38,838 bases of DNA, from positions 128,850 through 167,687 of IMG/VR virus record IMGVR_UViG_3300035670_000017; one strand, given 5' to 3'. The stretch comes from a virus. The translations under genes and the position numbers were made by a program. Under the pieces are notes generated by a model. It had not been told where the DNA came from and made no database searches. It was given only the letters and a program-made list of their open reading frames with translations. This document shows, piece by piece, positions 1 to 38,838 of the stretch (the stretch's first letter is position 1; every line of letters begins with the position of its first letter).

Positions 1-2
1 AG

Positions 3-62
3 TTCATCAAGGACTACGGCCATATTTACAACATCCAAAAGGTAGAAGATGCAACCTGGTGA
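3..62 (+). CDS. C-terminal end of an upstream gene (partial)
   Basis: An open frame enters from the left edge and ends at a TGA at 60-62, giving 19 residues that finish in KVEDATW. The other two forward frames hold stops or give a less protein-like reading. The end overlaps the start of the next gene (ATG at 49) by 14 bases, the same overlap length seen between the next two genes, which supports a real translationally coupled junction. The product cannot be identified from this fragment. Confidence 0.55.
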   Translation, partial: FIKDYGHIYNIQKVEDATW

Positions 63-429
63 TACCGAAGAAGATCGCAAGATCGTCATTTACCATGAAG
101 AATGGTGCTCGATGAATGTCGAAGGCAAAGAAGTGGTTCAGCCTTTCGATATGACCGCACGTATTGTTCCGGAAGAAGCTCTTTTCCCAGAAGGTCAAGA
201 GAGCCTGCAGCCTGGACAAGAGCTGGTCATTGTCAAGAACCAACAGCTTTGGATCACCAACGCCGAGGGTGAGCTGGGTGAGCTGGTCGTCGATCAAGTT
301 CTGGTGCGGAAACTCACTGAGTCTGAGACTCAAGTAGTTACCGGCGGTCTTTTGGTCAATGGTCTACCTACCAAGGAAGTTTTGAACATCTTCGACTCGG
401 GAAAGTACAAAGAACATGGAGCTGATTAA
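49..429 (+). CDS. Hypothetical protein, 126 aa
   Basis: The ATG at 49 follows an AAAAGG ribosome binding site (37-42), and an in-frame stop at 43-45 excludes an earlier start. The 126-residue product is acidic, without membrane segments, signal peptide or recognisable catalytic motif. It looks like a small beta-rich globular protein. It overlaps the downstream gene by 14 bases, so the two are probably translationally coupled. It lies just upstream of tail-fibre-like genes, so a virion or tail role is possible but is inferred from position only. Confidence 0.75.
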   Translation: MQPGDTEEDRKIVIYHEEWCSMNVEGKEVVQPFDMTARIVPEEALFPEGQESLQPGQELVIVKNQQLWITNAEGELGELVVDQVLVRKLTESETQVVTGGLLVNGLPTKEVLNIFDSGKYKEHGAD

Positions 430-805
430 AAACAAACAGTACGTCATCGGGCTGCTGACTATTGCTCGTGAAGGAGCGCCGCTTTTACCGACTGAAGGTG
501 CTCTGATGGGCATCTCCCGCAATGACGGAGTTGAAGAGAACTTCATCTTCAGCTCAGTCAGCTCTGCCGGGATCTATCTGGTCCGTGATGATAACGGCGC
601 AACGTATCAATACAGTATCTTCCAGGTGCTCCCTCAGGTCACTATCAATAGCAATGACTTGGAGCCGTTGTTGACCGAAAAATACAAGACTACGATTGAC
701 ACCACTTTGGTTTGGTCTAAAGAAGGTCGAAAGCTTTCTGTTGATAACTTCGGTGAAACACCCGGTATTTCTCAGGCTATCATCCTCATGAAAATGTCCA
801 TTTGA
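416..805 (+). CDS. Hypothetical protein, 129 aa
   Basis: A 129-residue protein that starts inside the end of the preceding gene (14-base overlap). The composition is that of a soluble globular protein with alternating hydrophobic strands; no signal peptide, membrane helix or known motif is visible. A strong hairpin begins 6 bases after the stop codon, so this is the last gene of its transcription unit. I do not recognise the family. Confidence 0.75.
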   Translation: MELIKNKQYVIGLLTIAREGAPLLPTEGALMGISRNDGVEENFIFSSVSSAGIYLVRDDNGATYQYSIFQVLPQVTINSNDLEPLLTEKYKTTIDTTLVWSKEGRKLSVDNFGETPGISQAIILMKMSI

Positions 806-810
806 CACAC

Positions 811-846
811 ATACTCAGCTACTCCTTCACGGGAGTAGCTGAGTAT
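811..846 (+). terminator. Hairpin terminator, 15-bp stem
   Basis: Perfect inverted repeat: arms 811-825 and 832-846 with a 6-base loop, followed by a T-rich stretch (847-868). It lies directly after the stop at 805 and before the tail-fibre-like genes. Confidence 0.85.
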
Positions 847-932
847 AGTTTGTTCCCTTTATTTTTTATCAATCCGTATCTTATGGCACTTAGGGTGATT
901 TTTCAACCTTTTACTCCTCAGAGGTTACTTAC

Positions 933-1340
933 ATGGCAACAACAGTCATCAATAAAGTTTCCGCATTGCCTGGTGTACTCGTAGCTAATGCGATGTATGC
1001 TGTGGCTGATGGTCCGGATCGTTTCAAATTTTACATGGCCGACAGCACTGGCACAGCTGCCCGTCGCGTTGACCAATCCCAAGAAGTTCTCGATCAAGTT
1101 GTAGCGGTTTCCGAGACTGCTCCTGATCTGGCTACGTCCAAAGCACGCTTCTGGCTGGACTCCAGCCGAGGCATCCTTTTCGTGCGCTATGAAAACGCTG
1201 GCAATCCTATTTGGATGGAAGCTCAGTCTTCGGCACAGCTGCCTGAATTCGCAGGCACAGGCGGTCTGTTTGGTACAGCCGACACCGTGGCTCGCGGCGA
1301 CCACCAGCACGATCACTTGGTCATCGAAGCTGACTGGTAA
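933..1340 (+). CDS. Probable tail-fibre or virion structural protein, 135 aa
   Basis: The 135-residue protein ends with a segment containing GTADTVARGDHQHDH. This resembles the G-A-TVARxDHxH motif common near the ends of phage tail-fibre and collar proteins, where histidines often bind metal or mark a fibre knob junction. No membrane or signal sequence is present. The start follows a CAGAGG ribosome binding site. The two genes that follow also carry tail-fibre-type signatures, which strengthens the call. The motif similarity is from knowledge of such proteins; the exact role is inferred. Confidence 0.6.
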   Translation: MATTVINKVSALPGVLVANAMYAVADGPDRFKFYMADSTGTAARRVDQSQEVLDQVVAVSETAPDLATSKARFWLDSSRGILFVRYENAGNPIWMEAQSSAQLPEFAGTGGLFGTADTVARGDHQHDHLVIEADW

Positions 1341-1370
1341 ATCCTTTTTCTTTGAAAAGAGAGCAAAAAC

Positions 1371-1805
1371 ATGGCAGTACTTAACTTCCCCACAAACCCC
1401 TCGGAAGACCAACTGTATCAGGCCACTGACGGCAGCCGTTGGATCTTCAAGGGCGGAGCCTGGCGCTCCTATAGCAACGTCAACGGTCTGGAGCCTGTCG
1501 ACCTGACGCTGCCCCGCTACGACCTGGCAGTCGCCCCTATGGGCGCTTCTGGTAATCTGAATCAAGAGCAAGTCTTCACGGTGGACAACACCGTGGCTGG
1601 TGTCAAGACGATGGCTTTCAGCAACATGCCCGCTGGCAAGGCTATGACAGTGGTGCTGGTTGTGAAGGGTAACGTCGGCACCATCGCCATTCCTGGCATC
1701 ACTTTCGCAACCGGTGTGGATAACACCGTTGGCACCAACAAGACGATCTTCGTTCTGTTCTGGGATGGCGCTGCCTTCACCGTGACTTCGAACATCAAGC
1801 AGTAA
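1371..1805 (+). CDS. Probable tail-fibre-associated protein, 144 aa
   Basis: The N-terminus has the pattern FPTNPSEDQLY followed by RWIFKGGAWRSY. This matches the short FPxNPxxGQxY...WxWxGxAW module that recurs in phage tail fibres and tail-tip proteins. Residues 65-144 are Val/Thr/Gly-rich and probably a beta-sandwich, as in fibre tips or receptor-binding knobs. It lies 30 bases after the preceding fibre-like gene and 13 bases before a DUF4376-like gene. Receptor binding or fibre assembly is the likely role but is inferred. Confidence 0.6.
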   Translation: MAVLNFPTNPSEDQLYQATDGSRWIFKGGAWRSYSNVNGLEPVDLTLPRYDLAVAPMGASGNLNQEQVFTVDNTVAGVKTMAFSNMPAGKAMTVVLVVKGNVGTIAIPGITFATGVDNTVGTNKTIFVLFWDGAAFTVTSNIKQ

Positions 1806-1818
1806 GGAAACTTTTGAC

Positions 1819-2475
1819 ATGAGCGAAATCACTAATGATCATCTCCTGATCCATGTTGAATCTGATCGCTATCCAGTCTCTTTGACTGAATTCAAGCGTC
1901 TGGTTCCTGGTTATCTCTTCGGTGCAACTGTGCCTGAGGAAATCATCAATGAAAGCGGCTACCGTGTCGTTGATCGAGTAGACGCACCTATTGGTGATGT
2001 GGTTGTTGAGCAACCCCCTCAGCCTAATGGTGCACGCTATGTTCAGATCTATTCTTTCCGTGCTTTCAATGAGCAGGAAAAAGCTGAGCAACTGGCTTTG
2101 GCTAAGGAAGCTGCGCTGAACGAAGCCAAGATCGCTGCAGCATGGACACGCGAACAAGGTGCTCCTTACCAGTTTGCTTCTGGTGAGCAGCATGTGCAGC
2201 TGCGTGATGCGGACATCAGCAATCTGACAGGTCTGGGTCTGAAGGCTGATCGCGATCCTTCTCGCACCTACTACTTCCGAAGCCAAGAGAACGTCACCAA
2301 CGCTCTGACTGGCGCAGAGGTACGCGCACTCACAGACTATGCTTTCGAGCGCTTTGAGCGCTTCCTGGAGGCTTACTGGGGTGTTCAGAATGTGATCGAA
2401 GGTTGCACTTCGATTGCTGACATTCCTTCCAAGGAAGTGATTCGTCAAACCATCAACAGCTCTGTTCTCGCTTAA
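1819..2475 (+). CDS. DUF4376-like tail-fibre-linked protein, 218 aa
   Basis: The C-terminal half (about residues 100-215) fits the DUF4376 pattern often encoded beside tail-fibre genes. It has a helical KR/E-rich entry, then a PYQF-SGEQHVQLRDAD strand, an aromatic YYFRS segment, and a final pair of helices ending in a CTSIADI element. The N-terminal 90 residues are a separate, probably beta, region. It has a good AAGGAAA ribosome binding site. It is the third consecutive gene with tail-fibre character and is followed by a terminator. DUF4376 has no settled biochemical function; a role in fibre assembly or as a fibre domain is inferred. Confidence 0.6.
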   Translation: MSEITNDHLLIHVESDRYPVSLTEFKRLVPGYLFGATVPEEIINESGYRVVDRVDAPIGDVVVEQPPQPNGARYVQIYSFRAFNEQEKAEQLALAKEAALNEAKIAAAWTREQGAPYQFASGEQHVQLRDADISNLTGLGLKADRDPSRTYYFRSQENVTNALTGAEVRALTDYAFERFERFLEAYWGVQNVIEGCTSIADIPSKEVIRQTINSSVLA

Positions 2476-2500
2476 GAGAGCCTTGTGATTTGATCCTACT

Positions 2501-2533
2501 ACACTCTGTTGTCCTTCATGGGCAACAGAGTGT
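2501..2533 (+). terminator. Hairpin terminator, 11-bp stem
   Basis: Arms 2501-2511 and 2523-2533 form a perfect 11-bp stem, extended inward by a CC/GG pair. It closes the tail-fibre-like unit and separates it from the accessory cassette beginning at 2693. It has no strong T-run downstream. Confidence 0.75.
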
Positions 2534-2540
2534 ATGTATG

Positions 2541-2579
2541 GTTTGTTATAATATTACACTCTCTAATTATAGAATGAGG
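2541..2579 (+). promoter_or_regulatory. Weak candidate member of the phage promoter family
   Basis: GTTTGT at 2541-2546 and TGAGG at 2575-2579 have exactly the same relative offset (34 bases) as in the four strong motif copies. The central TATACT is replaced by TAATTA at 2564-2569. A host-like TATAAT is also present at 2547-2552. It lies between a terminator and the cassette starting at 2693, where a promoter is expected. Confidence 0.35.
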
Positions 2580-2692
2580 CTAACGCTGAAAGACTAGGCA
2601 ATTATGCTGTCTTAAATTTGAATACATATAGAAGAGTGAACGAACTTGGTGAGTGAGCTATTCTATACTGACCATAATGGAGAGGTGAGACT

Positions 2693-3154
2693 ATGAAAAC
2701 ACATCGAACACTAGGCAGTCTACTAGCGAGCCGGGTCATCAATGAGCCTTGGGAGAAGCCTACCAAAGAAGCACTTCTTACCATGAGAGCTATAGGTTTC
2801 TCAGATGACTATGTACCGAGTTATAATGTACTGGCCTTTGGATGGAGGATCAGTCATATATTCCAACACATCCCCGATCTGAGTTCTGATATGTTTGCTG
2901 AAGAGCACAAACAGATGATGTGTAAGGATTTTCTGTGGTTATGTAATCAGATCTCTGGGCTCAAGGTTTTGAGAAAGAAATACTCCGATGGATGCGTGGT
3001 TGAACGCTATAATCAATGCTTGGATGATTTCAATATGAAGCTTTCATGGATCATGCCAGGATGCTACGAATATATTTCTAAGAAAAGAATTCTAGTGAAT
3101 CCAATTACTAAGTCGACGTTCATCGTCGGATGGAAAGAATATAAGGAGGACTGA
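2693..3154 (+). CDS. Hypothetical protein, first gene of NADAR/SLOG cassette, 153 aa
   Basis: The start has a strong GGAGAGGTGA ribosome binding site at 2679-2688. The 153-residue protein is soluble, mixed helix/strand, with several Cys and Trp residues but no recognisable motif. Its TGA overlaps the ATG of the next gene by one base, and a near-perfect AAGGAGGA site sits inside its 3' end, so both proteins should be made together. This pairing suggests a functional partnership with the DUF4326-NADAR-SLOG protein, possibly as substrate, inhibitor or accessory factor. The family is unknown to me. Confidence 0.7.
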   Translation: MKTHRTLGSLLASRVINEPWEKPTKEALLTMRAIGFSDDYVPSYNVLAFGWRISHIFQHIPDLSSDMFAEEHKQMMCKDFLWLCNQISGLKVLRKKYSDGCVVERYNQCLDDFNMKLSWIMPGCYEYISKKRILVNPITKSTFIVGWKEYKED

Positions 3155-4281
3155 TGCAGTTACACAATAGGCACACGATGCCTAAGGACATCCAAGCTAC
3201 ATATATAGGCAGAGGGACTATCTGGGGAAATCCTTATGTGGTCAGCGAAAATGGCTTAGATCAAGCTTCAGCGGCTTTGTTGTATCGTAAATCCTTGGCC
3301 AGGCGCTTGGCAGGTAGAGACCCTGTTTCGGTTGACAAAGTTCTGAAGCTCGCTGGTGTCGAACACATTTGCTGCTCGTGCGCCCCTAGACCTTGTCACG
3401 GTGATTGCTTCGTTGAAATCTGGAACATCATCCGGGACAAGAAGATAAAACCCCTAGAAGGTATCCGGGAGTGGGTCAAGCTCAATGGGTATAGCTATGG
3501 TCCTTTGACAGATGGCAAAGACCACATCAATATCTATAGCAAAGCCAAGACTCGGTTAGGGAAGTTCCTGACCAACATGTCGGATGTTCCTGTAAAGACC
3601 AAGCACGGAGTCTTTCAGAGCATGGAGGGCTACTGGTATTGGTTAAGTACTGGTGAGCAGCATGACTTCTTTCGAGACGCTCAGTGTTTTGAGGCTAAGA
3701 AACGCGGCAAGGGGTTGGAACGAATTGGTAATTCTACGATGCAACAAGACATCAAAGATGCCATGTACGAGAAACTCGTACAGTATCCAGCGATGTTGGA
3801 GTTATTTAAGAAGTCTGAGCTTCCATTCACTCATTACTACTTCTTTGGTCAAGACGACGACAGAACTGTAGTCTATCCGGCTTATGATTGGATCACTGCG
3901 GAATGGGAGAGACTCAGAAAGCTTTTCCGTGGTGAGTTAAAGAGATGTATCATTGCTGGTAGTCGAACCATCACTGATTATGAGATCGTTGAGAAGGCTG
4001 TTAAGGACAGCGGCTTTGAGTTTGATGAGGTAGTATGTGGTGAGGCTATGGGAGTTGATACACTAGGACGCTACCACGCCATGCGCAATAAACTCTACAT
4101 CAAGAGCTTCATTCCTGACTGGACCAATCTAGGCAAGAAGGCCGGAATGTTGAGAAACATCGACATGGGTAACTATGCGGATATGGCTATTGTCATCATC
4201 AAAGACCATAGCAAAGGCAGCACTCAGATGAAAGAGTACATGGAGAGTTTGAAAAAGCCTGTATACTCCGTGCATCTGTGA
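3154..4281 (+). CDS. DUF4326-NADAR-SLOG (DUF2493-like) triple-domain fusion, 375 aa
   Basis: Three modules are visible. Residues 15-95 are DUF4326-like: GRGTIWGNPY at 19-28 and the Cys/His signature CCSCAPRPCHGD at 73-84. Residues 125-232 are NADAR/YbiA-like: FQSMEGYWYW at 154-163, with E158 at the position of the conserved SxEHYY glutamate, then an AKKRGKG element and a terminal THYYFFG. Residues 263-375 are a Rossmann-like SLOG domain of DUF2493/YspA type: CIIAGSRTITDY at 265-276, GEAMGVDTLGRYHA at 296-309, and PDW followed by KKAGMLRN. NADAR enzymes remove ADP-ribose from modified guanine or process riboflavin intermediates; SLOG domains bind nucleotide ligands. A role in ADP-ribose/NAD-linked conflict or repair is inferred. 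The cassette interrupts tail genes. Confidence 0.8.
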   Translation: MQLHNRHTMPKDIQATYIGRGTIWGNPYVVSENGLDQASAALLYRKSLARRLAGRDPVSVDKVLKLAGVEHICCSCAPRPCHGDCFVEIWNIIRDKKIKPLEGIREWVKLNGYSYGPLTDGKDHINIYSKAKTRLGKFLTNMSDVPVKTKHGVFQSMEGYWYWLSTGEQHDFFRDAQCFEAKKRGKGLERIGNSTMQQDIKDAMYEKLVQYPAMLELFKKSELPFTHYYFFGQDDDRTVVYPAYDWITAEWERLRKLFRGELKRCIIAGSRTITDYEIVEKAVKDSGFEFDEVVCGEAMGVDTLGRYHAMRNKLYIKSFIPDWTNLGKKAGMLRNIDMGNYADMAIVIIKDHSKGSTQMKEYMESLKKPVYSVHL

Positions 4282-4337
4282 GCGAAGGCGAGGATCTTAT
4301 GGGAAACCGTTAACTTTTCTAAGGAGATCCTTGTTCT

Positions 4338-4934
4338 GTGCCGCCTCAACCTTTATTTATTAAAAAGCTAAGTGAGCTGCCGTCTCAATTGGAGCCCAGC
4401 ACACTTTACATCACTCCAGATACGGGAGATCCTACTAATTTGATATTCACCGCCACTAACCAAGATGGCACTGTTTCTAAAGGTACCTATACCTGGCAAG
4501 ACATCGTGGATATTGTCAAAGCGGAAGTATCTCCTATCAGAACTAGAGTCAGGACGTTTGATCTTCCAAACGTCGGAGATAGCTGTGATGTTGATCTGGA
4601 TGGAATCATTCGAATCAACTACGTCAAAACAACTAACTCCGGATACGAGGGATATCAAGTCCACCTGTACGCCATAGGTCCTGATCGGACTGTTGGATTC
4701 AGGCGAGACACTATCTATGACAACACAGCCTTAGAAGGCTACAATAACAATAACCTGGTCTTGTCCGAGACTACTGGGTTTTTATCAGACTCTCTGGCTT
4801 ATGGAAGCATGCGTGAGTTTACTCGAAAAGTCATCATCGATTACTCCACCATGGTCTCATGGCAGATTGACATCTATGGCTTCGGTAATGGTAAACTTAG
4901 GTTTATTGTTGCTCGTTACCAGGAGAGTGATTGA
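4338..4934 (+). CDS. Probable tail-fibre/virion protein with GTG start, 198 aa
   Basis: The reading frame begins at a GTG (4338) preceded by AAGGAGAT at 4321-4328; no in-frame ATG is as well placed. The N-terminus (KKLSELPSQLEPSTLYITPD) has the L-P-x-x-L-x-P-x-T-L-Y-x-x pattern found at the start of many phage fibre or appendage proteins. The rest is rich in Asn, Tyr, Thr and Gly and probably all-beta, as in fibre shafts or tips. The following gene starts only 1 base after its stop. A structural role is inferred from composition and neighbours. Confidence 0.55.
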   Translation: MPPQPLFIKKLSELPSQLEPSTLYITPDTGDPTNLIFTATNQDGTVSKGTYTWQDIVDIVKAEVSPIRTRVRTFDLPNVGDSCDVDLDGIIRINYVKTTNSGYEGYQVHLYAIGPDRTVGFRRDTIYDNTALEGYNNNNLVLSETTGFLSDSLAYGSMREFTRKVIIDYSTMVSWQIDIYGFGNGKLRFIVARYQESD

Positions 4935-4935
4935 T

Positions 4936-5232
4936 ATGCGTAGGTATTTGTTCTTACTGCTTTGCTTGGGTCTGAGCACATCCGTGAGTTCAGGTATCGT
5001 ATATCATAAAAATCAACCAGAACATGCGTGTTTGGTAAGATTCAAAGATCCTTATAGAGAAGAAACTATAGTGATTGATTTGAATCATGTTCGCAGAATC
5101 TATACTGCGATGGATATGTACCTACATATCCGAACAAGCAATGAAGTACAGGTGGCTGACTTCAAAGATGAAGATGAAAGAGATAGGGTTTTTGGGGTAT
5201 TGGTGAGAAGATGGCAGGAATGCTTAAAATAG
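4936..5232 (+). CDS. Small protein with N-terminal signal or membrane anchor, 98 aa
   Basis: I chose ATG 4936 over an upstream in-frame ATG at 4801 that lies deep inside the preceding gene. It follows an AGGAG site (4921-4925) and directly begins a signal-like segment: MRR, then a hydrophobic stretch of about 15 residues (YLFLLLCLGLSTSV). The mature part (about 75 residues) is charged, with no known motif. The LLLC stretch is not a good lipobox. The product is probably exported or inner-membrane-anchored in the host. It is coupled to the fibre-like gene upstream; a superinfection or envelope role is possible but unproven. Confidence 0.7.
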   Translation: MRRYLFLLLCLGLSTSVSSGIVYHKNQPEHACLVRFKDPYREETIVIDLNHVRRIYTAMDMYLHIRTSNEVQVADFKDEDERDRVFGVLVRRWQECLK

Positions 5233-5237
5233 ATAAG

Positions 5238-5272
5238 GATACTATCCAGGCTAAAAAAGCCTGGATAGTATC
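5238..5272 (+). terminator. Hairpin terminator, 15-bp perfect stem
   Basis: Arms 5238-5252 and 5258-5272 pair perfectly around an AAAAA loop, starting 6 bases after the stop at 5232. It is immediately followed by the promoter-like motif at 5277, giving a compact unit boundary. A T-run is not evident. Confidence 0.85.
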
Positions 5273-5276
5273 TACT

Positions 5277-5315
5277 GTTTATAAAAAATTTCATTCACAT
5301 ATACTCTACTTGAGG
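5277..5315 (+). promoter_or_regulatory. Phage promoter motif, copy 1
   Basis: GTTTAT (5277-5282), a 17-base spacer, TATACT (5300-5305), then C and TACTTGAG (5307-5314). The same blocks recur at identical spacing at 10115, 19677 and 24788. It lies between a terminator and the peptidase gene, 70 bases before the ATG at 5384. It likely drives the small-gene cassette. Confidence 0.75.
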
Positions 5316-5383
5316 ATAGATAGCAGTATATCCTTATCCAATATCTTTCTATAACCCTCCTGCTAATTAAAAGGAAATACATC

Positions 5384-5905
5384 ATGTTCAATCTCGGTTT
5401 CACTGTTCAATACGTCGAAGGTATCCGTCTGGAAATTATCTCTGACTGGATGCTGTCCGTGAATACGACTCTGCGTACTCGCTTGTGGTCGGGCTGCGGT
5501 GCTGTCGCTGTTCGATTGGAGAACCCCTTGGTCGATCCAAATACCACTCGTCCGGACATCTGTATCCTCATGGCTGAAAAGCTCAAGGAGTATTTGACTG
5601 AAGACGAATTCAATGCTATCTTGGAACACGAACTGGCCCATATCCGCAATGGTGATTTGGATAATCTTCAGATCTCCAAGAAGATGAAGATCCAAGTAAA
5701 CATGGATTATGAAATGGCTGCTGACCAAGCGGCTGTTGCTAAATACGGAGCAGCCACTTTGCTGTCGGCTTTGACTAAGATCCGTCGCGCTCAGATCGAA
5801 AACCTGCTGTTCATTAAGAACAAGAAGGTTGTTGATTTCATCTGCCGTGTGTTTGTGGACAAAGTGACCCGCAAACGCTTGGCTGTTTTGAAGCAAGCTA
5901 TCTAA
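5384..5905 (+). CDS. HExxH zinc metallopeptidase, M48-like, 173 aa
   Basis: Residues 79-91 read ILEHELAHIRNGD, an M48/M56-type HExxH active site (H82, E83, H86). It is followed 24 residues later by YEMAADQAA, whose E110 matches the third zinc ligand and D114 the usual ExxxD. The protein is far shorter than membrane M48 peptidases (about 290 aa) and has no transmembrane helix, so it is a minimal soluble peptidase domain. It is the first gene after promoter copy 1 and is followed by its own terminator, suggesting strong early expression. The target is unknown; cleavage of a host or phage protein is inferred. The start is fixed by TAAAAGGAAA upstream. Confidence 0.8.
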   Translation: MFNLGFTVQYVEGIRLEIISDWMLSVNTTLRTRLWSGCGAVAVRLENPLVDPNTTRPDICILMAEKLKEYLTEDEFNAILEHELAHIRNGDLDNLQISKKMKIQVNMDYEMAADQAAVAKYGAATLLSALTKIRRAQIENLLFIKNKKVVDFICRVFVDKVTRKRLAVLKQAI

Positions 5906-5912
5906 ACCAACC

Positions 5913-5948
5913 GACCTAGACGGCACCCTCGTCTAGGTCTTTTTTTCT
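5913..5948 (+). terminator. Intrinsic terminator after peptidase gene
   Basis: Arms 5913-5922 and 5930-5939 form a 10-bp stem with a 7-base loop, followed by a run of eight T. This is the most classical Rho-independent terminator in the window. The following genes have no obvious promoter of their own, so partial read-through is likely. Confidence 0.9.
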
Positions 5949-5964
5949 TAAAAGGAAATCCATC

Positions 5965-6435
5965 ATGAATCAACCTGTCACTCTGGGAACATTGATCCGT
6001 CGTCATTTGGAAAGTCCAAAGACCATCGTTAGCCTGCAAAAATCTCTTCGCTCTGCTTCGCATAACAACACGATGCGGCGCCTTCATAAGTATGCAAAGA
6101 GCCAGGGTAGCGACCGGGTCGCAGCGACGCTTTCCTTCCATGCGAATTCATCTTTCTTTACCAAGGCAATGACGAAGGATTCAGGCTTGCAAGACCTGAA
6201 TGTTTCTCTGGTCTTCGACAAGCGTCGTTATTTTATTTTTGACGCCAAGCAATCCCGACTCAATGAACTGACGTGGCTCTCCGCGAAGATGCGCATCGTC
6301 GAAGGGCGTCTCAAGGACATTGTTTTTGTTGCGGAAACGATGTTCCATGAAAATGGCTGTCAGTTGGAAAGCTATCAGGCTATGGAAAACTACATGGTCA
6401 ACGAACATCAAGTGCAACGCAAACAACACGTCTAA
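5965..6435 (+). CDS. Hypothetical protein, 156 aa
   Basis: A 156-residue basic, soluble protein with a clear AAAAGGAAA ribosome binding site. The first 60 residues are rich in Arg, Ser and His; a beta hairpin with RRYFIFDAK follows near residue 90. No known motif, membrane helix or signal is seen. It opens a series of closely spaced small genes (5965-9470) with near-identical ribosome binding sites, typical of accessory phage genes that act on the host early in infection. The function is unknown. Confidence 0.75.
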   Translation: MNQPVTLGTLIRRHLESPKTIVSLQKSLRSASHNNTMRRLHKYAKSQGSDRVAATLSFHANSSFFTKAMTKDSGLQDLNVSLVFDKRRYFIFDAKQSRLNELTWLSAKMRIVEGRLKDIVFVAETMFHENGCQLESYQAMENYMVNEHQVQRKQHV

Positions 6436-6445
6436 AGGAAACTGT

Positions 6446-6619
6446 ATGCTCAGATCATTTTTGTTGAAAGTGTTTGACTTCTTTGGAGTCGGTAAAAACT
6501 TCGACGCCAAGATAGCCGCCAATTTAAAATATCTGAGCTACGATCCCTCGACTCGCGAAACCACATTCAAAACCCCTCCCTCATTATCAAATCAAAAGGA
6601 AACTCAAAATGGAACATAA
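6446..6619 (+). CDS. Small hypothetical protein, 57 aa
   Basis: An ATG at 6446 with TAAAGGAAA upstream (6433-6441) gives 57 residues. I prefer it to an in-frame ATG at 6320 that lies inside the previous gene. The N-terminus (MLRSFLLKVFDFFGVGKNF) is hydrophobic and amphipathic and might touch the membrane, but it is not a full transmembrane helix. The last 11 bases overlap the next gene. No family is recognised. Confidence 0.65.
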   Translation: MLRSFLLKVFDFFGVGKNFDAKIAANLKYLSYDPSTRETTFKTPPSLSNQKETQNGT

Positions 6620-7112
6620 AGATCACCTAAGCGCGGCGATTCGCATGGCTAAGCTGGAGCGCTTTCGCATCAAGAAAGTCGAGGAACTGAAGGCTGGAGT
6701 CTATTTCCGATTCTTCGCGTCCTATCATAATTCAGGAGTCATGATCACTGAGCTGATCAGCAAACCTATGAAGTACAAAACCCATAAAAAGAAAATTATG
6801 GGAATTGTTTCCGACGGCACTGTTAAGCTTAGTGAAATGGAGGCAATCATTGACAGATGGCTAGTCATGAATGCTCGGCCTCTTGAGACAAATACAGGTA
6901 TTGAAGTTGAGCATGATCGAGATGAAAAATGCTGCTTTGTCAGTGATCAATTCGTGACATCCAATTGTTACCGCGCCAATAGCAAAGTCGAAAACTTCGC
7001 TAAGGAATGGAAGTGGATGTCAGTTGCTGACGCAAACATTGTCTGGCAAATGTATCTCAAGATCGTAAATCGTGAAAACGAGGATCTCGAATACCTGGAT
7101 TCCGGTCTTTGA
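6609..7112 (+). CDS. Hypothetical protein, 167 aa
   Basis: A 167-residue protein starting inside the end of the 57-aa gene, with an AAAAGGAAA site at 6595-6603. The N-terminal half is strongly basic (KLERFRIKKVEELKAG, then KYKTHKKKIMG), the C-terminal half acidic and helical. No domain is recognised. It is a soluble protein, possibly nucleic-acid- or protein-binding judging by charge alone. It belongs to the small-gene cassette. Confidence 0.7.
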   Translation: MEHKDHLSAAIRMAKLERFRIKKVEELKAGVYFRFFASYHNSGVMITELISKPMKYKTHKKKIMGIVSDGTVKLSEMEAIIDRWLVMNARPLETNTGIEVEHDRDEKCCFVSDQFVTSNCYRANSKVENFAKEWKWMSVADANIVWQMYLKIVNRENEDLEYLDSGL

Positions 7113-7130
7113 ATTAAAAGGAAACTCAAT

Positions 7131-7457
7131 ATGGAAATCAAAATTATCTCATTGACGGAAGTTGAATTTTCTTTCTGGAATACCCAGTTCCAAAAGTTCC
7201 ATCCGAACTCAATGGAAAACTTCACTCGATATTTTTCCGCTATCAATGACAAATTCCCTGTCAGTGAAGAACGCGCGAAGGAATACATTCGAGTGATGAA
7301 GGAAGTTCTTTCGAAAGAAAGTAATTTCACCGTCATGGAAAAAGAATTCCGGGGACTCAAAGGCAAGTACCATCGGGCGCGCATTCAACTTGAACGCCGG
7401 GTGACGGAAGTCTCTCGTGCCGTCGAAGCCATTAACCGCCTGGTCGTCAAATCTTAA
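7131..7457 (+). CDS. Hypothetical helical protein, 108 aa
   Basis: A 108-residue protein behind a TTAAAAGGAAA site. From about residue 45 it is almost entirely helical and charged (SEERAKEYIRVMKEVLSK, then a Lys/Arg-rich helix to the end), with heptad-like spacing suggesting a coiled coil. There is no membrane segment. It precedes a membrane-anchored gene by 10 bases. The function is unknown. Confidence 0.7.
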   Translation: MEIKIISLTEVEFSFWNTQFQKFHPNSMENFTRYFSAINDKFPVSEERAKEYIRVMKEVLSKESNFTVMEKEFRGLKGKYHRARIQLERRVTEVSRAVEAINRLVVKS

Positions 7458-7467
7458 GGAAATAAAA

Positions 7468-8154
7468 ATGTCAAATGTTGGTATTTATCTAGTTCTCGCA
7501 GGCATCATCGTCTTTCTCCTATGCGGACTAGCGTCATGTAACCGTAATCCGAAAGGAATACCTAAAGATAAGAAATCGAAGGCTAAAAAACTGAAAGTTT
7601 ACGAGCCCGAAGTCCCTGAACCAATTCCTCCTACACCTCGTCGCTGGACTGTTGAGCAAATTCGTGAAAACACCGAAAGGGCTATTCACCAAGAGCAACT
7701 TGAAAAGCAGCGCCGAAAGGAAGAAGAGAAGGCTTGGAAAGCTCGTCGACTAAACGAGTTCAGCACTAAGACTGGGAAAGCTCTGTGTAAGATAATCACA
7801 GATGCCTTTTCCGGCGACAGAGTTCCGAAGGCCGAGCAACAGATGAGAAACGGAAGCATGTTTCTCGTCATGAATCTGAACGAGCGTCTGAAGTGGACCG
7901 AAGGTAGTATCAATCGTAATCCGGAGAACCTGACTAAGTTCACGGAAATCATCAAGGAAGAAATCTCCAAGTGTCCTGAATTGGGTGTGGTGTCCCGGCT
8001 CTACATCCATATCAAGGAAAATCCGTATAACCTGATGACTACTGATGATTACACCACGGCTGATTTTTACATCACGATTTACATACCACATGTTCCAGAT
8101 CCGTCACCCATCGACGTGACAGTGGAATTCACTGAATCTACTAATGACTATTAA
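7468..8154 (+). CDS. Membrane-anchored protein with basic linker and lipobox-like motif, 228 aa
   Basis: The start is ATG 7468 behind TTAAGGAAA. Residues 5-24 form a hydrophobic helix (GIYLVLAGIIVFLLCGLASC) ending in LASC, which fits a lipobox. The segment before the helix has no positive charge, while the segment after it is very basic (KDKKSKAKKLK). By the positive-inside rule that favours an N-out, C-in membrane anchor with the rest in the cytoplasm rather than an exported lipoprotein. A proline-rich linker (about 45-57), a charged helix (65-95) and a globular C-terminal domain (100-228) follow. No enzyme motif is recognised. Confidence 0.7.
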   Translation: MSNVGIYLVLAGIIVFLLCGLASCNRNPKGIPKDKKSKAKKLKVYEPEVPEPIPPTPRRWTVEQIRENTERAIHQEQLEKQRRKEEEKAWKARRLNEFSTKTGKALCKIITDAFSGDRVPKAEQQMRNGSMFLVMNLNERLKWTEGSINRNPENLTKFTEIIKEEISKCPELGVVSRLYIHIKENPYNLMTTDDYTTADFYITIYIPHVPDPSPIDVTVEFTESTNDY

Positions 8155-8165
8155 GGAAAATCAAG

Positions 8166-8438
8166 ATGTGCGAAAAACTAATCACTGAAGCAACGGTGAC
8201 AGCGAGTACCGAGCGAAGCACGAATAAGTGCTCGGTGTATGTTGAATCCCTCACCAGGGACAATCATCCATCTAAGACAACCACAGTGCGCATCGGTATT
8301 TACACCTTTTCGTACGAAGACTTCGCTGCTATTCAGCAAGCGGTCCAAGGACATCGGGAAACATTGGAAAAGAAGTTTCCTGATGATAAGACAATTCATC
8401 TTAAACCAATCCCTGCCTTTCCACCACTTTCCGATTGA
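8166..8438 (+). CDS. Small hypothetical protein, 90 aa
   Basis: A 90-residue soluble protein with a TTAAGGAAAA site just upstream. A Thr/Ser-rich N-terminal half is followed by a short helix (YEDFAAIQQAVQGHRETLEK) and a proline-rich end. No motif is recognised. It lies in the small-gene cassette, 16 bases before the HTH gene. Confidence 0.65.
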   Translation: MCEKLITEATVTASTERSTNKCSVYVESLTRDNHPSKTTTVRIGIYTFSYEDFAAIQQAVQGHRETLEKKFPDDKTIHLKPIPAFPPLSD

Positions 8439-8454
8439 ACACCTGAGACAAGAG

Positions 8455-9078
8455 ATGGAAAAACAAAAAACATTGAGGGACGTCGAAGCGTTGAAAATCA
8501 ACTCGATCTTGATCGATGAAATCAATGCTCGGCGAAAGCAACTGAAGCTGACTGATCGAGATATTATCGGTCTCACTGGTTTTAGTCGCACAGCCATCAA
8601 GACAGTATTCGCTCAAAAGACGTCTTTGTATAAGGCTTGGTCGAAAACTTCCGTCGGAAGTCGTCGACTCAAGACTATCTTAGTCATCTGTGAGAAGATC
8701 GGTATCCAAGTACGTGTCCGTATCAAGGACTACTACGGACCTCTGGATGAAGAAGCTTTTCCGGTTATCTGTAAGTTCTGCTTGGACCAGGGAGCCAACC
8801 ACAGTAGCGCTAATTCCGTCTTCCTAGCTCAGGCCAGGTACTATACCGGACAAAGGCTTGATAAACCAGCGATCGGGTACGGTGCTATTCGGATGCTTGA
8901 ATACTACGAGCTATTCGGTGGTCTGTATGAACTGGAGATAACGGTTAAAGATGTCCCAGTAGAAATCCCTAAGTTCACACTAGCTAGCGGTGGCACTTTC
9001 AAGGTTCGGCCTCCGTCTGTTCCTAGTAGTGTTTTTAACCTGACACATTCCCGCAAGGATAATCATGTCTTTCTTTGA
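8455..9078 (+). CDS. HTH (XRE-like) DNA-binding protein candidate, 207 aa
   Basis: I chose ATG 8455 because the longer frame from 8239 lies over the previous gene. Residues about 18-70 fit an XRE-type helix-turn-helix: INARRKQLKLTDRDIIGLTG, then FSRTAIKTVFAQ as the recognition region. A LKTILVICEKIGIQVRV tail follows, like the final helix and wing of phage HTH proteins. The C-terminal 110 residues form an unrelated domain with many Tyr and Gly. It could regulate phage or host transcription from within the cassette. The end overlaps the next gene by 14 bases. DNA binding is inferred from pattern only. Confidence 0.55.
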   Translation: MEKQKTLRDVEALKINSILIDEINARRKQLKLTDRDIIGLTGFSRTAIKTVFAQKTSLYKAWSKTSVGSRRLKTILVICEKIGIQVRVRIKDYYGPLDEEAFPVICKFCLDQGANHSSANSVFLAQARYYTGQRLDKPAIGYGAIRMLEYYELFGGLYELEITVKDVPVEIPKFTLASGGTFKVRPPSVPSSVFNLTHSRKDNHVFL

Positions 9079-9250
9079 ATCCAACGACTTCAAGAGAATC
9101 TCCAAGAATGTCAGTGAAAAAGTACGAAAAGAATGGCTGGAAGAAATGAACCGCCAAGAACGTCGTCGTAAGTTCTGGGATAAAGTACTGACAGCCATTA
9201 TCTTGATTGTCTCATTGACGATCATCCATTTTGTCTCTAAGCAAACTTAA
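9065..9250 (+). CDS. Membrane microprotein A (tandem paralogue), 61 aa
   Basis: This 61-residue protein starts MSFFESNDFKR, has a charged amphipathic helix (residues 15-40) and one transmembrane helix (about 41-57, VLTAIILIVSLTIIHFV). The N-terminus should be cytoplasmic by charge. The next gene repeats the plan with a matching start (MSWFESEDFKK), so the two are diverged tandem duplicates. Such small phage membrane proteins often interfere with host membrane processes or superinfection; the actual role here is unknown. Confidence 0.75.
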   Translation: MSFFESNDFKRISKNVSEKVRKEWLEEMNRQERRRKFWDKVLTAIILIVSLTIIHFVSKQT

Positions 9251-9263
9251 CCAAAAGGAAACT

Positions 9264-9470
9264 ATGTCGTGGTTTGAATCTGAAGACTTCAAGAAATTTG
9301 CTAAGAACTTCTTGAATGGCGAAGCTATGCAAAAGCAAAGTCGAGCTTTACAGAAAAAGCAAGACCATCGCTTGCGCCGAGCAAAGATGATTGACCGCGC
9401 AGTCGGTTGGATTATCTTTGCGGTCGGTATCTTTATGATCTGGGCTGCTTCTAACAGCATCTTTAACTAA
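9264..9470 (+). CDS. Membrane microprotein B (tandem paralogue), 68 aa
   Basis: ATG 9264 follows AAAAGGAAA at 9253-9261; the longer frame from 9231 would overlap the previous gene and lacks a binding site. The 68 residues begin MSWFESEDFKKFAKNF, continue with a Gln/Lys/Arg-rich amphipathic helix, and end with a single transmembrane helix (AVGWIIFAVGIFMIWAAS). The shared N-terminal motif and layout mark it as a paralogue of the preceding gene. A terminator follows within 3 bases. Confidence 0.75.
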   Translation: MSWFESEDFKKFAKNFLNGEAMQKQSRALQKKQDHRLRRAKMIDRAVGWIIFAVGIFMIWAASNSIFN

Positions 9471-9472
9471 GT

Positions 9473-9514
9473 ACACAGAAGTCTCTTCGGGGGCTTCTGT
9501 GTTACAACTTTTTT
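9473..9514 (+). terminator. Intrinsic terminator
   Basis: Arms 9473-9481 and 9494-9502 make a 9-bp stem, extended by G-C and G-T pairs (TCTC with GGGG) around a TTCG loop. A T-rich tract follows (9508-9518). It ends the 5.3-9.5 kb cassette. Confidence 0.85.
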
Positions 9515-9603
9515 CTTTTCGTAAAATCCAGTGGCAAAGGAGTGGAATCGCGGAGGCTACGTGTGTTCGACCACCCTGTCATCCTAGACGAAGTGTTTTC
9601 AAC

Positions 9604-9810
9604 ATGACAGTACCGGCTATCATATTCATCGTGTTACTCCTTGTGACTATGGTGATTCTTTATGTGATGGATGACCTGGTATTCGGTAAAGATTACATGA
9701 CTGGTTGGGATAGAGATGTTTGCCACTTTGTGGTGAGCGTACTTGTAGGGATATCTGGATCTTTACTCGCACTGATAGCGCAGCGTATCCTGGAGTTGTT
9801 TAACGAATGA
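9604..9810 (+). CDS. Two-helix membrane microprotein, 68 aa
   Basis: From ATG 9604 the protein has two transmembrane helices: residues 3-22 (VPAIIFIVLLLVTMVILYVM) and about 40-62 (CHFVVSVLVGISGSLLALIA). A short acidic/polar loop separates them (DDLVFGKDYMTGWDRD). No good ribosome binding site precedes the ATG. A 14-codon leader frame (GTG 9563, GGAGG just upstream) ends in an ATGA overlap with it, so translation may be coupled. The hairpin topology resembles small holin-like or superinfection proteins, but nothing specific identifies it. Confidence 0.6.
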   Translation: MTVPAIIFIVLLLVTMVILYVMDDLVFGKDYMTGWDRDVCHFVVSVLVGISGSLLALIAQRILELFNE

Positions 9811-9837
9811 CTCATCCTAACTAAAAAGGTTCAATCC

Positions 9838-10068
9838 ATGAGACGATTTACTGTTGTCCTTAAAGAACACATGACCATCAATATCGCCAGCGAAATTTCA
9901 ACTTTGTTGCACAACAAAATTGGGAAACCCGTTTGGCTTGACACGCTCCATGACAAACGTGCGACGTTTGGATACAATGGACACAATTGCGATATAGAGA
10001 CCGTAAACTCTGCAATGACTGAAGTGTTCGTTCAATTCAATGCGGAAGCCGTTCAATATGGAACATAA
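9838..10068 (+). CDS. Small hypothetical protein, 76 aa
   Basis: A 76-residue soluble protein with an AAAAAGG site upstream. The order strand-helix-strand-strand-helix (FTVVLKE, ISTLLHNKI, VWLDTLH, ATFGYN, VNSAMTEVFVQF) suggests a small ferredoxin-like alpha/beta fold. No motif is recognised. It is closed by a strong hairpin 7 bases after the stop. Confidence 0.65.
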   Translation: MRRFTVVLKEHMTINIASEISTLLHNKIGKPVWLDTLHDKRATFGYNGHNCDIETVNSAMTEVFVQFNAEAVQYGT

Positions 10069-10074
10069 GTAAGT

Positions 10075-10110
10075 CATATACACACCTAGTTAATTCTAGG
10101 TGTGTATATG
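10075..10110 (+). terminator. Hairpin terminator, 15-bp perfect stem
   Basis: Arms 10075-10089 and 10096-10110 pair perfectly around a 6-base loop. Promoter copy 2 starts 5 bases later, the same terminator-then-promoter arrangement as at 5238-5315. Confidence 0.85.
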
Positions 10111-10114
10111 TACC

Positions 10115-10153
10115 GTTTCTAAAATTATTCACACGTATATACTTTACTTGAGC
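10115..10153 (+). promoter_or_regulatory. Phage promoter motif, copy 2
   Basis: GTTTCT (10115-10120), 17 bases, TATACT (10138-10143), T, TACTTGAG (10145-10152). Spacing is identical to the other strong copies. It lies 64 bases upstream of the ATG at 10216. Confidence 0.75.
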
Positions 10154-10215
10154 AATGTGCAGAGTTCTGCTAGCTTAGTGAAAGTATACATAATTAGGTA
10201 AAGGGAATTGAGAGG

Positions 10216-10473
10216 ATGTCTGGAAAAAAGATTCTCAATGCATTCGACATGGCTCCGCCAAGATCAACTGAGGTTAAGCCTTATAAGTTTGGTCTGAAGC
10301 CCGGCCAGAGGTTGGATACAAAAGGAAGGATCATCTGCGAAAAAGCAGTGAAACAATATGCTGCATTTCGCGTCGATCCAGCCAAGTCAGTTGAAGAACA
10401 AGTGACGAGGGCTATCCGTACGGCGCAAAACGATGCAGCCTACAGAATCGCTAGAAGGACAGGGAAAAAGTGA
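10216..10473 (+). CDS. Small basic protein under its own promoter, 85 aa
   Basis: The 85-residue protein is strongly basic (many Lys and Arg, including the ARRTGKK end) with no acidic domain, membrane helix or known motif. It is isolated between promoter copy 2 and a hairpin, so it is a single-gene unit probably expressed early. Its charge suggests nucleic acid or ribosome binding, but that is inference. AAGGG at 10201-10205 is the likely ribosome binding site. Confidence 0.7.
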   Translation: MSGKKILNAFDMAPPRSTEVKPYKFGLKPGQRLDTKGRIICEKAVKQYAAFRVDPAKSVEEQVTRAIRTAQNDAAYRIARRTGKK

Positions 10474-10485
10474 CCATGTAGTTAA

Positions 10486-10516
10486 ATGTACTGGGCCCTT
10501 CAGGGGTTCAGTACAT
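10486..10516 (+). terminator. Hairpin terminator
   Basis: Arms 10486-10493 and 10509-10516 (8 bp) enclose a smaller CCC/GGG stem with a TTCA-type loop. There is no T-run. It separates the 85-aa gene from the 368-aa gene. Confidence 0.65.
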
Positions 10517-10587
10517 GTAAGCTTATGTGCGTCTTAATCAATCGCTCTTAGGCATTCACAATTTAAAGACCTAAAACTAAGGCAATT

Positions 10588-11694
10588 ATGAACCAAGAAA
10601 CCAAACCTGCTGTGATGTACACAGTCTGTCATACTGACCTGGACGAACTTGTCCTGGATATCATGACTCTGGTACAACAAGGCCAGATCACCACACTACC
10701 ACCCATTCTAGATGAGAGTTACTCTAATCTAGGTAACGTAATGTCACCGGAGGACATCAACCAGATTCACAATCTGCTGAATCGGCGCAAATACACCGCT
10801 TATGAAGAGAACGTACTCAACGCCATTGCGCAGTGGAACCTACGCAACAGCAGCTCGTTCCTGAAATCCATCATGGCGGCAATTTGCTATACGCTGCATT
10901 CGACCCAACGGTTGGGTCAGCTGCCTTCTACGACTGAATTGCTTGCCGTCAAAACAGGCATGCCTTCAGATGTAGCTCGATCTTTACACATGGAAACTCC
11001 TGAGACCATTCGTCGGCTGATCAAAGCTGCAGTGGGTAACGGTCCTGTGGAGGCAAAGATCCCTGTCAATGGGTATTCGGACGAGATCTCGAAGTTGATC
11101 AAGATCGACTCGCGTGATCCGACTGAAGTGGAGAACCTGCGTCGTTACCTGGGCTCCACGGATACCAAGACAGTGTTGAAGGCGAATTCCATGGATCGCA
11201 AAGAGTACATTGCTCGTTTGTTGATCCAGACGACGAAGACTGTGAGTGAGTATAAGAACGAAGACTCGTTCAGTACTCTACGCAGCTTCCTCAATAACGC
11301 CGGTCACATCTGCACATTGATCCGTGTCTTCTCGAACACCACGGACAATTATCAGTGGATCTCCAAGCTGGCTTGTGATGTCAATGACCAAATCCATAGC
11401 CTGGATCGTCTGTTGAGCGCAAACGCTGTGCTGGCCCGGCAAATGCTGACACGCATGATTCAGAACAATGAGGTCATCTACAAGGACCTGATGGATCTGA
11501 CTCGTCACCAGCACCGTATCCTGGCTATCGAAGCGGCCGGGGTATTCACAATGTTCAGCTATCTGTTCAAGAGCGTAGAGTATGATTTCATCCTGCGCCA
11601 TGAAGAGTTGAGCAAATCCATCACGCGCATGTTGCGCTATACAGAAATCTCTACCAAGTACACCAACGAGATCTCTGTCAAGTTGGAAAGCTGA
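10588..11694 (+). CDS. Hypothetical mainly helical protein, 368 aa
   Basis: The 368-residue protein is almost entirely predicted helix, with no signal peptide, membrane span or catalytic motif. It has several coiled-coil-like stretches toward the C-terminus (MLTRMIQNNEVIYKDLMDL, then ITRMLRYTEISTKYTNEI). The ribosome binding site is CTAAGG (10575-10580). It is followed at 31 bases by a 215-aa gene in the same unit. Length and style match uncharacterised virion or internal proteins of phiKZ-like phages, but I cannot name a homologue. Confidence 0.75.
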   Translation: MNQETKPAVMYTVCHTDLDELVLDIMTLVQQGQITTLPPILDESYSNLGNVMSPEDINQIHNLLNRRKYTAYEENVLNAIAQWNLRNSSSFLKSIMAAICYTLHSTQRLGQLPSTTELLAVKTGMPSDVARSLHMETPETIRRLIKAAVGNGPVEAKIPVNGYSDEISKLIKIDSRDPTEVENLRRYLGSTDTKTVLKANSMDRKEYIARLLIQTTKTVSEYKNEDSFSTLRSFLNNAGHICTLIRVFSNTTDNYQWISKLACDVNDQIHSLDRLLSANAVLARQMLTRMIQNNEVIYKDLMDLTRHQHRILAIEAAGVFTMFSYLFKSVEYDFILRHEELSKSITRMLRYTEISTKYTNEISVKLES

Positions 11695-11725
11695 GAAGAG
11701 AGTTCATTAATTCAAGAGGAGTCAA

Positions 11726-12373
11726 ATGCAAATTAGCATGAGACGTGTATCTGACATCGACACGGTTGACCGAATCTTCAACCCGATCGAAGACACACAG
11801 TTCAGAACTTATCTTCGTGATAAATATGAACGCACCATGGAGCACTTGGAGAAAGTCACTACAGGGACCGCTCGCGATTTTCTCGATCGCTCCAAGCGGA
11901 TCTTTGAAGAGATCAACTCCAGTGCTGCTTTGCGTAGAACGCGAGCTGCTATTCGTGCTGTCACTGGGGTGCGGCGCAGTGATAGCATCTATCGTCCTGT
12001 GGATCTAGGGGAATTCCAGGCAGTGGGACTTCGCATGCAGCGATTCCTGTTGGCTGACCCTGTGATCCGTCGCAAGGTCATCAAGCAACAGATTGATGGC
12101 TACAGCCATTCTCAACCAGCTCCTGATCCAACTGCCATCGGAGAAAACGATTACGACTATCGTCGTGTTGTTAACGGTGTCTTCATGGAGCAGCCTGGTG
12201 AGGGTGATGAGAAGAACTTTGTGCATACAGAGTACTTCGAGAAACTTAAGGAAGGCGATCGTGAGTTGGATGTCGAAGAGCAATTCGATATCATCGACAG
12301 CTGGTATATGCAACGCGCATTGCAAGCTGCAGGTGCCGACACTACATCGCTTCGTGGTGATTTGATCACTTAA
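11726..12373 (+). CDS. Hypothetical protein, 215 aa
   Basis: A 215-residue protein with a strong AGAGGAG binding site. The N-terminal 110 residues are helical and very rich in Arg and Asp/Glu; the C-terminal part is acidic and ends LRGDLIT. There is no membrane segment or catalytic motif. It forms a two-gene unit with the 368-aa protein and is closed by a hairpin, so a common (perhaps virion) role is plausible but unproven. Confidence 0.75.
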   Translation: MQISMRRVSDIDTVDRIFNPIEDTQFRTYLRDKYERTMEHLEKVTTGTARDFLDRSKRIFEEINSSAALRRTRAAIRAVTGVRRSDSIYRPVDLGEFQAVGLRMQRFLLADPVIRRKVIKQQIDGYSHSQPAPDPTAIGENDYDYRRVVNGVFMEQPGEGDEKNFVHTEYFEKLKEGDRELDVEEQFDIIDSWYMQRALQAAGADTTSLRGDLIT

Positions 12374-12378
12374 AGCAC

Positions 12379-12410
12379 ATCTTCAGGATCTCCGAAGAGA
12401 TCCTGAAGAT
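12379..12410 (+). terminator. Hairpin, 14-bp perfect stem
   Basis: Arms 12379-12392 and 12397-12410 around a CGAA loop, 5 bases after the stop. No U-tract follows, so it may act as an RNA-processing or stability element as well as a terminator. Confidence 0.8.
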
Positions 12411-12440
12411 TACTGCTTATTAATTGAAAGGAAAATTGAC

Positions 12441-12956
12441 ATGAAAAAAGCTTCTGTATTCTACATCGATTCTGCTGAGGATCTTCGAGACCTGGGACCT
12501 ATTATTGCGTCTCACGCCAAAAAGAAAAAGATCTGTATCTTGGCCCGCTATTGCGGGGATGAGACACTAGGTCGTTTGAATCTTCGTGACATGGCTGTCA
12601 ATGCCGGACTACAAAGCCGAGTCGATCATTATGTTGCTTCCAAAGAGCAGTCTTTGAAAGACAAGATTGCCGAGCTGGGCTACGAGTGTATCGCGTACTA
12701 TGGCGTTAACATGGATCTCTATGCGAAGCCAGTGAGTGAGCACGGAACTAAGGCCAAGGATATGAAATATGTCTATCGCTATGCCTGTGTTTGTTCCAAA
12801 TGTGAATCGATTGTCTCGGAGATCGTGAAATCGGTATCAAAAGCCACCGTGCGCAAACTGCGTGAAGAATACACCAACAGCGATACGATCGAAGTGACTG
12901 AAACTTCGTCGACCATCAATGTTATCGACACTTCAAATAAGTGCATGGTTTGCTAA
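12441..12956 (+). CDS. Hypothetical protein with paired CxxC motifs, 171 aa
   Basis: The 171-residue protein has an alpha/beta N-terminal half (ASVFYIDSAEDL, then KKKKICILARYCGDE). It has cysteines arranged as C116, C118, C121 (CVCSKC) and C168, C171 (CMVC, the last residue of the protein). The two CxxC pairs could hold a zinc ion linking the chain end to the core. An AAAGGAAAA site precedes the ATG. No family is recognised. It is the first gene after a hairpin and the only Cys-rich protein in this block. Confidence 0.7.
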   Translation: MKKASVFYIDSAEDLRDLGPIIASHAKKKKICILARYCGDETLGRLNLRDMAVNAGLQSRVDHYVASKEQSLKDKIAELGYECIAYYGVNMDLYAKPVSEHGTKAKDMKYVYRYACVCSKCESIVSEIVKSVSKATVRKLREEYTNSDTIEVTETSSTINVIDTSNKCMVC

Positions 12957-13016
12957 AATTCACACGGGCGGTCAATGGTATGGACTGTAAGTTTAACAAA
13001 ACGAAAGTACTCTACC

Positions 13017-13415
13017 ATGGCCGCCCCATATCCATCCATCGACGCCGGGTATATTCATGACCCGGCTAAGAAACTCGATTGTCTGATGTCTGACTTCTTT
13101 GAAGCAGAGCACAGCCAGTCATATCTTTTTTTTAATCAGGTAACGTCGTTTCCCTGGATTATTCAGCAGTATCAGACTGATCCCAACGAGATCATCAACC
13201 AGCTGAGAGTTCGGCTTCGACCCTACTTGCTGCGTTACTTCGATGACGTAGACATTGAATGTGCCTTGATTGATAATCAGGTCACAACCACCAGTTACTC
13301 TATCCGACTTTATGTTGAAGTTCAACAGGATGGAGCCCTTCCCGTTAACTTGGTCAATCAGATCAATATATCCGACAATAACAAGTTTGAACGCTCGATT
13401 GCCCTTCGAACATAA
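13017..13415 (+). CDS. Hypothetical protein, possible virion component, 132 aa
   Basis: The frame is open from ATG 12975, but I prefer ATG 13017. The extra 14 residues look unlike a protein start, and neither start has a good binding site. From 13017 there are 132 residues: a helical N-terminal part, then INQLRVRLRPYLLRYFDDVD and a two- or three-stranded beta region (YSIRLYVEVQQDG). The layout resembles small baseplate or tail-completion proteins, without a diagnostic motif. It is followed by a 207-aa gene at 17 bases. Confidence 0.6.
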   Translation: MAAPYPSIDAGYIHDPAKKLDCLMSDFFEAEHSQSYLFFNQVTSFPWIIQQYQTDPNEIINQLRVRLRPYLLRYFDDVDIECALIDNQVTTTSYSIRLYVEVQQDGALPVNLVNQINISDNNKFERSIALRT

Positions 13416-13432
13416 TCTTTAGGAGTTACACC

Positions 13433-14056
13433 ATGAACCAACCAAAAAACCCTCGCCTGGCTGGAAGCATCGCTGAGATGCAACGCCAAGAATCTATGCG
13501 GATCTTGCAAGACAGTGAGCGCGCTGTCGCTGATCTGAGTACTCCGAAAATGACAGAACGGCGCAAGTTCCCAGAAGAACAGTTTCGTCGTAACTTCCTG
13601 CCTGTGGTTTCAGGAGAAGCCTATAAGCGTCTGCCTCCTGGCTATACACCAGAGCGCCTGCATGACGAAGCTTATAACTTCTGGTGTCAGGTAGCCGGAG
13701 GTCCTACTGGTGAAGTCGATGTGGTTGAACCCGATGGTACTGTTGCTTTCACAGTCCCTGCTCTGATGGATACATCCATCATGAACATCGCTCAACCCAG
13801 TAACCGTGCAGGATTGCGAGCACTGAACAAAGAATACATCGAGCGCTCTCCAGGGATGCCTCATGTCGCTAAGACCACCCTGCAAGTTGGTCTGGCTCAG
13901 CAAATTAGCTATATGTTCCAAAACACTCCTGATCCCCGTGAGACTAATGCAAAGATCAAGAAAATGCACGAGTACTACGGTATCAAGCCAGTTGAGCAGG
14001 AAAACAAAACCAGTGGACCTACTGATGACTTCTTGGGTGAGTTGAGCTTCGACTGA
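13433..14056 (+). CDS. Hypothetical protein, 207 aa
   Basis: The start has a strong TAGGAG site. The N-terminal 50 residues are charged helix (IAEMQRQESMRILQDSERAV), the middle is mixed, and the C-terminal 30 residues are acidic and probably flexible (DDFLGELSFD end). There is no enzyme motif or membrane segment. The stop overlaps the ATG of the SbcD-like nuclease (TGATG), suggesting coupled translation and possibly a shared role in DNA handling; a virion role is the alternative. Confidence 0.7.
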   Translation: MNQPKNPRLAGSIAEMQRQESMRILQDSERAVADLSTPKMTERRKFPEEQFRRNFLPVVSGEAYKRLPPGYTPERLHDEAYNFWCQVAGGPTGEVDVVEPDGTVAFTVPALMDTSIMNIAQPSNRAGLRALNKEYIERSPGMPHVAKTTLQVGLAQQISYMFQNTPDPRETNAKIKKMHEYYGIKPVEQENKTSGPTDDFLGELSFD

Positions 14057-15195
14057 TGATCAAGAAGGATATCTCTTATCTAACGATCTCAGATATACAC
14101 ATGCTCAATGATCTCAATGAGACTGCGTATATCTGTGGATCTTTTCGGGAGTACTTCGGTAACTTTGAACCTGATTCTCGATTCGTTGACTTAGATATCA
14201 TTTTCCTGGCTGGCGATATCTTTGACTCATACAAGGACTCTAAGAGCCCTGATGTTGTGCGAGTGACGACATTGATGCGAGAGCTGATGAGCTTTTGTGC
14301 GAAACATAACATCAAGTTGAGAAACCTCAAAGGTACGCCGGGACACGATTACGATCAATCCGAACTATTTACCCCAATAGCTCTAGCCTACGAAGGTAGG
14401 CTAGACTATAAATACATGAGTGTGCTTTCCATTGAGAAAATGGATGACTTAGGTCTAAGCATACTGTATGTTCCGGATGAATGGGCAGGATCTGCCGCGG
14501 CTTGTAAAGAGCAGGTGATTGAATTGATGCAGATGCATCAGCTCGATAAGATCGATATTGCCTGTATGCATGGCATGTTTGATTTTCAAATTCCTGATTT
14601 GGGAGAGCACCCCCTTAAGCACGACACCCAGTGGTATCTCTCCATTATCAATTACTTCATCAACATTGGACACGATCATACGTTCAAGACTTGTGACCGA
14701 ATCATTGTCCAGGGTAGCTTTGATCGCATAGCCCATGGTGAAGAAGGTAAGAAAGGTGCAGTCGTCTGTTATCTTCGCAGGGAAGGCGATAGTTGGTTTG
14801 ATTTCATCGAGAACAAACGCGCGCGAATATTCAAGACTATTGTTGTCAAGACTAAAGATCTTGATGCAGGAGTTGAACAGGTACGTAAAGTCCTGGATAA
14901 ACTTCCTGACAACTCACACATCCGTGTTTCCACTGGGCCCGATAACCCAATTTTAACTGTCCTTGATGAGTTCAAGAAGGCACATCCCAAGATGGTCTTC
15001 AAAAAGCACAAGGATAAGAAACAGCACAGCGAGTCTGTCAACGAGTTAGCCAAGGCAGTTGACTTATCGACGACTTACGAAGTAGTAGCTTTGACTCCAG
15101 AGAGCATCGTGAAGATGGTCATGGAAAACATCAGCATTCCTTTAGATCCTCAGACCTCGGAGCTATTGAAAGCTGAACTAGAAGCTATTGTCTAA
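14056..15195 (+). CDS. SbcD/Mre11-like metallophosphoesterase (nuclease), 379 aa
   Basis: The calcineurin-like metal-binding motifs are in order. They are SDIH (D13, H15), GDIFD (G53-D57), GTPGHDYD at 93-100 in place of the usual GNHD (H97, D98), MHGMFD (H172) and GHDH (G205-H208). This is the Mre11/SbcD layout, with a two-metal site that cuts DNA ends or hairpins. Residues 275-379 form a separate C-terminal cap region. No SbcC-like ATPase is seen in this window. It probably acts in phage DNA replication, recombination or repair. The start overlaps the upstream stop by one base, with a weak binding site. Confidence 0.8.
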   Translation: MIKKDISYLTISDIHMLNDLNETAYICGSFREYFGNFEPDSRFVDLDIIFLAGDIFDSYKDSKSPDVVRVTTLMRELMSFCAKHNIKLRNLKGTPGHDYDQSELFTPIALAYEGRLDYKYMSVLSIEKMDDLGLSILYVPDEWAGSAAACKEQVIELMQMHQLDKIDIACMHGMFDFQIPDLGEHPLKHDTQWYLSIINYFINIGHDHTFKTCDRIIVQGSFDRIAHGEEGKKGAVVCYLRREGDSWFDFIENKRARIFKTIVVKTKDLDAGVEQVRKVLDKLPDNSHIRVSTGPDNPILTVLDEFKKAHPKMVFKKHKDKKQHSESVNELAKAVDLSTTYEVVALTPESIVKMVMENISIPLDPQTSELLKAELEAIV

Positions 15196-15215
15196 ACCCT
15201 TACGACTTAAAAGCT

Positions 15216-16085
15216 ATGTCCAACCCGTCCCTTTTTGATCGCACGACCTCAGGCTTTCCCCTAAGTATCTCTACGGGCCTAGCTTTTGAGTCCATCTTTC
15301 CTCCGCGTCAATCGGTATATGACCCGGAGCGTGAGATACCGCAAAAAATCAACATCGCTGACTATAATCAGATATGGATCAACGTCGATACGCTGTTCCG
15401 GAACATGTTGCAATCGGCTGATAAGAGTGCTGTGGCTTCAACAGGCTACAAAGAAACCACTGCTGTGTTGATTGATGAAATCGACACGATCCAAAGCCTG
15501 ATGTTCAATGAAGGCGGCGGAGTCTGCATACCAGTCTTTTACGTCTGTGATTATCAGCATGCTTTGAAGAACATACATGCAGGTATTACTTTGCGTAAAG
15601 ACACTACAGCTATTCAGCTTCACTACACTGATCTTCGCGACAAGACCATGAAGGAGTTGAAGAAGATCCGCACAGACATCAAGTTCTTTCCAGGAGCCAT
15701 TCGTGCTTCTCAAGGACAGGACTCTGTACTGATGCTGACGCACATTCCCTATGACCTTTTGAGTAAGCGAGACTTTAAGAAGTTGGACTTGCTGGAAAGT
15801 AATACGGGTAAACTGAAGAAACCATTTCAATGGAATACGAAGTACTACCCAGTTCCTAAACGGGACATGAGTATCTTGCCGTTCCATCGGTTTCTTTTGA
15901 TGGCTCTGGGTGATAAGGTCCTTATCCAACCCATGCCTATGAAGATCCGTACACAGATCATGGATACTGCCGATAAACGTAACTGGACTCCGGCTACTAC
16001 GTCAGAGAAATGTCTGCTGGATCTGAGCATTGATTTGCATCCATTTGACTACGCTGTTTTGCAATCCGCGCGCATCGCGCATTAA
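15216..16085 (+). CDS. Hypothetical protein, 289 aa
   Basis: A 289-residue soluble protein of mixed alpha/beta character. Residues 45-110 contain helices with LIDEIDTIQSLM, then a strand FYVCDYQHALK. The middle is Lys-rich and the C-terminal part has hydrophobic strands (ILPFHRFLLMALGDKVLIQP). No catalytic motif is recognised. It lies 20 bases after the nuclease gene with only a weak ribosome binding site, so it likely depends on upstream translation. A strong hairpin follows. Confidence 0.75.
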   Translation: MSNPSLFDRTTSGFPLSISTGLAFESIFPPRQSVYDPEREIPQKINIADYNQIWINVDTLFRNMLQSADKSAVASTGYKETTAVLIDEIDTIQSLMFNEGGGVCIPVFYVCDYQHALKNIHAGITLRKDTTAIQLHYTDLRDKTMKELKKIRTDIKFFPGAIRASQGQDSVLMLTHIPYDLLSKRDFKKLDLLESNTGKLKKPFQWNTKYYPVPKRDMSILPFHRFLLMALGDKVLIQPMPMKIRTQIMDTADKRNWTPATTSEKCLLDLSIDLHPFDYAVLQSARIAH

Positions 16086-16087
16086 TC

Positions 16088-16120
16088 ACATCTAGGCGTC
16101 CCGAAAGGACGCCTAGATGT
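16088..16120 (+). terminator. Hairpin, 14-bp perfect stem
   Basis: Arms 16088-16101 and 16107-16120 with a CGAAA loop, 2 bases after the stop at 16085. No classical T-run; the next gene starts 26 bases later. Confidence 0.8.
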
Positions 16121-16146
16121 ACTCTTTATACTTTAAGGAAATTGAC

Positions 16147-17214
16147 ATGGAAAAACTTATCGCATCTTCTCCAGCTCAAGCTGTAGTTTTGAAGCTGATG
16201 ACACCTGGAACGGAAAACGAAACAGAGGCGGCATTGATGACTCTCGGCCTACGCCGCTCTAATATGACTGAAGTCGTCATCCCTAATGCTTCTATCACTT
16301 TGCGATATGACACTCATAATTTTGCAAAAGTTAATGATGAACTCTATGTTTGCAAAGACGAACAGGGTAATTATATCTTCGCTTGGCTGTATCATCAGTT
16401 AAATGGATACGACCTAGTGTCGGTTGCTCGTCTGAATAAGGAAACGGAGGCCATCGAGTTTCCTGCATTGTTTACGCCTTACCTGACACTCAAGAGTAAC
16501 TCGGACATCATCGGTAACAATATAGAGATGTTGGAATCGGTTCGATGGTATCGACACAATCAGACATTTTCCATGAATGTCTTTGGTCGCATTATTAAGG
16601 GAAGCTCCAAAGATCCGAATGTTGTATCTAGACGAAGTGAATGTTCCGATATTGAAATTCTAGAAACTCAAAAACAGTTCTCCATTAATTTTAGCGGAGG
16701 TCGGCTATCGTTTACAGAGTTATCTGTTTATCTAGAAGGGTCTCCAATAGCATCCACTAAAGAAATAATAGCTATGAATGCACTGGCGTTGCCTGACAAA
16801 AAGCAAGAACCCCCCAGTGACACAGCGTATAATAAAATATTGGAATTGATGCCCAGATGCATCGATGAGCACCTCGTGCATAATTACGATTATTTTCGTG
16901 ACATCGATACATGGTTGGAGCTAGCGCTATTCTTAGAAAACAAGATTAGAGATCATGAACTCTATATCATGCAAAAAAGGCGCGAAGATGAAGAGAAGTA
17001 TGAACGCGAAAGACAACAGCGATTGCGAGAACTAGAGCGCATCGCGGCTGATCTAAAGAAAAAACGGGAAGAAGGAGAGCAAAGAGAAATCAATGGAAAT
17101 GCCCCTAAGGGACCTGAAAATCCAGACAACCACAATAATTTCTATAACGGCCTAGCATTAGCTGCCTTGTTAGTTGCGGTTCTGGTAACGGTGCTCAATT
17201 GCTCAGGATCTTAA
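16147..17214 (+). CDS. Tail-anchored coiled-coil membrane protein, 355 aa
   Basis: ATG 16147 follows TTAAGGAAA; the frame from 16117 would begin in the hairpin. Residues 1-260 are a globular domain without a known motif. Residues about 275-320 form a highly charged helix (RREDEEKYERERQQRLRELE) typical of a coiled coil. A short polar linker follows, then a single C-terminal transmembrane helix (GLALAALLVAVLVTVLNC) with only three residues after it. This is a tail-anchored design: the body sits in the cytoplasm tethered to the membrane. A vesicle, nucleus or host-membrane attachment role is speculative. Confidence 0.75.
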   Translation: MEKLIASSPAQAVVLKLMTPGTENETEAALMTLGLRRSNMTEVVIPNASITLRYDTHNFAKVNDELYVCKDEQGNYIFAWLYHQLNGYDLVSVARLNKETEAIEFPALFTPYLTLKSNSDIIGNNIEMLESVRWYRHNQTFSMNVFGRIIKGSSKDPNVVSRRSECSDIEILETQKQFSINFSGGRLSFTELSVYLEGSPIASTKEIIAMNALALPDKKQEPPSDTAYNKILELMPRCIDEHLVHNYDYFRDIDTWLELALFLENKIRDHELYIMQKRREDEEKYERERQQRLRELERIAADLKKKREEGEQREINGNAPKGPENPDNHNNFYNGLALAALLVAVLVTVLNCSGS

Positions 17215-17217
17215 GAA

Positions 17218-17613
17218 ATGTCACACGTCACCTATACTCACAAAAACTACACCCATAACCTATCAACCAATTCCAGAGCCTATGAGCTTTTACAGGAGTC
17301 CAAAAAGGATCCCAGTAAAAGTCAAGCACTTGTTAAACATTTGGAACAAGTCAGCAAAGAAGCCAAGGAAGCCTCTAAGAACACCCTGACTCCAGTCCAA
17401 TGGCTCGCTTCGATGGGTTTCAAGGTAGTTCCTACTATTGTCGAAGCACCTAACGCTTATAGCCTGGAATATCACACATACACCACAAGACGAATCAGTC
17501 GTACGGATAATGAACCCATCACTAAACTTGATCTAGCGCGCTGGGAAGCAGTGACTCAACTATTCCAGGCTAAGTATCCAGATAGAGATATCTGGGCCGT
17601 AGAGAGTGAATAA
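17218..17613 (+). CDS. Hypothetical protein, 131 aa
   Basis: The gene begins 3 bases after the tail-anchored gene, so the two are coupled. The 131 residues include a Lys/Ser-rich helical N-terminal half (SKSQALVKHLEQVSKEAKEA) and an alpha/beta C-terminal half with many Tyr and Thr. There is no membrane segment or motif. It may work with the membrane-anchored protein encoded upstream. Confidence 0.7.
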   Translation: MSHVTYTHKNYTHNLSTNSRAYELLQESKKDPSKSQALVKHLEQVSKEAKEASKNTLTPVQWLASMGFKVVPTIVEAPNAYSLEYHTYTTRRISRTDNEPITKLDLARWEAVTQLFQAKYPDRDIWAVESE

Positions 17614-17691
17614 ATAGGAAAAAGAAACAAGATGCATATCTAGTGCATTCTCCATGGTGCGTGCCGTAGCTAAGCGCGCATCTTCCTTCCC

Positions 17692-17705
17692 TTAACGTAC
17701 GTTAA
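17692..17705. promoter_or_regulatory. 14-bp perfect palindrome before the SSB-like gene
   Basis: TTAACGTACGTTAA is perfectly self-complementary and sits 6 bases before the ATG at 17712, exactly where a ribosome binding site would be expected. No purine-rich binding site is present instead. It could be a DNA operator or an RNA hairpin/dimer site for translational autoregulation by the downstream protein. Confidence 0.5.
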
Positions 17706-17711
17706 ACAACT

Positions 17712-18422
17712 ATGTCTGAACAACAAACATCCGATTTCAAGGTCCAAGAATTCCCCTGGGCTTCGCTTTACATCCCTACTCCTGGTAAAGACCGGGAGCG
17801 ATCTTCTTTCATGTGGAGTGCTTTGAACCGCAATCCCCGAGCTACCGTGTGGACACGTATTGACGATGAAGAAGTCGTCGACGGTAAGAAGAAGGGTCCG
17901 ATCCAAGTAGGCTTTGGTCATGCTGTGATCATGGATATCCTGGATGAAGCCGAAGCGTTCTTCCGATCTGAAGATCAAGACATTTTGGCCTGGGACAACA
18001 TGGTCAGCGCCAAAGATGCAAATTCCCAGACCGGCTACGAAAAGACCATCGGCTCGACGCTGATCATGGGTCGCTTGGAAGATGGCATTTGTTTCATCGG
18101 TTTGAAATCGGCTGACAAGTCTCGTCCTGAGCTGACGTTCCATTTCCGCGGTTTTGACTGGCATGTCCCCCGTCGTAAAAACATGCCTGTGACGGAAGCA
18201 GAAAAGTCCAAGCGTCACGCTATCGCCACCATTCGCTATCTGCGCACAGCTTTCAGCAACATGATGGATGGGCAAACTCCTGAAGAGCGCAAGGCTCAAG
18301 CAGAAGCGCGCAAGGCGCGTCGTGAAGGCGGCGGCTATCGCCCACGTCAAAACGGCCAGAACAGCGCCCCTAAGCCCAAGATGGCCTCGACAAGCGGTTT
18401 TGACGACGATTACCAGTTCTAA
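17712..18422 (+). CDS. Nucleic-acid-binding protein candidate with SSB-like acidic tail, 236 aa
   Basis: Residues 40-160 form a beta-rich domain with NPRATVWTRI, KGPIQVGFGHAVIMDILDEA and HFRGFDWHVPRR. This pattern resembles phage ssDNA-binding proteins of a Whirly-like kind (RxTVxT, then GPIxA). Residues 190-228 are a basic, Gly/Arg/Gln-rich disordered tail, and the end is GFDDDYQF, like the acidic tip of bacterial SSB. I recall that nucleus-forming phages make an abundant nucleic-acid-binding protein, ChmC; this gene is a candidate for that or for the phage SSB. It has no ribosome binding site but a palindrome in its place. Binding is inferred. Confidence 0.5.
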   Translation: MSEQQTSDFKVQEFPWASLYIPTPGKDRERSSFMWSALNRNPRATVWTRIDDEEVVDGKKKGPIQVGFGHAVIMDILDEAEAFFRSEDQDILAWDNMVSAKDANSQTGYEKTIGSTLIMGRLEDGICFIGLKSADKSRPELTFHFRGFDWHVPRRKNMPVTEAEKSKRHAIATIRYLRTAFSNMMDGQTPEERKAQAEARKARREGGGYRPRQNGQNSAPKPKMASTSGFDDDYQF

Positions 18423-18431
18423 ATGAAAGGA

Positions 18432-18459
18432 TCGAGTATCTCCGCAAGGAGATACTCGA
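18432..18459 (+). terminator. Hairpin, 12-bp stem with GCAA loop
   Basis: Arms 18432-18443 and 18448-18459 with a GNRA-type GCAA loop. The next ATG is only 10 bases after the stem and no U-tract exists, so the element may govern processing or translation of the next gene instead of ending transcription. Confidence 0.75.
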
Positions 18460-18468
18460 CAATCAAAT

Positions 18469-19107
18469 ATGCGCGAAGACTTGACAGAAAAACTTATCAC
18501 AGAGATCTCTCCTACTCCCAAACGGGACTATGGAATTACTGCTCTTAAACAGACCACGAAGAAGCCGTCATGGTTTATTAAGCCATGGTGGTTATTTGTT
18601 CCTGGCACGCTAAGCCACGCGGCTTGTCCAGACGAAGATACTGCGCTGGAGATCTATACTCAGTTCTTCCTGTTCAATAATCCCCAGTGTCAAAAGGCCC
18701 TGTTTGGTTCCTTGATGCAAGACATCGTCCATGCTGAGACAGCGATCTTCAATATCTACGACGACTCCAAAGCTTCTGTTGAATTTGCAGTTGCGACTGT
18801 AGACGGTATCGTCAATCGCTGGAAAGAAAAAATCAGTGGTTTGATTGGTACCAATTTTCTGCATCAGTTTGGATTCTTCATTGATACGCCAGCTGTTTAC
18901 CAGCATCATGATCCCGTCAACACCTACGATGCATCTCCGGTCATGAAGGCGCTGTGTAATGGCGCTGCTCCTTATGATTTTCTGGCTAATCATCCAGAGA
19001 CTCAGAACCAATTCAATCGGCATCTGTTGGGACTTTCCTATCACGCCCTGAATAATAAGTTACAGGTTGCAAAAATTGTAACTGACTCTATTCAAAATAA
19101 ATCGTAA
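18469..19107 (+). CDS. Hypothetical protein, 212 aa
   Basis: A 212-residue soluble, helical protein with an aromatic-rich stretch near residue 35 (WFIKPWWLFVPG). No motif is recognised. The start codon comes 10 bases after a hairpin and lacks a purine-rich binding site, an unusual layout shared with the 22888 gene. It lies between the nucleic-acid-binding candidate and the 126-aa basic protein, just ahead of the polymerase block. Confidence 0.7.
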   Translation: MREDLTEKLITEISPTPKRDYGITALKQTTKKPSWFIKPWWLFVPGTLSHAACPDEDTALEIYTQFFLFNNPQCQKALFGSLMQDIVHAETAIFNIYDDSKASVEFAVATVDGIVNRWKEKISGLIGTNFLHQFGFFIDTPAVYQHHDPVNTYDASPVMKALCNGAAPYDFLANHPETQNQFNRHLLGLSYHALNNKLQVAKIVTDSIQNKS

Positions 19108-19177
19108 GTATCTATATATTGTGAGCCTAGAACAGCTTCACTTTCTAGATATCTCAAACCCAACCTTTACCTCCAAA

Positions 19178-19558
19178 ATGCAAACTCAATTCCAGCCCCG
19201 TTCCGATTCCTTCCGTCAACGCACTCCTGGTGGCGCTCAGCGCCGTCAGTACGGCAATCGTCCCTCGTATGGTCATCAAGACCACAACGAACCCCAAGAG
19301 ACCTATCAACAGCTGATGGAGCGTCTGTACACCCATGCTGACCGTGTCGTGAAGACTCGCAGTCTGCGTGAAGCTCATGAGCATGCAGCCATGGTCTTCC
19401 GTGCAACTCGTTCCGGCAACACCCCTCGTGTTCTGTTCGATGCCGGTACTTGGACCAAGGAAGACGAGAAGCCTACACTGACACTGGTTCAGTTCAGTGA
19501 CAAGGTTCAGCAGATCCTGCGCCAGCTGCGCACTCGTCAATTCCAAATCGTCGAATAA
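19178..19558 (+). CDS. Small protein with basic disordered N-terminus, 126 aa
   Basis: The frame is open from a GTG at 19121, but ATG 19178 gives a more natural start. Residues 1-40 are rich in Arg, Gln, Gly and Tyr (RQRTPGGAQRRQYGNRPSYG) and probably disordered and RNA- or DNA-binding. Residues 45-126 are a compact alpha/beta domain (YQQLMERLYTHADRVV, then TLVQFSDKVQQILRQL). Neither start has a good ribosome binding site. It could be a nucleic-acid chaperone or a polymerase- or nucleus-associated factor; this is inferred from charge and place. Confidence 0.6.
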   Translation: MQTQFQPRSDSFRQRTPGGAQRRQYGNRPSYGHQDHNEPQETYQQLMERLYTHADRVVKTRSLREAHEHAAMVFRATRSGNTPRVLFDAGTWTKEDEKPTLTLVQFSDKVQQILRQLRTRQFQIVE

Positions 19559-19565
19559 TGACACT

Positions 19566-19593
19566 CTACCAGGTACCTTTCGGTACCTGGTAG
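19566..19593 (+). terminator. Hairpin terminator, 12-bp perfect stem
   Basis: Arms 19566-19577 and 19582-19593 around a TTTC loop, 7 bases after the stop; a modest T-rich region follows. It precedes promoter copy 3. Confidence 0.85.
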
Positions 19594-19676
19594 TTGTCTG
19601 TTTGTTCTTGGAAAAATACAAAACATAAGATAAGGAAAAAACGATATAGGCGGTATATCTGATGTGGAAGGATGCC

Positions 19677-19715
19677 GTTTGTAAACTTATACAAGCATAT
19701 ATACTCTACTTGAGG
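19677..19715 (+). promoter_or_regulatory. Phage promoter motif, copy 3
   Basis: GTTTGT (19677-19682), 17 bases, TATACT (19700-19705), C, TACTTGAG (19707-19714). It is identical in the conserved blocks to copy 1 and lies 41 bases before the ATG at 19755, the first gene of the RNA polymerase block. Confidence 0.75.
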
Positions 19716-19754
19716 TATAGAGAGTATATCTCTGAATTTATTAAGAGGAAGTCT

Positions 19755-21326
19755 ATGCGTATTACGCCAGATGTATCTTCGCTGCTTAGCCAAGAGCGAT
19801 GCGTGCTTGTGGAGCACGAAATAGATGGAGTTATGAGGAAGATCGTCTTCCCGCTCAGTCTGTACAAAAAGAACCACTTTTCAGGCGACAATGAAACCTT
19901 TCACTGCATCAATGACTATTGGGCAAGCCTGAGCTATGATGACCAATCCAAGATCTATGCAATCTACGAAGACATTCGTGAATTGTTCGACTCTCCGATT
20001 GGTAACAACGAACTTCGTGTCGAGTTGACTAAACTTGTCACAGAACTTCTGAGTTTCCACCAGACCCACGATGTGGTCAACTGGATTAAGACCAAATCCA
20101 AACTGAAGGTACCAGCTACAGGCATCGATGCTGAGTATGTCTATGACGTAGACAAGAACACTACGTTGGATAAGACTTACATCCGTGAAGACTATATCGG
20201 CCTGATGGCTCTGTCTGTGATCTTCCGGTGCATGATTCCCATCTGGGCTATGTTCAGCAAGCCTGTCAAGGATGCTGTCGGTAAAACCCTGAAGGAAACC
20301 TATTCGTTCTTGCTGGTCAAGGATTCTCAAATCTGGCACTCTCCTGAGTTGCTGCGTTTGCTCAATTACATCAAGGCTAACATCAACAAAGACAGCTACA
20401 CTGGCAATCATACACTTGAAGGCATCTGCTCGGATGACATGCCGATGTATTTGCTGTGTTTGGTTTGCGTGCGTAAACTGTATCAAGGTGAAGATCTGTA
20501 TTCTGATAGCCCTCGTCAGAATCTGGCAGCCTTGGTCTATACGTATGTGATCGATCGACCTGGACCTAATGGCAACGACTATAGCCAGCAAGTTCGCAGC
20601 AAGGTCATCAATCGCGAAGGCAGTGGTGAGACCAATGAGAACTCCGGTGGTTCCCTGGAGCTGTACAAAGCTCGGGCACCCGTGACTGTCGGACGTATCG
20701 CTGAGATGGAATACTCTTTGCGTGATCCGTACTCTTTGGTGATCCAGCTGTGTCCTGATGCTGATGACCGGGAAATCACCCGCGACATGGAACGAGCACT
20801 GGTGACGTCCATGGAGATGCTCAACAAAGACGTGCAGTCTCCCCAAGTGACGCTGACTCAATGGGTCATTGCCCCTGTGTTCCCACCACAAGGCTTGTTC
20901 TATATGGAAGAAGACATCGTTGTTCGATGCTGCGCCATTGCTGAGACAGTCTTGCGTCATCGCGGATTCGACTATCTGGCTTTGCTGGCTACCAGCGTGC
21001 CGATCATCGAAGAAAACAACATGCGCATTACTCCGATCGGGAGTAAAGCACAGATCACAGAAGAGCTAGCTACAGCCTTGTCCAAGAACTTCCCGTTCCG
21101 TCGGGAACCTAAGAAGAAGACCGTGACCAATGTGAGTCATGATTTTGTTCAAGAGGACATCAAGAACTTAGCAGCTGACTTTTCTCGGCAGGTTTGGCGT
21201 GCAACCGCAGATGAAGCTTTGGTCCGTAAGGTCCTAGGCTCACATATGCGACGCATCCCGATCCTCCCAAGCTTGCGCAGTGATATCGGATTCATGCTTG
21301 TCAAAGCTGAAGAACAATTCAACTGA
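19755..21326 (+). CDS. Candidate non-virion RNA polymerase-associated subunit (phiKZ gp68-like by position), 523 aa
   Basis: ATG 19755 has an AAGAGGAAG site; an earlier in-frame ATG at 19662 lies upstream of the promoter. The 523-residue protein is mostly helical with no catalytic motif. It is first in a run of five genes ending with RNA polymerase beta C-half and beta-prime C-half. In phiKZ, as I recall, the non-virion polymerase has a fifth, lineage-specific subunit (gp68) encoded just before gp69, gp70, gp71-73 (beta C) and gp74 (beta-prime C). Number, order and size fit. The assignment is by synteny, not by similarity I could test. In that case it would help recognise promoters. Confidence 0.5.
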   Translation: MRITPDVSSLLSQERCVLVEHEIDGVMRKIVFPLSLYKKNHFSGDNETFHCINDYWASLSYDDQSKIYAIYEDIRELFDSPIGNNELRVELTKLVTELLSFHQTHDVVNWIKTKSKLKVPATGIDAEYVYDVDKNTTLDKTYIREDYIGLMALSVIFRCMIPIWAMFSKPVKDAVGKTLKETYSFLLVKDSQIWHSPELLRLLNYIKANINKDSYTGNHTLEGICSDDMPMYLLCLVCVRKLYQGEDLYSDSPRQNLAALVYTYVIDRPGPNGNDYSQQVRSKVINREGSGETNENSGGSLELYKARAPVTVGRIAEMEYSLRDPYSLVIQLCPDADDREITRDMERALVTSMEMLNKDVQSPQVTLTQWVIAPVFPPQGLFYMEEDIVVRCCAIAETVLRHRGFDYLALLATSVPIIEENNMRITPIGSKAQITEELATALSKNFPFRREPKKKTVTNVSHDFVQEDIKNLAADFSRQVWRATADEALVRKVLGSHMRRIPILPSLRSDIGFMLVKAEEQFN

Positions 21327-21368
21327 GCATAACTATTTCGCCCTCCGTTAACTTAAAAGGAAATACAA

Positions 21369-22835
21369 ATGTCACATTCTCGCTTCGGTGGTGATATCGT
21401 CAAGATTCGCAGCATGTTTATTCAGCAGACTGGTGCGTTTCATGACGTCTACAACCGTGCTTTTCAAATGGAACTCAATGAGCATTCCATGGAAAGTATT
21501 CGGAATCGACTGATGTCTGCTGGCAAAGGTCGTATCACAGCCAATAGCTTCCGTGGCATCAGCGCTGGCATTTTGGCTCCCGTATCTTCGGTAACAGATC
21601 GTGACTTGATCGAGATTCCAGAAGGCTGGGGCGAGTCTCGTTGCCGATTCATGATGGAAGTCGTGGTGGAGTCTCGTCTGGGTGGTGAAGATGTTTACTA
21701 CTTCCAGGGATTCTCCTCGTATCTGGGTTTGACTCGCAATGGCAACATTGATGAGAATATGCCTTGGTACATCAATGGCTTCATTCGTGTGCAGCGCGTC
21801 GAACGCATGACTCCTCGCGGTCCTGAGTATTTCGGGATTGTCAAGGAATCGGCTCAGGTGATCGATGGCCGCTTGGTCTATGATAGCAACAACCGCGTGG
21901 AACTCATGCGGACTGTTGACGTCTATAGCAACATGCAGCAGCGCTTCATCTCCAATGGCTATGCCAGTGAAGTCAGTGACTATCGCACTCGCTTGAATTC
22001 TCCAGCAGATGCGATCTTCGCTCGTCGAGCCGACAACCTTCCCGGCCAATACCTCAGCTCCACACTGGAAACTTATCGCCGAAATATCCAGCCCATGGAC
22101 TTCGGCGTAGATAGCGACAATATCCTGGCACGCACTCAGCAAGAGCTGGCTTCGGATATCGCTATGCTGGAGGACAATCCATTCCTGCGTCAGCTAGCTG
22201 TGATCAAGCAAGTACAAGTGGCGACCAACTTCACGTTGCGTGACCTGTACGATCTGGATCCAGACTGCCGCCGGAACGGTGTGATCGAGGGCACCATCCT
22301 GGAAGGTCGTGCATTGGCTAAGCTGGCTAGCACCGATGCTTATGTGAGTGACTGGCGCGCGGCGACCATCGAAGCTCAGTGGGCTACGCAGATCGCAAAC
22401 AGCCTGGGCGCGATCATGATGAGTAACTATCATCGTGGTTACACTGGTAGCATCAGTAACCTGAACATCGATCATGAAATCGTGGTGATGACTGAAGATG
22501 CTCTTCCGATTGCAGAGAACATGCCTTTGGAGATCTTCGAGCGTATGGAGCAACAAATCCATGATCTGTTGTTCGATCTGTCTGGCGCCGGTCGGGATGA
22601 CTTCGCAATTCGCGTGTCTGCTAACCTGTATGACCAGACAGAAATCTTTGTAAGTGTCCACGGTGGTCACGAGCAGCGATTCTTCGTGCCGTCTTTCGCA
22701 GACAGCTTGATGACTCCGTTCTTCACTCGTGACGCAACTCACTTGGAGAATCTCTCCAATGACATCGAGACACTGATCCACCGTCTGCCAAACGAGCTGG
22801 ATTCCTCCACAGGTTACGCTGTAAGCGGCATTTAA
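21369..22835 (+). CDS. Conserved phiKZ-type protein beside polymerase genes, 488 aa
   Basis: A 488-residue protein with a TTAAAAGGAAA site. It is of mixed fold: an N-terminal helical part, a beta-rich region about 85-170 (CRFMMEVVVESRLGGEDVYYF), long helices at 250-360 and a beta-rich end. No enzyme motif, signal or membrane segment is visible. By order it would correspond to phiKZ gp69, whose function I do not know. Co-location between a putative polymerase subunit and the beta gene suggests an early role in transcription or in the phage nucleus, by inference only. Confidence 0.65.
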   Translation: MSHSRFGGDIVKIRSMFIQQTGAFHDVYNRAFQMELNEHSMESIRNRLMSAGKGRITANSFRGISAGILAPVSSVTDRDLIEIPEGWGESRCRFMMEVVVESRLGGEDVYYFQGFSSYLGLTRNGNIDENMPWYINGFIRVQRVERMTPRGPEYFGIVKESAQVIDGRLVYDSNNRVELMRTVDVYSNMQQRFISNGYASEVSDYRTRLNSPADAIFARRADNLPGQYLSSTLETYRRNIQPMDFGVDSDNILARTQQELASDIAMLEDNPFLRQLAVIKQVQVATNFTLRDLYDLDPDCRRNGVIEGTILEGRALAKLASTDAYVSDWRAATIEAQWATQIANSLGAIMMSNYHRGYTGSISNLNIDHEIVVMTEDALPIAENMPLEIFERMEQQIHDLLFDLSGAGRDDFAIRVSANLYDQTEIFVSVHGGHEQRFFVPSFADSLMTPFFTRDATHLENLSNDIETLIHRLPNELDSSTGYAVSGI

Positions 22836-22843
22836 GCAACCCT

Positions 22844-22873
22844 GACTCATGGACCTTAACGGGTCCATGAGTC
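22844..22873 (+). terminator. Hairpin, 12-bp perfect stem
   Basis: Arms 22844-22855 and 22862-22873 with a TTAACG loop. The next ATG follows 14 bases after the stem, with no purine-rich binding site and no U-tract. Confidence 0.8.
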
Positions 22874-22887
22874 TTTGAGAAACAAAT

Positions 22888-24354
22888 ATGAGCGAACCTA
22901 CCATTTTGGATTTCTACTTTGACTTGCTGGATTCGGCTGGTCTTCAGGTAGATGATGACTTCTTCGTCGTACACAAACCAGAGTCCGACAAGAAGAAGCC
23001 TGATAACGTAATGGTTATGAACCGTAAACTGGTTCTGCCGTTCCCAGGACACTTGAAGAACCCTGATCCTGACAACAACGTCTTCTTTCATCCGCTGTGT
23101 GAGCAGATTATCCGCGGTGAGTCTGAAGTCTTTGCGTTCTACAAGCGCGCGATGACTATGCGACTGATCTTGTCGATCAGTACGCTGGGCTCTGGTCTGA
23201 TCCGCCTGCACACCGACATCAATCTGCAAAAGAGTATGTCGATTCAGCAAATCGAGTTCATCAAGGACTTGGTGGATGCGGAAGACAAGACCATCGCCAC
23301 TTGGACTTCGTTCATCTGGGGTCACATCAAAGCTCATCCGCATGACTCGACACACTGGCCTTTGCGTCTGTATGTCAAACAAAATGGTCGTCATGGCGGT
23401 AAGAGCTACCAGCGTGTGTGTTCTGTGGCGTTTCCTCTGTTTGAGCGTCTGTTTGAAGGTGAAGAGCCATGCAAGCCAGGCACTGATCAGAAGTACCGCG
23501 CTAAGGACTACAAAGCTTTCAAACAACTGGCAAAGGCTATCTTCCCAGAAGTCGATGCCGATGTGTCTGAAGCTTACAATAGCGGCTATGGCGATACATT
23601 TGCGCCGAACTTGCTGTCGTTCTTGATGAGCGTCAAGAAGATCAGTGATCGAATCAATCTGATCGCTGAAACTCTGAAGGAACCCCTGGAGCGTGCCGGT
23701 ATCAGCACTGATACCATTCTGGTCAAGACACCGTGGGAGACTTTCCTGACTGAAGATGGAGTGGCTAAGCTGGCTGTCTTCAATCGGAGAATCCCTGCGC
23801 TTCCTGGCAATATGGGTGTATCGGGCAATCAGGTTGAACCTACTGCTGAGGAAAATGCTCCTCCAGTGCGAAGCACTCAGCGTCCTACTCAAACTTCTGA
23901 CAATGACGCTAAGGCTCGCCTGCGTCAGCGTTGGGAAGCTGAAAAGGATGACACCGTGGATCCGCCGTGGGAAGATCGTCGACAGTCGTCTGAGTCCAAT
24001 GAGCCCAAGCCTACAGGACAAAAGACCATCGGCGACATTCTGCGCAAGCGTCCAGACCTGGAGCGTAGCACGCTGACCTACGAAGAAGAGAATCGACGCT
24101 ACGAGCCCCGTGGTCGTCAGTACGATGATTCCCGCGGTCGCACTAGTCGTTACGGTTCTCGTTACGACGAAGAAGATCGTCGTCGTGGTTGGCGTGAAGA
24201 GCCTGTTTCCCGTGGGCGCGGTTGGCGCGAAGATCCAGAGCCTCGGGGTTATGGACGGGACTACGGGCGTGATAATGGTCGCTACTCAGCACCTAGCCGA
24301 GGTCTTTATGACGATGAACCACTAGCTCGTCGCGGAGCTAACTGGCGTCGCTAA
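22888..24354 (+). CDS. Protein with Arg/Gly/Tyr-rich disordered tail, 488 aa
   Basis: Residues 1-310 form a folded domain without a recognised motif. Residues 310-395 are a Pro/Glu/Thr-rich linker containing a short helix (DAKARLRQRWEAEKD). Residues about 395-488 are low-complexity and rich in Arg, Gly, Tyr and Asp (repeats such as RGWREE, RGYGRDYGRD), like RGG/RGY regions that bind RNA and drive condensation. By order it would be phiKZ gp70-like. No ribosome binding site is seen; a hairpin precedes the start. A nucleic-acid-binding or condensate-forming role is inferred from the tail. Confidence 0.65.
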   Translation: MSEPTILDFYFDLLDSAGLQVDDDFFVVHKPESDKKKPDNVMVMNRKLVLPFPGHLKNPDPDNNVFFHPLCEQIIRGESEVFAFYKRAMTMRLILSISTLGSGLIRLHTDINLQKSMSIQQIEFIKDLVDAEDKTIATWTSFIWGHIKAHPHDSTHWPLRLYVKQNGRHGGKSYQRVCSVAFPLFERLFEGEEPCKPGTDQKYRAKDYKAFKQLAKAIFPEVDADVSEAYNSGYGDTFAPNLLSFLMSVKKISDRINLIAETLKEPLERAGISTDTILVKTPWETFLTEDGVAKLAVFNRRIPALPGNMGVSGNQVEPTAEENAPPVRSTQRPTQTSDNDAKARLRQRWEAEKDDTVDPPWEDRRQSSESNEPKPTGQKTIGDILRKRPDLERSTLTYEEENRRYEPRGRQYDDSRGRTSRYGSRYDEEDRRRGWREEPVSRGRGWREDPEPRGYGRDYGRDNGRYSAPSRGLYDDEPLARRGANWRR

Positions 24355-24366
24355 GACCTGACACTA

Positions 24367-24396
24367 CCCAGATCTGCCCGAATGGACAGATCTGGG
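24367..24396. terminator. Bidirectional hairpin between convergent genes
   Basis: Arms 24367-24376 and 24387-24396 (10 bp, perfect) lie between the plus-strand stop at 24354 and the minus-strand stop at 24413, so the element can end transcripts from both sides. Confidence 0.75.
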
Positions 24397-24412
24397 TATG
24401 TGTGAATTTTTC

Positions 24413-24784
24413 TTATTGTCCTGGTTCGGTCTTAAGATTGGCTTTGCCTGTATTATATACAGACAGAATCTGATCAATGATATCTGTATCAGGAAGACGC
24501 ACTGTGGTCAGTTGGTTGACGAATTCAATTGGATTTGTCATCCCATTGAGAAGCAAAGTAAGGTAATGATACTTAGGCGCTAGTCCGAGGTCAGACAAGA
24601 CCGCGTAAAAGTCGCCATAGTACTTTCCTTTGTACTTATTATCAATAAGCACCTCTCGGACATTACCAGCTGTTTTGAGATATTGAAGGTGTTGCTCCAT
24701 GCAGGTCTTGACTGAAGGATCAAACATGGGCCAGCTGGCGTTGCTGTAAATCAGGAGTTCGTAGAGTTTTTGATTGGAGGCCAT
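24413..24784 (-). CDS. Hypothetical protein, lone minus-strand gene, 123 aa
   Basis: A 123-residue soluble helical protein (MEQHLQYLKTAGNVREVLID, then a Tyr-rich stretch KYKGKYYGDFYAVL), reading against all neighbours for 9 kb on either side. The shared terminator downstream and a start 20-40 bases from promoter copy 4 support a real gene. The A/T core of that promoter is nearly symmetrical and might fire in both directions. A weak AGAAAAG binding site precedes the ATG. No motif is recognised; it may be an insertion within the polymerase block. Confidence 0.75.
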   Translation of the reverse strand: MASNQKLYELLIYSNASWPMFDPSVKTCMEQHLQYLKTAGNVREVLIDNKYKGKYYGDFYAVLSDLGLAPKYHYLTLLLNGMTNPIEFVNQLTTVRLPDTDIIDQILSVYNTGKANLKTEPGQ

Positions 24785-24787
24785 GGC

Positions 24788-24826
24788 TTTTCTAGAATTT
24801 TAAGTTGGTATATACTTTATATGAGC
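24788..24826 (+). promoter_or_regulatory. Phage promoter motif, copy 4
   Basis: TTTTCT (24788-24793), 17 bases, TATACT (24811-24816), T, TATATGAG (24818-24825). It is slightly diverged from copies 1-3 but has identical spacing. It lies 55 bases before the ATG of the RNA polymerase beta gene and between divergent genes. Confidence 0.65.
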
Positions 24827-24879
24827 CGCATCTTCGATGTGACTCAACCGGTTAGTTAAAAAGAAAGGCTACTATCGAT

Positions 24880-27021
24880 ATGTTAGAATCGCAACGTGAA
24901 CTAGGTCAACACCAAGTTAACCAGATGCGTCCTGAAGTTGTGGGTTTCCATGCATGGAATCCATTTCTGACAAACAACTCACCGTCTCGATCCACGATGA
25001 TGAGTTCGCATGCATCCCAGCACTTGGTGATCGACGGCGCGGAACTACCCTACACTCTTGCAGGGGTGGAAGTTGAGTACAGTAAGTACACTACGAGTGA
25101 ACGAGTGCCATTCGACGCCCGGGTGTTCCAAGCGATTGATCGATATCCACGGGGTGTTGGTCAAGGCAGTCTGGGATTCAATCCCGAGACTGTGGTGGTT
25201 ATTGTTGACGACGAGACTGGTCTATATGACGTGGTATGCGTCCCGTACCATAAGTCGTATCATCAGTATTTCGGCTATCGCAACAAACTGTCGGACCATC
25301 TCAAGAACATCTCACCAGGCATGAAGCTGGCCAAGGATACAGTTCTCGGGGACACACCAGCGAACATCGGTGGTTTCCACACGATGACCACCAACCTCAA
25401 CTGTATGCTGGCATCTGCTGACATCGTGGCTGAGGACGCGGTTTTGATCAATGAGGACTGTCTGCCTAAGCTGGGGTATAAAGTCTACGAACGCCGCAGC
25501 GCCAACATTGGTGTGAAGAAGTTCCCAGTCAACATCGGAACTGATGAGAACTACAAGGGCTTTTACGATATCGGCGAATACACCGAAGACGACGGAGCTT
25601 TGCTGTGGCTGCGTGAATATGCACCTGGTCTGGCTCCCGTGACGATGTCTCGCTCGGCTACCAAGCGTATCAATTATGCGTTTGATGAACCGATCTATGC
25701 TCGTCAAGGCCATCGTGGTCGAATCGTAGATATCAAGGTCATCGGTAATGCAGATACCATTTCTGCTTTGCCGCCTCAAATGACACAGCAGCTGGAGAAG
25801 TATCGCCAGGCATATATCCGTTTCAACGAAGAACTGCTGGAATGTGAGCGTCGTATTTGCCGAGAGGCTTATACGAAGTTTGGTACTAACACACCGAACT
25901 TCTCCAAGGAACTCAAAGCCATGCTTGTGCATGCTCGCGCGATCTGCGACCACAAGCGTCGCGCTCATAACGAGAAGCCCTTGCAAGGCATTATGAACAA
26001 GGAACCGCTGGACGAATACTATATCGAGTTTGTCGTTGAGTATGAGCTGCTGCCTACCTTGGGTGCCAAGCTGACTTCGTTGTCTGGTGACAAGGGCGTG
26101 ATTGCTCAGATCCTTCCTTCTTACCGGATGCCCCGAGACGCAGACGGTAATGTGGCTGACGTGGTCATGGCGCCAGATGGTACTGTGGCGCGAACCAACT
26201 TCGCTCGACTGTATCTGATGCAGTTCGGCGCTGCTGCTGTCAAGGCTGGGCGAGTTCTTCGGGAAATCACTGGTCTCAAGCCAGGATGTAGTCCGGAGGA
26301 AGTCGAGTATCTGAGTGATGAGGTGTTCAATAAGGCATGGGAGTTCTTGATGAAGACCTATGCTTGTGTGAATCCCGAACACTCTGAGCGACTGGATCGA
26401 CTGCCAGTCAAATACAAACGTCTGCATGTCTATGAATGTATCGAGGATAATCCACGTTTCATTCGGGATATCGGTTGCAAGAAGCCCGCTCCTTTGGCTG
26501 CGTGGGATATGGAACAATGGCTGCCTGTCTGCTATGGTCCCGTGACTCACCAGTTGATCGAAGACGGACACAGCGAGCCTACCAAGGATCCAATCTTGAT
26601 CGCACCATTGCCGATCATGCTCTTGGACAAGACAGCCGAAGACACTCTGACTGTCGCTACTGCCGCCCATGGTCCGTTTGGAGTATTGATCAAGCATAAC
26701 CAAGCTGATAAGTACAGCAAGCCATGGAAGGACAGCCCAGCTCGAACCATCGGTGAATCCGAGGCTCGCGCTTATGCGGCTCACACTCAAGACCCCGAGA
26801 TGATCGCAGACATGATGGACCGAGCCAGCAACCCTGTGGTACAGCTGCAGATGGCGCGAGCTTTGGTTTCCTGTGAGCATTCCGGCAATATTGACAATAT
26901 CATCGATCGGACTCAGTTCGACTATGGTGATACACGCCCTATCGGGATTGCTACGAACTTCTTGCACTGTTATGGTGTTGAGATGGTTTATGTGCCCGAG
27001 GAGGGAAAGGTTTATCCTTAA
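24880..27021 (+). CDS. RNA polymerase beta subunit, C-terminal half (probable non-virion enzyme), 713 aa
   Basis: The C-terminal beta signature is clear. LSGDKGVIAQILP (S402-G406 around K405) corresponds to the GRHGNKGVVSRI lysine region of cellular beta. It is followed by MPRDADGNVADVVMAPDG and ARTNFARLYLMQF, matching the mPylxDGtpvDivlnPlGvpsRMniGq segment. Residues 268-290 (EPIYARQGHRGRIVDIKV) fit the flap base. The N-terminal half of beta is absent, as in phiKZ-type polymerases where beta and beta-prime are each split. With the beta-prime C-half next to it, this matches phiKZ gp71-73 by order. The protein forms half of the catalytic cleft of a polymerase that transcribes later phage genes. 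Confidence 0.88.
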   Translation: MLESQRELGQHQVNQMRPEVVGFHAWNPFLTNNSPSRSTMMSSHASQHLVIDGAELPYTLAGVEVEYSKYTTSERVPFDARVFQAIDRYPRGVGQGSLGFNPETVVVIVDDETGLYDVVCVPYHKSYHQYFGYRNKLSDHLKNISPGMKLAKDTVLGDTPANIGGFHTMTTNLNCMLASADIVAEDAVLINEDCLPKLGYKVYERRSANIGVKKFPVNIGTDENYKGFYDIGEYTEDDGALLWLREYAPGLAPVTMSRSATKRINYAFDEPIYARQGHRGRIVDIKVIGNADTISALPPQMTQQLEKYRQAYIRFNEELLECERRICREAYTKFGTNTPNFSKELKAMLVHARAICDHKRRAHNEKPLQGIMNKEPLDEYYIEFVVEYELLPTLGAKLTSLSGDKGVIAQILPSYRMPRDADGNVADVVMAPDGTVARTNFARLYLMQFGAAAVKAGRVLREITGLKPGCSPEEVEYLSDEVFNKAWEFLMKTYACVNPEHSERLDRLPVKYKRLHVYECIEDNPRFIRDIGCKKPAPLAAWDMEQWLPVCYGPVTHQLIEDGHSEPTKDPILIAPLPIMLLDKTAEDTLTVATAAHGPFGVLIKHNQADKYSKPWKDSPARTIGESEARAYAAHTQDPEMIADMMDRASNPVVQLQMARALVSCEHSGNIDNIIDRTQFDYGDTRPIGIATNFLHCYGVEMVYVPEEGKVYP

Positions 27022-27097
27022 GAGGGATATATAAAATAAAGATGACCATGGTACATAGTCATGGTTGGACTGTGGTTGTCTTTATATATGGGATAAG
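27015..27097 (+). terminator. Long imperfect inverted repeat between beta and beta-prime genes
   Basis: An inner hairpin (ACCATG at 27045-27050 with CATGGT at 27060-27065) is nested in outer arms ATATATAAA (27027-27035) and TTTATATAT (27081-27089). These are flanked in turn by TCCTTA and TAAGGA. It spans the stop of the beta gene and most of the gap to the beta-prime gene. It could be a terminator, attenuator or processing site. Confidence 0.5.
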
Positions 27098-27144
27098 GAA
27101 TCAGAACGACCAAATGCAATAACTCTTAGGTTCAGAAGTTGTCA

Positions 27145-29199
27145 ATGAACAAATACAAAATACGCGAGCTTATTCATAAGCGTCCAGAGGAAATACTAGA
27201 GAGGTTTGACAAGAAGTTCGAGATTGAGTTTGACGACGGGGAGGTTATCGAGGTAACTCGAAAGAGAACATTTGCCAGTTCCTTTTATTGGCGGATATTC
27301 TTGGATTTCCCAGAAGTCAAAATCACCAAGGGGTGTCACTTCACCCACGTCTTGGGATCGAAGATGCTTCAAGCTTCCAGCCATGCGAAGCTAGCATCCA
27401 ATATCTTCAAGATGATCGCGGAGCATTACGAGTTTGTGACTCCTGAGCAGCGCGAGCGTATCCAGCTCGTGATCCAGGAAGCTACGAACGAATTGTACGT
27501 TGCACTACGAAAACACTCTGGCCAGCATCTGCAGACGATCCACCTCATGGATTGTATTGACCTGATGTACCATCCCAAGATCTGGGAAGCTTCCATGACT
27601 TCACCGGCATCCCCCAAGGGTGTCGAGCATGTCTATAAGGTTATCGGGGACGTTATCAACAATGATAAAGCCTACGCTAACAATGGAATGGTCAAAGCTG
27701 TTCGCAGTGGCGCAGTTAAACTGAATCAGGTATGCCAGTCGATTGGTGTTCGTGGATTTCCTAAAGAAGTCAACGGTCGCATCTTCCGACACCTGGCTCG
27801 GTCTAACTATCTGTTTGGTATGAACAACCTGTATGAGTTCGCAGGGGACTCCCGGGGTTCTGCTGAGCACTTGTCCGCGACTGAATCTCCATTGCAGGAC
27901 TCTGAGTATTTCTCTCGACGCCTGCAACTACAGACGTGTGTCCTGGAACGTATCCACTATGAGGATTGTGGAACACATAAGACCATCCCATTCTTCGTGC
28001 GTCCTGCAGGGATTATCGAATCGACTGGTGAATGGCGTAACTCCGACCTAAAGTACTTGGTCGGTAAGTACTATGTGGAAGCAGGCACTGGAAAGCTGAA
28101 GTATGTCAAGGAGTCTGACAAGCATCTGGAAGGGACAACGATCCAGATGCGCTCTGTTCTGACGTGTGAACATCCAGACGCACACGGTGTGTGTCAGGTG
28201 TGTTTCGGTCAATTGAGCAACAATCACTCGCGTTGGGCTAACTTGGGTGTGGTGTCAGCTACGACTGTGGTCTCCAAGATCTCACAGAAGACGCTGTCTA
28301 CCAAGCACCATATCTCTTCGGGTCAAGGCTCCGGTATCGTCTTCACGGATGATCTGCGACTGTATTTCCGTCGAGGTGTCAAGAACACTGACTATGTCCT
28401 TCAACCGGACGTATTGAAGTGGAGTCCAAGGCTGATTGTGGCGCGTGATGATGCATTGGGTTTGGTTGATGTGGTCAATAGTGAAGACATCACCATGTTC
28501 AATCCCGAGCGTATCACAAGCTTCGAGAAGATTCGAATCGTGTACAACTCGCCGCGTGATGGTTCCCAGGGCTCCGATACCCTGAAACTGGAACAAGGCA
28601 AACGACAAGCTTCGATGTCCTATCAGCTGCTCAAATATATTCATGAACATGGATATAAGACTGACGAGCGTAACAACTTCGTGATCCATTTGGATAAATG
28701 GAACCCGGACGACGTGATCTTCACGTTGCCTGATATCCAGGTATCGTTCTCTGCTCACGGTAACGCAATCGCGGAACTGATTGAGTCCAAGTTCGAAAAC
28801 CTGGCCGAACGTAGTACAGAAGACGCACCAGTGCGTGTGCTGGGTCAAGTCTATGACTTGGTCACGCCTAAGCTGGACGTTAATATCGCACCTATGGAGG
28901 CGATCATGTACGCGTTGCTACAAGCTGGTGTCAATAACTATGCGATGGGTCGAGGCAGTGAAACTGCATGCCTTGGTATTGGTAAGGCGTTGATCTGGAA
29001 CCGTTCGATGGGTACTGCTGTCAGTTTCCAAGAATGGGCTCCGTTGCTGATCAATCCCGATTCCTATCGTCGCAAGGGTGTGGATACCATGATGGATGTA
29101 TTCATCCGTCCTAAGGAGTATCTGACGTACAATAGCCGTACGTATGTGAACTCCAACTACCAGCGCCGACTCAGAGGCGAATCTGAGATCGTGTACTAA
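27145..29199 (+). CDS. RNA polymerase beta-prime subunit, C-terminal half (probable non-virion enzyme), 684 aa
   Basis: The ATG at 27145 is used; an in-frame TTG at 27139 is an alternative start. Hallmarks of beta-prime C-half appear in order. VRSGAVKLNQVCQSIGVRGF (about 185-205) matches the SGARG...GMRGL segment. YEDCGTHKT (C275) with C341, C350 and C353 forms the Zn2 site of cellular beta-prime. SQKTLSTKHHISSG (H389) matches the trigger loop, with the catalytic histidine retained. The DFDGD-bearing N-half is not in this window. By order it equals phiKZ gp74. The C-terminal 200 residues fit the bridge-distal and jaw parts. Confidence 0.88.
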   Translation: MNKYKIRELIHKRPEEILERFDKKFEIEFDDGEVIEVTRKRTFASSFYWRIFLDFPEVKITKGCHFTHVLGSKMLQASSHAKLASNIFKMIAEHYEFVTPEQRERIQLVIQEATNELYVALRKHSGQHLQTIHLMDCIDLMYHPKIWEASMTSPASPKGVEHVYKVIGDVINNDKAYANNGMVKAVRSGAVKLNQVCQSIGVRGFPKEVNGRIFRHLARSNYLFGMNNLYEFAGDSRGSAEHLSATESPLQDSEYFSRRLQLQTCVLERIHYEDCGTHKTIPFFVRPAGIIESTGEWRNSDLKYLVGKYYVEAGTGKLKYVKESDKHLEGTTIQMRSVLTCEHPDAHGVCQVCFGQLSNNHSRWANLGVVSATTVVSKISQKTLSTKHHISSGQGSGIVFTDDLRLYFRRGVKNTDYVLQPDVLKWSPRLIVARDDALGLVDVVNSEDITMFNPERITSFEKIRIVYNSPRDGSQGSDTLKLEQGKRQASMSYQLLKYIHEHGYKTDERNNFVIHLDKWNPDDVIFTLPDIQVSFSAHGNAIAELIESKFENLAERSTEDAPVRVLGQVYDLVTPKLDVNIAPMEAIMYALLQAGVNNYAMGRGSETACLGIGKALIWNRSMGTAVSFQEWAPLLINPDSYRRKGVDTMMDVFIRPKEYLTYNSRTYVNSNYQRRLRGESEIVY

Positions 29200-29205
29200 A
29201 GCCAG

Positions 29206-29248
29206 TCACTCTGTGGTCGAAAGACCACAGAGTGATAGTTTATTATTT
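29206..29248 (+). terminator. Intrinsic terminator after polymerase genes
   Basis: Arms 29206-29218 and 29223-29235 form a 13-bp perfect stem with a GAAA loop, followed by a T-rich tract (TTTATTATTTT). It closes the polymerase block. Confidence 0.9.
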
Positions 29249-29258
29249 TAAGAAAATC

Positions 29259-29825
29259 ATGCAAGAAAAGACTGAACAAATACGTTTCAAAGTGATTATC
29301 GACGCGTCTCGTGCTGAAGTAAACACACACGCTATTAAAGTAGCACGAACTAGATTTTTGGGTAATATCAACGTAGAAGTACCGGAACCGACTGATCCGG
29401 AGATCAAAGACATGAAAATCAATGAAGGCCAAACAATCGCCATCTTTGATTTTAGTAATTACCCATCCGACGTGACGGGAAAGCTTTTGTATTATGTCTT
29501 CTTATTCTGTAAACTGGGGAACTTTCCGTTACCGACAAAAGCTCAGAGTCCTCAACCTACTGAGTTTGACAGCGGAGAGGTCTGTATTATCAGTAACCCA
29601 GCAGAAGAGCTTCTTTTTATGTTCCAATATAATAAAGGAACTCTGGGTAACACAAATGGATATCCTTATGTCTTATATTCGAAATATGACTTCGTCAGTA
29701 CTAAGTTTTTACGTTTTACCCCTAAGTGTTACACTGTCGCACAGTGGCAAGAATATTTGGAAAACCGAATAAGTATCACGGCTGCTGCACTTCAAACTTT
29801 TAAAGACAAACTGAATATTAAGTAA
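29259..29825 (+). CDS. Hypothetical protein, 188 aa
   Basis: ATG 29259 is chosen because the frame from 29232 would start inside the terminator. The 188 residues are mixed alpha/beta with several aromatic strands (KLLYYVFLFCKLG, then LLFMFQYNKG). No motif is recognised. The ribosome binding site is weak (AAGAAAA). It forms a pair with the 340-aa gene 13 bases downstream and resembles it in A/T-rich codon use. The function is unknown. Confidence 0.7.
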   Translation: MQEKTEQIRFKVIIDASRAEVNTHAIKVARTRFLGNINVEVPEPTDPEIKDMKINEGQTIAIFDFSNYPSDVTGKLLYYVFLFCKLGNFPLPTKAQSPQPTEFDSGEVCIISNPAEELLFMFQYNKGTLGNTNGYPYVLYSKYDFVSTKFLRFTPKCYTVAQWQEYLENRISITAAALQTFKDKLNIK

Positions 29826-29838
29826 TCGAAAGACAATC

Positions 29839-30861
29839 ATGATCGAATTTGAAACAATTGACGGCTACACCATTTATAAGTGCATTATTAAAACCGCTGT
29901 TGCTCATACAGAGCGCCTTCGTCTATCCAGCAGCTGGTGCAACTGGGACGCTAAATTAATCGGAGATAACCCATCTCTCGTGCTATTAACACTGAAGATC
30001 AAGGGAGAAGCTCTCACTATTACACCGCTACTGAAGATTCTGGAAGAAGCGAAACTTCCTTTGCCTGAAGGTCTTCGAAAACCAGAGCGGAAAAGCATCT
30101 GTGATCTGATCCATTACTACACCGTCAAGTCTATGCATGAGCTGGAGTGCGTGTTGCACGCCACCAATGGCTCACTGTTGACAGGAGAGCACTGGGAGCA
30201 ACGAATCACTGATATCATTGCTCGCGGTGAGATCGCTTTCTTGATTGAAAAGAAAGCCGACAGTGTGATGTTCTTTGAAACCTATTCTGTAGGTACTTTC
30301 AACAGACTGTTGAATGATATCAAGGATGAGGTTGGGGAATTGATCGCTTCTACCAACAACGTAGTTTTCTATGAGATGTTCGTCCAGAATGAACAAGAAT
30401 TGAAAATCTACACAGACGCATTGGTTGACTCTAATGACAAAGCGGCGCTCGGAGATGTATTTATTGAATCCATTCAAGAAAAAGATGATGGATTTATGGT
30501 TAAATTCGGGCGAGTGGTTCGGGCGATCACCAGAGATCCAGCCACAGCTATTCTGAATGGTCTTTTGACTTCGAACCTACCTATCCCAGGTAACAGGAAA
30601 TGTCCCGAGGTGTTCGAAGGACTGGCGTATCTGACGGATGCTACTGATTACCGATTGCTCTACATTGCACTCAAGAAGACGGTACAAGAGAACCCGGATA
30701 ATCTGAAGTACCCGCTTTACGCCCGACTAGGCGATGGGGAAGTCGGTAACCTTTACACGCCTTTTGAAATCCTCACTAGGACACAAATCGAATTAGAAAC
30801 GCGTAACCAGGGACTTCAAAAAGTTCAGAACCGCCTCAAATATCTTCAACAAAAGGGTTAA
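29839..30861 (+). CDS. Hypothetical protein, 340 aa
   Basis: A 340-residue soluble protein. The first 80 residues are alpha/beta, the middle mainly helical with acidic patches, and the last 30 residues form a Gln/Arg/Lys-rich helix (NQGLQKVQNRLKYLQQKG) that could be a coiled coil or nucleic-acid contact. There is no catalytic motif. It pairs with the preceding 188-aa gene and is followed by a strong hairpin. I do not recognise it. Confidence 0.7.
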   Translation: MIEFETIDGYTIYKCIIKTAVAHTERLRLSSSWCNWDAKLIGDNPSLVLLTLKIKGEALTITPLLKILEEAKLPLPEGLRKPERKSICDLIHYYTVKSMHELECVLHATNGSLLTGEHWEQRITDIIARGEIAFLIEKKADSVMFFETYSVGTFNRLLNDIKDEVGELIASTNNVVFYEMFVQNEQELKIYTDALVDSNDKAALGDVFIESIQEKDDGFMVKFGRVVRAITRDPATAILNGLLTSNLPIPGNRKCPEVFEGLAYLTDATDYRLLYIALKKTVQENPDNLKYPLYARLGDGEVGNLYTPFEILTRTQIELETRNQGLQKVQNRLKYLQQKG

Positions 30862-30866
30862 GTAAT

Positions 30867-30895
30867 CTCCTGTACTCCACCTAGGAGTACAGGAG
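30867..30895 (+). terminator. Hairpin terminator, 12-bp stem
   Basis: Arms 30867-30878 and 30884-30895 around an ACCTA loop, with a further TAA/TTA extension across a bulge. It separates the unknown pair from the helicase unit. Confidence 0.85.
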
Positions 30896-30984
30896 TTACC
30901 TTTCATATATTCACAAAATACACAGATACAATAGGATCAAATATGGCAACTTAGATTAGAAACAGGATAGAAGGATGTAGATAG

Positions 30985-32595
30985 ATGCTGCATAGTAAGA
31001 AAGATGTCGGGACTATTCAGGTCTTTACGCATGGATTTAAAGTCATTGCAAATGACCCTCGTATCAAGGTGGCTTGTAGACGGGTACTCAATGACTGGGT
31101 AGTCAGAACTGATAAGAAGGTTGAGAACTCCAGAGGAGAGATGGTCACTGTTAGTGTACCTACTCAAATCTACGGAGCTGAGCTAAATGACGGGGAGGCG
31201 TTTTGGTTTCATAAAGGACAATTCCCTGGTCTACAGACTGAACTGCGTGCTGTTCAGTTATTAGCTGAAGACTTGACCATCGAATACATCAAGACACACA
31301 AACCAGATAAGATCGACTTTCGTCTGCAACAAGGGCGTGTTCTTCGAGACTATCAGGAAGATGCTCGAAGGTTTGCTTTGGATGAAGTCGACATCGGAGA
31401 TCACTTCTCTAAGCTGATTGCCATCCCTACTGGAGGTGGTAAAACCGTTACCTTCTGTGGGATCATGGAAAAGCTTAGTGAACGGGTGATTATATCTGTT
31501 TTACCCAAGTACCATGTGAAATGGGTGGGTGATAAAGATGTCACCGGTGATTTGGAATCTAATCTTCAGATCAAGAAGTCTGAGATCATGCCAGTAGACT
31601 CCAAGGCGCAGTTACGTGGTCTGATTCATATTTGCAAGGAGCAAGGCTCCAGGAAGCTACCCAAGGTCATCGCTATTACGCTGACGACCATGGATGCTTT
31701 TATCAGTGATTATGAGGATGACCCTGAGGGTTGTTTACAGGACTACGGTGCAGTGCCATGGCAGCTACCAGCATTGACTGGTGTGGGTCTAGTAGGTGTA
31801 GACGAAGCTCACGAACACATCTATAAAGTCTTTAAACTGGCAGCACATCTACACGGCGTTAAGTTCATTGCTCTATCCGGCACTATGCGTGCTGAGGATG
31901 CTTTTGTTGAGCGTGTGCAAAACGTGATCTTTCCGAAGATCAAACGCTATGAAGAAGTGAAAATGGAGAAGTACATCGATGTGGAATTCATCGGGTACCA
32001 TTTCGCTAGAGATCTTCTACACAAAATACGGTACCAGGCATTTGGACGCAATGATTACTCTCATGCAGTCTTGGAGAAAAGCATTCTTCGCTATCCAAGA
32101 CTTCTTAAGGGTTACATCCAGATCGTCACAGGTATCCTAGACTGGGACTTCATGAAAGTCCGACAAGAGGGAGAGAAAGCTATTGTCTATGTTGCTACGG
32201 TGGACATGGCCGATAAATTCATCCTGGCTTTGACGCTCAGATATCCGCAATTGAAGATTGCTCGATACTGCGCTGCACAAGGCGACAAGTATGCTGATCT
32301 GATGTCTTCTGATATCACTGTCAGTACGATTCAATCCAGTGGCACTGCTGTGGATATTCCAAACTTGATTTGCAACATCTGCACAACCATGGTCAATAGT
32401 AGTAAATCAAATCTCCAAGTGCTTGGTCGCTTGAGAAAGCTACCGGGTGGACGAAAGGTGACTTTGTATATGCCGTTTTGTCGGGATATCAAAAAGCACT
32501 TCCAGTACACTCAGTTCAGATTTGAGTTATTCAAAGACATCACTAAGTCTATCAAGACTTTCAACTACGGTGCTCGTATTGGCGAGGACCACTAA
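30985..32595 (+). CDS. SF2 DEAH-type helicase, 536 aa
   Basis: The helicase motifs are in the order and spacing of superfamily 2. They are AIPTGGGKTVTF (Walker A, K153), VDEAHEH (DEAH at 273-276), ALSGTM (motif III, S298-T300), a RecA-like second domain from about residue 370, and VLGRLRKLPGG (motif VI, R482 and R484). About 110 residues precede the core, as in UvsW-type phage helicases. It likely unwinds branched DNA or RNA in phage recombination, replication or nuclear transport. The position after the polymerase block fits the helicase I recall near phiKZ gp75. The start is supported by GAAGGA upstream. Confidence 0.88.
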   Translation: MLHSKKDVGTIQVFTHGFKVIANDPRIKVACRRVLNDWVVRTDKKVENSRGEMVTVSVPTQIYGAELNDGEAFWFHKGQFPGLQTELRAVQLLAEDLTIEYIKTHKPDKIDFRLQQGRVLRDYQEDARRFALDEVDIGDHFSKLIAIPTGGGKTVTFCGIMEKLSERVIISVLPKYHVKWVGDKDVTGDLESNLQIKKSEIMPVDSKAQLRGLIHICKEQGSRKLPKVIAITLTTMDAFISDYEDDPEGCLQDYGAVPWQLPALTGVGLVGVDEAHEHIYKVFKLAAHLHGVKFIALSGTMRAEDAFVERVQNVIFPKIKRYEEVKMEKYIDVEFIGYHFARDLLHKIRYQAFGRNDYSHAVLEKSILRYPRLLKGYIQIVTGILDWDFMKVRQEGEKAIVYVATVDMADKFILALTLRYPQLKIARYCAAQGDKYADLMSSDITVSTIQSSGTAVDIPNLICNICTTMVNSSKSNLQVLGRLRKLPGGRKVTLYMPFCRDIKKHFQYTQFRFELFKDITKSIKTFNYGARIGEDH

Positions 32596-32596
32596 T

Positions 32597-32628
32597 ACTA
32601 CACAGGAGGCCGTAGCCTCCTGTGTAGT
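32597..32628 (+). terminator. Hairpin, 14-bp perfect stem
   Basis: Arms 32597-32610 and 32615-32628 with a CGTA loop, 1 base after the helicase stop. It has only a short T-rich stretch after it. Confidence 0.85.
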
Positions 32629-32651
32629 CATCTTTATACACAAGGAAAAAC

Positions 32652-33095
32652 ATGAACTTCAAAACTCTGGAAAACTACAAGTACGCTCGTTCTGCACTGA
32701 GCATGTTGGTGAAGATCAATCCTGGATTCATTATGAATATGCAGCTGGATCCGCGCATGATCAGTTCTCTGTATAGCCTATTGGCGAATTGCCCGCGGAT
32801 TGATTTGGAAGATCCACTTCGCACAGAACACGCACTCCTTGATCGTTTCCAGCACGTAGGAGGAACCTTCCAACTGCTAGTGAAATTCATCTCTGCTTTC
32901 ATGAGTCTGGATAACAAGCTGACTGTTGATCGTAACAAGGATGAAGCCATCAATCACACAGCGATGTATCTCCAAGCCACAATTGCCGAAGCTCAAGGTA
33001 CACGCAAGAATGGGAAGATCACTCTGCATCCAAGCTTCAAGGATTTGATCTTTGAAGAGATTGACGAATTCGTCTACCAAATCGAGCAAGCATAA
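32652..33095 (+). CDS. Hypothetical helical protein, 147 aa
   Basis: A 147-residue, almost entirely helical soluble protein with an AAGGAAAAA ribosome binding site. Leu- and Met-rich helices (YARSALSMLVKI, then LLVKFISAFMSL) suggest a helical bundle, perhaps oligomeric. There is no membrane helix or known motif. It is the last plus-strand gene before the converging minus-strand block. Confidence 0.75.
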   Translation: MNFKTLENYKYARSALSMLVKINPGFIMNMQLDPRMISSLYSLLANCPRIDLEDPLRTEHALLDRFQHVGGTFQLLVKFISAFMSLDNKLTVDRNKDEAINHTAMYLQATIAEAQGTRKNGKITLHPSFKDLIFEEIDEFVYQIEQA

Positions 33096-33100
33096 ACACT

Positions 33101-33144
33101 TACCACTCCCTCTGCTTTCGCAGAGGGAGTGGTAGTGGTTTGTT
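33101..33144. terminator. Bidirectional terminator between convergent blocks
   Basis: Arms 33101-33115 and 33120-33134 (15 bp, perfect, TTTC loop) lie between the plus-strand stop at 33095 and the minus-strand stop at 33147. A T-rich stretch follows on the plus side; the minus side has a short A/T tract. Confidence 0.9.
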
Positions 33145-33146
33145 TT

Positions 33147-34088
33147 TTATTTCAGATAGAAAGCGATCACACGACCGCGGCCTTCTTCACTGAACTTCTC
33201 ACCGACGATCGCATTGACGTTCACCACTTGGTTCACGCTCTTGGGATCGAGGGCAGTTGCTTCCAGCAGGTTAGTCAGAGACGTCAGAATCTGATACTGC
33301 TTGGGATCGCGTTTCCATTCCTTGGCACCACGGCTGTAGTACACAGGGCTGAAACACGCAGAGCGATACTCACCGAAGTAAGCGATAGCCAGACGCCACA
33401 GACGTGGGAACTCATGGCTGGGCGAGCGCTCAATAATAGACACCAGCTTGTCGTACAGACCTTCTTGCCACTTCAGGATGTCAGCAGGCGAAGTGATGCG
33501 ACGAGGAGCCATGACTTCAACGTAACGCTCGAAGAACGAGATCACATCGACAGCCCAGGTAGAACCCTTGACCTTCTCAGCTGCGATCATCGCTGCGAAC
33601 TCATTGGAGGTCACGACTTTCGCCGCGTTACCCGTACTTTGAGGGGAAGCTTGGCGAGGAGCGGCGCCATCGGGTCGTTTGACGATCTTGGGATCGACGG
33701 CCTTGGGCTTAGCCTGGATGGTGGGTTGTTCACTTGGTTGCTTCGCTTGGGTGGTGTCTGTGACATCAGAAGTAACTTTCACGGCTTGAGGTGCTGGATC
33801 CTTGACATCCTTGGCTTCAGAGACCAGGGCGCCCAGATCCACCACTGCTGGGGTGGACGATTCGGTTTTGCCAGCATCAGCAGGCGCTTCGGTACCAGGC
33901 ACAGATGCCTCAGTCACAGGGACAGGTGCCTCACTCGCAGATTCTGTATCAGCAGGCTTTTGTGCTTCGCTGGAACCTTGTGCTTCCTTGGCAGCAGCTT
34001 CAGCCAGGGCCTTGGCGTGTGCCTCTGCAACTGGATCAGTTTGCGGGGCTTGAGTGGACTTGTTGAATACGTTGTTTTGCTTCGACAT
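33147..34088 (-). CDS. Protein with Ala/Pro/Glu-rich disordered N-terminus, 313 aa
   Basis: Residues 1-160 are low-complexity and rich in Ala, Pro, Glu, Thr and Val (repeats such as APVPVTEASVPGTEAPADAG), so disordered and acidic. Residues 165-313 form a helical globular domain (VISFFERYVEVMAPRRI, then FPRLWRLAIAYFGEYRSA) with no known motif. A GGAG binding site precedes the ATG, 3 bases after the stop of the SLOG gene, so the two are co-expressed. An acidic tail beside a Gly/Asn/Arg-tail partner could allow charge-based association; this is inference. The large opposite-strand frame is a shadow. Confidence 0.7.
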   Translation of the reverse strand: MSKQNNVFNKSTQAPQTDPVAEAHAKALAEAAAKEAQGSSEAQKPADTESASEAPVPVTEASVPGTEAPADAGKTESSTPAVVDLGALVSEAKDVKDPAPQAVKVTSDVTDTTQAKQPSEQPTIQAKPKAVDPKIVKRPDGAAPRQASPQSTGNAAKVVTSNEFAAMIAAEKVKGSTWAVDVISFFERYVEVMAPRRITSPADILKWQEGLYDKLVSIIERSPSHEFPRLWRLAIAYFGEYRSACFSPVYYSRGAKEWKRDPKQYQILTSLTNLLEATALDPKSVNQVVNVNAIVGEKFSEEGRGRVIAFYLK

Positions 34089-34091
34089 TGT

Positions 34092-34985
34092 TTAGGACTC
34101 CAAGAATTGACGCAAACGAGGGATTGCGTTGGGGTTAGAGAGATTGATGACGGGGATGTTCATCGCCTTAGCAATCGCTGCGACGTGACCGGCTTGACCG
34201 GACTGCATCGTGCGGGTAGCTGGACCTTCACATCCATCTTCAGACCAAATGATGACAATCTGGCATGGTTGCTTCAGGTACTTGCCCAGGATCAGACGCA
34301 CGTTCTTGGCATAGAACGATTGTTGTACTTCCTTGATGTTACTCCATTCAGGCAAATAGCGCTTGGCAAATTCCTTGCACTCGTCGTTGCTGAAATAAGA
34401 AGCTTCGCCCTGGACTTGGTTGAAGTTCTTCCACGGAATGTGAAGCTCGACACCTGGAATGGTTTCCATCACCATTTTGTCAAAACCGTCCATACAGGAT
34501 GCACGGATGGTATATCCATGGTGAGCCAGGATGTTGCCAGCTTCTGCAATCAAAGGCTTCAGTTGATCAGGCGCGCGGCCGTTACCGGTAATGACAGCAG
34601 TCTTGGGGAGCTTAAGCTTTTCCAGTTCCTCAGGGGTCAGAGGCTTCGGTTGTTGACGATTCTTCCAGTTACCGCCACCGCCACCTCCGCCACCATTGCG
34701 ATTCCAATTACCACCACCTCCTTGGCGATTCTGCCAGTTACCGCCGTTGTTTCCACCTTGACGGTTTTGCCAATTACCACCATTGTTGCCTCCGCCGCCA
34801 GTCGAGGTGTACTGAGGCTGCTGCTGTTGTGGAGCTTGGTTCTGATAGCTGCCACCGGAGTAGCTGTTTTGAGAAGGCGCAGGTGCTTGGTTGCTGCTTT
34901 GACCGAAGTTCATCGGTTGTTCAGTGAATCCAGGGCGAGATTCAGGCTGGCCGCCTTGACCCTGGTTATTTTGATAGAAATCCAT
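34092..34985 (-). CDS. SLOG-domain protein with Gly-Asn-Trp-Arg repeat tail, 297 aa
   Basis: Residues 1-110 are disordered: a Gln/Ser/Pro region, then four GGNW(Q/K)NRQ-like repeats with poly-Gly (about 68-110), like RGG-type RNA-binding and phase-separating segments. Residues 125-297 are a Rossmann-like SLOG/LOG domain. TAVITGNGRAPDQLKPLI matches a GGN-type nucleotide loop, GYTIRASCMDGFDKMVME the second loop, and GQAGHVAAIAKAMNIPVINL the terminal strand-helix-strand. SLOG domains bind nucleotides such as NAD or ADP-ribose derivatives, or DNA (DprA). A nucleotide- or nucleic-acid-sensing role is inferred. A good AAGGAG site precedes the start. Confidence 0.75.
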   Translation of the reverse strand: MDFYQNNQGQGGQPESRPGFTEQPMNFGQSSNQAPAPSQNSYSGGSYQNQAPQQQQPQYTSTGGGGNNGGNWQNRQGGNNGGNWQNRQGGGGNWNRNGGGGGGGGNWKNRQQPKPLTPEELEKLKLPKTAVITGNGRAPDQLKPLIAEAGNILAHHGYTIRASCMDGFDKMVMETIPGVELHIPWKNFNQVQGEASYFSNDECKEFAKRYLPEWSNIKEVQQSFYAKNVRLILGKYLKQPCQIVIIWSEDGCEGPATRTMQSGQAGHVAAIAKAMNIPVINLSNPNAIPRLRQFLES

Positions 34986-35030
34986 AACTACTCCTTGGGT
35001 GTTGTTTAAGGTATACCCACCTTATACAGG

Positions 35031-35054
35031 CCAGTCCAGGTTTCCCCGGACTGG
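35031..35054 (-). terminator. Hairpin between minus-strand genes
   Basis: Arms 35031-35037 and 35048-35054 (7 bp) with an inner GG/CC pair around GAAA in the minus-strand reading. It lies between the small minus-strand ORF and the SLOG gene. The T-rich flank is on the plus side, so strength in the minus direction is uncertain. Confidence 0.55.
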
Positions 35055-35072
35055 TTTATATATGATTTTTAA

Positions 35073-35312
35073 TCAATTGCTGTTGAAGAATGTATTTAAA
35101 AATCGAAAGGTTTGAAGTTGGTTCTCAACCATCGAATCAGCCAGGGAATCTGTCCAATTCTTAATCGTTGAGTGACCACATATCGCCTGAAGGCATTCGG
35201 TGTTGAGCTTCGTCCAGTACTTCAGAGCCTGGTTAAAGTGATAAGCCGCATCGCACATTATCTCATGTCCCTGTCCGTTTTTACGTGAATAGATCATCGA
35301 GGTTAAAGTCAT
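35073..35312 (-). CDS. Small hypothetical protein overlapping polymerase gene, 79 aa
   Basis: The ORF overlaps the 3' end of the beta-prime-like gene by 32 bases. ATG 35312 gives 79 residues; ATG 35297 would give 74. The sequence reads like a genuine helical protein (DAAYHFNQALKYWTKLNTE), with Cys and Trp residues and no motif. There is no clear ribosome binding site, so translation would rely on coupling. It is followed by a hairpin, which supports a real transcript end. Confidence 0.5.
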   Translation of the reverse strand: MTLTSMIYSRKNGQGHEIMCDAAYHFNQALKYWTKLNTECLQAICGHSTIKNWTDSLADSMVENQLQTFRFLNTFFNSN

Positions 35313-36621
35313 TAACCGTCAACGAGTTAGTGTGCATCGCCTTCATAGATGCCGTCAAAATCGCGTGAGAGATTTCAGTCAGTGGCAAAGCGATACCTGT
35401 CTTGTATTTAGCCATAGCATCACCAGCACATGTCGAGCAGATCTCTTCCCCAGGTAGACGACAGTACATGGGAGAGCGGGTTCTCACTACTTGGCCTAGA
35501 TACTTACTGACATCTTCACCGTCGCCGATTTTCACTTGCGTAGAGCCGTTGATGACTGTGCGTCCTCGTAGAGAGTTCACTAGCCAAGGATAATACTTGC
35601 GAGTAATACCCATGGTCGATCCGCAGTTACCTTCCACGATCACGTAGTTATTAGAAGCGGCCAGCATTCGCTTAGCAGCCACGCCACCTTGCATGGTCTC
35701 ATAACCACGAGAGAATGAACCAGCACGGGATCCGTTGATCGTCGCTACGTATTGATCAGGGTCAGTAGGGAGTCCTTCTGACAGAGAGCGGGAGATACCA
35801 GTGATGCCTCCGTCTTTTCGGAAGCCTCCTTCTGCGCCCATGGATAAGAACAGTTTCTTTCGGCTGTCCTTGAGGATCTTGCCACTTGCGAACTTGTCCA
35901 GACTTGGATCGCCTTTGAGGTAGTCATAGTCGAATTCCAAAAGTTCCTTTTCAAATGCAGCCATTTGAATAGGGTCATTCAGATTCAGACCTGGGCGCTG
36001 AAGCATCTGTTTCTTCTTTTCCTCAATACCAGGAGGAGGAAGCAGTGTCTTTTGGGTCAGGCCCACTGTGAACAGATCCATCACTGTCGCGATCAATTCG
36101 ATACCTTTAGTCAGGTTCAAATATTCGTAGACATAGATCTTTTCTTTTTGAGGATCCGTGACAGAGCTGGGAACCGCTACGATCTGACCGGGTACATAGT
36201 TGTCCGGATTGCTTTCCAACCGGGGCATGATGATCTTTTCAATTTCAGAGATCTTCACTTCCTTGTTGATGTAAGGAATCTTCGCTCCAAATACCTCAGC
36301 CAGCAAAACAGCATTACTAACCAAGATACCGAACGTGGTATCCATCGGTGCTGTGATGTTCGGTAGCCACGTCTGGTCTACATGGACTGGGTCTTTAGCT
36401 ACGAACAACGGCCCTTTGCCAGAGTAGTCTTCAATAGGCTGGATCTCTAGATTCTGATCATAAGTACCCAAGCCCCATGGTTGCCGGATCAGCGTAAATG
36501 GTTGCTTGGGTACCTGTGCTGGATCCGGATCACTGAAATTGGACATACAGCGAACCCACCAATCACTTTCCAAATACCTCTTGTTAAGGAAAGACCCTTT
36601 CAAAAAGTCTAAGCGTTTCAT
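35281..36621 (-). CDS. RNA polymerase beta-prime C-terminal half, second copy (probable virion enzyme), 446 aa
   Basis: The hallmarks of beta-prime C-half appear again in a diverged form. LSMGAEGGFRKDGGITGISR fits the SGARG...GMRG region. NGSRAGSFSRGYETMQGGVA matches the SFREGLSVLEYFISTHGARK helix. EGNCGSTMG (C333) with C387, C395 and C398 matches the Zn2 site. EISHAILTASMKAMH (H430) matches the trigger loop. It is clearly a different protein from the 684-aa beta-prime half in the plus-strand block. phiKZ-like phages carry two polymerases; by position after the helicase it likely equals gp80 of the virion enzyme packaged in the capsid. It overlaps the upstream gene by 4 bases. Confidence 0.82.
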   Translation of the reverse strand: MKRLDFLKGSFLNKRYLESDWWVRCMSNFSDPDPAQVPKQPFTLIRQPWGLGTYDQNLEIQPIEDYSGKGPLFVAKDPVHVDQTWLPNITAPMDTTFGILVSNAVLLAEVFGAKIPYINKEVKISEIEKIIMPRLESNPDNYVPGQIVAVPSSVTDPQKEKIYVYEYLNLTKGIELIATVMDLFTVGLTQKTLLPPPGIEEKKKQMLQRPGLNLNDPIQMAAFEKELLEFDYDYLKGDPSLDKFASGKILKDSRKKLFLSMGAEGGFRKDGGITGISRSLSEGLPTDPDQYVATINGSRAGSFSRGYETMQGGVAAKRMLAASNNYVIVEGNCGSTMGITRKYYPWLVNSLRGRTVINGSTQVKIGDGEDVSKYLGQVVRTRSPMYCRLPGEEICSTCAGDAMAKYKTGIALPLTEISHAILTASMKAMHTNSLTVNDFNLDDLFT

Positions 36622-37460
36622 GCATTTTGCTCCTTATGTCGGGTCATCTTGGTGATCATCTCCGCGATGACCTTACCCAAGCGATTTGCAGTCTCCAGAT
36701 CGCCGACCAAGCGGTCGGCGTATTCTGTATAAACAGCGATAGGGTTGAGTGTACCGTTGCCCGAGTACAGTAACAGGAACACCAGTGTCTGGACCAACAT
36801 GTTTTCATCTGTGATCAAACCACGTAGTTCGTCGTACAAAGGCAGATACAACTCGAAGTCTTCTCCCATGATGACATCGGAGTCCATGATGATTCGAACT
36901 GCTTCGTTGATCCCGAAGACTTTGGTAAACAAACGCACATTCTCTTTCAAGATAGGTAGCTCTTTGGTAGCTAGCTTTTGCGTCTCTTCTTGTTCGTACA
37001 GGTATTCAGCCAATAGCTTCAGGCAAACTGGACGAACTGTATCTACGATCTGCAAGAACGTGGTATCTGGAGTATTGGTGAACATCTCCAGGATCTGACA
37101 CAACTTGATAGAGTCGTCATTGTCGGATTCCAATACACGCAGTACTGGAACTGGATCTTCTAGACGTTGTAGTTGGAACATCACGCGCAGCACTTGGTTA
37201 TTGAAGGCCAATGTAGTGTCTTCCGACAAAGAGATACCGTGACGATCTAACAGGTACGCCTGTGCGTTCAGGATGATCAATGAGAACTTGTCAACCATGA
37301 CAATGGGATCCTCATAGGACTCATTCATCAACAAGTCTTCCATGGGGAGAAAAGGATCCAGGTAGTTAAAGACTCGCATGAGTCCAATCGCTTCAAAGAT
37401 ATCCTCCGCTTGTTGCTCGGTGTAGTTCGATTGCACAAACAAAGTAATCAGATCATCCAT
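36618..37460 (-). CDS. Conserved helical protein upstream of virion polymerase gene, 280 aa
   Basis: A 280-residue acidic, all-helical soluble protein with no known motif. It begins with a good AGGAG site, and its stop overlaps the polymerase gene start (ATGA), so the two are made together, consistent with a virion polymerase partner or another late virion protein. Leu/Val-rich helices of similar length suggest a repeat-like helical scaffold. The function is unknown. Confidence 0.7.
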   Translation of the reverse strand: MDDLITLFVQSNYTEQQAEDIFEAIGLMRVFNYLDPFLPMEDLLMNESYEDPIVMVDKFSLIILNAQAYLLDRHGISLSEDTTLAFNNQVLRVMFQLQRLEDPVPVLRVLESDNDDSIKLCQILEMFTNTPDTTFLQIVDTVRPVCLKLLAEYLYEQEETQKLATKELPILKENVRLFTKVFGINEAVRIIMDSDVIMGEDFELYLPLYDELRGLITDENMLVQTLVFLLLYSGNGTLNPIAVYTEYADRLVGDLETANRLGKVIAEMITKMTRHKEQNA

Positions 37461-37646
37461 AGCGCCACTCCTAGTGAAGAGAAAGTTTATTTAATCAATA
37501 CATACAATTTAAGGCAAGTGCCTATATGTTCATTAGATTTGGCGCCAATGCTTGTATTTTGTATTAATAATACGTACTGTATAAATAGAGTAGAGACCTC
37601 TCGATGTTTAAGAGACTCTTTCGCCCAACCAACACAGAGTTTAATC

Positions 37647-38309
37647 ATGACTAAAACAATTGTCGACGAACTTCCATCTTTCTACAAGGACATACTTCAA
37701 AACAAGAAGCATGAGTCTCCTACTTCGATCTACTATGGCGAACTCCAGCGCAATGAAGAGATGCGCAAGCGCGTTCGCGAGACGTCTCGCCTATATCCCA
37801 TGTTCAAGGAAGACATCATGTCTTTCGTGACGGCCAAGGGTGATCTGAATCTACCAATTCAGTTGGATGTCATCAGTGATTTTATCGACGATATCGATCG
37901 AGAGATTCGACTGTCTAATTTCATCATCCAGCTTTACAAGAAGCTCGATGAAACGCCCTCGATTCCTGTAGTACTGGATACCAAGGGCGATAAGGATATT
38001 TGGCTGTCCCCTAAATACAACGACGAAGTCAAGAAGATCGAGGAAGACCGGAAAGACATGGAGGACGCAAAGAAGGATCTGTTCTCCACTGCTCCTACCA
38101 CCACTGATTCGTTAAGTAACTACGAACCTCGATACCTCAATCGTGAACTTCGGGAAATGGTCAAGGCTGTTCATTTCCTAATGAGCAAGATCGCCCGTCG
38201 AAAGCTGGAAATCCATAACCAACAGTTCATTGCGCTGTCGGTCAAACCCAAAGAACTCGATCAATTCGTCAAATCGATCAACTGGCGTGCTGTTTTTGTG
38301 AAAAAATAA
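37647..38309 (+). CDS. Hypothetical coiled-coil protein, 220 aa
   Basis: I chose ATG 37647 because the longer frame from 37410 runs through the divergent intergenic region. The 220 residues are charged and helical, with a likely coiled coil near residues 125-150 (DEVKKIEEDRKDMEDAKK) and another near the C-terminus. There is no motif or membrane segment. A TTTTGT / TATAAA pair (37557, 37580) spaced like the phage promoter motif lies upstream. The family is unknown; a virion role is possible from position. Confidence 0.7.
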   Translation: MTKTIVDELPSFYKDILQNKKHESPTSIYYGELQRNEEMRKRVRETSRLYPMFKEDIMSFVTAKGDLNLPIQLDVISDFIDDIDREIRLSNFIIQLYKKLDETPSIPVVLDTKGDKDIWLSPKYNDEVKKIEEDRKDMEDAKKDLFSTAPTTTDSLSNYEPRYLNRELREMVKAVHFLMSKIARRKLEIHNQQFIALSVKPKELDQFVKSINWRAVFVKK

Positions 38310-38366
38310 AATAGCATATTAATAGCCTGGACTATTACAACAACTTTTTACATCTAGAAAGAAATC

Positions 38367-38838
38367 ATGACAAACGCAGCAACTCAAATCCAAGCGCAAC
38401 TGGGCGTCGACAATGCACTGTTTCGCAAGCAATCCAACAACGCCTCCTGGAGTGAACTGGCCAATGGCGTAGAAGCCAAGGTACGCGATCAGATCGCGGG
38501 TTCAACTAATCTGGCTGAACAGATCCGTATCGTGGTAGATATGGCAGGAACCAGCAATGGTGAATTCCAAACTTTCTATACTGGCGTGATGCGAGATCTG
38601 AAGATCTATGCTCAGCGCTGGTCCGCACTGGCCTCTCGCCGCAATGGCCGCCTTGGTGTCATCCAAGATCCCGCTGAATACACTGACTACCTGTCTTTGG
38701 GTCTGGAGTTCGTTTCTCTGAGTGAGGAAATGGCGATCGTGGTACCTGATACTCTTTTCAACCTGCAAGAGCATCATCACTTTGCACTGGAGACTCTGCG
38801 CAAGCGCGCGGAAGAAGCCAATGTTGCTGAAGCTGACG
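38367..38838 (+). CDS. Hypothetical protein, cut by window end (157 aa visible)
   Basis: A continuous frame runs from ATG 38367 to the right edge without a stop: 157 codons of well-behaved protein (start MTNAATQIQAQLGVDNALF, then acidic and helical, with a HHH near residue 135). There is an AGAAAGAAA site upstream. The body resembles uncharacterised virion proteins of phiKZ-like phages in length and composition so far, but no motif is diagnostic. Confidence 0.75.
   Translation, partial: MTNAATQIQAQLGVDNALFRKQSNNASWSELANGVEAKVRDQIAGSTNLAEQIRIVVDMAGTSNGEFQTFYTGVMRDLKIYAQRWSALASRRNGRLGVIQDPAEYTDYLSLGLEFVSLSEEMAIVVPDTLFNLQEHHHFALETLRKRAEEANVAEAD

Follow-up and report, generated by a model that had tools for sequence, protein, structure and literature searches.

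A predicted DUF4326-NADAR-SLOG fusion protein in a probable giant phage genome fragment and its possible relation to NAD-derived ADP-ribose compounds

The window analysed here, 38,838 nucleotides in total, forms the final 38.8 kb of a virus record of 167,687 bases (IMG/VR IMGVR_UViG_3300035670_000017, G000). At 3154..4281 (+) it carried a gene for a 375-aa protein, with homologues colinear over their whole length in two other viral genomes. This open reading frame was present exactly as an earlier note, made from the sequence alone, had claimed, and the gene was well formed: a ribosome site (AAGGAGG, 3143-3149) lay 4 bases before its start, and its ATG shared bases with the TGA of a preceding 153-aa ORF (TGATG). 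The latter (2693..3154, +) displayed no match in phages or in PHROGs, and the 198-aa ORF downstream (4338..4934, +) displayed no family match. Together, the three ORFs formed a unit delimited by two terminator-like stem-loops, one ahead of it (2500..2534, +) and one past it (5237..5273, +), both recognised by consensus match only. An Rfam scan of the window gave no match.

A promoter-like motif, TATATACTTHACTTGAGGA, was encountered in about 24 copies in the record, each of them on the + strand and most of them lying 38-93 bases ahead of an ORF. Four of them were located in the window (5294, 10132, 19694 and 24805, +), and the RNA polymerase beta gene was among the ORFs preceded by the motif, which is probably a phage-specific promoter class. 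None of the copies preceded the fusion-gene unit. Since this unit displayed neither the motif nor a recognised early gene, early expression was not indicated. A phiKZ early-promoter motif, TATATTAC, was also considered and rejected: its one near-match in the record, AATATTAC at 2550, was not above chance.

The N-terminal domain (residues 12-87; 3187..3414, +) belonged to DUF4326, as indicated by Pfam PF14216 (E=2e-13; 51.2 bits for a cut-off of 25 in a search of the 375-aa protein), by phrog_464 and by family conservation. All residues of its Cys-Cys-Cys-His-Gly-Asp motif were kept (C74, C76, C81, H82, G83 and D84). More generally, the residues of the YIGRG..GNP and CxCxPxxCHGD stretches were all present and were invariant or nearly so among relatives, a comparison which bore out the earlier view that the DUF4326 cysteines are intact. 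To our knowledge, no activity or ligand has been demonstrated for this domain. A rhodanese-phosphatase-like fold and phosphatase activity were proposed for it (PMC9503650). The full-length AlphaFold model was confident over DUF4326; rhodanese and phosphatase structures were absent among the PDB matches listed, and no structural relative could be named for the DUF4326 fold.

The middle region (about residues 117-260; 3502..3933, +) was divergent. The Pfam NADAR model (PF08719) left the protein unmatched at E<=1 and recognised only three of its 52 relatives, at best with 0.022; Phage_30_3 and NADAR, both models of the NADAR superfamily, were nevertheless the only Pfam families matching more than one of these 52. 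Single-sequence searches with NCBIfam and with phmmer against the PDB did not recover NADAR either. Such single-sequence searches, being negative, were discarded as the sole test for NADAR and replaced by profile and fold tests. The region matched phrog_652 and phrog_11222, and hhalign aligned the profile of the 52 relatives with the YbiA family at a probability of 96.6% (E=5.5e-10), whereas the DUF4326 and SLOG profiles, used as controls against the same target, reached 0.2%. When the domain was modelled with AlphaFold (pLDDT 93.9, pTM 0.87), the top PDB matches of the model in Foldseek were YbiA (2b3w; probability 1.00, TM 0.64) and the NADAR protein of P. nicotianae (8bau; probability 0.99), all other matches having a probability of at most 0.05. 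From profile-profile comparison and predicted fold, the middle region is thus a NADAR domain, and its being missed by Pfam reflects the sensitivity of that search, not a trait of the protein. The earlier note would have abandoned its claim on a profile search failing to recover NADAR or on a model with an unrelated fold. The Pfam miss taken alone is such a failure, the more sensitive tests do recover the domain, and the modelled fold is that of NADAR.

Three positions of the predicted NADAR pocket deserve attention. E158 (codon 3625..3627, +) aligned in hhalign with the conserved glutamate of other NADARs (YbiA E48, P. nicotianae E43) and was kept in 51 of 52 relatives, so that the earlier statement on this residue stands. 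Seven residues further, S165 (3646..3648, +) aligned with a lysine that binds phosphate (YbiA K55, P. nicotianae K50, E. coli C7 K95). The ADP-ribose phosphates are coordinated by this lysine, which the DarT1-linked NADAR of E. coli C7 requires for its function (PMC11543638). At this position, 15 of the 52 relatives displayed K and seven displayed R, making 22 together, while S, A and L occurred in eight each. Judged from sequence, S165 would lower the claim of activity on ADP-ribose-guanine, not that of membership in the NADAR superfamily. H227 (3832..3834, +; 49 of 52 relatives) is the likely counterpart of the Glu/Asp that other NADARs carry in their last strand, an equivalence placed by hand as the hhalign alignment ends just ahead of it; phage NADARs typically have a histidine there (PMC11125620). 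A link between lysine loss and SLOG fusion was tried (0/11 versus 32/83, Fisher p=0.014) and rejected, the tree offering only two to four independent comparisons and no significance.

T4 gp30.3 is likewise a phage member of the NADAR superfamily with the conserved glutamate and the last-strand histidine. It differs from the fusion by its single domain and its preserved phosphate lysine, and pairwise similarity between the two is not meaningful. The DarT1-linked DarG1 and the P. nicotianae NADAR (8bau) share with the fusion the NADAR fold and the pocket glutamate; unlike them, the fusion has no DarT partner, has its phosphate lysine replaced and displays a histidine for Asp/Glu. A degenerate NADAR was also encountered in the same record, in a 442-aa ORF (L012:10670-11998, same G000 coordinates; phrog_652, 2.6e-6) with the glutamate changed to Tyr and the histidine to Asp. 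Similar NADARs lacking the glutamate were found next to intact ones or in their vicinity in L224/L225, in L043 and in Pseudanabaena phage Pam2.

The C-terminal part (about residues 263-375; 3940..4278, +) was a SLOG domain of the YAcAr/DUF2493-like type. Pfam YAcAr matched residues 264-324 (E=2.3e-5, 24.6 bits) under the curated cut-off of 28.2, phrog_289 matched with 2.4e-19, and in Foldseek this part of the model resembled DprA and the SLOG domain of ThsA in its 3'cADPR-bound structure (7uxs). G269, R271, G296, G300, D302, W323, R334, N335, S353 and G355, invariant in 23 relatives, were all present. The full-length model (pLDDT 92.6, pTM 0.68) gave confident predictions of the domain folds and a less confident one of their arrangement. 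Profile and fold evidence thus agreed with the earlier proposal of DUF4326, NADAR and SLOG in a single chain. Of the profile searches it had called for, Pfam alone sufficed for DUF4326, hhalign and not Pfam was needed for NADAR, and SLOG was found below the Pfam cut-off. The window contained a second SLOG gene (34092-34985, -), whose product is DprA-like and rich in Gly and Gln in its N-terminal half (phrog_768, 1.2e-21).

Relatives with the three domains in the same order were encoded by two uncultured viral genomes, L108 (375 aa, 49% identical over its full length) and L112 (389 aa, 35% identity). This identical, colinear full-length architecture indicates that the fusion is not due to chance. 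None of 50,697 phage records matched at least 80% of the protein, no full-length homologue was found at 80% coverage among 72,556 plasmids, and the best matches in BFVD spanned at most two domains. Bacterial and archaeal genomes yielded four partial NADAR matches only; in that collection and at that sensitivity, the fusion is therefore not a host gene.

Partial and alternative combinations were also encountered. L110 and L209 displayed DUF4326-NADAR without SLOG, while Macro-NADAR-SLOG proteins were encountered in L052 and L059 (Macro confirmed by Pfam) and in L061 and Salmonella phage SA002 (Macro recognised by sequence); in Erwinia phage AH06, Macro occupied its own gene ahead of NADAR-SLOG. 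As in the fusion, a SLOG of the same type follows NADAR in these systems (SA002, Erwinia AH06/RAY; phrog_11222), and the carriers are PhuZ-bearing phiKZ-like phages. They differ in having Macro in place of DUF4326, either within the chain or encoded separately, and their NADAR sits on another branch of the tree. DUF4326-SLOG systems share the same DUF4326 and the YAcAr/DUF2493-type SLOG but have no NADAR in the chain, the order being reversed (SLOG-DUF4326) in Vibrio phage Vp_R1 and the domains being encoded by separate genes in Schitoviridae. On the NADAR tree, the SLOG-fused state required four changes, at least two of them forced by well-supported branches, so that either fusion of the parts took place at least twice or fused chains were repeatedly split. 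Frequent and independent fusions of DUF4326 to SLOG, Macro and NADAR have been published (PMC7824862, PMC9503650). They involve the same domain families; the triple chain is not spelled out in the texts, and Figure 5h may already draw one. Fusions among these domains have thus been known since 2021-2022, and the triple is a rare variant of a published viral class.

A common class of ligands best accounts for the repeated union of the DUF4326, NADAR, SLOG and Macro families. Phage members of these four families were predicted to act on soluble ADP-ribose derivatives serving as immune signals or toxins (PMC9503650, PMC7824862). We consider it about an even chance that this phage protein, with three modules in one chain, acts on soluble NAD-derived ADP-ribose compounds as an enzyme, a binder or both. 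SLOG would bind or cleave an ADP-ribose derivative such as cyclic ADPR, NADAR would cut the ribose N-glycosidic bond via E158 and H227, and DUF4326 would remove a ribose-linked phosphate, as might be expected of the proposed rhodanese-phosphatase-like domain. During infection, the three domains could jointly bring down the level of an NAD-based host immune signal or of a toxic ADP-ribose phosphate.

The nature of the carrier bears on this proposal. The RNA polymerase beta subunit of the record had its closest counterparts in phiKZ-like phages of Pseudomonas and Burkholderia, and the record encoded a PhuZ tubulin (phrog_4733, 1.4e-55), both of which suggest that it is probably a fragment of the genome of a nucleus-forming giant phage. 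PhuZ was present in all seven records larger than 100 kb with a SLOG-fused NADAR; among 35 large records whose NADAR was unfused, 15 encoded it, a descriptive comparison since the records are not independent. Its presence in all large records of the first kind identifies the carriers as phiKZ-like giant phages. In the phiKZ-like record of L110 (G003:53443-56111, -), PhuZ was encountered as two ORFs of 229 and 116 aa, that is as a split or interrupted gene.

Such a carrier weighs against a DNA-repair counter-defence in which NADAR would strip ADP-ribose from guanine in phage DNA, undoing a DarT1-type attack, while the other domains would bind or process the released ADP-ribose. PhuZ points to a phage nucleus, which shields the DNA (PMC11797060), and DarT (PF14487) was absent from the record. 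The NADAR fold and the preserved E158 are what this explanation predicts, and NADARs of every subfamily tested, among them T4 gp30.3, can hydrolyse guanosine-ADP-ribose in vitro (PMC11125620); however, T4 gp30.3 did not rescue DarT1 toxicity (PMC11125620), and S165 sits where the E. coli C7 NADAR needs its lysine (PMC11543638). DarT1 reversal is consequently quite unlikely and is weaker than a role on soluble NAD or ADP-ribose derivatives. Of the function suggested in the earlier note, the link to conflict networks is retained, being the published view of the families (PMC9503650, PMC7824862), and the disarming of DarT1 is weakened by these four points.

NAD chemistry is prominent in the record. 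It encoded a KptA/Tpt1 RNA 2'-phosphotransferase (G000:116403-116987; L018:2403-2984; E=1.6e-50; PF01885, 2.1e-49), an NAD-dependent DNA ligase and a 547-aa fusion of a DHH-DHHA1 phosphoesterase to a C-terminal NUDIX-like part (G000:69365-71008; L015:12365-14005; Pfam 1.2e-6, 1.2e-5 and 0.0016). The presence of KptA about 15 kb from the fusion gene raises the possibility of RNA-repair housekeeping, the protein dismantling the ADPR 1'',2''-cyclic phosphate produced by the phage KptA during tRNA-end mending. KptA occurred in three of seven large records with SLOG-fused NADAR versus one of 35 large records with unfused NADAR, and the relative from phage Hena1 adjoins RNA ligase, kinase and Sir2. 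Yet two of these three carriers of KptA belong to the Erwinia-type NADAR-SLOG phages and are thus non-independent, KptA and the fusion gene belong to different operons, and tRNA scans revealed no tRNA gene in the record. KptA was moreover absent from the records of L108 and L112, which argues against a fixed role in RNA repair, and this explanation is unlikely. KptA coupling as a general rule was rejected, with only four of 50 records. The 257-aa ORF directly before KptA resembled an HD hydrolase by eye and had no Pfam match. Elsewhere in the record, a QueC-like protein (G000:103521-104273; L017:8521-9270; 1.8e-11) hints at 7-deazaguanine chemistry, possibly guanine modification of the phage DNA.

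The soluble ADP-ribose derivatives proposed above as ligands could also be bound rather than processed, SLOG sequestering a signalling nucleotide and NADAR and DUF4326 serving as binding modules in a protein that would not mainly be an enzyme. ThsA SLOG domains are ligand sensors, 7uxs being a SLOG-3'cADPR complex, and both the lost NADAR phosphate lysine and the glutamate-less NADAR paralogues of the same and related phages are consistent with such a sponge or sensor. Preservation of E158, H227 and all DUF4326 motif residues suggests, on the contrary, retained catalysis, and a pure sponge or sensor appears very improbable.

Action on soluble NAD-derived compounds, by catalysis or binding, is favoured by the three folds, by motifs intact except for the phosphate lysine and by a domain order recurring in three viral genomes. 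The occurrence of Macro in the place of DUF4326, the likeness of SLOG to the ThsA-3'cADPR structure and the KptA, ligase and DHH-NUDIX genes of the record speak for it as well. On the other side, ADP-ribose may not be the NADAR ligand given the absent phosphate lysine, KptA was not found in the L108 and L112 records, early expression was not indicated and PADLOC gave no match.

A more elaborate reading joins these elements and is, as a whole, very unlikely to be correct in full. It supposes a multi-step enzyme that would dismantle a host NAD-derived immune signal instead of soaking it up, SLOG capturing the signal and the loss of the lysine having re-shaped the NADAR site. Assembly of such an enzyme would have taken place on more than one occasion in phages that form a nucleus; with their DNA shielded, these phages would face cytosolic signalling defences as the main threat.

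The fusion offers a compact single-chain object for testing the prediction that DUF4326, NADAR and SLOG share ADP-ribose-derivative ligands. The replacement of DUF4326 by Macro and the missing lysine point to a substrate unlike that tested for NADARs so far. If NAD-derived immune messengers are degraded by this protein, it would represent an enzymatic counter-defence alongside the known sponges.
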